From Gracilariopsis chorda (Eukaryota > Rhodophyta > Florideophyceae > Gracilariales > Gracilariaceae): a stretch of DNA of 64,000 nt. The notes under the pieces are model-generated. The model was not told the origin of the DNA and searched no databases. It saw only the letters and a program-made list of their open reading frames with translations. The stretch is from NCBI GenBank assembly GCA_003194525.1, contig NBIV01000042.1, positions 310,001-374,000 of the forward strand. The letters run 5' to 3'. This document shows positions 1 through 64,000 of the stretch, piece after piece (the stretch's first letter is position 1; each line of letters begins with the position of its first letter). The position numbers and the translations under genes are program-made.

Positions 1-517
1 AACGCCGATAACTTTATTGTAGAGTACGCGCAACTTGCTGTTGATGTTTGTTGGCAAGTGCCGCGCAGTTTGGCGATGCCGAATAGGGCCACTTTGCCAC
101 GCGCTGTTTATACACCACTTGAGAGGAGCACTCTCCAGCTGACTTTACTTTCAGTTCGCCGTCGTCGCTACACTACCCAGAGGTGGCAATCCTAACCCTT
201 ACCTTTGAGACCTTCGTACCAACGGTACCAAGCGTAGCTTGTTGCTCTCACACTCTGATGCTGTTTGACACGACAACTGCGGTGACCCGCGGCTGGTAAA
301 AGATACCAAATTTACAAAGGTACCGATAGGTTAGATACCAACGGTACCTTGCTGGTCGCGAGAGAGAGCAGCTCCAGCAGCGAGTCCGCGCAGTGCACTC
401 ATCACACGTGGAACAGCTTTTGAGTCTTGATTCGCACCTTATGGTGCGATAACAATCTGGTGCGACTGCGGTCGCAGAGACGCGCAGGCGCACGTCATCG
501 GGCGACGCGCTACTCCC
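1..517. other. 5' intergenic region upstream of the SDR gene
   Basis: No convincing gene is visible. The stretch carries two copies of the 13-mer TACCAACGGTACC, near 218 and near 336, plus a related GGTACCGAT at about 320. Overlapping reading frames here are short, rich in Arg/Ala or Cys, and match nothing I know. It probably holds the promoter and 5' UTR of the downstream gene. Confidence 0.4.
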
Positions 518-1390
518 ATGGCCGCTGCTCCCATGGCGCCCGACACCGCTACCAACGGCACTTCGCAGCAATCGCTGCAGCGGCAGCGGCCGCTTGCAGT
601 CATCACCGCTGCCTCCACCGGCATCGGCTTCGCCATCGCCGCCGAGCTCTACCGTCGCGGCTATCACGTGCTCATCAGTTCGCGTTCCGCCTCCAATCTG
701 CAACACGCCCAGTCTCAACTGCAACAACAGCCTGCATCCGGCGCCGTAACATCCGTACCCTGTCACGTTGCAAATGCCCAAGCGCGCTCAAACCTCTTTC
801 AAGCCGCCAGCGCAATCAGTACATCCGTCTCCGCCCTGGTGCTCAACGCCGCCGTATCGCTCACGGTGCTCCCGCTGGTTCGCACTGAAGATGATGTGTG
901 GGACAAGACGTTTGACGTCAATCTCAGCGCTAATTTCCGTCTGTGCAAGTTGTTTTACCCTTTGCTAACGGCGCAAAGCAGTGTTGTATTCGTCACCTCT
1001 CTGGCTGCGTACTCGCCCTTGCCGACGCTGGGCGCGTATTCGGTGACCAAAACAGCGCTCTTGGGCTTGGTGAAAGCGCTCGCCTTGGAGCTTGCTCCAA
1101 ACGATATCCGCGTTAATGCTGTGGCCCCGGGCCTTATTCGCACCAACTTTTCGCGCCTTTTGTGGCAGAAAAAAGAGTCTTCTGAACTGCGGAAAGCACA
1201 TTCTGCTACATCCGTGTTCGAACGAAGTGATACTGGTGATACTACTGAGAAACAGCCCGTTCCCAGATTGCTTCAACCAGGTTGTGCAACTGATGTAGCC
1301 CCTGTCGTCGCGTTTTTATGCTCTTCACAAGCGAGATACATCACAGGTGAAACCATTGTTGTCGCTGGTGCAACTCGATCTAGACTGTAA
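518..1390 (+). CDS. DHRS4-like short-chain dehydrogenase/reductase with C-terminal peroxisome signal
   Basis: A 290-aa classical SDR, an NAD(P)H-dependent oxidoreductase with a Rossmann fold. The cofactor loop is TAASTGIG (residues 30-37), a variant of TGxxxGIG. The usual NNAG is replaced by LNAAVS near 110. The catalytic Ser is in VTSLAAY near 161, and the YxxxK pair is Y174/K178 in AYSVTK. The C-terminus, YITGETIVVAGATRSRL, matches the DHRS4 family ending and finishes in SRL, a type 1 peroxisomal targeting signal. About 30 residues before the ending form a Ser/Thr-rich insertion. Members of this family reduce carbonyl compounds or retinal; the substrate here is unknown. Two in-frame ATGs exist (518 and 533); the first was chosen because it gives the longer frame, and neither affects the fold. 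A FabG-like reductase is the main alternative, but SRL favours DHRS4. Confidence 0.85.
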   Translation: MAAAPMAPDTATNGTSQQSLQRQRPLAVITAASTGIGFAIAAELYRRGYHVLISSRSASNLQHAQSQLQQQPASGAVTSVPCHVANAQARSNLFQAASAISTSVSALVLNAAVSLTVLPLVRTEDDVWDKTFDVNLSANFRLCKLFYPLLTAQSSVVFVTSLAAYSPLPTLGAYSVTKTALLGLVKALALELAPNDIRVNAVAPGLIRTNFSRLLWQKKESSELRKAHSATSVFERSDTGDTTEKQPVPRLLQPGCATDVAPVVAFLCSSQARYITGETIVVAGATRSRL

Positions 1391-1399
1391 TCTCTTTCA

Positions 1400-2344
1400 C
1401 TACATTACAAGTTGTCGACATGTAGGACAACCTTGTTTTCTCCCCAACCATTTTCGAATGCACTCCTCATGAAAAGCATGTCCGCATTCAGTCTGCACAG
1501 CGTGTTCCATCCATTCGAGACAGATGGAGCATTCGCCATTCCCCGCACACGCTTGTAATGAAGTCGCTCGTACGCTTCGCGCACGACGGAGTAAAACGCT
1601 GCCATATGACCGTGATGACACTCCTGCAGCACGAAGCTCGCTTTCCACCAAGCTGAAACCGCGAAGTTGCGCGATTGAAAGCGCTGTTCGGCCGTACCGA
1701 TCTCGCGCCCGAATGTTACAAAGTCCGAGTCGAAGTAGCAGCCGTACCGTCTGCACACGCGCCGATTCCACGATTTGCTCGCCGTTTAACGCTGCATGTA
1801 ACAGATCCTCCCCGAAACGAGCGTGGATGCGCGAGGTCACGTTGCGTTCGTTCTGAGTTACGAGGGAGATGTACTTCGGTTGACAGCCTCGGGTTGATAA
1901 CCATGCCAAATCAGTTGCCAAGCCATCCGTCCATTTGTCGTTTCGTCGGAGTGCTACTATCAGTGCGTTAAACGCCTTGGCGCAAATCTGTGTTTGAACA
2001 GCCCATATGGCGGGGTGTTGTTGGAACGACCCTGAAAGCGCACCCGCCTCGCAAAGTGCGTTGATCAACTTTGTGGCCGCTCTGCAATTCGTGTGACACA
2101 GTTGTATCGCATGTTGCAGCGGTTCGAGTGCGTTGCGTCGTTCGCCCCGTGCGGAATGGTGCGTTAGTAGGTGGCGTACCTTTCGAACGTTCCCCGCTCG
2201 ACATGCGTCGCAGAGAGGCGTACGACGGCGTCGCGGGAGGAATGGCGGTAGGCTGCTTGATCGGGCGAGAACGCGCCCTTCGGACAGGCGAGGACGTGAA
2301 CGACAACCAAGTGGAAATAGAAGCTTTTTGTTTGATTCACACAT
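1400..2344 (-). CDS. Ankyrin-repeat RING-H2 protein, probable E3 ubiquitin ligase
   Basis: A 314-aa protein. Residues about 40-260 contain divergent ankyrin-type repeats: RTPLCDACRAGNVRKVRHLL near 40 and DRYGRTALSIAQLRGF near 222 are the clearest. The last 45 residues form a RING-H2 finger with spacing C-x2-C-x11-C-x-H-x2-H-x2-C-x10-C-x2-C (CSIC ... CGHAFH ... CPTC). RING-H2 domains recruit E2 enzymes, so E3 ligase activity is a family-based inference; the ankyrin part would bind the substrate. The gene converges on the SDR gene, with only 9 bp between the two stop codons. The first ATG of the frame was taken as the start. The N-terminal 35 residues are basic and match no domain I know. Confidence 0.75.
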   Translation of the reverse strand: MCESNKKLLFPLGCRSRPRLSEGRVLARSSSLPPFLPRRRRTPLCDACRAGNVRKVRHLLTHHSARGERRNALEPLQHAIQLCHTNCRAATKLINALCEAGALSGSFQQHPAIWAVQTQICAKAFNALIVALRRNDKWTDGLATDLAWLSTRGCQPKYISLVTQNERNVTSRIHARFGEDLLHAALNGEQIVESARVQTVRLLLRLGLCNIRARDRYGRTALSIAQLRGFSLVESELRAAGVSSRSYGSVLLRRARSVRATSLQACAGNGECSICLEWMEHAVQTECGHAFHEECIRKWLGRKQGCPTCRQLVM

Positions 2345-3157
2345 CAGTGTGCCCCTCTTTATGGCGGAAGCAAGATTGATGGGTCATCGGTTATGCGTCA
2401 GTAGCGCGCAAACTCTTGTAGCATTTCAAGCGATGCAGAGTTCAAATACACATGGGCTGCAACGTGCATGATGGACGGCGGGCTGATATCGTCCCGTTCA
2501 AGATGAATGAAGAACTTCGTGAATCACGTCAATTGAACGACTGCATCGTGCTTCCTGGAGTCCATCTCGCGTTACCGAATCAATGCGGCCAGCGTGCTTC
2601 ATTTGTGCCCCTGTGATGCTATGGCATAGCCCACGTGGCTGGCCCGTTGACCTCTCTTTGTACCGGGGAGCTTGGACCTTGCTAATATCTTGAGACTGTG
2701 AAAGAGGTGCAGCCTTGAGCTTTCCGTTCACGATTCGTGTGCCTTCGACGGGGCAGTGTAAACTGTGCCAACGGGCATGAACTACATGCTCTCGTGCCCT
2801 TTCCTGTCCGTTCGCATCATGGTCGACCTTCTTTTGTCTTGCAACGCATCATCATGGTGTGGGATACTCTAAATTAAGCGACCAGCGCATGCAATGGGTG
2901 CACTGGTACAGTTCGTTCTGGCTTGTCTCTTTATAACTTTTGCTGTGAGTCAGTGCGGAGCTCGTGTTGTCCACGACGGTCCAAGCCGAAGATGACGCCA
3001 AAGACCGCGTTTTACAAACGCACGCACTGACACTGTTGCGCGCCTTCTGAATTTAATGCCTACCCATTCCAAGCGCCCGTAACACTTTTCTCTTTCGCCG
3101 AGGCTTACCGGTTCCAACAATGGTCCTCTCCTTCAACAATGAGCCACGCAAGTCAAG
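2345..3157. other. Bidirectional intergenic region between RING gene and glycosyltransferase gene
   Basis: The two flanking genes are transcribed away from each other, so this stretch must hold both promoters. Short frames inside it (for example 77 codons on the minus strand at 2498-2731) match no family. I see no repeat or RNA gene. Confidence 0.4.
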
Positions 3158-4579
3158 ATGCGTCCACGCCGCGAGACGCGACGTCACCGACGTCGAAAGA
3201 CGAGCGTTCCGAGGTTGTTTGTGTTGCTGCTGGTTTTGCCCCTATTGATTGTCTATCTTATGCCGGTTTCACCGCCTGTGATCTCTCGTCGCAGCACCCT
3301 TAATGTTTCGTCTTCCATGATTACTTCTTCTATCCCTGCACATCGCAATCGTCTATTGTACGCATGGGTCGTTCTTCCCCAAGTGAATCCGCCAAGTCTG
3401 CTTGAATCAGGCTTTCGTTTATTGCATTCACCTCTTACAGAACGCTGCACAGCAGGACTCGGCCACGCTCTCACAGTTCTCAACGCTGAACTCTCCACAG
3501 CCCTCTTATTACATGCCACTTACTCCCATCGCGTCACCAATTTCGTTTCCAACTTCACGGATGCTGAAAAGATCTTCAACTGGGGCCACGGCTTTCTTCC
3601 TCGAACAGAAGTTGAAAGGCGCTACTGCCTGCTTGAATCGAATTCATCAGCCTGTCCTGTGTGCCATAAGCTATCGGATCAGGGGAGGCTTCTCTTCCAC
3701 AAGATAGTTGTCGTGCCTACGAACATATCATATGGCTGTGTATCGTGTCGGGCCAATCTGCAGCGCGTCAAGCGCTTCCTCGGCAAACATAAGGACAACC
3801 ACACACTGTTCCAGATGCACCCTGATCGATGTACGGAGCTTCCAAAAAGCCCTGACTTCACTTTATCCCGTCCAGTGTACTATAGGCAGTACTGGCGCAT
3901 GGCTCCTGTGCCATCTCTCTCCGAAACACATCTCAACATCGCCATTCACGCTCGTCGCGGGGATTTCTTTAGGCACAGTCGACGTAGGATGACTTCGTTA
4001 CGCGAATTTGCACGGGTTGTGAATACTGCGGTTCGGGTGGTGTATGAAACTGGCGATATGTTTGCCCGAATGCCCATCAAACTTACCCTTTTCTCAGAAG
4101 GGCGTCCTATAAAGCGCGCCCAAGCGCATGATATTGCGGCTATGGACAAGCAGTTCGTCGACACGGACCGACAACCAAGACATGCAGGAGATTTGTATGA
4201 ACTGCTTACTGGCGAAAAAGCGACACTTGAGGCAGTTGGGACGACTCTCCGTTCGAAACGCTTTCCATCCGGGTTGGCCGTAGAGTTCCAGATTGCCACA
4301 AGTATGGAGGAGACTGTTAGAACAATGGCTGCCGCTGATATATTTGTGGGAAGTGCTTCCGATCTATCACAATACGCCATTAGAGTTGTTTCAAGGGCTG
4401 GTCTGCAACTCTTGCCGGATTACCTCGGATTCGTGTCTGGCTGTTGCGCAGTTCGGTTTTCGAAAGGGGGAATGATCAAAGAGAGGGACGTCAGAAAGAT
4501 GAGGGAGTATTGGTCTTCCTTCGTTGTCGCCAACAGAGCAAGCGCTGCAAGAGCAATGGGTATGGTACTCAGCTCATAA
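3158..4579 (+). CDS. Type II membrane glycosyltransferase, fucosyltransferase-like (GT-B)
   Basis: A 473-aa protein with a short Arg-rich cytosolic tail (residues 1-18), one membrane anchor (about 19-37) and a lumenal domain: the topology of Golgi glycosyltransferases. Near residue 100 it has GLGHALTVLNAELSTALLL, resembling the N-terminal Gly-rich helix of GT-B fucosyltransferases. At 264-270 it has HARRGDF, matching the HxRRxD donor-binding motif of alpha-1,6- and protein O-fucosyltransferase families. A Cys-rich patch (CPVC, CVSC) lies at about 166-197. The C-terminal part (ADIFVGSASDLSQYA, about 392-406) resembles the nucleotide-sugar binding half. The donor and acceptor are not determinable. 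It is intronless. It lies next to a 32-kb transposable-element block but shows no damage. The gene at 53401-55704 carries a related module in its C-terminal half. Confidence 0.65.
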   Translation: MRPRRETRRHRRRKTSVPRLFVLLLVLPLLIVYLMPVSPPVISRRSTLNVSSSMITSSIPAHRNRLLYAWVVLPQVNPPSLLESGFRLLHSPLTERCTAGLGHALTVLNAELSTALLLHATYSHRVTNFVSNFTDAEKIFNWGHGFLPRTEVERRYCLLESNSSACPVCHKLSDQGRLLFHKIVVVPTNISYGCVSCRANLQRVKRFLGKHKDNHTLFQMHPDRCTELPKSPDFTLSRPVYYRQYWRMAPVPSLSETHLNIAIHARRGDFFRHSRRRMTSLREFARVVNTAVRVVYETGDMFARMPIKLTLFSEGRPIKRAQAHDIAAMDKQFVDTDRQPRHAGDLYELLTGEKATLEAVGTTLRSKRFPSGLAVEFQIATSMEETVRTMAAADIFVGSASDLSQYAIRVVSRAGLQLLPDYLGFVSGCCAVRFSKGGMIKERDVRKMREYWSSFVVANRASAARAMGMVLSS

Positions 4580-5090
4580 ACAGGACTGTGGCTATGAGTA
4601 AGTATATTGAGTAAGTATATTGTGTTAATCTATACATAACATATCACTAGCAAAGAAAGCGCAATGTGATCGCTCTTGTCTGTGTATGGGATGCTGCAAC
4701 TAGTAGGAAATTTCCTCTCTCGACCTCAACGGACCACCCTTCTCATCTCTGTGGGCCAGCTGTTTTGCGACTGCTACACCAATCCCAGCAGCTCCTCTCG
4801 TGACTAAGTCTCAAGGCTAAAAAACTCTTGCTCGTAGGTCCACTCGAAGCGGCATATGCAACAAGAAAGCGTATGGAGGACGAAGTCCTACCGACGATGA
4901 TTGTGCTGTGTCCTTATATCTCTACGTAAAAGAGGAAGGGTAAAGTGCTAGCCTTCTACCAGGGTTAGAAGGCTGGACAGCTAACTCTTACCGTTCTTCC
5001 CGTCGTAACCCTAATCTCGATGAGTAGGCCCGAATACCAAGGGTACTGAGCTTTTATTTTTATCGGATCAAGCTTTGGTCAAAAAGGCTT
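4580..5090. other. 3' flank of the glycosyltransferase gene, before the transposon nest
   Basis: No gene recognised. A short direct repeat of GAGTAAGTATATT lies near 4597-4621, directly after the coding region. The stretch ends at TCTTG (5091-5095), the left target-site duplication of Copia-2. Confidence 0.4.
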
Positions 5091-5095
5091 TCTTG

Positions 5096-5199
5096 TGTGT
5101 GAAGGTGTCTGGCCGGGAGAAAACGCAGTGAGCTCCGCCGGCCGCCTCTTTTATAGTCTATCTTCTAATTACGGCATGCACTAAATTTGGGAGAGTCTA
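5096..5199 (-). repeat. Copia-2 3' LTR, left part
   Basis: Aligns by eye with 26645-26748 (shared words AAAACGCAGTGAGCTCCG, TTCTAATTACGGCATG and GGGAGAGTCTA). It begins TGTGTG, so the LTR read on the minus strand ends in CACACA. It stops at GTCTA, where Copia-1 inserted, and resumes at 21456. Confidence 0.85.
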
Positions 5200-5288
5200 T
5201 GTGAGAGGAAGACTCTAGCTGAGCTATACGTTCGTGTTCGTCGTCGATCTCGTCAAGTATCTTTTGACTACTGTAATGCTGATTGTCT
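5200..5288 (-). repeat. Copia-1 3' LTR (short, ~85-89 bp)
   Basis: Matches 21362-21450 along most of its length, for example CTTTTGACTA-TGTAATGCTGATT. Such a short LTR is unusual for a copia element. The last four bases differ between copies. Confidence 0.7.
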
Positions 5289-5305
5289 TTTGAAAATGTG
5301 ATGCA

Positions 5306-6030
5306 TCAAGATGATTGTGCTGATTGACAGTCCTCGGTTGATGCATCACATTGTTGTTGGTGGGGGGGTCGAATATTCAGGCTGCTGCGCAGATATTCGA
5401 AACGGTCTCGATGAAGCGGTTTGGTAAAGCTGTCTGCCTTCATGGTTTTTGTGGGTATGCGATGGAGTGCAATAGAACGTTCTGCGATGTGGTGTTGAAG
5501 GTAGCGATGACGCAGGTCTATGTATTTTCTGCGTTTGGTGGGTGCTTGGTTTTCTGCTATGAGAATTGCAGAGCGGTTATCGATGTAATGCGGCATGGCT
5601 TTTGTTTTGATGTCGATGGTGTTGTGGATAGTCTGGGGAAGCCATTGTGTGTGTTGGGTGCTTTGAGTGGCTGGTATGTATTATGTTTCGGTCGTCGACA
5701 GTGCTACGATGTTTGGTTTGCGGGAGGTCCATGAAATAGGGGTTGTTCCGAAGCTGTGAACTGTTCCACTCATTAATTTTCTTTCGTTCTCGTTTGCAAA
5801 GTCTGCATCCGTATACACATCTAGCGTTTTGTTGGCTGCTTGCTTCTCTGGAAAGTATAGAAGGCACTGATTTTCGGTGCCTTTGAGGTATCTTAAGAGC
5901 GTTTTGAGCGCTTGGTATTGGTGAGTTTGGGGTTTGGACATATGTTGGGCTAGGCGGTTGGTGAAGTATGCTATGTAAGGGCGTGTGCTGTCAGTGATGT
6001 ACCGTATTTCGACGAGAACTTGACGGTACA
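5306..6030 (-). pseudogene. Copia-1 pol C-terminus: end of RT and RNase H
   Basis: On the minus strand about 5681-6030 encodes the end of a Ty1/copia RT and the RNase H start, with RYITDSTRPYIAY, LRYLKGTENQCLLY, DADFANENERK and ISWTSRKP. 5306-5596 continues it in another frame with DNRSAILIAENQAP, KYIDLRHRYLQ and KADSFTKPLHRDRF. The frame changes near 5680. At its upstream side (about 6030) the copia reading is cut by the pogo-like element; the missing upstream RT lies at 18.3-18.9 kb. Confidence 0.8.
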
Positions 6031-6045
6031 GGTGAGAACTGCAAC

Positions 6046-6196
6046 TAGTGTGGACCACACTAAATCTGTATGTCCCATTCTGAGGGTGTTCACAATATAT
6101 AGTGCGGACCACAGTAATACGCGTACCCACACTATTCTAGTAACGGGTTTAGTAGTGTGGACCACACCACTCAAGACTCACGCAATAAGTGTGGTC
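6046..6196. repeat. Cluster of AGTGTGGACCACACT palindrome copies
   Basis: The near-perfect palindrome AGTGTGGACCACACT occurs at about 6049. Variants follow at about 6099 (AGTGCGGACCACAGT), at about 6152 (AGTGTGGACCACACC) and, as a half site (AGTGTGGTC), at about 6187. The spacing is about 50, 50 and 35 bp. The position, at the edge of the pogo remnant, suggests subterminal transposase-binding repeats; this is inference. Confidence 0.55.
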
Positions 6197-6558
6197 TTTG
6201 ACCTGCCACTTTATGAGCACCCGCCTACAACCTGTCTATCAAAGTCCTCCCTGTACTTGCCTATGATGGCTTGCAGCTCCGGGAATAGTTGTCTTTCTTC
6301 CCACTACCCGTTCAAATTCAATGCCATCTCACATCTTATCACAGCCTTCCGCGCGTAGCTCACACCGTCTTCATCCCGCTGTATGCTAACGGATCTCATT
6401 GCTTTTGCCGCAAGCTTCAAGAAATGGCACTTTTCAGGGTTTGTTAGCTTTTTTGATCCTCTTGGACCATCTGACCACAAACTGCTCTCTAATAATCCCA
6501 TTTTATAGTCTTCCCACTGCTCTCTCCAGAAAGCTTTGAGCCTTTGAATTATAAAGCT

Positions 6559-7540
6559 TCAGGCAGGCTGTACTAAATGCGTCGCGTTACAAAGAAACAC
6601 TCTGATCTCTTTGTTACTTACTGCAAGATCATCTTTCACATCGTCCGTAATATTGAGTGTGTTAACTTTATCAATATACAACACACGTTTTATCCCATTT
6701 GATAGTGCCTTGAACATCCGTTTCTCACTTAGCCATTCTAAAAACACGCGCTTGTCCATCCCTGCTCTCGAGTCGGTTCGGTATACAACACCAAGTGCAT
6801 CATCTGGAACTCCGTGGATTGGGTTGTTCTTCTCCGCATTCTTGAAGATTAACATTGGAATTTCCAATCGCGCAGATGGACCGCCCAAAATCAATACCAT
6901 CATGGTAATACCGTCGTCGCCAGATACTACATTAGCGTATCGTACGCTTTTATCTCTTGCATTCGCCAAAGTTTTGTGATCATCCATTTTCATGCAGAAA
7001 TGCTTTTCATCTGCATTGAACACGTCTTCTTCTTGCAATCGGTTGGACCAAAAGTCTCGCGCTAGCTCCCCTATGTGAAATGGAACCTCACGCTCGATTT
7101 GTTCCTGCTTTGCCGAAGACACTATCAGCTTCCCGCACTGATAAAAGCTTAAAACCTGGAACCGTTGCATAAATGTCTGAATCCAGCGCGGAGTTATCGC
7201 AGATTGGATCGAATCGTTCGTTTGTGGGTTGATCATATTTGAGTGGTACGACCATTGTGTTTTCTTTTGAACAAGTGGTCGAGCTAGTCGCCGCAGCAGT
7301 GTAGCGTTGAACTGTACAGCAGCTTTCCTCATCCGATTGAACTCTTCAATAAGATCTAAATGCAGAGCGTGTATCCACGCCGCTGTTTTGCGGCCTCGTC
7401 CGGGTCTGGATTTGCAGTACTGCCGTTTCAATCCAGTTTTGGTGTTACGGACTTGCACTTTGCATTGCACTACAAGCACCAAGAGTTCCTGAGTCAGAGC
7501 AGAACACTCGTTTGTTGTGTTTACTTCCCCGCAGTGGGCG
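6559..7540 (-). pseudogene. pogo-like DDE transposase, N-terminally truncated by Gypsy-1
   Basis: About 325 codons of a DDE_1 (pogo/Tigger-type) transposase. Landmarks in order: a DNA-binding part with KSRPGRGRKTAAW; TPRWIQTFMQRF; VFNADEKHF (first catalytic Asp); RTDSRAGMDKRVFLEWLSE; VLYIDKVNTLN (second Asp region); and NATHLVQPA, matching the family THLLQPLD. It stops just after that motif, and more homologous sequence follows in another frame toward 6300, so the end is broken. The 5' end runs into the Gypsy-1 LTR at 7541; residues upstream of that point in the open frame are LTR sequence, not protein. Confidence 0.75.
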
Positions 7541-8089
7541 TGATACAGTGAGATCTGACCCCATGGGCAGTGCAACGCACTTTGGACCAATTGTTGAGTC
7601 TGCCACGTGAGTCAGAGTGGCTAACTAGTTAGTTTACTAATTTATTTAATTATTATAGATAGTTAGTGACACTGCGCTACTGTGGTATGGGGCCAGACCA
7701 CTACGACTAGCCCCAACGTATGCCACATAGCCTAGTCCACCTGAGATTGAGCTTCGCTCATCGGTAAGATGGGTGCTGCGCTCCCTCACCAAGCATGATA
7801 AAGGCAAGCACCTTTTGGCTAAGTGTGATACCAACTAGTTTCTACATTCAACCTCTTGGTTTAGCTAAGACTATTCAGGCTTAACTAACCCGTGTGCCCC
7901 GTACTACCAACACTAACAATTGGTTACGATAAGCCTGTCTGGTTATCTTGCGCCCCTAGTGGTTTGGTGCTGCCAAACCCATTCGGTTACCCAACTTCCA
8001 CCCTTCAGGTCGAGCCCTCGTCACGCTCCCACCAAATATTTTCCGAACCGACTACCCCGCTGGTACTTGACACCGGATTGGTTGTACCA
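7541..8089 (+). repeat. Gypsy-1 5' LTR
   Basis: Begins TGATACAGTGAGATCTGAC and ends TTGGTTGTACCA. It is the pair of 17588-18136, with the same 549-bp length and shared blocks such as AAGGCAAGCACCTTTTGGCT. TGGTCTCCCGACCT starts 4 bp after the LTR and could serve as primer-binding site, but I cannot name the tRNA. Confidence 0.9.
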
Positions 8090-8181
8090 AATTTTGGTCT
8101 CCCGACCTAGAATTGGAACTACACCTATTGTATTTGGAAATAAGAACTTAGGAAGGAAGTGTATTTTGGACACCGTTTGAT

Positions 8182-9237
8182 TTGGTTATCAATAGAAAGC
8201 GGTTTACTGAAACATCATTTTACCAATTGGATATGCTGCGACCGAACAAAAGGTCCAGAGGTTCATCGAGTCGAGGAACCGGCGCGGGCCCGTACCAGGG
8301 ATTCCTTGAACCAATATTGGACAAACCGGAGGAACTATTGAGAAGAACTACCGTACAGGTCTATGCCGACGAGGGGAAGCAGACGGCGGAGGATGCTGCT
8401 CCTTCGGTAACCAATGTGGTAGAGACCGCGTCCCCACTGGGGCCGAGGACCGGTGCCACATCTGACCAACTGGTAGAAGAAAAGAAAACAGATAAACCTA
8501 AGATGGTGCTACCCAAGTTGGATTTCAATATAATTACGAAGATGGTGGTTGGCCGTGCCCCACACCAGCTGACTGACCAAATACCTGCATTGGTTTTCCA
8601 ATTCTTGGAGCAAAGCGCTCGGGAATATGTTGACAAAATGGTACATGAGTCCCTTCAAAAACACCAAGTGGTGGCCCTGCAGAGCCCGCAAACCGTCCCA
8701 GTAATGACAGCAACCAATCACGGTAACCCACAGGTTTTATTGGTCATGCAGGCTATCCAGCCATCCCTTCCTATTAACCAAACTGGTGGAAAGCTTCCCG
8801 ACCCATTTCGGAAATGGGCAGATCTTCAGGTAGACGAAAGCCCGGGGTATATATACCTTCCGGAACCAACTGGTAGAGCCAAGCAGGGACCTAACGAAGA
8901 GGACCCTGATGGTGGTGGTTCGTCGAGCTTGGAGGATGAGTGGCGACGGAGACCAAAAGGAAAGAAGAAGACCAACAGGAGAAGGATAAAGGGCCGTGGG
9001 TCGGACCCTGACTCCCCGGACTCCAGTACCGATACGGAGCCGCCAGCGGATGACGAGAACCATGAACGTAGGAAAACGAGGAAGAAAAAACACCGTCGGA
9101 AGGTGAACAAAGCCCATAAAAGAAACACCAAACGCTATAACTCATCCGATGACAATGAGTCCGATACGGATGCGGACCTGGAAGTTATTCGGCCGTTGAA
9201 CGACTTGTTCACGAAGCCAGTTGACTACAGGATCTAA
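8182..9237 (+). CDS. Gypsy-1 ORF1, charged gag-like N-terminal protein
   Basis: A 351-codon open frame directly downstream of the 5' LTR. It matches no domain I can name. The central part is hydrophobic/Gln-rich; the last 110 residues are strongly Arg/Lys-rich with acidic Asp/Ser blocks (for example RRRPKGKKKTNRRR, then DSDPDSPDSS-type runs), suggesting nucleic-acid binding or a gag N-terminal extension. A second in-frame ATG lies at 8233 (MLRPNKRSRG). The frame ends 81 bp before the next gag segment, in another frame, so it may be separated from it only by mutation. Confidence 0.6.
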   Translation: MVINRKRFTETSFYQLDMLRPNKRSRGSSSRGTGAGPYQGFLEPILDKPEELLRRTTVQVYADEGKQTAEDAAPSVTNVVETASPLGPRTGATSDQLVEEKKTDKPKMVLPKLDFNIITKMVVGRAPHQLTDQIPALVFQFLEQSAREYVDKMVHESLQKHQVVALQSPQTVPVMTATNHGNPQVLLVMQAIQPSLPINQTGGKLPDPFRKWADLQVDESPGYIYLPEPTGRAKQGPNEEDPDGGGSSSLEDEWRRRPKGKKKTNRRRIKGRGSDPDSPDSSTDTEPPADDENHERRKTRKKKHRRKVNKAHKRNTKRYNSSDDNESDTDADLEVIRPLNDLFTKPVDYRI

Positions 9238-9318
9238 AGGTTACGGAACAGGGATTCTGAGTATACCTCACAGGGGGCTCAGAAGATTACCAAGCAGTAC
9301 AAACGGCTTGGTTCCCAA

Positions 9319-9852
9319 ATGGGTGATACTACCTTCACAGTTGATGATCCCATTGCGATCATTGATTTCCTTCAAAGGTTCAAGATTGCTTGTGACCAGA
9401 ATGGTTTCTCAGAAGGTGTAGCCATGTGGTTATTTCAGTTCTACCTGAAGAAGCAGGCCGCATCCTTGCTACATAGTAGGATGCAAGGAAATAACATTTC
9501 GGTTGATGAAGAACAAACGGAGATGCTTCGGACTTATCCGCAGGTCTTCAACTACCTTTTGGAAACCTACGCGACCGATGAGATTATTGACGAAGCTTAT
9601 GCTGAGCTTCTAAGTTACCATCAGAGGTCAGGACAAACCGACTTGGATTTCGGGGAGTCGTTGTTCGCGATGTCCTCCCGGTGTGGTAATGTATTCAGCA
9701 CCACGCGGTGGAAGTCGTTGTTAGCCGATAACATCGACGAAGCCACTAGGTCGCAGGTGAGTAATTACCTCGCGACAAACCGAAAGAACGATTATAAAGA
9801 GCTCGCGCGTTATGCGCAAGCCCTTGGAGACACTCACCGAGCCGGTCAATGA
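9319..9852 (+). pseudogene. Gypsy-1 gag (capsid) segment
   Basis: 177 codons with the pattern of Ty3/gypsy gag: DDPIAIIDFLQRFKIACDQ, then a Trp/Leu-rich helical region, LLETYATDEIIDEAYAELLS, and LDFGESLFAMSSRCGNVF. It is flanked by frameshifts from ORF1 and from the zinc-knuckle segment, so the original gag is broken into at least three pieces. Confidence 0.7.
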
Positions 9853-10184
9853 CAGCCCAGTACAGTTGTCAAGCCCGGCAAGGATAAACTGAAACGCAGG
9901 ATCCTGGAGGTGGACTATTCGTCACCTTCCAAGGACACGGAGCACGATGTTACACCAGTTGGATCCACGGTCTACTTGGTACGCCCGCAACCGCATTGGT
10001 CTCTCCTTCATCTGCCTGGACGTCCCCAACGGTAACATCAGCCTCGAAGGTGTCGACACCAGCCACTTAGGTGTCCGTCCCTGAACAAACGGTACTCGCG
10101 ATACAACCAAGTGGTAGGATCCCACCTCAGAGTCAGTGATCTTCGTAACATACGGCGCGTGTCCAACCCGTAGACAGGACGCCA

Positions 10185-10475
10185 ATGCGTGGAACCTGGA
10201 TGGCTTTGAGGGATACAACCACCGGGAATCTCTTTTATTGGTTTTGCCTTTCACCTCACCACTTGGCTACGACATGTCCTAATGTCACCCCTCAGGTTAG
10301 AGCAGCGCTCCTACAGGTGCGTTACCAAAACCATCAGGTGGTATTTGGCCAAGCGGGCGGAAACCAACAGGTTCAGGACAAGCAACCTCTTGGAAATCAA
10401 CATGTTAATCTAGTCACCGATGCGGAGATGGCAGAGGAAGCCGCCACCGTACCACCACAGGCGGGAAACGCGTAA
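10185..10475 (+). pseudogene. Gypsy-1 gag zinc-knuckle segment
   Basis: A 96-codon frame containing YWFCLSPHHLATTCPN. This looks like a CCHC zinc knuckle (C-x2-C-x4-H-x4-C) whose first Cys is now Tyr. A Gln/Asn-rich tail follows. Protease begins 70 bp further. Confidence 0.55.
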
Positions 10476-10543
10476 AGGTTGGGCGGCAGGCCAATCCCAA
10501 CCGATCTCATTCGGAAGGCGAACCGTTACCAGCTGGTTCTTGT

Positions 10544-11077
10544 ATGGATGTTCGCCCTGTGGTCACTGAAAAGGAAGCAGTAGAAGACCAATCGGTACCT
10601 ATTTGTTTTCTGAAACATGATAACTACAAGGTAAACATCACCCTTGGGTTTTCTGTTACCAATTTGGTTCCGTGTACCGCCATCTTGGATACGGGAGCTG
10701 GACCAAACCTGGTTAATGCGAAGTTCCTATCCCCAAAGATATTAAAAAGGGTACGACCGAGTACCATCACAACCCTTTTGGTGGATGCAAATAAGCGACC
10801 ATTAGCGTTCCGTGAAAGTGCAGACCTAATGGTAGCCGTGGGAAACCTTAAGGTCCGGGTACGGTTTATCGTGATCAACCAACTGGCAACGGATTGTATC
10901 CTTAGAACTACATTCATAAACAACTATTTTCGGGCAATTTTGCCTCGTACTAGAACGGTTTTGTTCCATAAGGGTCCAAGAGTAGCCATTTTAGGTCGTC
11001 AAAAATTGAGAACCGCATCAATTCCGATACAGGAAACTCCGTTGGCGACAGTTTCCAATAAGTTTCGATTGGCTTAG
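10544..11077 (+). pseudogene. Gypsy-1 aspartic protease (retropepsin)
   Basis: 177 codons. The active-site motif AILDTGAGPNLV is intact, and CILRTTFINNYFRAI resembles the second conserved block (normally ILG.DFl). Retropepsins process gag-pol; with upstream and downstream frames broken this copy is unlikely to be expressed as a polyprotein. Confidence 0.75.
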
Positions 11078-11402
11078 TCCATTCGAATTCCGCCCATGCA
11101 CCAAGTGGTAGCCAAAGTGGTATGCGACCGACTGGGTTTGCTAACACTATAAAGCCACCATAAGGTATCGGAACGCCACAGGACGATGATGGTGAACGGG
11201 ATCGTGGACAATATCCCGACTCAACCCTTTCAGGTATGCTTAAGCAACTTCAGGAACCATATGGTCAAATTACCCAAAAACTCCGTTGTTGGAATCGCAT
11301 CTCCTGCTCCGGGTAGCATATTTACCCTGACATCATTAAGGTCGTCCGGAGAACTCCACCCTAAGGAGGGGGAAACCAAATGCAGAAACCAAGAACTCAA
11401 CC

Positions 11403-12424
11403 ATGGCAACACCGAAAAAGGACGGAAATACCAGTTGGAAAGAGGAAGTAACCATTGAGTCCGAATGGAAACCTTGTAAGGACGGCATTATCGACCTATT
11501 GATTCCGTTCAGTGCCATGTGGTCAGGCCACCTAGGGGTGATCAAGGCCACGCAACAACGTATCGAATTGGTGCCTGGTGCCAGGCCAATACACCAACAA
11601 CCATATCGGGCAGGTCCGAAAGCCCAAGAGGTGGAAATACAAGATGTGGAAAAGATGTTGAAGGAGGGGTTATTCTGCGCGCATATGCGGAGTGGGTCAG
11701 CCCGATGGTATTGGTTCAGAACAAGTGAGACACCAGAATGAGGTTTTGTATCGACTATCGAAAACTAAATGCCGTTATGGTCAGGGATCCGTGTCCGATT
11801 CCCAGAATAGATAAATGTATCGATAACCTCGGCGATGCAAAAGTCTTCATCACACTGTATGCCAATTGCGGTTACTGGGAAGTGGAGATATCTGAGGAGC
11901 ATAGGGACAAGACTATATTCACTTGCCATGCAGGTCTCTTCCGTTTCTTGCGAATGCCATTTGGTTTACGGAACGCGCCCGCTACGTCTCAGAGAGCTTT
12001 GGACATAATCCTATCGAAGGTAAGATGGCAGACCGCATTGGTATATATAGATGACGTATTCATCTATTCTCGATCCGTTAAAGAGCACTTTGGGCATGTC
12101 CGAACGGTGGTCCAGCTCCTGAGGGATGCAGGGGTAACGCTCAAGCTGCGCAAATGTGCGTTCTTTGAGCATAAGGCGGAGTATCTGGGACATATGATCA
12201 GCCCAGGATGACTACAGGTGGCAGAGAGGAATCTCCGAGCGGTTCACGGAGCTAGGCTCCCACAGACCCAAACGGGTATCCGCTCCTTCATTGGTTTGTG
12301 CAATGTTTACCGTCGGTTTATCAAGATGTTTGCTAAGATTGCAGCTCCCCTTAATAGGAAACTGCAAAAGAGACAACCAGATAGGTTTAGATACCTTGAA
12401 AAGGACGAGATCGAAGCTTTTTAG
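11403..12424 (+). pseudogene. Gypsy-1 reverse transcriptase, broken
   Basis: Three pieces. 11403-11741 holds the N-terminal part (HLGVIKATQQRIELVPGARP, QQPYRAGPKAQEVE). 11738-12211 holds the palm: FCIDYRKLNAV, FRFLRMPFGLRNAPATSQRA, LVYIDDVFIYS and EYLGHMIS. 12218-12424 holds the connection (TGIRSFIGLCNVYRRFI). The YIDD active site is intact, but the first catalytic Asp is lost: TLYANCGYW replaces the usual TLDxxxGYxQ. In-frame stops separate the pieces. Confidence 0.85.
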
Positions 12425-12870
12425 AAACTGAAAGCCGCCCTGATCTCGCCACCAATATTGGCTTTACCGAAGTCTGGCTATCAATACACCCTTAATACGG
12501 ACGCGTTTTCCGCTCAGGTAGGATGCTGCCTTATGCAGGACCAAGCAGGTGGGAGCAAGGCCCCAATTGGTTACTGGAGTAGGGCACTTACTGGAACTGA
12601 GCAGAACTACACGGTGACGACTGAGAAGTAATGCCTAGTGGTGGTGTGGAGCATGCTGATGCTCCATCCCTACTTATATGGAACGAAACGTACCCTGCGG
12701 ACAGATCATGATGCCTTAATGTAGATATTGGGCCTCGCAGACGCTTCCGGACGGCTAGCCAGATGGATGTTGAGACTCTCAGAGTTTGAGTATGAGGTAC
12801 AATACCGCCCAGGGATGAATCATAACGTGCCCGATGGCATGTCACTCTTGAATACAAATGGGTTGGAAAA
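12425..12870 (+). pseudogene. Gypsy-1 RNase H
   Basis: The reading after the connection domain gives LKAALISPPILALP, NTDAFSAQVGCCLMQDQ, GYWSRALTGTEQNYT, RTDHDALM and RWMLRLSEFEYEVQYRPG, the standard Ty3/gypsy RNase H series. Stops occur at 12422, near 12629 (after TTEK) and near 12721, so it is not functional. Confidence 0.75.
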
Positions 12871-13828
12871 GGAATCAGTGGAGGACGATATTCTGTGCTT
12901 CACTATCGAATTTGTTAAGGATGGACAGGGAAATAAAACTGAAGTAGGTACCTTCTTGGATGAAAAGGAAGAATTCCGTCAGGTTAACGTCGCAGACGAT
13001 GCACCGAGTGGAATTTTTGCAGTGGAGGAGGAGGGATATTCCCCTATTACCAAAGAGGAATTCTTGCGAGAGCAATCAATCGATAGGTACTGCAAGTCAT
13101 TGCCAGACCTCATTGGGCGGAAGGATACACAGTTCGATGCAGACCATGAAGGCTATTTAGACAGGCGATCCACCTTACATGGCCTGCTCCAAAAGGTTGT
13201 TCCGGAGTCGCTTTGGCAAAGGGTTTTACACCTGGTTTACCTGCCACGGTTTGCAGGTCACCCGGGAGGTACACGAATGTACTGCACCTTAAGGAGAGAC
13301 TTGTACTGGCCCTTGCTGGCTCACGAGGTCTACAGATGCATCTCGTGCGTTAGGACCCGTGGTGGTATTCGAAAAAATCGTGAGTTTATGAAGCTATTCC
13401 CTGGGGCCGGCCCCTTCGAATTCATTGCAATTGACCTATTGGGACCACTTCCGGAAACCTGGGAAGGGTATAGGTACGTCATGGTAGTCACCGATGGGTT
13501 TACGAAGCTCAAGAGGGAAGTTTCCCTCAAGAGCACAACCTCACTGGTTCTAGCGGAAGCATTTCTAAATCATTTGGTATATCCGTACGGTCCTCCACAC
13601 TACCTCCTCACCGATAATGGTTCTAACCTGGCTTCGAAGTTTTTCGAATCAGTTTGTACCATGTTAGGTTTGAAGCACTATTTCACGACTGCGTACCACC
13701 CCCAGACCAATGGGCAAGTGGAAAGGTTTAACAAAACCCTTGTGGAGGGATTGCGTCATTACGTAGCGGAACACCAATCGGATTGTGCTGAGTTCATACA
13801 GCCCCTGACGTACGCTTACAACGTATAG
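12871..13828 (+). pseudogene. Gypsy-1 integrase
   Basis: Part of a 366-codon frame starting at 12728. The zinc-binding region is HLVYLPRFAGHPGG followed by CISC. The DDE catalytic core is complete: Asp in AIDLLGPLPETW, Asp in LLTDNGSNLASKFF, Glu in HPQTNGQVERFNKTL. A stop at 13826-13828, after TYAYNV, truncates it; the recognisable continuation (VHRSTG) follows directly. A C-terminal integrase tail (RYKKYFDQKVKG and an SH3-like region) lies at 13950-14231. Confidence 0.85.
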
Positions 13829-13949
13829 GTACATCGCTCAACAGGGAGGCACTCACGTTGATTTGGTTTTGTCATGACACCCTCCAGGTATTATTGTCCA
13901 AGCTGGTGCGGCGAAGCGCCGTGCCTCTGAAACACAATCTTCCGCTCAG

Positions 13950-14231
13950 GTGAAGAAAGATATCCTGCGCAGGTTGAGGGAAACCCTTGCGGTAGCATCA
14001 TCAAAGATGACCACAGCCCAGGAGAGGTACAAGAAGTACTTCGACCAGAAGGTGAAAGGAATTACCAAAGTAGAAGTCGAGGACTGCGTTTTCATGTATT
14101 TCCTACCAGATAGTGCACGGACAGTCTCGAAGGACGAGAAAGATGACCAGATGGTAGCGGGGGAGATAAACTCCATTCACTCCATCCTCGGTCACGAGTT
14201 TACCATATCAGAAATTCGGTACCGTGTATGA
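13950..14231 (+). pseudogene. Gypsy-1 integrase C-terminal tail
   Basis: 93 codons with KMTTAQERYKKYFDQKVKG followed by VEDCVFMYFLPDSARTVS. This is the usual helix plus small beta-barrel after a Ty3/gypsy integrase core. It is separated from the core by one stop and a frameshift. Confidence 0.6.
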
Positions 14232-14603
14232 TGGTATGGATGGATGGCGTTCTATGACACCATGGAACCGCCCCACCACATACCCAATAACCTTCTCATA
14301 AGTTATTGGCGCAAACGATACGAAAACCCGCCAACTGGATCCCTCAACGCCCATGCCGTGCGTGGAAGCTATGGAGGGGGGAGGGGAGAACTTTTTGAAG
14401 CAATGCCATGAGGTGAATAACTAAAAAGGAACTGACAACAACTCAGCTAACAACAGAACACATTTACGCATGTTGGCACTCACAAGATTGTGCAAAACCG
14501 ACGAAGAAACCGCATCTTAAGGAACATAACCAGACGGAAACCAAGTACCATAGCCGTCCCGTCCACTCCCTTGACCGAGAGGTAATGCAGGCCCTGGCGG
14601 ATT

Positions 14604-15959
14604 CTATCCCCGGCTACGTCCGCGACCGGTGGACTCACAGGCACTGGAGCCACCATCAGGAGTAGTACCTGCCATGGGATACGGACCAGTCGAGGGACCG
14701 GCTTGACCAGCTGGTAAACCCTGTGTAGCCGGAATTGGCGGAGGACGATTAGGATACACCGGATGGGTCTGCGTCGGTTGAGCCAAAGGGGATGCAGTAC
14801 CGAATGAGGCCATGGACGGAACACCTGAATGGGAATTGAAGCCGGTGGAAGTTGGTAGTTGAAAGCCGGTTGGCGTGATCGCGGCTGGGACACTGAATGG
14901 TTCAGTCAATCTCACGGCTGCCTGTTGGTTGTAAGAAGTACTGCCCGAGGGCGTATCGTCAATTATTTGGGAAAGAGCTCCCACATGGTAGGTCACCATC
15001 TGGTACAGCGCGTGCTGGAATCGGTCCCGGAAGCGGCAGAGGCCGTTGTTTTGAGCCCCCCGTCGTGCCAAGACCGGAAGGTAACTGGTCGCGGCATCAA
15101 TGGCCACAATAACATTCGGAGGACCCGTTCGGTTGAATTACGGTTGTTAACCATGATGGAGTTGGTGCAAAGCACTTTCGATACCGTCGAAGTGCCTGCC
15201 ATCCCATAGAACCAAAGGGAAGACTACCAGAACGAATCGGAATGAACCAGCAATATCCTGACCAACTGGAATGGAAGGCGTTCCGCGACGAGTAGGAGGT
15301 GCGACCGTAGTAGGTGGAGTAGCCACCACAGGGACGCTGGCAGGCACAGCGGGGGACTATATAACCGATTGAAGCATAGCAACGTCCGCGTGGTCCCCAT
15401 CGTCTTGATCTGCGAGATGACCTGGGAGCCTCTGCTCCTCTGTCGTAGCTACGTAGACTTCCTTGTGGTTCCATACCTTCAAGGCCTGGCCTGCTCTCCA
15501 GGGGTGGTTTTCAGCTGCACCCAAAATGGCGGTGAGCTCCTCGACCGAGTACGGTGTATCTCTTACCAGGTTTTCTACCCCAAGTTCGTCGCATATGATC
15601 CCCATCAGGTGCTTCGACATAAGAAAGATATAACCAACAGGATACAGAGCGTGAGCCGGAAAGTTATGATCATTAGACTGGGTAGGCCAACTCACGCCCT
15701 CTCGAGCCGTCTGGAGGGATTGCAGAGCCGTCATGGTCGCAAACTCCGCAAGGGCAATGGTCCAAACAGTACCTGAATAAGGAGAACTATCTATTTTAGC
15801 ACGGCCAAAGTAGGCTAAGACCGCAGGGGTTGGGACGTCCAAGAACTGGCATACTTCGTTGTGCTCCCACCAACTTGGTCGTGGCACATACATCTTACGG
15901 CGCATCGCATCGTCTTGCGAGAAGAATTCCACTAGGTTGTATGTGTGCATAGTACACAC
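14604..15959 (-). pseudogene. Antisense coding region in the 3' part of Gypsy-1, three in-frame stops
   Basis: Read on the minus strand, one frame runs about 452 codons with only three stops (near 15357, 15147 and 15139). The first 200 codons (ATG at 15950) encode a globular-looking segment: MYVPRPSWWEHNEVCQFLDV, AYFGRAKIDSSPYSG, ALYPVGYIFLMSKHLMGI. The rest is Pro/Thr/Ser-rich (PPTRRGTPSIPVGQD, then PNRPPPIPATQG). I do not recognise the family. Gypsy elements sometimes carry an extra gene after integrase, but this one is on the opposite strand to gag-pol. More Arg/Ser/Pro-rich minus-strand fragments continue to about 17444. Confidence 0.45.
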
Positions 15960-17587
15960 GTTGGCCCGGCAGTGACGAAGGCGGTGCTCGTCAGCCGAGT
16001 CCCCAGCTCACCTTTCACGGTCTATGTACCAGTTGGTATGCAACGGTTTGCCGAAGCAAACTAAGTCAAAGTCAAACCGCACGGCCGAAAATTGGGGACC
16101 CGTATCTTATAGAGACCAAACCACTCGGCGGAAGTAATTCACCTCTTGGGGACTGCGGACGAAAAAAAGGTCAGACGGAACCATCGGAGGTATAAAATAC
16201 ACGAAGGGTGTATGACGCCGCTTGGCATCAAAAACAGCCGATCAGTTTAGCTGCTGGTTTCGGCTACCAGGTGGTGGAGGAGCCCTATAGGTGGGAATCT
16301 GCGCATGGCATTCGCAATCGAATCGCCTGTAAGTGACATAAGTTTCCAACGAGGGTCGATGGTACTCGTTCGGAGCCTGAACCGAGTTGGTATTGAAAGG
16401 CCAATAATTGGAATCGAAGATGCGGGGGTCAACGTTCTCCAGAGCGGTTCCATATCAATCTTGGCAGTGAAATAGTTCACCAACGGGTAGAGGAAGCGTA
16501 CTCGGTTGACCAATAGGAGCAACAGCTGCCAGAGTGATGTGAGAAGCCCCAAGAATCGGAACTGGGTATGGATATTGCTCTTAGAAGCCGAAAGGTGTCC
16601 GCAACCACGGCCTCGACCACTACTGAGAGCGAACCTCCCCGTGATTGGCAGCGAGTAACCCGTTTGGAAATGCCCTCGTACGGACCCATTCGAGGGTGAC
16701 GATTCATTGCGGGCGCCAAACCAATTGGGCCTGTGTGGAATCCGGTTGGCGAAGAGGAAAGAGACCGACCAGGGGAGTCGTTCCGATTGGTAAAATAGGA
16801 ATCGGGACCTGGTTCCGTGACCGCTGGAGGAGCCCCATTTTCTCTTGGCTGCGACCTATCGGTGAATGAACTCGAGCCACAGAGAAAACACCGAAGGGTG
16901 GAAGACGGTTCCCTCCGCCCGGAGTGACCTGAGTGGGTATCTGGCCCATCCCTCTTGAAATCGATGTCCTGTATTGGCGTGAGAGTAGCATGACGCTGCA
17001 GCGGCGCCTCCCCAGAACCAATCGTTGGCCCCTCACTCTTCCAAGTCCAAGAGGTTTACCACTTCTTCGGGTGAGGGACGCATGACGTGTCGAATCAGGA
17101 CTAGCCAATTGGGAGGAAGACAAAATGGCATTCGCGTGGCGCGCCTACGTCGCACCGACAATGAACCGAAGGGGTAATACCGACCGAAGGTAGAGGCGTC
17201 TAATGCAGGGACCCGAAACCGTGAAGGGGCAGCGCGAATTCAAGTTGTCAGCCAACCAAGTGGTGAAATTGTTGCTGTCGTGGACGCGCCCACGGCGAGA
17301 AGTCAACCGAAAGGAACGAAAAGGATCAAACCCTACGGAAAGTAACGCGCCATTCCGAAGAACCAAGTGGCCAACGGATATGGGATGGATTGTTGAGGCT
17401 AAGTCAGAACCCTCTGGTATGGATCTACTGCAAAGAACATGCATGGCCGACCGTCAAGCCGAGTACCAAATGGCTACGCACACTGCACCACGGGCCGGAG
17501 TTGCCGCCAAAACTGGTTCACTGACACTGGCCACTGGGCCACAGTTTACAGCCACGAGGGCGTGCCTGTTGGTAGAAAGGAGGTCTC

Positions 17588-18136
17588 TGATACAGTGAGA
17601 TCTGACCAAATGGGCAGTGCAACGCGCGCTGGACCAACTGCTGAGTGTGCCACGTGGGTCAGAGTAGCTAACAAATTAGTTTACTAATTTATTTAATTAT
17701 TTTAGATAGGTAGTGACACCGCGCTACTGTGGTGTGGGGCCAGACCACTAGGGCTTGCCCCAACGTATGCCACGTAGCCGAGTGCACCTGAGGTTGAGCC
17801 TCGCTCACCCTTAAGGTGGGTGCAGCACTCCCTCACCAAGCATGATAAAGGCAAGCACCTTTTGGCTAAGTGTGATACCAACTAGTTTCTACAGTCAACC
17901 TCTTGGTTTAGCTAAGACTATTCAGGCTTTGCTAACCCGTTTGCACCGTACTACCAACACTACCAATTGGTTACGGTAAGCCTGCCTGGTTATCTTGCGA
18001 CCCTAGTGGTTTGGTGCTGCCACACCCATTCGGTTACCCAAGTTCCACCCTTCAGGCCGAGCCCTGGTCGCACTCTAGCCGAAGGTTTTCCAAACGGACT
18101 ACCCTGCTGATACTTGTTACCCGATTGGTTGTACCA
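17588..18136 (+). repeat. Gypsy-1 3' LTR
   Basis: 549 bp, about 90% identical to 7541-8089. It begins TGATACAG directly after the purine-rich AGAAAGGAGGTCTC and ends GTACCA at 18136. Confidence 0.9.
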
Positions 18137-18343
18137 CAGTGGGGTCACGGTCACCTGCCTAATTATAGGCGGCGCCGGCCCACTGTCAGGCAGCTATATT
18201 AAATTAGCTAAATAGAATATAGCTATTCCTAAATAAAAGGTGCAAGCACCAGTACACGTGTGCTAAGTGTGCCAAAGTGGAAACTAAACTAATGTCCATT
18301 AAAATGTGCAAGCAGCCTCGGTGTCGAGTAATTGACCTCCTAT

Positions 18344-18874
18344 TCATATATCGAGCGTTTCCGCTGCGATGTGGTAGCTCCGTATATATGAGTCGCAGTA
18401 TGCAATAAACCTTCGCGAACACGTTGCAGTACAATACAATGTACGAGTGAGATTCCATTCCGTCATTTTCGTCTGTTCCATTATTGTTGCGAAAACGTCT
18501 GGTTGAAAGATATGTATGCTGCCGTCCAAGCCATGCTTAATCGTCCAGTTGAGCAAGCGCGTCGGTGCGCCAAGGCGCTTTGGGTATTATTTGCGTAGCA
18601 TTTCCTTGTGCGGTTCGTCGATAAGTGCTTTTGTGGAGGCGAGGACTAAGATATCGTCGATTGTGGTGCTGAAGAGCATAACACCGCCCGGTGTATGTTT
18701 CATGTAGAGGCAAGGTTCATGCTCGGAGGGTATGAATCCTATTTGTTTTAGGAATGCTTTAAGGCCGTGGTTGTAGTAGTATGCTGCTGGAGGAGGACCA
18801 TACAGGTTGCCTTTGAGTTCTCCATAGGTGCTGTTGTGGTTGTAGGTACCATCGAAATTGGGTAGTTGCTTCAC
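18344..18874 (-). pseudogene. Copia-1 reverse transcriptase fragments
   Basis: 18587-18874 encodes GNLYGPPPAAYYYNHGLKAFL, GFIPSEHEPCLYM and TTIDDILVLAS. The copia YVDD is TIDD here. 18344-18556 follows in another frame with LNWTIKHGLDGSIHIFQPDV. The next expected block (before the RNase H) is found at 5.7-6.0 kb, across the inserted pogo/Gypsy-1 DNA. Confidence 0.8.
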
Positions 18875-19370
18875 GTATATTGGCTGGTTGTGTTGGTATT
18901 TCTCATGTAGATATGCGGAATTCCAAATGTTCGAGGGGCATATTTTACTGTGCTTGAAGGGCTGGAATCAGTCTTTTCGTAGTAATGTTGGCTCTATAAG
19001 TTGTTATGTGTCGTAGGTCGAAGTGGATTCCTGGCTTCGTAAGTTCTCCGCGTAGGTCGCACCGAGCTTTACGTTGTGCTACTGTGTCGTCTTCATCGCG
19101 TTTGCATCTGTAGCTCATCATAAGGGGAGTGATGAGGTGAGGTGGTGGTTCGAAGCCTTTGGGTAACCGGAGGATGCTTCTATAGTAGTGGAGGTTGTGC
19201 AGTTCTGCATCGTGTGCAGTTTTCCAGAGGAAGGCCTCGGGGTATTTTCGGGGTTGTCGGATGTTGAGGGGGGGTTGTGTGTGAATTCGTTTATGGGTGG
19301 GTGGGGTTTGTTTGTCGTTGGTGCGTGCTTTGAACGTCGAGTTTGTGTTGTAAGAGGGGTCCTTGTTGTG

Positions 19371-19688
19371 CTAATATGGATGGAAGTCGATTGCTCTGAC
19401 TTGTTTGTATTGATTGGTACGGAGATTGATGAGTACTACTTGATGGTGAGAGGTAGGGTACATATAGCATGCCGGATCCACTCTGGGCTCGAGCTTCGTT
19501 TTGTGTCCGTATATAGGGACCGTCCCTAATTGGCCGAAGGAGATAATTCTTTGGAAATTGGGTTTGTGGTTGTGCCACTTCTGATATGGGGAGGTGTTAA
19601 TGATAGAGTGGTGTAGTAAATTGTATTTGAACACCGTGTCCCGAATGGCGTCTTTCCAGTAGCGGTCGTCGAGATGCGCTGTCTGCAA
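19371..19688 (-). pseudogene. Copia-1 integrase C-terminal part
   Basis: 106 codons: LDDRYWKDAIRDTVFKYN, NTSPYQKWHNHKPNFQRI, SFGQLGTVPIYGHKTKLEPR and a trailing QYKQVRAIDFHPY. These are the hallmark segments after the copia integrase catalytic core. Surrounding sequence to about 19950 continues the core in other frames. Confidence 0.75.
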
Positions 19689-19973
19689 GGAAGCCTCGCT
19701 TACTCAAGGAGCGTTCGATTGATGCGTTCCACTATCGAGTTTTCCTGTGGTTGGTGAGGTGTGCAAAGGTGATTTTGGACCCGGTGTGTTGCGTAAATGC
19801 ATTGCATCTTTTTTGATGCGCATTCTGTCCCGTTGTCGCTTCTGAAGTCTTGTAATTGGTGATTCATGTGTTTGGAGATGTGGTGGAGTGTTTGGTCGAT
19901 ATATTTAGCTACTGCGCCTTTGGTTGGTGAGTTCTTCTTGATATTGTACAGGTTGGCTTGTTTGGCAGTGAAT

Positions 19974-20220
19974 TTAGAGTTTGGCTAGATCTTGAACCGA
20001 TCGCAGATTATGTGTGATTGATGTGTTGGCCACAGCGTAGTTGCTGATGGTGTTTCTACTGTTGCATGCTTGTATCTGGACTGTTCCATGGTGCGTGCTG
20101 TGGCTGTGCTGCTGGGTAGCCGTAAAGGTTAGTGTGGGGCTGTTCAATTTTTGCATTTCCTCGGTGTTTTTCGTGATTTGGGTTGGGTGGGCTCCTGAGT
20201 CAAGGATGAACCTAACTAGG
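19974..20220 (-). pseudogene. Copia-1 aspartic protease fragment
   Basis: The minus strand reads FILDSGAHPTQITKNTEEM (active-site DSGA, at about 20191-20202) and continues in the same frame as MQKLNSPTLTFTATQQ to NTSITHNLRSVQDLAKL. This fits a Ty1/copia retropepsin followed by the NLISV-like block (here NLRSVQDL). Confidence 0.7.
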
Positions 20221-20819
20221 GTTTTGGTGTCGGCTTCTGAGATTATATCGATTGTCGGGGGTATGTGATGCTGGTTTTGTGGGGTAGGGGAAGGTCATGT
20301 GGGGGATAGAGAGGGTACTGGCATTGGGGTTGGTCATGGGTATAAGGCATGGGTGTGATGGAGGGTTGGCCGTAGGTCACATGCATATAATTTGCCTGGG
20401 TGAGTTTTGGACGGTTGCGGAGGTTTCGTAGATCACGGCACTCAGCGTCCGTGTGTTGGTCTGGTATTCCAAGTGAGGTATGGAATCTGGACGGTTGTTG
20501 ATGGATAAATAGTCGACGTCCGGGGGGTGGTTATGGTCGGCAGTAAAAGAGTCTATATGGGCGACGAAAGCCGTGTCCCCGGGTGAGTCTATGTGGAGGT
20601 GAGGTGAGTGGAGTGTTCGGTGTAGGTCCGTGTATGGGAAGGTAGACGTTTTGCAGCACTTTGAACTTGCGTGTGAGGTCTTTGATGGTAGTTGGTTTGT
20701 TGGTGAGGAGGTTATCGATAATGGGTGCTAGTATCGCCTGTTTCTGTAGTCTGTTGAATATGAAGTCGATGGTTGTTTCCTCATCGGCGATGGCAGGGTA
20801 GCAGGCGGCTCATTTTTTG

Positions 20820-21357
20820 TCAGATGTGGACATGTTCGTTGATGTACTTGTCAATTGTGATGTCTCTGGTGTAGGAATTATTTTCTGCTTCGGTCTTCAA
20901 GTACCAGTGGTCATCTTTCGTTGACTGGTTTATATGGGTAATGATATTTTGGACGAGTTCATAGGGTATGGGTTGCTCACCTTTGGACGGGGAGGAGTCC
21001 AAGAATTTTTGGTGGGACAGTGCTAAGTATGGCCGTGTGAAGCCATCTACAAGTTTTGATGAAATCTTTGAGAGCTTGTTCTTATGTTGGCAGTTCGGAG
21101 TTCTTTTCAAGGTGGTTTGTGGCGTCGATGGTTGCTGCATTGTCTTCCAATGCAAGGTACCAAGGACCATAGTTCGATGGATCAAAGTCGGGGAGCTTGG
21201 GGTTGCTGTTGGACTCCATTGCTTGTAAAATGGGAGAATATTGTGTAGTGTCGCTTGGTGAGTGAGTTTCGGATTCTTGGAGCTGTGCGTTGTCGTATAG
21301 TTCTTGTGGCGGGGTGTATGGGGTGCGTGTGTGGATCAAGATTAGCGCTGGGCTCAT
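20820..21357 (-). pseudogene. Copia-1 gag region
   Basis: Two overlapping frames (21082-21357 and 20820-21185). The first reads KLPDFDPSNYGPWYLALEDN, the usual N-terminal copia gag pattern (F.G.NY..W). The second has LSHQKFLDSSPSKGEQP. A frameshift lies between. The start is within 5-10 bp of the primer-binding site. Confidence 0.6.
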
Positions 21358-21361
21358 AACC
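21344..21361 (-). other. Copia-1 primer-binding site, half-tRNA-iMet type
   Basis: The + strand reads AGCGCTGGGCTCATAACC directly inside the 5' LTR (which starts at 21362). This closely matches the anticodon stem-loop of eukaryotic initiator tRNA-Met (..GCUGGGCUCAUAACCC..), not a tRNA 3' end. Drosophila copia and yeast Ty5 are known to prime from this internal part of tRNA-iMet. Confidence 0.6.
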
Positions 21362-21450
21362 TGTGAGAATAAGACTGTAGCTGAGCTTTACAATCTTGTT
21401 CGTCGTCGATCTCGTTAAGCGTCTTTTGACTAGTGTAATGCTGATTAAAA
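21362..21450 (-). repeat. Copia-1 5' LTR
   Basis: Copy of 5200-5288; begins TGTGAGA and is followed by the GTCTA duplication at 21451-21455. Confidence 0.7.
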
Positions 21451-21455
21451 GTCTA

Positions 21456-21552
21456 TTTTTAGCTCCAATTCGGAGCTCTCGTGCAATTGTAATAGTTACA
21501 ATGCAGCTGTCCCGTGCACCTATAGTGCACCTTTTCTGTGCAACTCCTCACA
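21456..21552 (-). repeat. Copia-2 3' LTR, right part
   Basis: Resumes the LTR broken at 5199; aligns with 26750-26847 (TCCAATTCGGAG, GCAATTGTAATA-TTACAATGCAGCT, ends CTCACA). Confidence 0.85.
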
Positions 21553-21925
21553 TTGTCCTTCGAAAACAACTTTCAATACTTTGCGGGAGAACTGAATAAA
21601 TCTAAAGAAAAACACACTGAACGTACTAATATTTGTTAGCCGCCGTTATCAACCTTCGTACCAGCAAGAACCTATTAGGATAAAACACTGCATACCAAAA
21701 GAAAATCAATAGCCGAGAGCTCATTCCAAGCCGTTGTATATCATTGAAGCATTTTTATCTGTTAATATCTAGCAAATAAAACAATCCTCGGAAAATAAAG
21801 CGTTAGATTAGGAATCACAAAACTATCGCAAGCCGCATAAATAGAAAGCTTGTAGAGTTTTTCTTGGGTTACGGCCTATGACATGAGGTCGGCTGGTTGC
21901 ACTTCGCTTTCAACCTTTGTTATTT

Positions 21926-22477
21926 TCAAACTACCGGACTTGACAATTTCTTAACGTGGTAAAATATTAATGATATGTGTTGGTTTTTCTCAAAACTATT
22001 GGACGTGCGTACAATTGACTTTGCCGTGGAACTATCCATTTTTCTGAAGATCGGATGCATTGTATTTTGTTCATCTTCAAGTACGATTCCATGACAAATT
22101 TTGCAGAAACGTCCTCGCAACCAGATCAAAAGCTTCCCGCAGCACAAGAGAGCAACATACGCAGCTTTTCAAGAAGAAAGAGTGATTATTGTCTGCTTCT
22201 TTGTGTTCCATAAGACAGGAGCATCGTTAACTGTTACTAGAATACCCGTTGTAGACCTTCTAGTTTTCTGGCAACCAGCTCAGTCGGCATCGCAATATGC
22301 TTCCAGTGAAGCGCCACTGTCTGATGAAATAAGTAGCCAAACATTCTTCGTCCCTTTTAAGTATCCAAAGACGCGTTTAGCAATTGAAAAATGCCTTGCA
22401 CAAGGATAGTGGATCTTTCTTGCGAGCATTGAAGTAGCAAAGATAGCATTAGGTCTCGATGCAACTGCCAAATACAT
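21926..22477 (-). pseudogene. Copia-2 RNase H
   Basis: The minus strand encodes YLAVASRPNAIFATSMLAR, AKRVFGYLKGTKNVWLL and AYCDAD (22280-22477), then in another frame the C-terminal part with KNQHISLIFYHVKKL (21926-22147), matching the copia KHIDI.YHFVRE block. Frames between are interrupted. Confidence 0.75.
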
Positions 22478-23340
22478 CAGGTGACCAACCTATTTGCGAT
22501 ATTTTGCGTGAGGCGAAGGTGGGAGAATTGATTCACCATCAATTCTTGCTGTGAGATTGCAGGAACTCGGTAATGGCGTCTTTTCCGGGCTCACGTTCCT
22601 GAGGTTATTGTCTCGCAGTAGTTTGTCCACATACCTTTCTTTGCTCGCAAGAATACCATGCTTGTCTCATCTCAGATCTAGGCTAGTGAATGACTTTGCT
22701 TTACCAAGAAGTTTCACTTTGAAGAGATTCTTCATTTCGGCCTTGAAGTCTTCTAGGAGCGATTTTGAATCAGACAGAGTTAGAATGTCGTCAAAAAAGA
22801 CGACAAGGTGCCACTTCCTGACGTGTACATGTACAGCCTACTGTCTGTCTTTGAATGCTTGAAACCCCGTCAGACTACCTCTATGTGTAAGAGGGATCCC
22901 CAAGTTTGTCCTGCTTGCTTCGCACCTTATATGGATTTCAGCGGTAAGCATACTTTACCAGGAGCATGCAAAGAACTAGAAGCATTTTGGGGGATGCTCC
23001 ATTACCAACGGCTTTTCTAGGTCATCGTACAGATAGGCAATACTTATGTCCGTGGTCTCCCATAGCAGTTACCATGCTGCTGTATTTGCCAAAACTAGGC
23101 GAAGTGTATCAAGCCTAGCCACTGGTGTGTAAAGGTGCGCAGGATCTTATTCCAGTTATGGTCTGTGAACGTCACCTCATCCGACACATCTTGTCTTGGG
23201 GTGAATGTATGGGGGACCTATGCTCAGATTATTCCCATTGAAAGTCCACAGAAATGGTAAAGGCTTCATTCCTAGCTTTCCGTCAATGAGTTTCCATTTT
23301 TTTGGACGAGAGCGTCAAGCTCTCTATTGATTGCATCTGC
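22478..23340 (-). pseudogene. Copia-2 reverse transcriptase
   Basis: The minus-strand reading gives LVVFFDDILTLSDSK (active site FFDD, at 22781-22806), MKNLFKVKLLGKAKSF and ERYVDKLLRDNNLRNVSPEK. These form the palm/thumb end of a copia RT running into the RNase H. Stops occur (for example after LDLR near 22675). Upstream RT to about 23300 is heavily mutated. Confidence 0.7.
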
Positions 23341-23964
23341 CTAATCAGATATTTCACCGGCTTCCTTGAAGCTATTCGGTATTTTTGTCAAGTCGGTATG
23401 ATCTTTCGAACGAGGTTGGGCAACTAAACAATGTGCAAGGGCAGGATCAAGGTTATGCTCGTCTTCTTCATTGATTTGCTTCTCAGCTTCTGTACGGCCC
23501 AAGCACGAGAAATGGAGTAGCATTTTGGTGGATGGTAGATTGTAATTTGATACCTTGAACTCCCTTTGCCTAACAATGATCACCCTTTTGGTGGAAGGGA
23601 TATAAACTCTGTATAAAGTCTGAGTACTTTGTATACCAACAAAGTGTCCCTTTAACGATCAAGGTAGTAGTTTAGTTTTCATTGCAGTATCGGACCGATT
23701 GATATACGCATGATCTTTTTGGCCAAACTTGAGTGAATTGGAGAACTCAGGCTCTTTACCAAACCATTCCTTGTTTTTCATTCCACTTCTGGAGTTTGAT
23801 AGACAGTTCCGAATCCAGTTCCTATTGGATATGGCGTCTTCCCAAAGTTTTACTGGTAGTTTGGATGGATAAAGTAACGTCCTGGTCATTTTCCACAAGC
23901 ATTGGATGGTTTTCTGAGCAGTACTGTTTAACTCATGACCATATGGTGGTGTGTACTGAAGCAC
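23341..23964 (-). pseudogene. Copia-2 integrase C-terminal region and linker
   Basis: 23659-23964 reads YTPPYGHELNSTAQKTIQCLWKM, then LPVKLWEDAISNRNWIRN and KFGQKDHAYI: the copia integrase segment around the catalytic Glu, which is Gln/Lys-altered here (NGVAER is NSTAQK). 23341-23583 is the acidic, less conserved linker before RT. Confidence 0.7.
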
Positions 23965-24212
23965 AATTCGGTTGTTCGAAGCGTAAGTGATGAACTCTTA
24001 TGCTTTGTTCTCATCCGCTCTGTCAAGGCGAATGCGGTATAGGCTGTTCTTCGGCTGTTCCTTTTCGGCAAGAGCCTTCTACTGCTTTATAGAAACGAAG
24101 AGCAGTGACTTTTTTCATAGGAGATAAATCGACGTTGACGTTGTGTGGTCATCAAAGAGTACCTGTATGTAATTGGATCCCTGTAGAAGATGGATTGATG
24201 GGACCAGTACGG

Positions 24213-24862
24213 TCAGGCTACATGAGCTCTAGTGGCGTAATTGCTAGAGATGAAGAGCGTTGTATTGGCGCTTGTCTCGGTCCTGCTTTTAGGCATGGTG
24301 TGCAAGGGATGTTCTGAAAATCGGATTGCCAGAGATTGGGTATGACGTTCGACTGGTGAATCGTAGAAAGTAGTCGATCCTTTCTGGGATGGCCTACGTT
24401 TGCATGCCAGTCTTATGCTATACCCTCTGGTACTGGAAATTTGGCCTAAGCGCGAGGTGGAGGAATCCGGTTCGGTAGTGTATAGAGACCGTCCTTCGCT
24501 GGGCACTGGTAAAGAAGTGCGTGGTTTGGAGCACCCCTTACGGTAGAGCCGGTAAAGGATTCGTCAGTACTGAATGACACGGGCGCATGATCTGACATTA
24601 CTGATATAGAAATGAGATTGGAATGAAATGAGGGAGGGTGTTTTGCTGGTAAACGAAGTCCGTCTCCCAAGGGTAACGTGATATTCCCTTTTCCTTTTAT
24701 CTCTGACTCTCCATTGCATGTACGCAATGGTTGGTTCTTGGCAGGGTAATACTCCCAGAAAAGGTTCCTATCGTTAATAAAGATATGAATGGGTCCGAAA
24801 TCAAGCCATGTAACTGCTTCGTGCTCATGTAGAGATAGTTTGGTTTGCGTTATCGCGGACAC
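24213..24862 (-). pseudogene. Copia-2 protease and start of integrase
   Basis: 24446-24862 reads AVTWLDFGPIHIFINDRNLF (normally W.LDSGAT.H), GKGNITLPLG, SNLISISVMSD and DGLYTLPNR, the copia protease and GAG_pre-integrase order. The active-site DSG has become DFG, so the protease is inactive. 24213-24506 continues in a shifted frame. Confidence 0.75.
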
Positions 24863-25016
24863 ATCTCATGATTGTGTGTTCTGGTCGTCTTCGTTTGCCT
24901 TTCAGTTATTTTTTTCCGTTGAAAGTCCAATGCTTCAGCTCAAAGCTTTTGTTACGTGCTCGGTTTGAGAATCTCTTTTGCTGACGATTATTGTTTTTTG
25001 TTTGTCTTCTCTAACG

Positions 25017-25058
25017 ACACTCTGAGCGAATGTGGCCGATTCTTCCGCAATCCCAGCA
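25017..25058 (-). pseudogene. Copia-2 zinc knuckle
   Basis: The minus strand reads CWDCGRIGHIRSEC, an intact CCHC zinc knuckle (C-x2-C-x4-H-x4-C) at the end of gag. Confidence 0.7.
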
Positions 25059-25127
25059 TCTGATGCGAGTAGACAGTTTCCGAACTTTCTTGATAGCCGC
25101 TTTAGATTTTAGTGCTCAAATACGCGG

Positions 25128-25760
25128 TTATTGGACACCATTCTGTGAACCTGCCAGTTTTATCGTACTTGCAAAGTCACGATTTTTGCAGAGATCTATT
25201 TTGGATCTTATCATTGAAGCACCTTGGTCATGTTCGATGCTGTCGGCAAGTGCCATTAAAGAATCTGGTAGCGTTTGGAGTACACAAGCTGTTCGTTGTT
25301 TTTCAGTTAGTGCATCTCCCAGGCGAGCAAGCTCAATAAATATGGTGTCCATATCATGAAGGTGTTCAAGGATATTACCATCGTCTTTGAAGACCAAACT
25401 GTTAAGAAGTTGTCGCAGGCTCATATATGTCTGAATGTTGTTTTTTTGGTAAGTTGCTTTGAGCTTCGTCCAAACCTCCAACGCGGAACATTGGATACGT
25501 TCAAGGATTTCGGAGACTGCGACAATCGGCTGAGTACCAAGGTTTTGCACAATGTGAGATCGTGCTTTCCTATGGGCGTCGTCCCATCTGCGGTGAGCTT
25601 CGGCAGAGCTTTTAATTCCCAATAGTCGTTGATCTGTAATTACAAAGATAATTTGGTCAGCGTTCATGATATATCTGAAATATATTGACGACGTATAAGA
25701 ATCTGCCGAACCCTTAAAGCGTGGTATCGTCCTTTTGCCTTCTTCTTTAGTTCCACTCAT
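25128..25760 (-). CDS. Copia-2 gag (UBN2-type)
   Basis: The longest open piece of the element, 210 codons. It starts MSGTKEEGKRTIPRFKG and contains DDAHRKARSHIVQNLG, EVWTKLKATYQKNN, LLNSLVFKDDGNILEHLHDM and TEKQRTACVLQTLPDSL, which match the UBN2 gag domain of plant and algal copia elements. It forms the virus-like particle shell in active elements. The zinc knuckle follows about 70 bp later in another frame, so gag itself is truncated. Confidence 0.75.
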   Translation of the reverse strand: MSGTKEEGKRTIPRFKGSADSYTSSIYFRYIMNADQIIFVITDQRLLGIKSSAEAHRRWDDAHRKARSHIVQNLGTQPIVAVSEILERIQCSALEVWTKLKATYQKNNIQTYMSLRQLLNSLVFKDDGNILEHLHDMDTIFIELARLGDALTEKQRTACVLQTLPDSLMALADSIEHDQGASMIRSKIDLCKNRDFASTIKLAGSQNGVQ

Positions 25761-26628
25761 GCTTTTTGAATCGGAATGAAAGCACTAAAAAGGACCTCTG
25801 GTTAGCGAGGTTCTTTTTGTTACTTTTCTTGACCTCTAGCTAGCGAGGTTCCTTTTGGGAGTTTTCTTTTCCTCGGGCGCACTGACAGGAGAACTTACAA
25901 CAGCTACCTTAGATGTATGAACTCTGAACCCGGGTTACTCTCTCCTGGTGATCCACGTCTTTCTGCAGCCTGCCAAACTCTGCGTGAAAAAGAGCGAGGT
26001 GCGTTTTGAACCTACGGTACGTCCAAGGGAGCTTACTAACTGAATATAAGTGTCTACAAGATTGCCCCTTTCGGTTCCTTGCAAGGCTTGACCACGACTT
26101 CTTCAGTTTATAGAGAAGAAACAAAAAGGCTTGTTGCACAGCTCGGGCCGAACAACGGCACACCGTGTCACCACAGGCAGACAAATCACACCCCAGCAGA
26201 GCCAGTCGTCCGGTGAGATGTCAAATCCTGCAGATTAATTCAAGTACCCAGTCAATTCTCGTCCCGGTACTAGGCTTGCGAGCTGCCCTACCTGTGAATG
26301 TAGATGAAGTTTACAAAAGAAAAGTAGGGTTGAGTAAGGGTAGCGTAATGCACAATGGTTGAATGTGATTTTTTGCAGTAAGAGCTTAGTACGGCCATAT
26401 GTTCCGGAAGAAAAGTAGTAGTCAAAGGTCCATCTGTAGTGGACGGGATAGATGGGTTGCCAAGTTCAATGTGAGAACCAATAGAGACTGCGGTTAACCA
26501 TTTGGAGGCTGCCGTAAAGAGGTGGGTGGGAGACGTTTCCGATAAAACGAATGGTTGAGAGGTATGCATCGATAGTACGAGTAGTGGCTCCTGAAATCTG
26601 TGTAGCAGGGTTACGATCGTGAGAAAAA
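25761..26628. other. Copia-2 5' leader
   Basis: 868 bp between primer-binding site and gag start, with no recognisable coding. It holds an imperfect tandem repeat at about 25792-25856: the word GACCTCT(A/G)G(T/C)TAGCGAGGTTC occurs twice about 38 bp apart, each time flanked by T-rich sequence. Each unit can pair internally (GACCTC...GAGGTT), so it may form stem-loops in the RNA. Confidence 0.5.
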
Positions 26629-26644
26629 GAGAGCGATGCGACCA
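26629..26644 (-). other. Copia-2 primer-binding site
   Basis: Read on the minus strand, TGGTCGCATCGCTCTC begins at the first base after the 5' LTR, so the complementary tRNA 3' end would be ...GAGAGCGAUGCGACCA. The direct contact with the LTR and the terminal CCA complement support the LTR boundary. I cannot name the tRNA. Confidence 0.6.
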
Positions 26645-26847
26645 TACGTGAAGGTATCTGGCGGGAAGAAAACGCAGTGAGCTCCGCTGACCGCCTCTTT
26701 TCTACAGTCTATGTTCTAATTACGGCATGTGCTAAGTTTGGGAGAGTCTACATGTAGTTCCAATTCGGAGGTCTCTTGCAATTGTAATAATTACAATGCA
26801 GCTCTCCCGTGCAACTATAACGCACATCTCCCATGTAAATCCTCACA
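26645..26847 (-). repeat. Copia-2 5' LTR (intact, 203 bp)
   Basis: Aligns with the two halves of the 3' LTR (5096-5199 and 21456-21552). It ends at CTCACA, directly followed by the TCTTG duplication. Confidence 0.85.
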
Positions 26848-26852
26848 TCTTG

Positions 26853-28025
26853 CAATGCTGGTTCTCAGATGAGGCTTGAAGCTTATTCCAGCCACCCCCC
26901 TTGCGATGCATAGCTTCATCGCCCAAGTTCTTTCCCGAACATGCCCATACGCGGTGTCGTCCTAGGCAATTCTGCGATAACATTCCACAATGTTGACGAG
27001 TACCGCTTTGTAATGCGAGATTAGTTGCAAGTCCGATGGTTGGACGTCCATTTGAAGCAGGCATTCTCATCAGTTGTCAAATAGTGCCATAACGAGATTA
27101 AAGATTTCTACCTTCCCATTAGAGCAATTTCCTTTGTTGTTTTTCCTGTCACATTATCCTGTAGTGTGCCCCCTAATGCGAGCTGATTGTGTTGTAAACT
27201 TCAAATGCGCAAGATTGAACCTCTGTAAAGCGTTATTCATGTGTTTTGTATAGATGCCGTAGTTTATCGTAAACATTATTTGCAGAGTTGTCTCTAGACC
27301 TCTCATCTATGGGGCTACAAGTTTAACACAGATCTTATTCGAGATAGTAATGAGTTGTACAGGTCCAGGTTCGGCATTAAAAATGGCAACACATTCAATT
27401 CCGGTACAATAAGCTGAGCTATGATTGTCCTGTGGTGTAGAAGAGTTTGAGAACAATATTCCAAGAGCCTCTTCGACTCTCAGGTACCGTTCACAAAAGG
27501 CTTTAACTTGTATAATTCTCAAACTCTCTCAAGATATCTCAGAAACTATGTTACTTAGAGCCTTGAAATGTTATGCAATCGCTCCGGCGTTCTCCGTTTC
27601 ATAAGCTGAGCACCACTGCCAGCCTCCACCATTTTCTTTGCCCCTGCTAGCCGTTGAACACCGCTCTCAACTGCCCCATCACATTTACACGGATTTCAAG
27701 GTCAAATATGGATGGGCAGCTGGAGCTGTGGACACCTTTTCTGAGGCCCTTGCCTCTACTTGAGGTGTAACGTCTTCTTCGAGAGGGGCATCATCCAGGA
27801 CGACCGGCTTAACTATCGCAAAACGCCAGATTTTCCTAGAGGCTCGGTATATAACCGCGGTTGCCCGGAGACCTCATCAAATCAATCACCGCAGTTCGGG
27901 CCACATTCTAGCATTTGAAGGTGAGCATTTCCGACACTGTTAGGCAAGGGCGTAGAAGAGCCAGAGATGCGTTCCTGCGTTTTTCCCTCAAGAGGTTATA
28001 TTCATTGCCCACTTTTGCTGGTGTT
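26853..28025. other. Unrecognised stretch between Copia-2 and Gypsy-2
   Basis: No gene identified. Minus-strand frames at 26853-27070 and 27307-27522 are open for about 70 codons each, but I do not recognise them. The stretch may hold the 3' LTR of Gypsy-2, but I found no matching copy near 34-36 kb by eye. Confidence 0.3.
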
Positions 28026-28751
28026 CTATAACGCTATCCACAGTTCGGATACAGTTGAGGAATTCGTGTTGGCAGGAAACTCCGTTGACGATGGTTCCTC
28101 GACTACATCCTCGTGGGGGGTTTGCTGAACAGTACCGCTACACTCTTCATTTAAGGAATTGCACCCAGTCAGGAATGTTGAAAGCGATGTATGTTCACTC
28201 TCCTGTACCATACGGTGTAATTGTCGCTGTTTTATCGTCGTTCGGGGACTCTTTGGGGGGGGGGGGGGGGGGGTTTGCAACATTTTGTCGACATTCCGTG
28301 TTAGAAGTTCAGAAATCCGTTGTAATGGCACATTTGTGGGGACAGCCAAATTAGATTTGGGGCGATGCAGCTGATGCTGAGTTGCCTCAGAACTTCCCCG
28401 TGTCTGGGGGTTTGAATACCGTTGCGATGCCGATTAATTTCCATCAGAGCGATAGTTTCTCTCCCCCTTCCTAGAAAAAGCATGGGGGGTAGCAGTAAAA
28501 TGTCGCGCATGCCGGGTGTAGCTGCGCGCAAGAAAGGGGGTAGAGTTAGAAGGAGATAAAGGTCTGTTACGACCTGAACGATCCGGCTGAGGCTGGGATT
28601 CCGACAGTGTCGGTTTATCTGAGAGTGCCCGAGTAGGGTGTGGTAGAATAGACGGTCTATGTAATTTAGAGACCTCCGTGTCACTTATTTCGTAGAGGAC
28701 ACTCTCCCTGTATCCAGGAAGACCCAGAAGAGAGCAGAGGAGCAGGTACAA
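28026..28751 (-). pseudogene. Gypsy-2 3' open frame (post-integrase)
   Basis: One minus-strand frame runs about 242 codons with a single stop near 28434. It is Pro/Ser/Arg/Thr-rich, with a PPPPPP run encoded by the poly-G tract at 28255-28273. Between it and the integrase the sequence still reads like a gypsy pol C-terminus (for example YYKLERQKRHKLSPVADG at about 28.85 kb). I do not recognise a domain; it may be a pol tail or an extra ORF. Confidence 0.4.
28255..28273. repeat. Poly-G tract, 19 G
   Basis: Uninterrupted G run on the + strand inside Gypsy-2 DNA. Confidence 0.9.
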
Positions 28752-28980
28752 CGAGATGGCGGGAAATTCACTGGTGCGCGTGCCCTAGTTTCACAATGGC
28801 AGTGCCAAAGTTGACGGATATCACTTTCAATCGTCCATCCGCCACAGGCGAGAGCTTGTGACGTTTCTGCCGTTCGAGTTTATAATATTCCTTCCATATG
28901 AAGACGTAGGTATTCGCTTGTATGCGACGAGCATTACTTCATACAAGATCGTCAAAATTTTACTTTTACGTGGCTTATGC

Positions 28981-29799
28981 TTATTCCATTGATGTTCGCA
29001 CTGCGGGGAACAGCTTGGTAAGCCATTGCTTCCATTCCTGGAGGTAGCGACCCACAGATGTGATATTATACAAAGTAGATTGAGAGTTCAACGCCATAAG
29101 CGGAGGTGAGCGAGATAGAAGCAGTTCGAATGGTGATATTCCGGTATTACGGTGAGCGTGCGTACTGTACGCAAATGTTGACGCATCTGTATATAGCTCC
29201 CAAATTTTGAGGTTGTGAGCAATGTAGGAACAAAGAGAAGCCAACAAAGTCCCATTAAACCGTTCCAATTGCCCATTATATTGGGGACGATACGTAGTCA
29301 TGAACACGTTCTTTACGTCTAGGATGCGAAAAACATCCTGCAAAACTTTGGACGCGAGCTGTGTCTTGTTGTCAGAGAGCACCTCCATAGGAGAACCGTA
29401 GACAAAGATCCAGTGCGTTACCAGAGCCTGGGTCATCGTCAAAGTGGTTATCCTCCCAAGAGAGACAGTCTGAACCAGATTTGAACAGTGGTAGGTGATT
29501 AGAAGTAGGAACTTTTTGCCTCTCTTATTAATAAGGAGGGGTCCGAGAACATCGACTTCGAAAAACTCGAATGGTGCCCTCGCAGAAAATGAATTCGTTT
29601 TCTTCGCATTCCTGCGGAGCCTCACCCGATTCTTTAAGCATTCAGTACGAAACCGCCCTGTTGTATAGCAATCAACTGCCATGGACGGCCGGTAAAAAGC
29701 CTTTCGTAGGGTGAGGAAGAGCTTACTCTCATCTACGTGGCCACCAAGCTTTGCGTTGTACGAAAGATGTAACAACCCCGACTGCAGGGAATGAGGCAC
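28981..29799 (-). pseudogene. Gypsy-2 integrase
   Basis: 272 codons. Core residues: Asp in FFEVDVLGPLLINKRGK, Asp in EVLSDNKTQLASKV, Glu in RPQYNGQLERFNGTL, then HRNTGISPFELLLSR. The zinc-binding region is degraded: the first His (HLSYNAKLGGH) remains, but the expected CxxC is TGRFRTEC. The core is intact, but flanking domains are in other frames. Confidence 0.8.
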
Positions 29800-29925
29800 C
29801 GCAATCTGTGGGCGGACTTCGACGAATCGAATGAGGTAGCCTTTATCGTTCTTCTCGAATAAGCGGTCTTCATCACCGTTTAGATGAGCACGAATCCTCT
29901 TACAGAGCGGGTCACCGAGTTGTTC

Positions 29926-30621
29926 TCAGATCAATTCCGCCGGTGAAACTAGTTCAAAAGTTCCCGGTAAGGGGTTCTCAGGGTTTTTACGAGATGCCAG
30001 AAAATTGTGAAAGTCAGCATCTTCATTCCAGTCTTCTGGCCATTCTTCGCACTTCCACTCCGGATCATTCAGGTTTTCTGCAGTAAAGCATGGTATGGCG
30101 TCATTCTCTGTTGGGAGGTCTTCCTTTTTCATGGTTGAACGAGACAAAGCGTCGGCCTGGGTGTTGAGCGCACTCTTCTTATATATTATTGAGAAGTCAT
30201 ATTCCGCAAAGCGTAGTCTCCCGAGCATAGGGTGGCCATACGGATCGGAGATATTCATTAACCATGTAAACGAGCAATGATAAGTGTATACGGTAAAATG
30301 AAATCTCATCAGGTAGGGGCATGGGATTGAAAGCGCCCATAGGACGGCGAGAAACTCTTTTTCCGACACCGAGTAAATCCGCTCGTGGACATTGAGCGAG
30401 CGTGAACAATAACCCATTGGCCTTCGGTCCCCCTCTGGGGAGGTTTGAAACCACCACAAACAACTTGGTACCTCGTCGAATCCGTGCCCACGGAGTACGG
30501 AAGTCCCAGTTTGGGCAAGGATAAGATGTGCGCTGACATGACACCCTCCTTCATGGAGTGAAACGCTTCCCATTGCTGAAGCATGATTTATCTCAATGGG
30601 TGGGATTTGCTGTGAGAGCAA
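29926..30621 (-). pseudogene. Gypsy-2 RNase H and linker
   Basis: 231 codons containing RRPMGYCSRSLNVHERIYSV, EKEFLAVLWAL, HFTVYTYHCSFTWLMN and RLRFAEYDFSIIYKKS plus NTQADALSRS, the standard RNase H to linker series. An acidic linker (WEPEDWNEDAD-like) follows. The catalytic Asp in the TDHxSL position is Thr/Tyr-altered, so activity is lost. Confidence 0.75.
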
Positions 30622-30688
30622 CCGGATTTAAAGGTGTCGTGATGTCCGAAAGGTTCGGGATAAACCGTCGATAGACATTGAAAAGCCC

Positions 30689-31572
30689 CTAGAAGGAGCG
30701 AAGTTCCGTTTGTGTACGGGGTTCCTTGGCCTGACCAAGGGACATGGCTCGAGCTTTCTCGATCATCAACCGTCCCAGACGAATAATATGTCCCAGATAC
30801 TTATCCGTATCCGTGAAAAACTTGTACCTCCTCAGCTTGAGAGTAGCTTCAGCATCGCGGAGTACGGTCAAAACTTCCTTGACATGGGTGAGATGGTGGT
30901 CCAAACTGTTTTAGAAGATGATAATGTCATCCAGGAATACCGAGCAACTCCGCCACTTGAAGCGGTTCAATAGAATACCTCTTGCACGCTGAAAGGTAGC
31001 AGGGGTGTTAGTCAAACAAGATGGCATCCGCCTAAAGTAGTATGATCCCGTATGGCAGGCGAAAGCGTTTTTGTCGCGATCGTCCTGTGTAATAGGGACT
31101 TGTTAATACCCCCAATTGGCATCAAAAGCCGTGAGAACGGTGGATTCTCCGAGGGAGTCAATGCACTCGTCAATAAGACGGATGGAGTATGTGTCCCAAA
31201 TGGTCATGGCATTGAGCCAGTGATAGTCGACAAAGAACCTCTAGGTTCCGTCGGCCTTTAAAACCAGTACAGCGGAGGATGTTCAGCGTGATTGAGCGGG
31301 CTCGATCACACCTGCGCGCAGCATTCTAACCATATGGGACTGCTCTTATTCATGAGTTTTCGGTCCTGCCAGTAAGGTGTTTGTGCCATTAGACGAGCAC
31401 CCGGTAACAATTCGATCCAATTTTTCGTAGCATTAATCTCGCCGAGCATGCCCTCCCAAATTGTGGTAAATTTCGGAAACATTTCACGGAGCTTGTCGCA
31501 ATGTGACTCCGGCACGTGGCTGAGGTTCATCTCCTCGAGTGCCTTTACCGAGTCCACCCGCCCACAGCTCAT
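30689..31572 (-). pseudogene. Gypsy-2 reverse transcriptase fragments
   Basis: 31306-31572 reads FTTIWEGMLGEINATKNWIELLPGAR, the N-terminal RT block. 30689-30904 reads HLTHVKEVLTVLRDAEATLKL, YKFFTDTDKYLGHII and TQTELRSF, the thumb/connection. The palm between lies in several frames with stops. Confidence 0.7.
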
Positions 31573-32314
31573 CGGAAAACTGTTCTAGGGTATAGGTGTG
31601 GCCGTTGGTTCCGAGTTATTCGGGGTATTCGACGTTATAACAATGGTTTGCTCCCCTTCTTTAACGAAAGCTCGTCAGGGGTATGGGTAACGTCGTCAGA
31701 GGAGTCAGCGATTCTGAGAATGTCGGCGGCCGTCATCTTCGTCGGGAGCATTTCAAGAGGGTACGGGGTGACGCTTCCCATTACTTGGTTGTTTACCAGA
31801 TACTGGTGGCGTTAAACAGGAGTTGCAAGGAGTATCCGGAGAGGAGCGTGGGACGTAACATGAACAGCTCCGCTCGCCAGTGAAAGCTGATATTTCTGAT
31901 ATAACGAGGAAAGGAGTTGAGTAAACCGAAGTGCGTGGTGACGGAAACTGACTTGTACCCAAGCTTGAGACTCAGGTGGTATAGAAACTGAGGCTGCGAC
32001 TTGGAGTTTGGTAGAATCGCGCGACGGATGCGGGCGGTGGTTCCTGCACAGCAGGTAGTGGGACTTGCTTCTGCGAAGGACGTTTTGGTGGGCGACGGAT
32101 GATCGGGACCGACGATCCGCCGTCGAGTTCCACACGCCTAGGGCAGGGCCTGACTGCGTCGACAAATCTGTTGAAGTAATCATATTCCAGTATAACTGGA
32201 GTGGCCAATGACCAACAAACGGTAAAGTCCACCTTCACCACGGAGATGCCGAACCACAGGACTAAGTCGACGGTACCCCCCGTTTATAGCGGATTATTGT
32301 TCTGATCTGCAACG

Positions 32315-32629
32315 TCAGAGACCACTTTGGAACAGATACGAGACCGCACCTGCGGGGGTAACAAAACTTTCCAAGACAAAGTTGGGGTTTGCACCTGTGT
32401 CCAGGACTGTTAGAAATATCACTATAAAATCGGTGTTAAGGCCAAGGTCTGCATAAACCTTGTAATTGCGATTGGCCATGACCAATAATCTATCCGGGAT
32501 CCGGAATTTTTTAATCCGTATACACGGGCACCACAGCACAGGAAGGTGTACAGAGTTGGCGTCAGCGGTGTCCTTCCTCGAGACAATTTTCATCGAGAAG
32601 CGAGACGGCGACGCCTCGGGCGTCAACAT
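32315..32629 (-). pseudogene. Gypsy-2 aspartic protease fragment
   Basis: 104 codons with FLTVLDTGANPNFVLESFV, an intact DTGA retropepsin site. Upstream residues (LLVMANRNYKVYADLGL) fit the strand before the active site. Confidence 0.65.
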
Positions 32630-33329
32630 CCTCGTATCTGCGGACGCCTCTCCCGAAGAGGAGACACCCTCAGTTAGTTCTCTTGGGAGGCTCCCGCCTT
32701 AGGTGGTGGTCCAGGATCATTGACAATGAGGGATTCCCTCCAGAAGCCGGGTTTCTTATCCGCATAAGCGGTGGTTGCGTTGGACGGCTGCGTGGTTTCC
32801 CGAGTCGGTGTACTTGAAGCGACCAGCGCTAGTGGATTATGTGGTGAGGCATGAGAGAAGTTCGTTTTAGCACGGAGGTAGGATGCAGTCAGGGTAAAAC
32901 ATTTCACTTCTGGAGTGAGGGCTTTGTAACGTGCGACCACCTTGGCCATATACTTCAGTGAGCAAAGAAACTGAGGGGAGGTATAGCCATGTGCATAGAA
33001 AAGATGGAAACCTAGACCCAACACCGCGAAGCGCCGTTTAATATCCCGGGATTCCGAGAAGCGTACCACAGGGAGGGTGTACTTTCACCCAGGCCGTTGA
33101 TAACGGGATTGATTTTTAGTAAAGGGGACTCGCGCTTGCTGAAAGCGGTTGTTTCTTACGTACAAGACGAGGTTATTTTGCGCCGTTTCGAACGTGTCCT
33201 CCGTCGTTGACGGTAAGTCCGTGGTTGGTATAGACACACAATCTCTCTTTGCTAGATGCACGGTGTCTTATCCCTGTTGGGGGGTTCTATCTGCTAGAAA
33301 CGAAGGCGATGAGGAGTCAGTATCCATCA

Positions 33330-34085
33330 TCAATGCCTTGATGGGCTTAGACCTATGATTCGGTGTTCTTGCAAGAAGTTCCGTCCCCTTCCACTCGAGC
33401 GTGTTGGTAAGCTTGCGGTAGGTAGTTCTCCGCTTGTCTTCGCGGTAGCGGGTGACGACACTCCAGATTGCCAGATCAAGGCCATCAAAGAAATTTGTAC
33501 AACGCTCGCCTGCGGGGTATACATTCCCAAAACGTTGGAAGGACTCGTTAAGAAGCACCAAAAAATTGGTTTCAGCCTCGCCCAAGCGCTGACGAGTATC
33601 TCAAGAAACCATGATCGCGCCCTCAATGGCAGTAATTGTGGCGTTGGAGCGCAACAATTATTGCACAGCCAGCAGGTCACTTCTCCCTCTGAGGCACAAG
33701 ATGATCGTTTGACAGAGCTATACTGGTCGTCTGCCACTCCGCGTAAGAAAAACGGCAATGCCAGATTGGCTTTTCCTTCATTTATTCCGGGAATATCAGG
33801 TTCCGCGACGAAGCGGGAAAGAAAGTCCAACACCATAATTTGGTCTTTCCCAGTGAGATAAGGGATATGAAGTGAGATTTGCATACGTTTTACGCATTCT
33901 TTCATCTTACCCGTGCCACGGAATGTACGTTCTAAAGAGGAATCTTCGAGCCAGTAGTGCCGATATGACATTAGTTTCCGATAAAACGGGTTCATCGGTT
34001 TTAATTCACTTAGAACAAGGTGTTTTCTTCTGTTCTGGTGGGTCTGAATCACACCATCGCTGGCAGATGACCGCTTTGATCCCAA
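33330..34085 (-). pseudogene. Gypsy-2 gag fragment
   Basis: The middle of this frame reads GKDQIMVLDFLSRFVAEPDIPGINEGKANLALPFF, a gypsy gag pattern close to that of Gypsy-1 (DDPIAIIDFL). The C-terminal half of the frame drifts into Ser/Pro-rich sequence and is probably out of the real frame; gag continues at about 33268-33585 in another one (RYREDKRRTTYRKLTNTLEW). A further gag piece with YMAKVVARYKALTPEVK lies at 32674-33069. Confidence 0.6.
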
Positions 34086-35724
34086 AAAAGGCCTTGTCTC
34101 TCGTCCTCCGAGTCGGAGCCCGAGGAAGTAGAACCATCCAAACCGTTTTGATATGAATCCGATGATTTCATGGAATCAGAATCTGAGTGACCTCGCTTTG
34201 TTTCTGCTTATAATGGTGCTTTGTTCTTCTAGCGTGCTGGATGTGGTATGATGCAGCTTGTGCTGCATAATTCGGGGACGGTTCATCCATCAGGATAAAC
34301 TGCTCTAACGTCTCCAGATGGACACGAACTCGATCGAATCAAGTGTCAACTCCTTCTATGAAGGTGGCGGATTGCCCCAAAGTCTCTAATATGGAGTTCA
34401 AATCGGACGGTAAGATACATAGATCCTCTGCGACCACCTTTGTAGGTGTGTCCATCACAAAATCACGGAGGGTTTGTAATTTCCCTACAAGGGTGTCATG
34501 AGCAGTCCACAACGGGAAAGCCTAAGATTCCAGAGAACGCCCCTGGAGGGTGTTGTCGGCCGTCGGACGGGGCTCGGGTGCTGCGACAGCGCGGGTGGAC
34601 CAGGGCACCGGGGGTACAACGGAAACGTCCGGAGCTGAATTAGCACCAACCATCCAAGACGTTCGATGTCAGAACAGACGTGGAGTGCCAGGGTTACCGG
34701 GGTGGGTTTGAAAGTTTAGACAAGGCACCTCCAGCAAGGCTGGAACTAGTCCAAGTCTGGATTATAGAAACGACCCGAACTTCGGAATTATCTCCACCAT
34801 TGTCGTAGCGGCTGCGCATGATCGCAGGCTCCGCTGAGGAGGGCTTTCTCGACATGAGGGCGAACTGTTAAGATAGAAAAACGGCCGAAAGTGGGGAAAA
34901 CGAGCAACAGAAACAAAACTTCGAAAGAGGGAACAAAACCCAAAAACGACTCGAAATCAGGAGACCACTTTGCGGTACAATGCCAGTGAGTGGAGAAGAA
35001 CGAAATATCTTTGAGTTCTTTGATCGTTAGAGTTGAACCCAGTGGGATACAGCCCTCCCAGAGGTAGCACAACTATGTCGGGTTGTAAGGCCGGGGCTGT
35101 CCCTCACGACCTGCTCAGGGAGGTTGACGTAAAAATTGGGTATCCGCGGAAGCAGTGTGTGTGGTTGAGCTTCCTCGAGAAAGTTAAGGTTTTTGCGTAA
35201 GTGGCACGTACAAAAACCGCCCGCGGGCAGCGAGAAAGCCACCCTGCAAAGGGAAGGAGGAAATGGAAAACTGAGTCACGAGAGTAGTGACGAATGTAAA
35301 CGGAAGTGCAGGTAGTGGAAACTTATACAAAGGCGAACACAAAAGCTGTTAGAATAACAGTCCCAATACTGAGGTGTTTTACACGGGCGAAGGGGACATA
35401 ATTTCCGTAGGCAACAGTAAGTCCCTCGAAGAAGAAGCAGAGAGCATGCGAACGCGAGGAGGTCTAGAGCCAATTCCCCAGGTTGTGGTCCCTTGTTGTG
35501 GAAGGTTTCCTGGTGCGACGTCAACTCGCCGGTGCAATGAGTACCAACCCTCATTGAAATGGGTGTAAAATAACAAATAAAACTAACTAAAACTACTCCA
35601 CATTGGTCGTTCATGCCCACTTCTGTGGCCAACCAGAAATTGACTCTTCCGGGTCCGGCATGTTCATTCTACTATCCTGAAACGTATTTAAAGCATTGAA
35701 AACATTACTGAAACGTTTGTAAAA
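34086..35724. other. Unrecognised stretch, probably Gypsy-2 5' region plus flank
   Basis: No gene identified; frames are under about 120 codons and match nothing. It should contain the Gypsy-2 leader and 5' LTR, but I could not match any part of it to sequence near 27.5-28 kb. Confidence 0.3.
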
Positions 35725-36090
35725 TCAACCAAGTTCCATAAGTACCTTTCTGAGGGCTTTGGATGTCACATAAGCGACCGAGCTGAGCACCTTGCTGGAA
35801 ATGGCGCCGCGTGAGCACATAAAGTAGAACAGCTGTTTGGAGGAGGCAGGGCCGATAAACTCGAAGACGGAGCGGACGTGGTTGAAAAAGAAGGATGGAA
35901 AGGCCATGCAGTAGAAGTGTACGCCCAGTGTGCGGTGGTTGATTCCATCCAATTTTGCGACAAAGGCGTCGGAAGTAAGATTTACAGCAAGTTGCTCGTA
36001 AGCCGGGGCAAAAAGCGCGCAGTGAATGCATGTCGGAGAGTAAAATTTAATAAACAGAGGGTTCGTGGCGATGCTGATACTATGATCAAG
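35725..36090 (-). CDS. Thioredoxin/PDI-like domain exon (CIHC active site)
   Basis: On the minus strand an open frame of 121 codons has a thioredoxin-fold pattern: ATNPLFIKFYSPTCIHC, then FAPAYEQLAVNLTSDAFVAKLDG, then MAFPSFFFNHVRSVFEFIGP. This is the PDI order: a strand, CxxC in FYAPWCxHC style (here SPTCIHC), the helix APxYExLA, VAKxD, and the cis-Pro strand (AFPSFFF). Upstream an AG (TTAATTCCAG, 36091-36100) could be a splice acceptor; on its 5' side a possible signal peptide (MLFMTVTLYCSVSVSG, about 36210) lies in another frame. No Trp precedes the CxxC. It is either the last exon of a small ER protein or a decayed copy; coordinates cover only the supported exon. Confidence 0.55.
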   Translation of the reverse strand, partial: LDHSISIATNPLFIKFYSPTCIHCALFAPAYEQLAVNLTSDAFVAKLDGINHRTLGVHFYCMAFPSFFFNHVRSVFEFIGPASSKQLFYFMCSRGAISSKVLSSVAYVTSKALRKVLMELG

Positions 36091-36945
36091 CTGGAATTAA
36101 CAGAGCTTAAGAATTGCGCTGTGGTTTTGCGGGGCGTGCGCAGGGACGATAAATCACAGGCTTGCAACAACCAGAGACGGAGACGGAGCAGTATAAAGTA
36201 ACGGTCATGAAGAGCATCGACTTGCAATGCGCGGATGCAGGTAAAGACGATACCGCCATACTTATCCCCTTTTTACTGCTTTGTTGGAAGGGATTGTGCT
36301 ACAAATTGGGTGGTACATGCCAGCAAAGCGATATGGAGATATTTTCAAATTCGCAGATCTGTGCGCTATGCCCCTCAGAGAAAGGGAGTATGTACGGGAT
36401 TTTTAACGTCCATCAAATTGTGTAGAATCTTCGAATACCCTTTGTGTGCTGATATAAATATAAATAAATTCTTTTGTGTCTGTGTGTCACAAACGGCCGC
36501 TCCTTGGCAGCAAAATTAGCAAGGAGGCTGCCAAGTGGGAACGTGTAACTCTCTCTTCGAATAACGTGTTCGCCATCCGGATTTAATTGGTTCGGAAACT
36601 ATTTCTGGGTGGCGTTCACGTGAGGTACGATAGCCCCCTACGAAACGTGCTTTGTGCGGAAGGAGTAGCCCTTCAAGAGTCTGCAAGGGGGACACCAGAG
36701 TACGAATCGAGCAAAAGAGGCTGTGTCTGGATCTAGGGAACTGTTATAGGGAAACGGTTTTCGGATTGAAGTACGTCCAGCACAGAGTTGCCTAGCAATT
36801 TTGGTATTGTAAATCTCGCATTCCTGTCAGACTCTCCAGGCACGGCCCCCTGTTTACTCTGTACAGGTTAGTCCTCAATCTAGGCGGTTTCTTTGTGGTC
36901 AAGTTATTTTACTCTCGTTGCAAAGATCCAAAATTTCGATGCTAG
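36091..36945. other. Intergenic stretch between PDI-like exon and Helitron
   Basis: Possible 5' exon of the PDI-like gene near 36,120-36,215 (minus strand); otherwise no gene or repeat recognised. It is AT-richer near 36450. Confidence 0.3.
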
Positions 36946-38081
36946 GTGCATAGAAGGGTTTTGCAGCCCGTAGCACAATTTTCCCGGACCAAATACGTTT
37001 TCCTTTTTTCTTTTCTTTTTCTTGCTTTTCCTGTCTCTGGAGTGTTTGCACTTTTCGCAGTGCGCTTAAGTTCTTTCAAGATGCCTCCAACTCAGCCTGA
37101 TGCCTCAGCCGAAGCTACAAGTGAACAGAACATAACCGTGAACGTACAGCAGCTAAACGTCTAGCAGATTCCAGTAAGCAACAGGCATATAAGAGAAGTC
37201 GTAATAGAGAACGAGTAGCGGTACGGAGGGCAAATTAAATTGAAGAAGAGCGTGAAGCATGAAGAGCGGGTAATAGGGAACGTGCAAGAAGAAGAAGAGA
37301 TAGAGCTTCTGCGGCGCAGAATGATGAAGTTCGTGAGGCCGACAGTATCGCAACGGCTTCAGCACGGACTTCACAGGCTACAGTTGATGGGACAAATCGT
37401 CAGGCCAATGATCGCGATGCCCGGCGTAGTGCAAGGCAACAGGATGAGCCCGCAGTTCAACAATGTCGCCGTCACTCCGAAAGACTATCTAGACAGGCAT
37501 CACGGGAGCTCAAGAGCGTAGCTGATGTACAAGATCGTCTGGAAGCTCAGCGCAAGAGCCGAAATGTCGCCCGTTGATTTTTTGACTCGGATAATGTCGA
37601 TGAAAGTGGCTACATGCACCTTGGTCTCATGAATGTAGATTGTCGCTTCCGCAAGGCACAGCACTTTAGAGAGGAATGAGGGGTGAACAGCTCTCGCCAG
37701 AACTCGCTTTTCCCGCAGTGCTGCGCAAAAGAGCATCTCAGATTTCCTGCGATTCTGGAACGTCCGGCTCTTCTTCATCAACTACTGACTGTTACTGTGC
37801 CCCTAGAGAACCACTATCGTGCTGAGAGCCATGCTTAAAGCACAGTTATGTCTATGGCTTCCGTCATGGCAAACTGGGTGAAACGTGGTTTATGAGACCC
37901 TACCTTCAATCGTACGGTCACCATGCAGGGACAGATCTATCACTACATGGGTTCGCTCATTCCAGCTCAGGGTGTCCAACTCTTATTTTTGTCTGTGTAC
38001 ATCCATGAAACCGACTGTAGCGCGCAGTCTGCGAGGAGAGTGGAGTTGCTGTAACGGCTCCGACTGGAACTGCTGTTTGAG

Positions 38082-39753
38082 TTGGCAGTCATGCTGAATT
38101 CGGAGAATCCCTACGTGCAGATATTCTGCAGCCTGTTCGAGTGGGCTCTCACCAATACACTAGTGATTTCGTATCAGATGGGGATTCATGCTGATGGACC
38201 GCCCCGCGGCGAGCATGTTCGTTGCTACAACGGGTTCGAGGCGTCGCAAGTTGCCGCGATCATTCCAGGGAATGGGAACGGCAAGATTGGGACGCGTGAT
38301 ATTGTTTTGCGTAGCAGTGGAGGGTTGAACTCAAATGGCAATGAGGTGTTGGAAACTATCCCCGTCAGTCACAGATCGTACGATCAGCTGAGCTACGTTC
38401 TTTTTATTCCCAGGTGGCCAGGACGGATGGCACCCTGAGATGACGTATTGGCCTCCCAACGCCTCGCGAGAGAAGAACGTGACTCTGATAATGTATTATT
38501 CGTGGCAGATTTTCGAGAGACTCACAGAGTCTAGAACAATTCTACGCGGCACACGGCTCTTCCAGCAGTACATGGTCAACCATTTCTGCAAGGTTGAGTC
38601 GGAGCATTTGTCTTACTTACGACACAACCAGAAGAGAATTCGAGCCGCTGACTATACATTCCTGCGGGAGAGCCTGGGCGACTCTCTGATGGGCGTGGAT
38701 GAGGCTAATGCTGTTCGAGCTGGACGACTGTTCGTGTTGCCTTCGACATTTGTTGGAGGTGACCGATACATCAGACAGCAAATGCACGACATCATCGCCA
38801 TATCCAACACGATTGGGCACCCCGATATCTTTCTCACGATGACGTGCAATCCGCACTGGCCTGAGATCACCAGTGCACTGTTCGATGGTCAGCACGCTCC
38901 CTATCGACCAGATCTTTGTCATCGAGTGTTTCGTTTCAAGATGAAAGCCTTGATGTCTTTCGTCGTTGATTAACAGGTTTTTAGAGCCGTTGTTGCTCAC
39001 ATGCGTGTGGTCGAGTTCCAAAAGTGAAGCCTACCGCAGGTGCACATCGTCTTCGTGCTCAACGAAGAAGCAAGGCAGCAGTTACGAGATTTTGAGCACA
39101 TTGACGAGCTCATTTGAGCTGAGATTCCTCCTTCCTCCGACGCCACCTTACAAGAGTTGGTGCTAAAGCACATGATTCACACTCTGTGCGGTACATGGAA
39201 CCGGTCAGCGCTGTGCATGCGCGAGCTGACCTGCTTACAATACTTTCCCAAGCCGTTTCGCTTCGAAACCACACGCCTTGAGAATGAGTACTACATCAGC
39301 TACCGACGACGCGCTCCTTCCAAGGGCGGGGTGTCTGTAGAGCGAAGCTCCAGAGTCGGTCGCCAACAGCGCGTAGTAACTTTGGACAGTTCGTGGGTGG
39401 TTGCAAATTGTCCAGAGCTTCTCCACCGGTTTGCATACCACATCAACGTTGAGCTATGCGTATCGCGAGTAGGCGGTATCAAGTACCTCTTCAAGTATGT
39501 GTCCAAGGGTTCCGACAGAGTCATCCTGGAGATTGTAGATGAGAACAGACGTCATAAAGAGATTCTGACTTCCAGGACCCACGGTATGTGTCAGCCTCCG
39601 AGGCAGTATGGCGGATGCTTGCGTTCGACATCGTTGAGCGCGATCCACCCGTCGTGCGGCTTGAAGTACACTTGGAAAATCACCATACGTTGTTCATACT
39701 GGAGGGCGACGAGCATTCTACTGCTACCAGACAGTGGGCAGGTACCAAGCTGA
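38082..39753 (+). pseudogene. Helitron Rep (Helitron_like_N plus HUH endonuclease), broken
   Basis: 38082-38438 reads EASQVAAIIPGNGNGKIGTRDIVL and SHRSYDQLSYVLFIP; 38440-38973 reads HPDIFLTMTCNPHWPEI. The HUH motif that should follow (GLPHVHIVFVL) appears near 39028-39060 as SLPQVHIVFVL after a stop, so the first catalytic His is Gln. The tyrosine region VGGIKYLFKYVSKGSDR (about 39470-39520) is intact. Near 39555 the frame shifts; beyond it DPRYVSASEAVWRMLAFDIV continues the family pattern. Confidence 0.8.
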
Positions 39754-40478
39754 CTAAGTAGTTTGTGGTCAACCAAAAGTACCCCGGGGCACCGCATATC
39801 CCTTATACCGAGTTCCCGAGGTACTTTACTTGGAACAAATGAAACAAATGCTGGAGGCCTCGTGCGTGTCTCCCACGTTTTTCATTATCTCGACGCCAGC
39901 CCACTTCCTCCCCTGTGGCCGCTGCAGCCGATGTATATGACTTCACTGGCAGCGGTACGCACGTAGTTGGGCGCATCTATACTGCCAGTTCACGAGAGGT
40001 GAGCTGTACTACCTCTGCTTACTCCTGACCCACACAGCGGGTGCTACTTTCTTTCAGAATCTCCACACCGTGCATGGTCAGCAGTTGGGTAGCGTCAGGG
40101 AGGCTGCCTAAAGAAGGGCCTTCTTGCCAACGACAGAAAGTGGAGACGCGCACTGCGCGAGTACTTTCGCTCCTCATTTATTCGGCTATCTCATTTGCTT
40201 GCCACTATCTTGCTCTACTGCGAGCCGTTGAACCCACGTACTCTGTGGGAGCACCATCTACCCCTGTTCCTGCAGGATATACGGGCTGGACATTGCGGCA
40301 TGATGCAGGCACTGGCCAAAGACGAACGAGCCGGCTCTTAAGTTCTGTTAGAAGTGCAAAAGGCACTGTAAGAAATGCGTGGAACATTGGCCTCTCTGTC
40401 TACGTATGATCTTCCGACACCCATGGAACACATACCGGAACTGCGCGCTCCAGAATCTAGTCGGAGCTGCAAGAAACT

Positions 40479-41941
40479 GTGCAAGCTGCCCTCCCTCTCT
40501 TCAATGAACGTCAGCGTCTGGCATTCAATACCGTCGTCGGGGCCATGCTTCCTGGCGTGTCCGTAGAGAGCCTGCAGGGTCTTGGTGGTCCTTCTACAGC
40601 AGAGCAGCCCACCACTCGCGTCTTCTTCTTGGACTCCCCGGGTGGAACCGGCAAGAATTTTCTCTCCAACGCAATTAAGGCCGCGTTACACCTTCGTGGC
40701 AAGTCCGTTCTTACGGTAGCAACGTCTGCTGTAGCAGCCATACTGCTTAAGGGCGGTCGAACGGCCCAATCATTGTTCAGGATTCCAATCCCAGCGCCCG
40801 CTGAGAGCACATGCAACATCCCAGTCAACTCTTACCTGTCAAATCAAATGAAGAACGTCGACCCCATTATATGGGGCGAGATCGTAATGTGTCATCGCTT
40901 CTGCGTCTAAGCCGTAGACCGCACTATCCGTGACATAACGCGCTCGCAGTGTCCATTTGGAGGCAAATTCGTGTTGTTCTCTGGCGACTTTCGGCAGATT
41001 CTTCCCGTTGTTCATGGTTGCTCTCCATCCGCAATTGTGAACGCAGGAATCAAACGCTCAAGTCTCTTCTCTCACTTTTGCCTCTTGAGACTCACTGAGA
41101 ACATTCCCCTTTCTGTGCTCCACCGAGACCCTACAGCGACACAGGAGGCATTAAGTTCCCGTAAACTGTCTTGCAAACTGGAGAAAAATGCTTGCAAGGG
41201 ACTATCCCCCTAAAGCACCCACTTAACCTTCCAAATTCCGGAAAATATTTCGAATCGTTCCACACCATGATCTGCAATGTATTTTATGGTATAACTAAAA
41301 GGTACGTTGATGCAGATTGGCTAACGTCAACCGTGATTATAACCGCACGAAACTATTGGCTACCAGAGCTCAAAGAATATGTAGGCCACATGATACCAGG
41401 AGCGTGTCGGATGTATCTTAGTGCGGACAAGGTGGGTGACGAGGACAGTGCCGCTTTGCAAAAAACTATTGAGATGCCTCAACTTCTGACTGCAGGGTCA
41501 GCGCTGTCAGAACACCGCCTGGAACTCAAAAAGGCCTTTTGATTATGCTTCTTTGCAACTTTGATCCCTAAAACGACCATTTCAAGGGTGCCATCTATAC
41601 GCTAGAAGACATGCAAAGCAACTTACTGATCTTTCGACTCGCTTCTGGAGTTAATCGTGGAAATGCACTATTCCTGCCATGCATGCCATGTGGACCTGCA
41701 CAAAACACCTTTTTAGTTCCCAAATTTACTCGAACTCAGTTCCGTACTTTTTTTTCTTGCCATAACTAACAATAAGGCACAGGGTTAGTCGTATAGTAGT
41801 CGCATCGTGCTGAATTTGCGTTATGGCTGTGTCAAGCATGGGCAGCTGTACGTCGCGTTTTCTAGGACGAGCAACCTGTCCAACATCGTTGCATGTCTCC
41901 CTGTCAGTGCTACGTCTACGAAAAATGTAGTGTACCCTCAA
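40479..41941 (+). pseudogene. Helitron PIF1-like helicase, broken
   Basis: 40479-40910 contains LFNERQRLAFNTV and the Walker A block FFLDSPGGTGKNFL, then LTVATSAVAAILLKGGRTAQSLF. 40971-41213 has LFSGDFRQILPVV, the PIF1 Walker-B-adjacent motif. 41171-41542 has TVIITARNYWLPELKEYV. The last motif, HGQLYVAFSRTSNLSNI, is at about 41837-41887. Stops at about 40910 and several frame changes break it. Confidence 0.8.
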
Positions 41942-42554
41942 GTTCTTTCGTTGAGGAACTTGATAGGTTTAAGTAAACGTCTTTTTTTCATCTTTTTCTT
42001 TTCTTCTTCCTTTTCACTCCCCAGAAATACTTGCACTCTACAAACCCATTACACAAAACACGCTACCCGAATACTCCTTTCACCCAAATGCTTCTTTCAC
42101 TCAATGCCTGCGAAGCACGCAATGGAGTCACTTGTTTGTTACTGTGATTGCTGATTGACCACCACTACCATCATCATCAGCCGTCAACATCGTCATCATC
42201 ATCAACCTTTGTCCGTACTGTAAGAAGCGGACGTCACAGCTTCCGCCGTCCAACAACATGTACTGTAACTAACCACATGCGTGGGCCGTATTTTGAGGCT
42301 ATCATGCTCTGATTGGCTGTTTCTTATACATATGCCGCACCACGTGTACTCACTAGTAGACACTAGACCTCAGCCGTCACAGCGCCTGATCTTTCTACGT
42401 GTAATGTCTATGGAGTCACAATGCAACCGGTGTTCTGGAGGTGCACAGGAAAGCTCTCGCAAGAGCGCAAACTTGTGGGAGTTCCATGATGGTTCCTCCG
42501 TCAACACTGGCATCTCGAGGATTGTTGCTATTCACCCCATGACCAAAGGAAATC
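41942..42554. other. Intergenic region upstream of the NLR-like gene
   Basis: Contains an imperfect CAT/ATC microsatellite at about 42165-42206 and no recognisable gene. It must hold the promoter of the NLR-like gene and possibly the 3' end of the Helitron. Overlapping frames at 42281-42910 run into the start of the NLR-like gene in other phases. Confidence 0.4.
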
Positions 42555-45500
42555 ATGTCGATGCAGCCGAGAGCCGCACCATCGGCTCTCAATCCAGGGG
42601 GGGCAGTAATAGGGGAATCTGTCATTCGTGCAGTCCGGGTACCGCCGGAGAAGGGACGCCATCGTTTCTTGCGCGGACGTTTCAAGAACCAGCCAGTGAT
42701 CGCCCGCATCAGCGCCAGTGTCGTCCTTTGGGCGTTTGAGAAGCACACCGCCAATATCTGCGGAGCCGTTGAAGAATGGCGGGATCTTGACCTCTGGGGC
42801 AGGCTTTCCGCTTTGCGTCGTAACACTATTGAGCTCTCAAGAGATCCGCGGAGCGTCACTGTCGAGCTGAATTCTAACAGTTCTTCCGGGGCCGTAGCGC
42901 TCATGACCACAACTGTCAGTCTCGTCTTGCCGCAAGACAGTAGTCACTCTCTAACTCTTGACTTCGGTACCGATAGCACTACCGCACAGGACTGGTACGC
43001 TCAACTGCGACTAATGACGCTATCGTGGGCTGACCTCATAAGTCAATCCAAGGGTACGTTGATACCAACACTACAGGCAACCGGACTTGTCAAGTCTTTG
43101 GGTCTCACCACGCACCAGGTCCCTGCTAGGGCACAGACCACCAGCTCGCTGGATCACCCTGTATCTTCGGATATATCAGACCCTCAGCAGAACGCTATTG
43201 ACGTTATCCATGACAAGCTTTTGGAGTCAAATGCACAAGTACAAAATGGGGCGGAATGGGTCGGTGGAGTCATCGAAGCACTGGATATCACTCTTCCAGT
43301 ATTTGAAGAAATATGCTCTAAGCTCCCGCTTGTTGGTGCTGCCGTGCAGCTCACGTGCCTGGCACTGTCGACCATTTCTGTATTATACGGCACTAAGGCT
43401 GAACGACGACTTGTGGATGACGTACGAATGCGATTAAACCGAATCGCTGCGAGAGTGCTGCTTGAGATGTTACACGCCGGGTCGAGGAGGTCACTGGATG
43501 ACACAGAGTATGTTCAAAACCTACAAAGCATAATGGCCGAACTAGAGAGGTCTCATGCTGCTCTCGACAAGTATGTCATAGCAAGCGTTGTAAGTCGCGC
43601 TGCGTCAGGTCCCATTCCATCAAGTATCCAAACGCGGCTCGAAGAAATAGAGAACAACTTAGCGCGCCTGCGGAATCTCCACATAGCCTTGCAAACGTCC
43701 AAAAATGTGGAAGGCATAAGGAAGCAGTTGAACGAGTTGAAAATCTCCATTGCAAATAGAGAGAGTGCCAGTGTGATTGACACTTTCAAACCGGCGTTTC
43801 TAATGACCTATCGAGTCGATCTGGAACGCATGCCGGTTGTGACAGAAGCATGTCCGATGTTTGAATCAGTGAAGCAGGCTCTTACGGATTCTAAGCGCAA
43901 GAAGAGTTATCGCGCCATTCATGTTCACGGTGAAGGGGGTATCGGAAAGACAGTGATGTGTTGCCTGCTTGTTGCAGACGAAGACATCCAAAATGAGTTT
44001 TATGAAGGCTGCCTTTGGGTGCAGCTGGGTAAAGGAATATCTGAGAGTGGAGTAGTGGCGGAGATCAGCCGCAAGGTAAAACGCTTCGGAGGCATCGAAA
44101 TCGCGCAGAAAATTGACAAACTCGCGAAACAAAAGGACGGACTTGAGGAAGCTGTTGAAATGGTTGGGGACTTTTTCCGTGGTCGTCATGTTGTGTTGTT
44201 TTTAGATAATGTATGGCTTCGACCTCCGGAGAAGAAGAGCTGGTATGAGGTATTATCAAGACTTGTTCCTGGATCTAATTCTACTGTCGTTGTATCTTCT
44301 AGGGAGAAAAACGTATGCGAGAGTCACGCCGTCCATAGCATAAAACTTACTCCTCTAAAGATCGCTGAGGAAGAGAGCCAACGCAGAGCGGCAATCACCC
44401 TTTTTGATTTCTTCTTCGATCGCACTACGGGGGAACACGAATGGAAGGCAGAAAAAGGAAACTCGCACTTTGTCTCAGAGAGAGAGGAACTGCTGAAGCT
44501 CACTTGCGGTATTCACATTCTAATCGAAATGGTTGCAAAGTACGTCGCGAATTGCAGAATTAGCCGGAAACAGACGTTGCAATCCGCGAGACAGCGCCTC
44601 AAAGATCGCATTCTATACCTCTCAACACAAGGATATTACGAAAGCCCACATATGGCTGCAGTCATATCGGAAAGCCTTGCACACATAGATGACGTCGCAG
44701 CCAGGGACTCCCTTGGCTTTATCAGCGAAATCCGGAAGAACCATGAACCAGATTTCTTCTCGCAATCGTACGAAGCATTGTGCATTGCTCCTGAAGAGAG
44801 AGGGGCTGTTCCTGTTTCTTTGTTACAGCTTTTATGGGAGCTATCGTATGACGAGGCTCTCGCTGTGGCCGAGATGTTTGAAAGCGCTTCTATCGCAAAG
44901 ATTGAAGCTACTGAGTTCGGTACCTGCATCGGCTTCGAGCTGGTACTACACGATTTGCAGAGGACATTTTGTGAAGAGGGCGCTTCTCGCAATCGTCGGT
45001 TGCACAGCCACCATGAGAATCTTCTCCGCAGATTTGGTGCGAAAAGGAACGCATCTTTGTGTGACCCGGATTATGACTGGTCACTGGATTGCTTTCCCAC
45101 GGAAACTTCTGAACAGGAAGTCAAGGAGCGAGGCTATTATATGGCTCGTCATTTAGTACGCCATATGATAGCTGCAGAAGGCAGTGGAGATAAAGGAATG
45201 AAGTCCGGTCTTCTGAGAGTTGTGTCCGACTTTCGATGGATATCAAAGCGTGGGAACCACTTCGGACGAAATGGTCTCCTGCAAGATCTCCGCAGTGCTG
45301 CGCCGCTGTTGACAAGATCGGATTCGATGTCTCTTGAAAGCTTCGGAACATCAGGGAACACGAGTATCAAGGCTATACGATGGACAGACTCGGAAATGGA
45401 GTTTCTCGGCCTTTTGCGGCGCATCATCATGTCCATTCCACCAGATGCCTATGAGGGTTTTGGTGGTCAATTTGCTAGCAGCGTTGCAACCTCCCTGTAT

Positions 45501-47849
45501 GGCCGAGTCGAAGCGGCAAGAGACTGGATCAGAAGAAGGGTACCGCAAGGCGTTTTCGATATCAACAGCAGTGAAGCCCCGTTTTCAGTGGTCAAAGGTC
45601 TGGCGGATATGTCGAGGGGTATCTTAGACAACATACATGACATATGGCTACTCCCAGTCACAGTTTATGCTGATGCCCCGCAAGGCATGGACGACAGAAT
45701 GGAATTTGAGCTCGCGGTCAGTAATGACCAGATTCGGGGAGTCACCGCATTGGCAAGTGGGTACCATGTCGTTACCGCAGGCTGTGACGGGAAGATCCGT
45801 ATTCATGATATCACGACTGGTGAAACCACTTGGTCTTTCTCGCAGCATCACGGAACGGTACTCTGCGTTAAATCTACGAATAGGGATTTCGATGACCAAG
45901 GTGAGCATGTTGTTTCTTCCTCAGTGGATGGTTCGATTAGAGTATGGCGTGTCGACGGTGAGTTCCGCCCAACCCTCCATTTCGTACAATGCTTGGCCAT
46001 ACCAGGTGAAGCGACCGACGAAAGAGACCATAAGCAACAGCCAGTGCACGTAGATGTTACGAAGGACGGTAAGCTTATCGTGGCGTATAGGAAGTTCCGG
46101 GTGCATTTGTGGAAGCGGAGTCCCGGCAAATCTGGGAAATACGAATACAAATACGCTTTACCAGGGAGTATCAAACTTTTTCCGATGACGCTTGCAGTTT
46201 CAGATGACGGATCTTTTGTTGCCTGCGGAGGTTTCGGAGCGCCACACTTGGTGGAATGGAAGCTGACAAAAGACGCATCAGAATCGGACGAGGACTGGCT
46301 AAGCCGTTGGCTTAATGTCCCGGAGGCCTTAACTGAGACTCTTTCTGTAACTCTCTCCTCTGTTGGGACCGAACCGCGTCACGAGACTAAATTCTGCTGG
46401 TTCGGTACTCGTTTTGGTCTGTGTGTGCATGATGTCAGTTGTAATGAAGGCAAGGACCCTCATCAGGTCGCCTCTTTCCTGCGAAAGGGAGTTACTTCTA
46501 TATCAGTGCTTTCCCATGAACAAGATTGGAGGCATTGTGAACTCCTGTTGGGCCATCGTGATGGCAGTATCACCAGACATCAATCGCTATTGCACGATTG
46601 CAATGAGTCATACGGGAAGAGGTCTCCGTTTGGATCTAACGCTGTAATCTGTATGGCGGTATTGCAAACTTCCTCTGGGCTCAAGGAAAGGCCAGCTCGA
46701 TTTGTTACTGGGCATGCAAATGGTATATTGCGGGTATGGCGTTTTGAATATCGACCCCAGGTTCTTTCCTCGGGGCCCGTGCCTATTGACGAGTCGTCCA
46801 ATGTAGTGTCGGGCGGGAGCGGTGAAGCACTTGTTCACCTCGCAAGTACATCCACACCGGGCGGGACTATTATTGTGTCTGGATCTTCAAGGGGCCAGCT
46901 AAGTATTTGGAAGGCGAGTTCCGGTGAACAACTGGCGTCAAGACGCGTGCGAACGATAATATCTTTCAGGAGCGGAAGACGCATGTTCCTAGAAATTTCT
47001 GCTTTAGACATATCCTACGTCAATGGCAGCATCGTAGTTTTGTCGGGAGCATCAGACTACAAGCTTCGGACGTGGGATGTAAGTAGAAATGGAACGTGGG
47101 AAGTAAGGATGCCGCAGGCGGAGCAATGGAGCATGGGTCCCGGCGTTACGGAATACGGTGTCAGACCGGGCTTCTCGATGACACTGATGTCAAGCGACGG
47201 GCGTCGTGTTGTGGTTGCGCTGACAGACGGGGACGTGAGGATCTACGAATCTCGAGAAGGTATTTGGGACGGCTCCACCTCAGTGCATTGCGTATATTCG
47301 TCGAGTGCCCTACTAGCGTGTGTCAGATTCCAACAGCTACAGGCATTTCATAATACGAAGAATTTCAAGGCATTGGCTATATCTGAAGATGGTACTTGCT
47401 ATGTGCTTATGGACTTCCGCGGAATGTGTCTATTCATCAACGCCAGTGATCCGTCAAATGGTGCATTGGGGTGGAGAAATGACGTCAAAGAGAGAGACCG
47501 TGTGATTCCGTCTTGTGTCCCGCTGCTTGGAAGGAATTCATGCGGCTCGTGGCGGGAGTCGTCGGTATCGGGAAAGTATATCGACACCCAGTTGAAGAAG
47601 AAGTTTGTTGGAAGAAATGGTGCTGCAGTAACAGTTCGATGCTTTCCGCAGGGAAATATTTCATCACAACGTGTGAATGTGCACGTCGATGGGGACGATT
47701 CTGCACGCACGACGACATCTGTGAGCTTCGACGCGCATGTAGAAGACATTCTACTAATGAAAACGGAAGCGGACGAGACGCAAGAAGGTATATTGCTGGC
47801 ATGCGGGCTACGAAATGGATCCCTGCCCATCTTTAGGCTTGTAACATAA
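42555..47849 (+). CDS. STAND/NLR-like protein: PH-like - helical (HeLo/4HB-like) - NB-ARC - WD40
   Basis: An uninterrupted 1764-codon frame without introns. Residues about 20-165 form a beta-rich PH-like region ending LDFGTDSTTAQDWYAQLRL. About 215-330 is all-helical with a hydrophobic helix (KLPLVGAAVQLTCLALSTI), resembling HeLo/MLKL-type four-helix cell-death domains. A coiled-coil stretch follows (ENNLARLRNLHIAL near 375). NB-ARC: P-loop HVHGEGGIGKT at about 457-467, Walker B HVVLFLDNVW near 550, sensor STVVVSSRE near 580, and an MHD-like VLHDLQ near 797. About 12 WD40 repeats fill 1058-1764 (for example DGKIRIHDI, DGSIRVWRV, NGILRVWRF, YKLRTWDV). The order resembles APAF1, with WD40 sensing the ligand and NB-ARC switching by nucleotide-driven oligomerisation. 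Whether it drives immunity or cell death is inference. A LINE lies 4 bp after the stop. ATG at 42555 is the first in frame; another follows two codons later. Confidence 0.85.
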   Translation: MSMQPRAAPSALNPGGAVIGESVIRAVRVPPEKGRHRFLRGRFKNQPVIARISASVVLWAFEKHTANICGAVEEWRDLDLWGRLSALRRNTIELSRDPRSVTVELNSNSSSGAVALMTTTVSLVLPQDSSHSLTLDFGTDSTTAQDWYAQLRLMTLSWADLISQSKGTLIPTLQATGLVKSLGLTTHQVPARAQTTSSLDHPVSSDISDPQQNAIDVIHDKLLESNAQVQNGAEWVGGVIEALDITLPVFEEICSKLPLVGAAVQLTCLALSTISVLYGTKAERRLVDDVRMRLNRIAARVLLEMLHAGSRRSLDDTEYVQNLQSIMAELERSHAALDKYVIASVVSRAASGPIPSSIQTRLEEIENNLARLRNLHIALQTSKNVEGIRKQLNELKISIANRESASVIDTFKPAFLMTYRVDLERMPVVTEACPMFESVKQALTDSKRKKSYRAIHVHGEGGIGKTVMCCLLVADEDIQNEFYEGCLWVQLGKGISESGVVAEISRKVKRFGGIEIAQKIDKLAKQKDGLEEAVEMVGDFFRGRHVVLFLDNVWLRPPEKKSWYEVLSRLVPGSNSTVVVSSREKNVCESHAVHSIKLTPLKIAEEESQRRAAITLFDFFFDRTTGEHEWKAEKGNSHFVSEREELLKLTCGIHILIEMVAKYVANCRISRKQTLQSARQRLKDRILYLSTQGYYESPHMAAVISESLAHIDDVAARDSLGFISEIRKNHEPDFFSQSYEALCIAPEERGAVPVSLLQLLWELSYDEALAVAEMFESASIAKIEATEFGTCIGFELVLHDLQRTFCEEGASRNRRLHSHHENLLRRFGAKRNASLCDPDYDWSLDCFPTETSEQEVKERGYYMARHLVRHMIAAEGSGDKGMKSGLLRVVSDFRWISKRGNHFGRNGLLQDLRSAAPLLTRSDSMSLESFGTSGNTSIKAIRWTDSEMEFLGLLRRIIMSIPPDAYEGFGGQFASSVATSLYGRVEAARDWIRRRVPQGVFDINSSEAPFSVVKGLADMSRGILDNIHDIWLLPVTVYADAPQGMDDRMEFELAVSNDQIRGVTALASGYHVVTAGCDGKIRIHDITTGETTWSFSQHHGTVLCVKSTNRDFDDQGEHVVSSSVDGSIRVWRVDGEFRPTLHFVQCLAIPGEATDERDHKQQPVHVDVTKDGKLIVAYRKFRVHLWKRSPGKSGKYEYKYALPGSIKLFPMTLAVSDDGSFVACGGFGAPHLVEWKLTKDASESDEDWLSRWLNVPEALTETLSVTLSSVGTEPRHETKFCWFGTRFGLCVHDVSCNEGKDPHQVASFLRKGVTSISVLSHEQDWRHCELLLGHRDGSITRHQSLLHDCNESYGKRSPFGSNAVICMAVLQTSSGLKERPARFVTGHANGILRVWRFEYRPQVLSSGPVPIDESSNVVSGGSGEALVHLASTSTPGGTIIVSGSSRGQLSIWKASSGEQLASRRVRTIISFRSGRRMFLEISALDISYVNGSIVVLSGASDYKLRTWDVSRNGTWEVRMPQAEQWSMGPGVTEYGVRPGFSMTLMSSDGRRVVVALTDGDVRIYESREGIWDGSTSVHCVYSSSALLACVRFQQLQAFHNTKNFKALAISEDGTCYVLMDFRGMCLFINASDPSNGALGWRNDVKERDRVIPSCVPLLGRNSCGSWRESSVSGKYIDTQLKKKFVGRNGAAVTVRCFPQGNISSQRVNVHVDGDDSARTTTSVSFDAHVEDILLMKTEADETQEGILLACGLRNGSLPIFRLVT

Positions 47850-47853
47850 CAGC
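47843..47853. repeat. LINE target-site duplication, left copy
   Basis: AACATAACAGC here and at 48739-48749 flanks the LINE insertion exactly. The left copy contains the NLR stop codon TAA (47847-47849). Confidence 0.9.
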
Positions 47854-48705
47854 GATGCCGATGGACATAAACTTAAATGGCGTGTACTTAACATTTCCGA
47901 GGTTGGGGGAAGTGCTTTTGCGATCTGGTGGAATGCATCAATTACCCCCCAAACTGGCATGGAGCCCGCAGGGATAGGGACAACGTCGTTTTATGCGGAA
48001 ACATGGGCAATATATCACTCACTTCAAGTTGTTAAGGGAAGAATAGGATCTGGGTGGACTGGACACATAAGGCTGATAACGGATTCTCAGAGCGTGGTTG
48101 AGAGTATCCGAGGAGCTGTAAGAGATCAGCCGTATTCTGTGCAACAAGTATCACGTACATTGTACGAGATTGGCAAAACATGCACTATGGATATGGTCTG
48201 GGTACCGAGCCATTGCGGTTTGCACCGCAACGACCTTGTAGACAGTTTGGCCAAAGAAGCATTGGAACTACCTCAGCACTTGCAGATAAACGTGCCAGTG
48301 GACTACGCAGAAGTGAAACGAAGAGTGAAGTCTCGAACACGATGTAGGAGAATTATTCAGTCTATACCTCAGGAGCTCACACAAGTGGTATCACAAAGAG
48401 AAGCGGAAGTTACATTGTCGCAGTTTGCAGTAGGCCATACACCTCTTTTGCACCCGCTCGGAACGCACTTGTACAAGCGAAGAATCGTGTGTACTTGCCG
48501 ACCGGGAGTACTGAATGATGTGGACCACTTTGTTCTAAGGTGTCCTTTGCGAACAAGGTCCCGCCGAACCTGCCTGCCAAGTATGCGAGAAAGACACGGG
48601 ATGGATGTTGGAGAAATCATCAAAAAGTGGCCGGAATGTATGCTGGTCTTCCTAGCGAGAGAACGCTTTTTTCACATGAAGCGATCTACACTATGTAGGA
48701 ATTAG
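47854..48705 (+). pseudogene. LINE ORF2 remnant: RNase H and Cys-rich C-terminus
   Basis: The frame reads DADGHKLKWRV (first catalytic Asp region) and GGSAFAIWWN, then TSFYAETWAIYHSL (Glu), HIRLITDSQSVVESI (Asp) and VWVPSHCGLHRNDLVDSLAKEA (last Asp). So the RNase H catalytic set D-E-D-D is present. A C-terminal CTCRPGVLNDVDHFVLRCP is the C-x-C...H...C element of many LINE ORF2 proteins. There is no start codon of its own before 47959 and no RT, so it is a fragment. Confidence 0.8.
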
Positions 48706-48738
48706 ACTGGTGTACCCGTAAAAGAGAGAGAGAGAGAG
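47854..48738 (+). mobile_element. 5'-truncated non-LTR retrotransposon (LINE) insertion
   Basis: 885 bp between the two 11-bp AACATAACAGC repeats. Only the C-terminal RNase H and a zinc-knuckle-like tail of ORF2 remain, followed by a 3' (GA)n tail at about 48724-48739. This is the pattern of target-primed reverse transcription with 5' truncation. Tail type and RNase H suggest a Jockey/I-like clade; exact clade not determined. Confidence 0.9.
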
Positions 48739-48749
48739 AACATAACAGC
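48739..48749. repeat. LINE target-site duplication, right copy
   Basis: AACATAACAGC, identical to 47843-47853. Confidence 0.9.
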
Positions 48750-50263
48750 TTATGAGGAGAAGGTATCACTGGCTTGTCTAGAAAGCCGCAGCATATCTCG
48801 ATCGGAGAAGAAGGTTAAATGTGCTGGGTTGGCTACACTGGGAGCGCTTTTTCTGATCGATGAGGAACGTTTCCTCGAGGTCTGCGGGGCTCCCTCGCTT
48901 AGAAAACCTTGCCGTTTTAGTCGCTTTTCCTGAGACTGTGTCGATGGCCGTATGAGGTCACTGGCGAGTATTGAGCCGGGTAGACCATGAGGGGCAGTGA
49001 TCCACCGCCTACTTTCAAAAGCGTGCCGCATCTTTGTCAGGAAGTGCAGGTGATGTGCGCTACGCACCTCTGGACGAATTTCCGTCGGTGCTGTGGACAT
49101 CATTGTCGTGTCGGGTCGGGGTGGGAGACAGCCCGGAGGTCATTCTTCGCCATGATTCGCACTAGCACATATACTTGGCAGATCTTCGACCGGAAGAGAA
49201 AGGCAGCGCTCCTCTGTGCGCGGACCAGACGACGTACGAGTGGTGATGAGTCCCGGGCAACCCCTCAGCTCTGTCGCGTTGTGCATGCCGCCGGTGACGC
49301 GCCCGATGGTTTCGTCGCGGTTCAAGACGATCATCGAGCACCAAGTACTTTCCGGCCCGCTCGCGGCAGCGTTGCTGCAATCACAACTGTTGAGGGGGGT
49401 CAAACGAATGCATTTCTTCGACGTTGAAGAAAATTGCTCAAGACTGCGCGGAGCCGGCAGTGTGATAAAGCACGTGTTCAAAGTCTCGTCAAATTTTAAC
49501 ACAACTGTGGTGAAACCAGAGAAAGGGGAGGCACTCGGGTTCGATCAGACGCCTGACGTCTGTTTTAGTGTACTCCATGCCCGACGGGACCTTTAAGAGG
49601 TCGAGCGGGTGGTTCTCTCGTAGCTTTGCTGACAACACGGCGCGTTCGCCACGGACAACTCTATATTGCCGGCAGCATACTTGCTAGTGCTACTCCAATT
49701 GTCAGCATGTCAGCACGACAATAACGCCTAGCCTTACGTATCTCTTCGCAAAGCCAGACAGGACGCTTACTCCAACGGTACCAAATGTACAGATGTGGGA
49801 TGTGGCAATGGTAGACAAGCGGGGCAGGATGTGCGATAGAGAACTGAAGGTTAAGTTGCCGACCTAACTGTGGTTCGAGAAGCGCCATCTTTCTCTACAC
49901 ATCGTTTGTTAATGCCGAGAAGGCTGTGAGAGATGATGTTGTTGTTTGTAAGGGCGTCAGCATGGACCCGCCGCGGATCCACGTGGACAAGCGATTCGTG
50001 ATGAACAGGATTTCTCAAGAGGTGAAAGTGCAGACTGCACATCGAGTGGCAATGAGCGGAAACGCGCAGAGGTGAGAGACGCTCTGCCAGCTAAATGAGA
50101 GCTGCCCAGGACATTCGGGGCCGTGTTGTCATTCAATAATAGATTAGCATAAGAAGACTAGTTACCAAAAAAGAAAGACTCAAAAGTTGGACAAACGCAT
50201 ACAAACACAAACGCGCACTCAGTCTCCAAAAGGGTGCCCAACAACAGCAACATCAACAGCATT
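48750..50263. other. Intergenic region between LINE and CBM48 gene, possible decayed gene
   Basis: On the minus strand one frame is open from 49502 to 48750 (about 250 codons) except for one stop at 49140. It encodes a Ser/Arg-rich sequence I do not recognise. Plus-strand frames overlap it (for example 49216-49596). Another copy of CCAACGGTACCAA lies near 49770. Not called as a gene. Confidence 0.3.
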
Positions 50264-51023
50264 CTATGCAATGATACAACAGCCCTTTGGAACCGCATCA
50301 GGCGGTGTATCATCAGCGGGACGATTGGCACCATCATCTTCTCGTTTCTTATTTCTAGGCGGTCCACGAATCATGCGCACATTGTTCATCGTAGCCTCGT
50401 CGTCGCCCACAGTGGGGTGACGCGTAGAATGTCTCCACTCGCCATCCACGACAAACTTGAACTCGTGAATTCCGGCGGGCACCGGAGTGACAACGGACCA
50501 CATTCCACCTCCTTCATGATACATTTGAATGGTCATCCAGCCGTTCCACGAGCCTGATAATTGGACGTCATTTTCTGCACCATCGGCCCATACGAATTCG
50601 GTCTTGACCATGACCTCTTCTTCCTCCTGGTTCTTCTCATAGGTGTTGTGCACGAACGGGGCGTTTCCTTTTGCCTTTGGTTTGGTTTCGTCTTCCACTT
50701 GTTCGGGCGGGTGTTGAGCTGATGCGGGTTGGGGTTGATGCTGCGCCTGTGGTTGCTATGCACATGGAGTTGTACAAACGAAAGAAAGCACAAAAGTTAG
50801 TACACAAGTTGTGTGTTGCAGTAGTGAAAGAATGGTGCCGAAAAGAGAGAAAAAAAGAAACATACCTCATTCGGTTGAACAGTTTCCGCAGCGGAGGCGC
50901 GATCGGAGGTGAGCTTATGGTCAGAAGTGAGGGTCGCTTCCGACACAGATTGCACTTGGACAAGATCAGGCACATGCTGATGAGCGTGAGCAGCGGACTG
51001 GGAGCGGTTGACAATGGTGTCGG
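50264..51023 (-). CDS. CBM48/AMPK-beta-like glycan-binding protein with C-terminal CaaX box
   Basis: The main exon (50755 to 50264) encodes an AMPK1_CBM/CBM48 domain: KTEFVWADGAENDVQLSGSWNGW, IQMYHEGGGMWSVVTPVPAG, HEFKFVVDGEWRHSTRHPT and NNVRMIRGP. The Trp residues and VDGEW are the starch/glycogen-contact positions in the family. The C-terminus is Asp/Pro-rich and ends GCCIIA: CIIA is a CaaX prenylation signal, and the adjacent Cys could be palmitoylated, so the protein may sit on a membrane. An intron at 50756-50865 (GTATG...ATAG, 110 bp, phase 0) joins the exon to an upstream acidic segment ending AAETVQPNE. That exon has no ATG; a plausible acceptor lies at about 51024, so a further 5' exon is expected but not found. 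The 5' limit is uncertain. The paralogue is at 62062. Confidence 0.7.
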
Positions 51024-51418
51024 CTGCGGGGGGGGATGGTGGTCATTGGGGGTGAACTGTGAGGTTGGGGGTGGCGGCGGTGGCGGGGCGGCGACGGATT
51101 TCAGCGGGTTGTTGTTGAGAGCGGGCGGGGGTGGGGGTGGCGGCGGCGGTGCTGCTAGGGCGGATGGCGCTGAGGGTGGGGCGGGGGCGGCTGGTGCTGG
51201 CGGTGGCGGGGATGTTGCTGTTGGGGCTGATGCTGTGGGTGGCGGCGGCGGCGGTGGACGGTTTGCATTTGCAGTTGACGCGGGTAGTGGCGGAGGCGGA
51301 GGCGGCGGTGGCGGCGGCGACATGTCAATACAAGGGCTGGTGTGTAAGGGTGGGAGGTAGAGGGGTGGTAGAAGCGGTACGAAGACGAGTGGCGGAAGCT
51401 AGGTAGGTGAGTGGGAGA

Positions 51419-51436
51419 GGGGGGGGGGGGGGGGGT
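51419..51436. repeat. Poly-G tract, 18 G
   Basis: Uninterrupted G on the + strand. Confidence 0.9.
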
Positions 51437-51588
51437 GTATATGAGCGGGACTGGTTGTAGACAATGTTGAAGCAGGGCGGAAGAGGAGGTGGTTGGTTGG
51501 AGTTAGCCATAGGAAGGGTTGTGGAACAGGTTGAAGAGCGCGGAACAATTGAATACGTACTCGAAACGGGGCGCGCATGGTTACACTT

Positions 51589-51637
51589 GGGGGGGGGGGC
51601 GGAACGGGGATGGGTATGAAAAGGGGGGGGGGGGGGG
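51589..51637. repeat. Two poly-G tracts (11 G and 15 G)
   Basis: G runs at 51589-51599 and 51623-51637 on the + strand. Another of 13 G lies at 51775-51787. Confidence 0.9.
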
Positions 51638-52547
51638 TTGGTGGTGGTGATGGTGGGGGTGTACACGAACGGTTGAGCGCGGCTCCGAAAGCAGCGGGGG
51701 AGGTGTGCGCACGATGCATTGCGGGGCGGGAAGTGCACACAGCGAAGTGCACAAGGTGCGGGCGCAGTGGTGGCGGGGGGGGGGGGGCAGCGCGCTTGGC
51801 GGAAGATTGGTCGTTGGCGGCCGTCACACAGCTGTGCACGCTGGCCAGGTGTGACGCGTGGCAACGCGGGCGGCGTGGCGGCTGCTTGCGGCGTGGCGTT
51901 ACGCGCTCGAAACGACGCTGCACGCCGCACACGGGCGTAGATACCGATCTCCAGCGAGTGCTTTGACAAAGCAGCAAGTGGCCTTCCCCCACTTGTTACA
52001 CTACGCTGACGCCGAGCGGCGGAGACAGTCACAGCTGTGTGCCTCCTCTGGCCACCCAACTCTCGCATCAACAAGTACTGTACACGCCCTTCCCCTCCAA
52101 ATTGCGCCCGCAGCGAAGCCTGTTCGCACGCAGCACCAACTGAAACCTGCGAAACCCGCATAAACGCCAACGAGCGGCGAGCAAAAAAAAAAAAGGCACG
52201 TACAGAGACCCCCACATAATAAAAAAAGCACAAAAAAAGCGCATGGCAGCGTGCACAAAACAAAAGCTGACCGTTGCACGAACAGCTGTCCACAAAAAGT
52301 CGCGCGAGCGTGTGCCACCGCCATCTCTCACCCGCGCACACGAGACAGCTGCGAAGCGAGCGCAAGCGAGAACGCCACAGCGGAGAGCGTCTCCAACTCT
52401 CCGCAGCCGCCGTAACGACAACAAAATAAAAAAACGCAACAGCAAAAGAAAAAGAAAACAAAGAGGGACACCGTTCTCTACCAAAAATCTACAGTTAAAA
52501 ACCGCGCAACCATACCCTACCATAAAGATAAAAGGGAAAGGGGGGAA

Positions 52548-52571
52548 GGGGGGGGGGGGGGGGGGGGGGGG
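52548..52571. repeat. Poly-G tract, 24 G
   Basis: Uninterrupted G on the + strand, preceded by GGGAAAGGGGGGAA. Confidence 0.9.
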
Positions 52572-53400
52572 AGAGGCCGTCTACATAACTTCTTTCTCGG
52601 AAAAAAGATAGCATGCGTGGTACCGCACCAGCAGTCCCCGAAACCACAGCCGTCATGCCACACCTCACACCACAAACACCAAGCGAGAAAACAACCACTG
52701 CAATCCAACTCTCGCCCAGTCTTCACCGACTCCAGAAAAGAGCATCAAAACAAGTGCATAACTTGTTCTCCCTCTCTCCATATCATCATCATCATCCAAA
52801 CAGCTGAGCAAAAAGAAACCGCTATACCCCACGCACACACACATCCACACCAACAACGAAAAAGGGTGTCGTCGTCGCATGTCAACATACAACATCATCG
52901 TCCCACAACCTTCTTCACAAATCCAAATGCACAAAAGCATCACCATTATGCGTGTGTGAGTGTCCTAACAGAAAGAAACAATCATAGAAAAAACATATAC
53001 CAGTCCCCGCCAAAAAATATAAAAAGTCCCAACCAAACTCGCATATGTTACAAATATCCCCGCACACAATTTGCACGCGGAGACACTCGAGTCCACGTCA
53101 TCCTGAACACGCAGCAACATGGTACGACCAACCACATCACCAGTCCCAGAACGACAGAAGACGCAACCAACGACGGAGCGGGGGTGGAGGCGAAGGGGGT
53201 ACAGATACGTGAGAAAGGGGGTGAAACGGGCGATCTAGAAGGGAAACGGAGGATGAGGAGGAGGGGAATTAAGCCAGTGAGAGAGCGCGTGTGACAAAAA
53301 GGGCTGCGACTTCGAAATACACATCAAAAAAGACCAAGTCCCGACCACGTTCGGTTGCACGCGCCACTGTCAAAGCAAGAGCACACCGCGTGCCAGTCAC

Positions 53401-55704
53401 CTACACTCCAAAGTCCTGCCCAGCCAACATGGCCTTGGTGCCACCTAACCTCTCCGCCGCTTCTGTAAACGAACTCCAGTTCGATCCGTACAGCGTCTTG
53501 CATTTCGAAAGCGAATACAGATCCGCCAGCGCATACTTGACACACTCCCCATCGCGCTCATCGCAAGAACGCTTGATGGACAGGATTCGCTGCGTTCCGT
53601 AAATCTTTTCCAACTGCTCGATAACTTCAAACGTGTCGGTAGCCACAAAGAACTTCACCGACGGTTTCTCCTTGATAAGCTTGTCCATCTGCTTCATAAA
53701 GTTGTGCACGCCACTCTTGTGGCGCCACATGTCCATAGTCTTGGTAGCCTCATCGCCGTACTCCTGAATGAAGTTCACGTTCTTAATGTCCTTTGACAGA
53801 GTGCGATTGCGAACATGCAACCCGATCACGTTGTCCGAGCCGAGCCCCTTGTCCTCAAGCTCTCGCACCAGCGTGTTCACAGCATCAATGGGCGTCAAAG
53901 ATCTCAAGTGCTCGTTATCCTTGTCCCAGTTGGTGAGCGCCGTGTTCTCAACTTCCATGATGTACGCGCCCTTGTAATACATGTGCTTGTTGGGCAGATC
54001 CTTAATGATCTCTCCCTTCACAGCGCCCTGACCTTCCATTTCCATGTAGTTGTGGAACTTGAATTCGGTCCACACCGAGTCCCACTTCTCTACTTCAGCA
54101 AACGGCCACTGCACAGGCATCTTTTCGAGCACCACAAACTTGTCGCTGAACATGTGCGAGAACTTGGCCTCAATATGACTGTCCGGTTCCCACACGACAA
54201 TAAGCTCTCTGCTCGACTCCTTCGCAAACGACATGCAACTGCCCAGCGCGCGCAGTCGGTTGCCGAGCCCATGCATACAGTGGCACACAAGCACGCGCGG
54301 GATAGGAAGCGCATCCACATCGACCATTTCATTCTGTCGTCCAGCGGCGTCCAATTCAGCGCGCTTGAGCTTTTCGCGGTTCTCCGTGCGCATCATCATG
54401 CGACGTAGCAGCATTTCCTTCGGCTGAATATCCAGGCTGGCAATGATGTCCCACGGCACCTTGTAGCTGTCATGCAGCCGACGGCCGAGAGCAACCGCCC
54501 ACGCCTCGTTGTACTCCTCCGGGGTGACGAGGTCCTTGAGCGCCTTGGGCTTGGCGGCGGCGCGAACGACGACCTTGTTCGAGGAGGCGGAGGCGGAGTC
54601 GTCGTAGTTAGTGGCCATGTGAAGGTCGTTCGACCACGGCTTGAGCTTTTCCAACAGCAACGAGTTGAGGTCAATCTCCACGGCGGCAAACTTGACGCCG
54701 GACTGAGCGCGTCCCGAATTGTCATGCTTGACGTGAGAGACGTGATCGTACGAGATGTTCATTTTCTTCAAGCCAGCGCCGCCCAAGCGGTTGTACAAGT
54801 CCTCATCGTCCCAGCCATAAGTCTGGATACGTTCATCGTAGCCTCCAATGTCCAAGAAGTGCTTCCTGCGAATGAAGACGGCGCCGTTAAGATGCACCTC
54901 ATTCTCGTTACGAGCGAGGTTGTAGTTGCCGGCGTAGTAGTGCTGACCGTCGTGAGTCGGGTCGGTGCTGCCGTCCGCCGCGGTGTCGCCCACGGCGGAG
55001 GAGTGGGTTTGTTGCATGAGTTGGCGGTGGGCAGTGACAAAGTGTGGGCCGACCTGGTAGTCACAGTCGGTGCGAATGACGTGTGAATAACTGGTAGCGT
55101 TGAGAGCCAAGTTGTACGCCCTGGAGAGCACCCACGAGGGCTCGCCCTCGACGCGAATGATCTTGACCTTCTCACCTCCCTCGATAGCCCTGACAACGGG
55201 CTCCAGCGGGGGGTGCGAGCTCCAGTCGACCAGGATAACCTCGTCGACGTCCTTGACGGCGAGCCACGCGGGCACGGTCTTCTTGAGGGTGTCGTGTCGG
55301 CCCATGCACACGGCGGCGAGCGAGACGCCTTCCTTGACGGCATTGGAGGGGACGTTGACGCGGACGGTGGGGGAGAGATTGGACGGTCGCGCTAGGGCGG
55401 AGAGGCCGAGGCGGTCGAGCACGTGGGCGCCGTTGATGCGGGCGGACTCGGCGGCGACGGAGCGGACGGCGCGGGGGGAGTGGGCGAGGAAGAAGAGGAG
55501 AAGCGCGGCTAGCACGAAGGCGATCTGCAGGACGGCGGAGCGGGGGAGGTGGAGGAGATGGGGGGAGGTGGAGGGACGTCGAGACTTGGCGGAGTAGAAC
55601 AGTCCGGCGGAGGTTTGGAACTCGGGGAGACGCTTGATGGGGCGGCGGAGCGCGGCGCCGGAAGTACCATCATCGTAAAAGCGACAGACCTGCGCGCGAG
55701 CCAT
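53401..55704 (-). CDS. Bifunctional Golgi glycosyltransferase: GT-A (GT2/GT7-like) fused to GT-B fucosyltransferase-like
   Basis: A 767-aa intronless protein. Membrane anchor at about 57-75 (VLQIAFVLAALLLFFLAH), so type II topology. Residues about 125-345 form a GT-A domain: VILVDWSSHPPLEPVV, TDCD at 212-215 (DxD metal site) and GAVFIRRKHFLDIGGYDERI followed by GWDDEDLYNRL at 297-307, as in galactosyltransferase/chondroitin-synthase type enzymes. Residues about 470-767 form a second module: CHCMHGLGNRLRALGSCMSF at 474-493, NVIGLHVRNRT at 625-635 and KFFVATDTFEVI, then a Cys-containing end SCDERDGECVKYALADLYSL. This resembles GT-B fucosyltransferases, though the HxRRGD motif is HVRNRT. Donors and acceptors are unknown; a role in matrix polysaccharide or glycoprotein synthesis is inference. 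A 36-G tract (C on this strand) lies 21 bp upstream of the start. Confidence 0.75.
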   Translation of the reverse strand: MARAQVCRFYDDGTSGAALRRPIKRLPEFQTSAGLFYSAKSRRPSTSPHLLHLPRSAVLQIAFVLAALLLFFLAHSPRAVRSVAAESARINGAHVLDRLGLSALARPSNLSPTVRVNVPSNAVKEGVSLAAVCMGRHDTLKKTVPAWLAVKDVDEVILVDWSSHPPLEPVVRAIEGGEKVKIIRVEGEPSWVLSRAYNLALNATSYSHVIRTDCDYQVGPHFVTAHRQLMQQTHSSAVGDTAADGSTDPTHDGQHYYAGNYNLARNENEVHLNGAVFIRRKHFLDIGGYDERIQTYGWDDEDLYNRLGGAGLKKMNISYDHVSHVKHDNSGRAQSGVKFAAVEIDLNSLLLEKLKPWSNDLHMATNYDDSASASSNKVVVRAAAKPKALKDLVTPEEYNEAWAVALGRRLHDSYKVPWDIIASLDIQPKEMLLRRMMMRTENREKLKRAELDAAGRQNEMVDVDALPIPRVLVCHCMHGLGNRLRALGSCMSFAKESSRELIVVWEPDSHIEAKFSHMFSDKFVVLEKMPVQWPFAEVEKWDSVWTEFKFHNYMEMEGQGAVKGEIIKDLPNKHMYYKGAYIMEVENTALTNWDKDNEHLRSLTPIDAVNTLVRELEDKGLGSDNVIGLHVRNRTLSKDIKNVNFIQEYGDEATKTMDMWRHKSGVHNFMKQMDKLIKEKPSVKFFVATDTFEVIEQLEKIYGTQRILSIKRSCDERDGECVKYALADLYSLSKCKTLYGSNWSSFTEAAERLGGTKAMLAGQDFGV

Positions 55705-55724
55705 GCTCTTGTTGTGGGGGAGGT

Positions 55725-55761
<37 letters not shown>

Positions 55762-57498
55762 GGTGGTGGAGGGGAGGAGTTAGAAGGGGGGGGGGGGGAG
55801 GGGGAGGGAGGGGAGATGCGGAAGTGGGGAGGTGTATGTGGTGCTTTGTAGGGGTGGCGAAGAGGCTATAATGGTGTGGGGGGGGGGGGGGGCGCTGTCA
55901 GGCGACGAACATCGCGCGCCACCCGTTTGGTTGAGGGCGTTGACACGTTCATCAGAAGCGCAGCGCGGAGGCACCCGCGCGCTGTTTTGGGGCGTCTTTT
56001 TTGGGGGGCGTCGCGCTGACAGCGCGCGCCGGGACTTACCGTGGGGCGCCTTTACTGGCGAGTATTTAAGGCGCGCGCACGTGTGCGGTGCGGGAATTGT
56101 AGCTGCTTGCCGCTGCCGCGCCCAATGCGGCGCGCCCGCCCGAGCGCGCCGCTTACACGCACAGCGCACAGCGCCCAGCGCCCAGCGCCCAGGCCCCCGA
56201 GTGTCGCGCCAACGCCGTCAGCGCAGCGCCGCCACTACCCCTCATCTGCCTCACAAACTCCTCCTCGGACACGCCGCTCGCGCACCCCGCACGTCGCCAC
56301 ATACTACTTGTCCAGCACTTTCTTGATCCACCGCAACGTCGCTTTTTCCAGTCGCATGATGCAACTACACGGTTGTCGTCAAACTGCCATACATACCACG
56401 CCGCCTTTTCCACGCTTCCCTCGCACTCCGCCATTGCCTCATCCATCACTGTTTAGCTTCAAGTTGCACCTCTCTTTGAGGGCGCACGCCGCCCGTTTTT
56501 TGCGCTGGCCGACAACTTGTTCAGCAATTACCCATTCTAACCCCCCCCTTCACAACCGTCGAGCGCCATTATCCGCCTTCTGACAAATACGTAGTCAAAA
56601 AGCGCCAACCACGCCCCCAACTGCTCTCGCTTCTTTGTTCCATTCTCGCTTCTTTGTTCAACCTATGAAACCCCACTTCACTTCATCCTCCTGCCGCATC
56701 ACACCCTCCCTTCCTTCACGCAGCTTCGCGCGCACATGCAATGCCGCCTTGTGTACGAGCGTTCTGTCTGTCACCGTTTGCTATTGGCTGAGCTTGCATT
56801 TTCCATATCCTAAACCACTTCTTACATTGTAGCACCGCTTACACGTTCTCTCGACCTTTCACCTCCACCTCGCTCCACCTGTGAAGGGTCACCCATGATC
56901 ATCTGCTGCAAACCTCGCTGCAAGCATGCTAAAAAGCGCTTGCCGCTGCTAAAAGGCGTGTCTGTGCTTGCCTTCCATCTTTCTGCCGATTGGCACCCCC
57001 GCGCGCGCGCGCTCTTGCTATCGTCTCTGGTTTCCGTGCGTCTATCAGCAACCTCAACAACCCTGCTTAACTTACGCCTTTGATTGACAAGCATAAAAAC
57101 GCACAGCTTTCAGCTCTCCGTCTTGCTTTCTGCACCTGTACATATCTAAATGCTTGGAGCCAAGCTCTCAAGCACGTGATGTCGCGACTTAACATGCATA
57201 CTCTCAAGTCTGAAGCTGGCCTAACTCTACACGCCACCACATATTCCGTTCTCCCGCCCGACCCGTTGTCTGCGCAGACATGTCAAGATTCCATATATTC
57301 AATACGTGCCCAGTCGCAAGCCCTCGTGCCACCACCGTATCGTTCGCAGCAGCGCAATAATTTTATACAACGTTCATTGAACATTCGATCCACAGTCTAC
57401 TAGTCTGCTACACGTACGTCGTGTTGATGATGATGTACACGACAGTGTCATGCAAACAAAACAAGAAAGAAAAAAAAAAAAAAAAAAAAAGGTCACAT
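55705..57498. other. Intergenic region with poly-G tracts, no gene called
   Basis: Holds the 5' UTR/promoter of the glycosyltransferase gene and the 3' flank of the SDR gene. A TATTTAAG box lies near 56065 on the + strand, in GC-rich sequence. A small minus-strand frame (56153-56449, 98 codons, Trp/Cys-rich) and Arg/Pro-rich plus-strand frames match no family. A run of A (about 57473-57490, interrupted once) adjoins the SDR stop codon. Confidence 0.35.
55725..55760. repeat. Poly-G tract, 36 G, upstream of the glycosyltransferase start
   Basis: The longest homopolymer in the window. On the coding strand it is poly-C and begins 21 bp upstream of the ATG at 55704. 13-G and 15-G runs follow at 55786-55798 and 55878-55892. 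Confidence 0.9.
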
Positions 57499-58299
57499 TC
57501 AGTTGTTGATCCTTCCCCGACTTTGAGAGTACCGCAAACAAGCTGCAACAATCCACATTGCGAGCGACCGCGGCAGCATTCGAAGCGCCACCTTTCTCAA
57601 CCGGTTCATGAAACCGGGCGTACAAAACGTTCGGGTCCCGAACACACGCAGTGCTTCAGATACGCAGACATTCACAGGCATCATGCTAGTAGCAGCGTGC
57701 TTGCCCAAGGCGCTTTCCTTTGGAAGCGTCATTTCAGACTCCACAAATCCAGGTTCCAGTGCCATGCAACAGACGCCATGCTGACGAAACTCTTGATGCA
57801 GCGTACCAGCAAGCGTGGAAACATATGCCTTCGACGATGAATAGGCTGAGAGGTAGGGGATACCTGAGGACGACAAACTGCTGACGAAGATGATACCCCC
57901 TCTTTTTTGCGCGCACATTCTGTTCCCATACGCGTGGGCAAGGTGCGTTACCGCACATATATTCAGAGCGATCAGCTGTTGGAGCGCTTGTTGAGATGAG
58001 CTCAGAAATGGCCCGTGCGTTTCCATGCCAGCATTGTTAATGAGAAGGCCGACTTCAATCGCTGAAGTTTCTTGTACAACGCGCTCAAGGTCTTCGACGG
58101 ATGTGAGATCGGCCACGATTACGACCGTCTTCACCTGGAACGTCGTTCGTAGCTGTGCGGCAAGGAGTTGGAGCCTTTGTTTTCGTCGCGCAACTAGCAC
58201 TACATTGAAGCGCTGCGACGCAAGTTGGCGCGCGAACTCGGCACCGATCCCAGAGGAGGCGCCAGTGATCACCGCCCATGGTCCATACTTGTCGAGCAT
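57499..58299 (-). CDS. Short-chain dehydrogenase/reductase, 17-beta-HSD12/KAR-like
   Basis: A 266-aa classical SDR. It begins MLDKYGPWAVITGASSGIGAE with the full TGxxxGIG motif (12-19), continues with LLINNAG (NNAG near 88-91) and VSSLSSSGIPYLSAYSSSK, with catalytic Ser near 140 and Y153/K157. GxxPGFVESEM follows (LEPGFVESEM). The C-terminus after 215 is helical and basic. The opening KYGPWAVITG is shared with the gene at 60437, so the two are paralogues. The substrate is unknown; the family includes 3-ketoacyl and steroid reductases. The ATG at 58299 gives the shortest consistent N-terminus. Orientation is divergent from the paralogue. Confidence 0.85.
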   Translation of the reverse strand: MLDKYGPWAVITGASSGIGAEFARQLASQRFNVVLVARRKQRLQLLAAQLRTTFQVKTVVIVADLTSVEDLERVVQETSAIEVGLLINNAGMETHGPFLSSSQQALQQLIALNICAVTHLAHAYGNRMCAQKRGGIIFVSSLSSSGIPYLSAYSSSKAYVSTLAGTLHQEFRQHGVCCMALEPGFVESEMTLPKESALGKHAATSMMPVNVCVSEALRVFGTRTFCTPGFMNRLRKVALRMLPRSLAMWIVAACLRYSQSRGRINN

Positions 58300-60436
58300 A
58301 GTCTGTCCCAGAACAAATGGGTTACCAAGGGTAAGCCTTCACCGAATGGCCACCTCTGTTGGGGTTTGCTATGAGTGAGAGCTCGCCGCGCAAGTGCAGA
58401 TGTATTGTAGAGAACTGCGCTTTTCTACGAAGATACTCTGCACTTGGAGAATACAGTACCAGGAACGTCGGGAAGCGTTGGACCGTTTCGCTGTTCGTTT
58501 CATTCAATATGATGGCTTGGATGGCGCTGTACACTACCCGGATGGTGAGTTAGCCGACAGCTTCTCGACGGTTTACCAAGGCACCGGCCTGGCGGGTTGC
58601 AACGGACGTGGAGGTCTCTTTTTGGACAGCGCTGTAAACGTTTATCATACATGAGCTTCTTCGTGGAGGGGTGGCTAAAGCATTATGGTGAGCATCATGC
58701 CGATCACAAGGTGGCCTGACCTTTGGACGGGCGTCACGTTTGTGCTCATTTGTGGCCGGGCTTACCCCAATTGTTTGTCTGTGAGCGCGGGCTGTGCGAC
58801 TCCACGTGTGGCGCAAACGGCGCCGAGCTGGAGTTAGCTACACAACTGTAATAACTTATTTTTGGAAATCGACACTGCTACTTTGCGGCACGCGTTCATT
58901 ATAGCGCCCAATAAAGGCGCCTTCCGCCGCCGATCGAAGCAGCATCGGCGGCAAACTTTGCTGCTTCAGCGCAAGTTGCTTGACCCTTTTTGACGGCAAG
59001 CATCCCCAGCACACGCCGCCCACAACACAGATCGCCACAAGCTGCTCCATTCTCCTCAAAGCACGTGTGCCCTTTTTGCCTCACCTCATCCTGTCGCTTC
59101 ATCCTATTCAACGTGCACAGGCTGCCCCATTCCCGTCGGTACGTACATAATTCATGTATGCACTTTTTAAGACTGCCCGTACATAGCAATCCTACAGTAC
59201 CCTTGTGTATTGCTGCGCAGCCTGTCCCTGTTTTTACCGACGATGAGCTTAGTCCGCGAATACAACACAATGCGGCAAGCAACATTCAAACGCATCATAC
59301 CAGCAGCAGCTTATGACGTCATCCTCCGTACAATTAAGCGAAATCGTCTATCATACAGTACCGGCATCAGTCACCACGGGTAAAGCAAAACAAGCTTTGT
59401 GCGAGCGATTTCATCTCCGGAATCAAAAACTCCCAGCGACACCAAGCTGACGCATCCGACTTCAGGCGCTCACAACCAAAACAACAGTACGCTACGTGCC
59501 CTCGTGTCTGTTGGATACAACAACCCACCCCCTCTCTTTGCACAACGTTTCCCTGGCAGCAGAGAGCATTCGCTATCGAATCCCTTGCGGAATCGTAAGC
59601 AACTCCACAAATCTATTCCTGAACAGAGACGATCCTGGAGGTGCAAAGGTAATGATGCAGTAGTATAAAATCTTAATCTTTTTTTGAAGCCTGAGTTTCG
59701 CGCTATCTGTATGCACAAGGGTGAAGTTTTTTTTAATGCACGCCTAAAGCGTTGTCCCGACCAGTAGCGCGAACAATGAAGTCAGCATTATATGCCAATG
59801 ATTCTGCGAATGACAGCGGAGGAGGACGCGACAAGCATGTCATTTTCAACAACTCATAAGACAAAAGAACGGGTGCCACCTCGGACCGAAGCGAATCAAA
59901 CTGTGCGTTTTCGCTTTGCAAAGGTTGTAAGGCTACGTTTTTCTTCGAGATAGTTTGTGAAGCCCCTACCCTTTGTTACATCCTTCAACTGCACTGAGTT
60001 GTTTGAAGGAGTGTAAAGTATATCTACTTAAGAGCTCTTTAGTCGTCAATAAGAATGAGAGTGCAGGTAAGCTGGTTATAACCCTTAAACCTTTTTAGCC
60101 CTATCTTCTAAGCTCTCACTCTTACTCTCTCTCTCTCTCTCTCGCATATCCAATGGGTTAAACCCAAGAGTGCTATTAGAATCTAATCTTACTCATGGAC
60201 CGTCTCAGCAACATCTGGCAATATCCATCTACGAAGGGTAGCCTTCCCAGGTGGAACACGAGATACGAAGCCAGCAGACCTCTTGACATGGTTGTTTCTG
60301 CCATCCTGTTCGCAGCACTTCACGTTTGCAACAAGAATCACACTGCGAAAACGTGCTTTGCCAGTATCCCAACTGCTCAACGCACGCGCGCACCGCGCTT
60401 CAGTTTAGCTCCATATCCTTCTACCGTCTGAACGGA
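58300..60436. other. Intergenic region between divergent SDR paralogues
   Basis: Holds both promoters. No gene recognised; frames are short (under 130 codons) and match nothing. A (CT)n microsatellite lies at 60125-60143. A TTCGCTTTGC-rich stretch near 59905 and AT-rich sequence near 60010-60060 precede the plus-strand SDR. Confidence 0.35.
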
Positions 60437-61264
60437 ATGCCTTTGCCGTCAGATTTCGCTCAAAAGTACGGTCCTTGGGCTTTGGTGACCGGTGGTTCAG
60501 CTGGAATTGGACTTCAATTCTCCCATCAGCTCGCTGCAGCGGGTCTTAACATCGCAATTGCGGCACTAGGCGAGGAAGAGCTCATCAAAGCTGCAGGTGA
60601 AATTCGAGAAAAGTACGGAGTTGAAACCAAGTACCTCTTGGTAGATCTCACCTCTGAGGACGGATGGCGTAATGTAGTCGAAAGCTACGATGATATAGAG
60701 GTGGGCTTGCTTGTCAACAACGCTGGCATAGAAACCCATGGCTCCCTGTTTCGTGACCCTGTGGAAAAGCATGTGAACATTATTGACCTAAACTGCAAGG
60801 CATTGGTTGCGCTGACCCATGCATTCGGTAGAAGAATGGTCGACAGGAAGCGAGGTGGTATCATTTTCACAAGCAGTCTTCTCTCGACTCCAGCACCATT
60901 TTTCGCGACGTACAGCGCATCAAAGAGCTTTGTCACAAGCTTTGGACGTGCTGTTCGGGAGGAGTTTATACGATACAATGTTCAAGTCACAGTCTCGGAG
61001 CCTGGGATTGTGGAAAGTGATATGAGCAAAAACATAGCTAAGAACATGGACTTCTCGAAAAGTGGGTTCTCAATACAGAAGCCAGATGACTGCGTACGTG
61101 AAGCGCTGGACGCCTTCGCAAGTGGGAAGGTGAAACACATCGCGGGTCTTGGCAATCGGATTTCGATGAATGTGATAAGATCGCTTCCAGAGCCTGTTCA
61201 GATGGCCATGCTGGCTGGCTCGATAGATAGATCAATTTCACCTGAGATACAGAAATTCGATTAG
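60437..61264 (+). CDS. Short-chain dehydrogenase/reductase, paralogue of 57499-58299
   Basis: A 275-aa SDR starting MPLPSDFAQKYGPWALVTGGSAGIG; TGGSAGIG spans 18-25. NNAGIETHG at about 94-102 nearly equals NNAGMETHG in the other copy. TSSLLSTPAPFFATYSASKSF contains the Ser and Y159/K163. An earlier in-frame ATG at 60326 would add 37 residues with no fold counterpart in the paralogue, so the later start is preferred. The KHIAGLGNRI segment near 235-244 matches the CTPGFMNRL position of the other copy. Divergent orientation and about 2.1 kb separation fit an old inverted duplication. Confidence 0.85.
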   Translation: MPLPSDFAQKYGPWALVTGGSAGIGLQFSHQLAAAGLNIAIAALGEEELIKAAGEIREKYGVETKYLLVDLTSEDGWRNVVESYDDIEVGLLVNNAGIETHGSLFRDPVEKHVNIIDLNCKALVALTHAFGRRMVDRKRGGIIFTSSLLSTPAPFFATYSASKSFVTSFGRAVREEFIRYNVQVTVSEPGIVESDMSKNIAKNMDFSKSGFSIQKPDDCVREALDAFASGKVKHIAGLGNRISMNVIRSLPEPVQMAMLAGSIDRSISPEIQKFD

Positions 61265-62061
61265 GGGAACCCAGGGCATCGTTGAAATCAAAGTCGGGTG
61301 CGAGAAATAGATACGCATTCCGTCGAGTTGATTTGGTGACCGGTTGGCTTCTACGGACACCTTTGTACACGTTGATAATGCGTAGTGCCAAGGGTAGTGC
61401 AATTTACTGATTCTTATGGCCTGCCTGCGCTTCATATGAACCTTCCTCTGGGAAGATACCTTCGGTACCTTCGTAGACACGCTTCAGCGATCTGCACTTC
61501 GACTTGCTCAGACCTCACCTTGCAGCCATATTCACGCCTCGCAAATCCTCCGCGATTGATTTGCCGCAGCATCTTTGACTACGACAGGTTCGCCGGCTGA
61601 GAGACGAGGGATCATCCGGGAAGCCAACGCCCCCACCCTTACCTTGGCTTTGCTCCCTGATCTTGGTGCATCCTTGTCGCTGCCAGCTTAGCTCTGTCAT
61701 TGCTGTGCGTGCCACAGTACGTGGCAATTCGATGTGCGTCCCACCGATTTCACAAGTGGCCGTTTCACTGCTGTAAGCCGGGTGGGCGATGCCGGGTCCC
61801 TTTGGTACTAGCGACCGCTACCCAGTGTAGCGTGGCAAGTGTCATCTACAGCCACCCACATCTCCTTCGTTGTACCAAAGGTACCGTGACACTGGCCGTG
61901 TTGTTCAACGCCTGCTGTTCACGTTCTTAAAGCTGCTTTAACTTGCGCGGCACTTCTTCTGTTACTGCCGCAGCGTCTGCACTTCCAGTTTCTTCCAACT
62001 CCTAAATCAGCTCCTAAATCAGCTTCCTTATCGTCACAACTTTCAGACCCTTTCTTTTCAA
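61265..62061. other. Intergenic region upstream of second CBM48 gene
   Basis: No gene recognised. Contains another ACCAAAGGTACCG near 61875, related to the TACCAACGGTACC motif. A direct repeat CTCCTAAATCAG occurs twice near 62000-62025. Likely promoter of the CBM48 gene. Confidence 0.35.
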
Positions 62062-62580
62062 ATGTTTCGCGGTGGGGGTAGCAAGTAAGTAGACGATAAC
62101 CTCTCCAAACCCCACCCACTCATCTCAAGTCAAAACACCCTTCTAACCGCCTTACCACCCACTCACAGAAAGAGCGCCGCTCCAGAAGGCGTCAAGACCG
62201 AATTCGTCTTTGCAGATGGAGCAAAAGACGACGTTCAACTCTCAGGCGACTGGAACGATTGGAAAGCCATTCAGATGTTTCACGAAGGTGCCGGAACATG
62301 GTCCGTCGTAACGCCCGTTCCACCTGGTCCGCACGAGTTCAAGTTCATTGTAGACGGCGAATGGAAACATTCTGAAAGACATCCTACCATTGGCATCGAC
62401 GAAACAAGCTTGAATAATGTAAGATATGTGTTACCGGAACCGGACTTGGGTAGCTCGGAAGATACCCGTTCTAAAAGTGGACATCGCCCGCAAAGAAGGG
62501 ATAGTCGTGCTAGCTCGGCTAGTGTTGACTCTAGTGCTAGTCGTAGGAAGAAGGGCACGGGCTTCTTCTCTAAAAAGTGA
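62062..62580 (+). CDS. CBM48/AMPK-beta-like glycan-binding protein, two exons
   Basis: Exon 1 (62062-62084) encodes MFRGGGS plus two bases of the next codon; the intron (62085-62168, 84 bp) has GTAAGT and CACTCACAG; exon 2 (62169-62580) continues KKSAAPEGVKTEF in frame. The domain reads VFADGAKDDVQLSGDWNDWKAI, MFHEGAGTWSVVTPVPPGP, HEFKFIVDGEWKHSERHPT and NNVRYVLPEPD, an AMPK1_CBM/CBM48 fold with the ligand-contact Trp and VDGEW retained. The tail is a Ser/Arg/Lys-rich disordered segment ending FFSKK, without a CaaX box. It lacks the AMPK-beta C-terminal interaction domain, so it is a small stand-alone glycan-binding protein, probably acting on storage glucan. The splice model fits frame and consensus. 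Confidence 0.75.
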
Positions 62581-64000
62581 TCCGCAATTCCGTCTTTGTA
62601 GTGCTCGATCTGCATCGCACGATGTGTGATGTGTGCTGCCACTGGGCCTTTCGTCACGCAGCGGTTAACTCGTGCATTCCTCGACCACAAGCATCCACAA
62701 CACTCGCATACATCTTCTTGTAGTCTTCACTGCCTGCAACGTGCGCCCCATCCCTATCTCCATGAAATTTCTAAAGCTCTATCACGCCATCCTCTTGTTC
62801 CACAAGAAGCTCTTCAGCCAACCATTGCGTACATTAGTCATTGGCTCTGGTATACAAGGAACCATGAAAGAAAGCTGCCGGAACCTCAGAACACCGCTCC
62901 CAAACTAAGCATACCACATGGCGTCTGACCATGGGAAAGAGTATAATTGTAAACCAGCGTATTAGTACTTGTCCATACGCAATACTTGGTCTCATGCATG
63001 CTCTTCAAACAAAGCACGTCGAGGATCAGTTCAGTTCGCACAGATTCTCACAGCTCATTGGAGAGAACGTACCATGAAATATCCAGATCCGATATGTGCA
63101 CAGTGCGCATGACTCACATATTTTGGGATAGGTTGTCACACTGCAATAGAAGACGATGCTAAACATTGCTTGACAGATCTTGCTGTTTACTGACACAAGA
63201 GGGCACGTAGGCCTAACTGAGGTCACAGGCGGTATGGAATAACATCCATCCTTCAAGTACGAAGCCGAGGGGTACATGAAGCGCATAGAACAACACTGCC
63301 CAAGCCTTTTCGAGCCATTCTTTTTGGAACAAGACAAGGCGACCGCACGCGCGGAGCTATCATAATGAGAATCAGCATAGCGGCCCTGGGACTCCCATTT
63401 TCTGCCGCACAAAACCAATCAAGGACGTTGCAAGACGAACTGCTATTGCCTAACGTAACAGTTATTGCGATCGCACTCTGCATCGTCGGCACTCATTTGA
63501 CATTTCTGGTCAAACGAAGCCAAGGACTTTCGGTGGCTGAAGTCTGCAGAAGGTTCGTTCTTCATGACCACTTTCTCGTAAAGACATTTGATTTCGCGGC
63601 AACATAGATTCCTCTACCTTTCTGCGCATGTGACTATCAATTAACGCATGGCAACTAGGGAGGAAATATCACGGCTCTATGAGTCGGAAGGTAGAACAGT
63701 TACGCGCTCAGTGGGGTCTGTCAGAACGCAGTTGGCATCAGTGCACATGTTCAGACCACCGACTGTACGCGGAAGACCACTTCACGAGTCATGAGTTACC
63801 AAAAACAGGTTGTCGGTGTGAGGAGCAAATGCTTCTGCACCACGCGCATCACTACTATGTCGGGTAAGTATACGATCTTTGGAAGAACAAACAGTTGCGG
63901 CGTGAAGAGCTTCATGTTGGCATGGGCGTGTCTACTTTATCTGCACTGTCGCACCGTCCGTGCTGCGATCCTCTACGCCATACGTTTCTTCTCGTCGTCT
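62581..64000. other. 3' end of window, no gene called
   Basis: Several frames of 60-130 codons, none recognised. A plus-strand frame from ATG 63679 runs into GTAAGT at 63866, a good splice donor, so it may be a 5' exon of a gene continuing beyond the window; its 62 residues are Cys/His-rich (WHQCTCSDHRLYAEDH, CRCEEQ). Not strong enough to call. Confidence 0.3.

Follow-up and report, generated by a model that had tools for sequence, protein, structure and literature searches.

A diverged NB-ARC-WD40 gene, predicted to encode a STAND switch protein, in the red alga Gracilariopsis chorda

Proteins that join an NB-ARC nucleotide-binding domain to a WD40 region have been described from several red algae. 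In Chondrus crispus, 58 of 61 NB genes also encode WD40 repeats, and 23 of these 58 carry a TIR domain as well (PMC7145615); the TIR-NB-ARC-WD40 arrangement is published for this species (PMC9806590, PMC7145615). Comparable proteins are reported from Porphyra umbilicalis (PMC6928737; review PMC8307928), and in Pyropia yezoensis three of seven transcripts encoding NB-ARC plus WD40 were raised more than 1.5-fold in both stages of oomycete infection (PMC6928737). One study reports red-algal NB-ARC/WH/APAF1_C/WD40 proteins and cyanobacterial NB-ARC-WD40 proteins, together with a null mutant of an Ulva APAF1_C/WD40 protein, itself devoid of NB-ARC, in which no phenotype was seen (PMC8891106). In fungal NLRs, membrane-targeting C2 and HeLo or HeLo-like N-termini are known (PMC4986451). 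A preliminary description of the gene treated here placed it in a lineage where such receptors are poorly described, a view that is too strong because red-algal NB-ARC-WD40 proteins are already in print.

The gene lies in a window of 64,000 nucleotides from Gracilariopsis chorda contig NBIV01000042.1 and occupies positions 42555..47849 of the forward strand, stop codon included. Its frame runs uninterrupted from ATG to TAA through 1764 codons, giving a protein of 1764 aa, and an in-frame TGA stands 12 nt 5' of the ATG. When the frame is cut into 21 segments of 84 codons each, a codon-usage model trained on 13 paralog frames ranks it ahead of the five others in 16, with three ties and two losses. 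Both segments at the N-terminus have positive values (0.11 and 0.14), the first of them tying with a reverse frame. Open frame and codon usage thus agree on the single stop-free frame claimed earlier. The gene is intact, coding and apparently intron-free, and its sequence marks it as a genuine if slightly unusual representative of an established class, that of NB-ARC-WD40 proteins.

Mobile DNA flanks the gene on both sides. Upstream, at 38440..42135 (+), lies a broken Helitron with Rep and helicase remnants, recognized by Helitron_like_N and PIF1 matches and by the ends of its copies; the start given is the first Rep remnant rather than a mapped end. The 39 other scored copies (from 254 candidates), 81-83% alike, all stop at 42135-42138, more than 400 bp 5' of the ATG, which places the gene outside the element and rules out its carriage by the Helitron. 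Downstream, at 47853..48739 (+), comparison of copies delimits a retro-element of 887 bp that carries an RNase H frame and a (GA)n tail and has inserted at the stop codon of the gene. Forty of 139 candidate copies were scored; of the long ones, 18 besides this one share 97-100% identity with it and a further five 76%. Seventeen of the 18 close copies share its first base or begin one base further on, and the remaining one begins 27 bp further on; LINEs truncated at random do not usually show so fixed a 5' end, which points to a short non-autonomous family. The earlier phrase "decayed mobile DNA" therefore suits the upstream neighbor, whereas the downstream one is young. The insertion is bounded by a 9-bp target-site duplication, ACATAACAG, at 47844..47852 (+) and again at 48740-48748, which holds the last codon and the stop. 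Because the stop-bearing duplication is present on both sides, an origin of the stop codon in the insert is ruled out; the event left the protein unchanged and shifted only its 3' flank. Farther along the window are an AMPK glycogen-binding module (PF16561, 71.2 bits; 50264-50698, -) adjoining a long poly-proline/poly-glycine stretch, and one long frame (53401-55704, -) with a glycosyltransferase family 2/galactosyltransferase region and a NodZ-like (fucosyltransferase) region, the latter under cut-off. Two short-chain dehydrogenases, each a single open frame, follow in opposite orientation (57499-58299, -; 60326-61264, +).

The center of the protein is an NB-ARC domain (residues 435-605; 43857..44369, +). 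A whole-protein Pfam search matches it to PF00931 with 53.7 bits against a curated cut-off of 23.5, in agreement with the NB-ARC assignment made earlier. The three motifs already named, GEGGIGKT, LFLDNVW and HDL, were located in an alignment of 29 rows from this genome, all on the forward strand: Walker A at residues 459-466 (43929..43952), Walker B/kinase-2 at 548-554 (44196..44216), and an MHD-like LHDLQ at 798-802 (44946..44960), which a PDB match also places in the winged-helix domain. Walker A, the first Walker B Asp, the sensor Arg and the winged-helix HD are all kept. The switch motifs are not fully canonical, a point that the preliminary description passed over: Asn stands in for the second Walker B Asp, and GIHI (44505..44516, +) occupies the position of GLPL. 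Among the 29 rows, LDN replaces LDD only here and in paralog L011, and a clear departure from GLPL is confined to this protein, L036 and L050. An LDD Walker B and a GLPL motif are usual, though not universal, in NB-ARC STAND NTPases; the second Walker B acid aids hydrolysis, and GLPL contacts the nucleotide. The protein can accordingly be assigned to these NTPases by its profile match and core motifs, with LDD and GLPL as the exceptions. The substitutions suggest that hydrolysis is weak and that ADP is less tightly locked in, perhaps a weakened ATPase in an APAF1-like switch. The earlier impression that the switch looks functional is upheld by Walker A, the sensor Arg and HDL, but not by the second Walker B acid or GLPL.

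An APAF1_C-like helical arm (residues 857-930; 45123..45344, +) scores 13.3-17.3 bits, at best 17.3, against a cut-off of 22.8, and the gene is not among the 12 APAF1_C matches in the genome, eight of which pass that cut-off. Pfam matches to an APAF1-like winged helix are likewise weak and below cut-off. When residues 428-1042 are compared with the PDB, the best match is APAF1 (1z6t, E 3.1e-4), aligned in two pieces, of which one spans P-loop through Walker B and the other the winged helix including its HD; a search with the complete protein puts WD40 proteins (Ika8, RACK1) first, not APAF1. Of the APAF1-style order proposed, then, NB-ARC and WD40 are firm, but the winged helix and arm correspond to sub-cut-off matches.

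The WD40 beta-propeller region (residues 1041-1764; 45675..47846, +) is strongly degenerate. Pfam places a WD40 match of 39.7 bits (cut-off 27) C-terminal to the NB-ARC domain, and a repeat profile built from the repeats of four paralogs finds six weak repeats above zero (4.5, 10.5, 0.2, 1.0, 6.5 and 11.2 bits), four of which exceed the best score in 20 shuffles, 1.6 bits. The same profile finds 12 repeats in each of the paralogs L040, L042 and L044, partly by construction, as these donated seeds. The 724 residues have room for two propellers, with only six weak repeats detected; the "about 12" WD40 parts first described are not borne out, although the WD40 assignment itself passes the Pfam cut-off. 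Near-identical repeats of the Podospora kind were sought in this protein and four paralogs and rejected, the best ungapped 42-residue self match being 11/42 here and 26/42 in the paralogs.

Ahead of the core stand about 430 residues in which a PH-like region and a HeLo/4HB-like helical domain had been proposed. The former (residues ~21-165; 42615..43049, +) leans weakly toward strand by periodicity, and the latter (residues ~216-430; 43200..43844, +) leans toward helix by periodicity and propensity and is a possible effector bundle. Over ranges chosen post hoc, strand-like periodicity is ahead in 14 of 20 windows within residues 31-145 (five against, one tie), and helix-like periodicity in 24 of 35 within residues 205-409 (ten against, one tie). 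Propensities give residues 21-165 a strand fraction of 0.28, not above that of other regions (0.22-0.30), and residues 216-430 are 0.44 helix but 0.30 strand too. These patterns would suit a beta domain with a helical bundle behind it, and prove neither. Residues 259-277 (LVGAAVQLTCLALSTISVL; 43329..43385, +) form the most hydrophobic 19-residue window of the protein, with a mean Kyte-Doolittle value of 1.95.

Profile searches give this N-terminus no name. Pfam has no match to residues 1-167 and no family over cut-off in residues 216-430; for residues 1-427 at E<=10 it returns nothing but PilJ (at most 16.5 bits) and Syntaxin_2 (at most 13.5 bits), both under cut-off and taken as generic helices, and CARD is absent from that search. 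No PH match was found in the protein by Pfam, and the frame is absent from the 17 genome matches to PF00169, 12 of which pass cut-off. HeLo has no match in the protein, nor PF14479 any in the genome. Against the PDB, the N-terminus yields only two chance-level matches (E 0.96 and 1.5), and against the genome at E<=10 residues 1-427 match only themselves (two candidates scored). Neither the PH nor the HeLo/4HB proposal thus draws support from profile searches, which leaves both unsupported rather than refuted. Among the titles and abstract openings listed for PH or HeLo with NB-ARC, none names a PH domain on an NB-ARC-WD40 protein, which is not proof of absence.

A profile search of the genome (91.3 Mb, 1081 contigs) gives 54 NB-ARC matches, including this gene, all over cut-off, a family that the preliminary description does not mention; such counts are lower bounds, and uncollapsed alleles could inflate the 54. 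Stop-free frames of at least 1000 aa hold 32 of the matches, and eight contain internal stops. In 29 frames scanned at E<=0.1, NB-ARC was found in all and WD40 in 26. The alignment and tree cover 29 frames including this gene; ten of the 54 matches, and others with no P-loop-bearing frame of at least 450 aa, were left out, as were L002, L003, L004, L006, L022, L023 and L039, second copies of loci already included. Two paralog pairs in the tree are identical (L020/L021, L027/L028). From NB-ARC to arm, this protein is 17-24% identical to the other 28. It forms a long branch (2.44) that falls outside a clade of 22 rows and pairs, across the midpoint root, with L038, whose branch is longer yet, a kind of long-branch join that may be false. 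Its placement in the family is therefore unsure, but it appears to lie outside the recent expansion.

Four TIR matches were found in the genome, and every one of them precedes a same-strand NB-ARC match by about 0.4 kb (contigs C152, C413, C428 and C891, the NB-ARC match in C413 and C891 carrying a stop); the frame of this gene has no TIR match. Six Peptidase_C14 (caspase/metacaspase) matches, none linked to this gene, and one partial phycobilisome-domain match (28.1 bits) were also recorded in the genome. The TIR pairing, reminiscent of the Chondrus crispus genes (PMC9806590, PMC7145615), and the phycobilisome match agree with the red-algal origin that the preliminary description considered. 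NCBIfam (E<=0.1) and PADLOC (E<=0.01) return nothing for this protein; two paralogs match PADLOC HEAT-ARM_XIII through their WD40 part, and L005 additionally, weakly, LeoBC. No viral relatives were confirmed, nor were any of 29 prokaryote matches found by pattern, a result that does not exclude cyanobacterial NB-ARC-WD40 proteins.

The paralogs start with a helical-looking domain of about 175-230 aa (for example L044:5243-5803 and L014:973-1503; also L005 and L013), and the 21 N-termini compared range from 69 to 251 aa. Pfam, run on 14 aligned N-termini, has no family that matches more than two of them, and seven scanned singly, two of which are also among the 14, give nothing over cut-off. 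A PDB profile search with the 14 yields 47 matches, mostly to helical or coiled-coil proteins, the best at E 0.012. The domain is possibly an unnamed effector family. Identity of residues 216-430 with this domain was not supported, at an hhalign probability of 0.1% in an insensitive comparison of one sequence with a 14-row profile; the same test failed for three of five other diverged paralogs (L005, L036 and L038) and succeeded for L013 and L024.

Rates of change differ along one recent paralog trio. In L040, L042 and L044, three non-independent pairs, dN/dS is 1.01-1.28 in the WD40 part, 0.49-0.56 in the switch region and 0.49-1.01 in the N-terminus. The six other paralog pairs have short or absent WD40 coverage (27-76 codons), with dN/dS of 0.46-1.30 where defined, and a wide switch-region range of 0.16-0.98, so that the contrast rests on the trio. 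It fits a variable sensing surface, could be relaxation, and concerns the paralogs, not this gene.

What is supported at the level of sequence comprises the NB-ARC domain, the HDL in a winged-helix-like stretch, the WD40 region and one intact frame. From these, the gene would encode an APAF1/NB-ARC-WD40-type STAND switch, one that has diverged within a family expanded in this red-algal genome, acting probably as an oligomerising sensor with an N-terminal effector or targeting region; this reading stands at about an even chance. It is favored by the NB-ARC and WD40 matches over cut-off, by APAF1 as best PDB match of the core, by the intact coding frame, and by the large NB-ARC-WD40 family in the genome, the trio dN/dS values and the infection-raised Pyropia transcripts (PMC6928737). 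It is weakened by the two degenerate switch motifs, the weak WD40 repeats and the lead of WD40 proteins in the whole-protein PDB search, as well as by an N-terminus that matches no known effector and does not align to the paralogs, and by the position of the gene outside the recent expansion. In such a switch, the WD40 propellers would maintain the closed state and detect either a ligand or a host protein that has been modified. The protein would open on nucleotide exchange and its NB-ARC units would oligomerise, whereupon residues 216-430, with their one strongly hydrophobic stretch, might act on a membrane or a partner, steered by residues 21-165. Instead of cycling as an enzyme, the protein might bind ATP and assemble in the manner of a slow or licensed switch. 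Judged by analogy to its family, it would most likely serve in defence or cell death.

That same position on a long branch outside the expanded clade, together with the single occurrence of residues 1-427, would also suit a conserved, single-copy housekeeping or developmental NB-ARC-WD40 scaffold whose unique N-terminal region binds a partner, and not a pathogen receptor. The Ulva null without phenotype has been counted toward it, though that protein lacks NB-ARC (PMC8891106), and fast evolution would fit the long branch too; such a role is unlikely, if the best placed of the alternatives. Less probable again is a regulator or decoy whose ATPase is dead or locked; it would bind nucleotide without cycling and would join and modulate the oligomers of active paralogs. 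The D-to-N change in Walker B, the lost GLPL and the degenerate WD40 region point in that direction, but the protein retains HDL and the sensor Arg as well as Walker A and the first Asp of Walker B, and the frame is intact, whereas eight of the 54 NB-ARC matches carry stops. A lipid-targeted, membrane-permeabilising receptor, with a PH domain and a HeLo/MLKL-like killer bundle on the NB-ARC-WD40 switch, is distinctly improbable. Strand-like then helix-like periodicity, the hydrophobic stretch and the existence of C2 and HeLo or HeLo-like N-termini in fungal NLRs (PMC4986451) are in keeping with it, but neither PH nor HeLo is matched, Pfam gives just the sub-cut-off PilJ and Syntaxin_2, and both PDB matches are at chance level; its odds are lowered further by the weak strand content of residues 21-165, at 0.28 no higher than elsewhere. 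Most doubtful of all is a pre-targeted apoptosome in which a lipid-binding barrel and a membrane-inserting bundle, fused to an APAF1-type core that has lost the Walker B acid and GLPL, would permeabilise membranes instead of recruiting proteases.

Should the N-terminus of the favored STAND switch prove to be an effector, the protein would exemplify an APAF1-like core that signals without a CARD. The family of 54 matches, with faster WD40 change in one trio, supplies candidates for red-algal receptors that can be put to the test; taken by itself, this gene adds only modestly to families that have been published before.

NB-ARC ahead of WD40 is an order common to this protein and APAF1 (1z6t), and a winged helix with HD and a putative helical arm would lie between them as in APAF1. 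In contrast to APAF1, no CARD is detected, the N-terminus of about 430 aa has no family assignment, the APAF1_C match falls below cut-off, and LDNVW replaces LDDVW. The core layout is also that of the NB-ARC-WD40 proteins of Chondrus crispus, Pyropia and Porphyra, from which this gene has diverged, its N-terminus being longer and two of its switch motifs degenerate; TIR, present in 23 of 58 Chondrus NB-WD40 proteins (PMC7145615), has only four matches in this genome. Those fungal NLRs that combine WD40 repeats with a HeLo, HeLo-like or C2 N-terminus place an effector or membrane-targeting part before a STAND core and repeats, as this protein may do, but most of the pairs listed for them have NACHT (PMC4986451) where this protein has NB-ARC, and the HeLo domain is not matched here. 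With the green-algal APAF1_C/WD40 family the protein shares WD40 and a putative APAF1_C-like arm; many of those proteins are described as lacking NB-ARC, whereas this one keeps it (PMC8891106).
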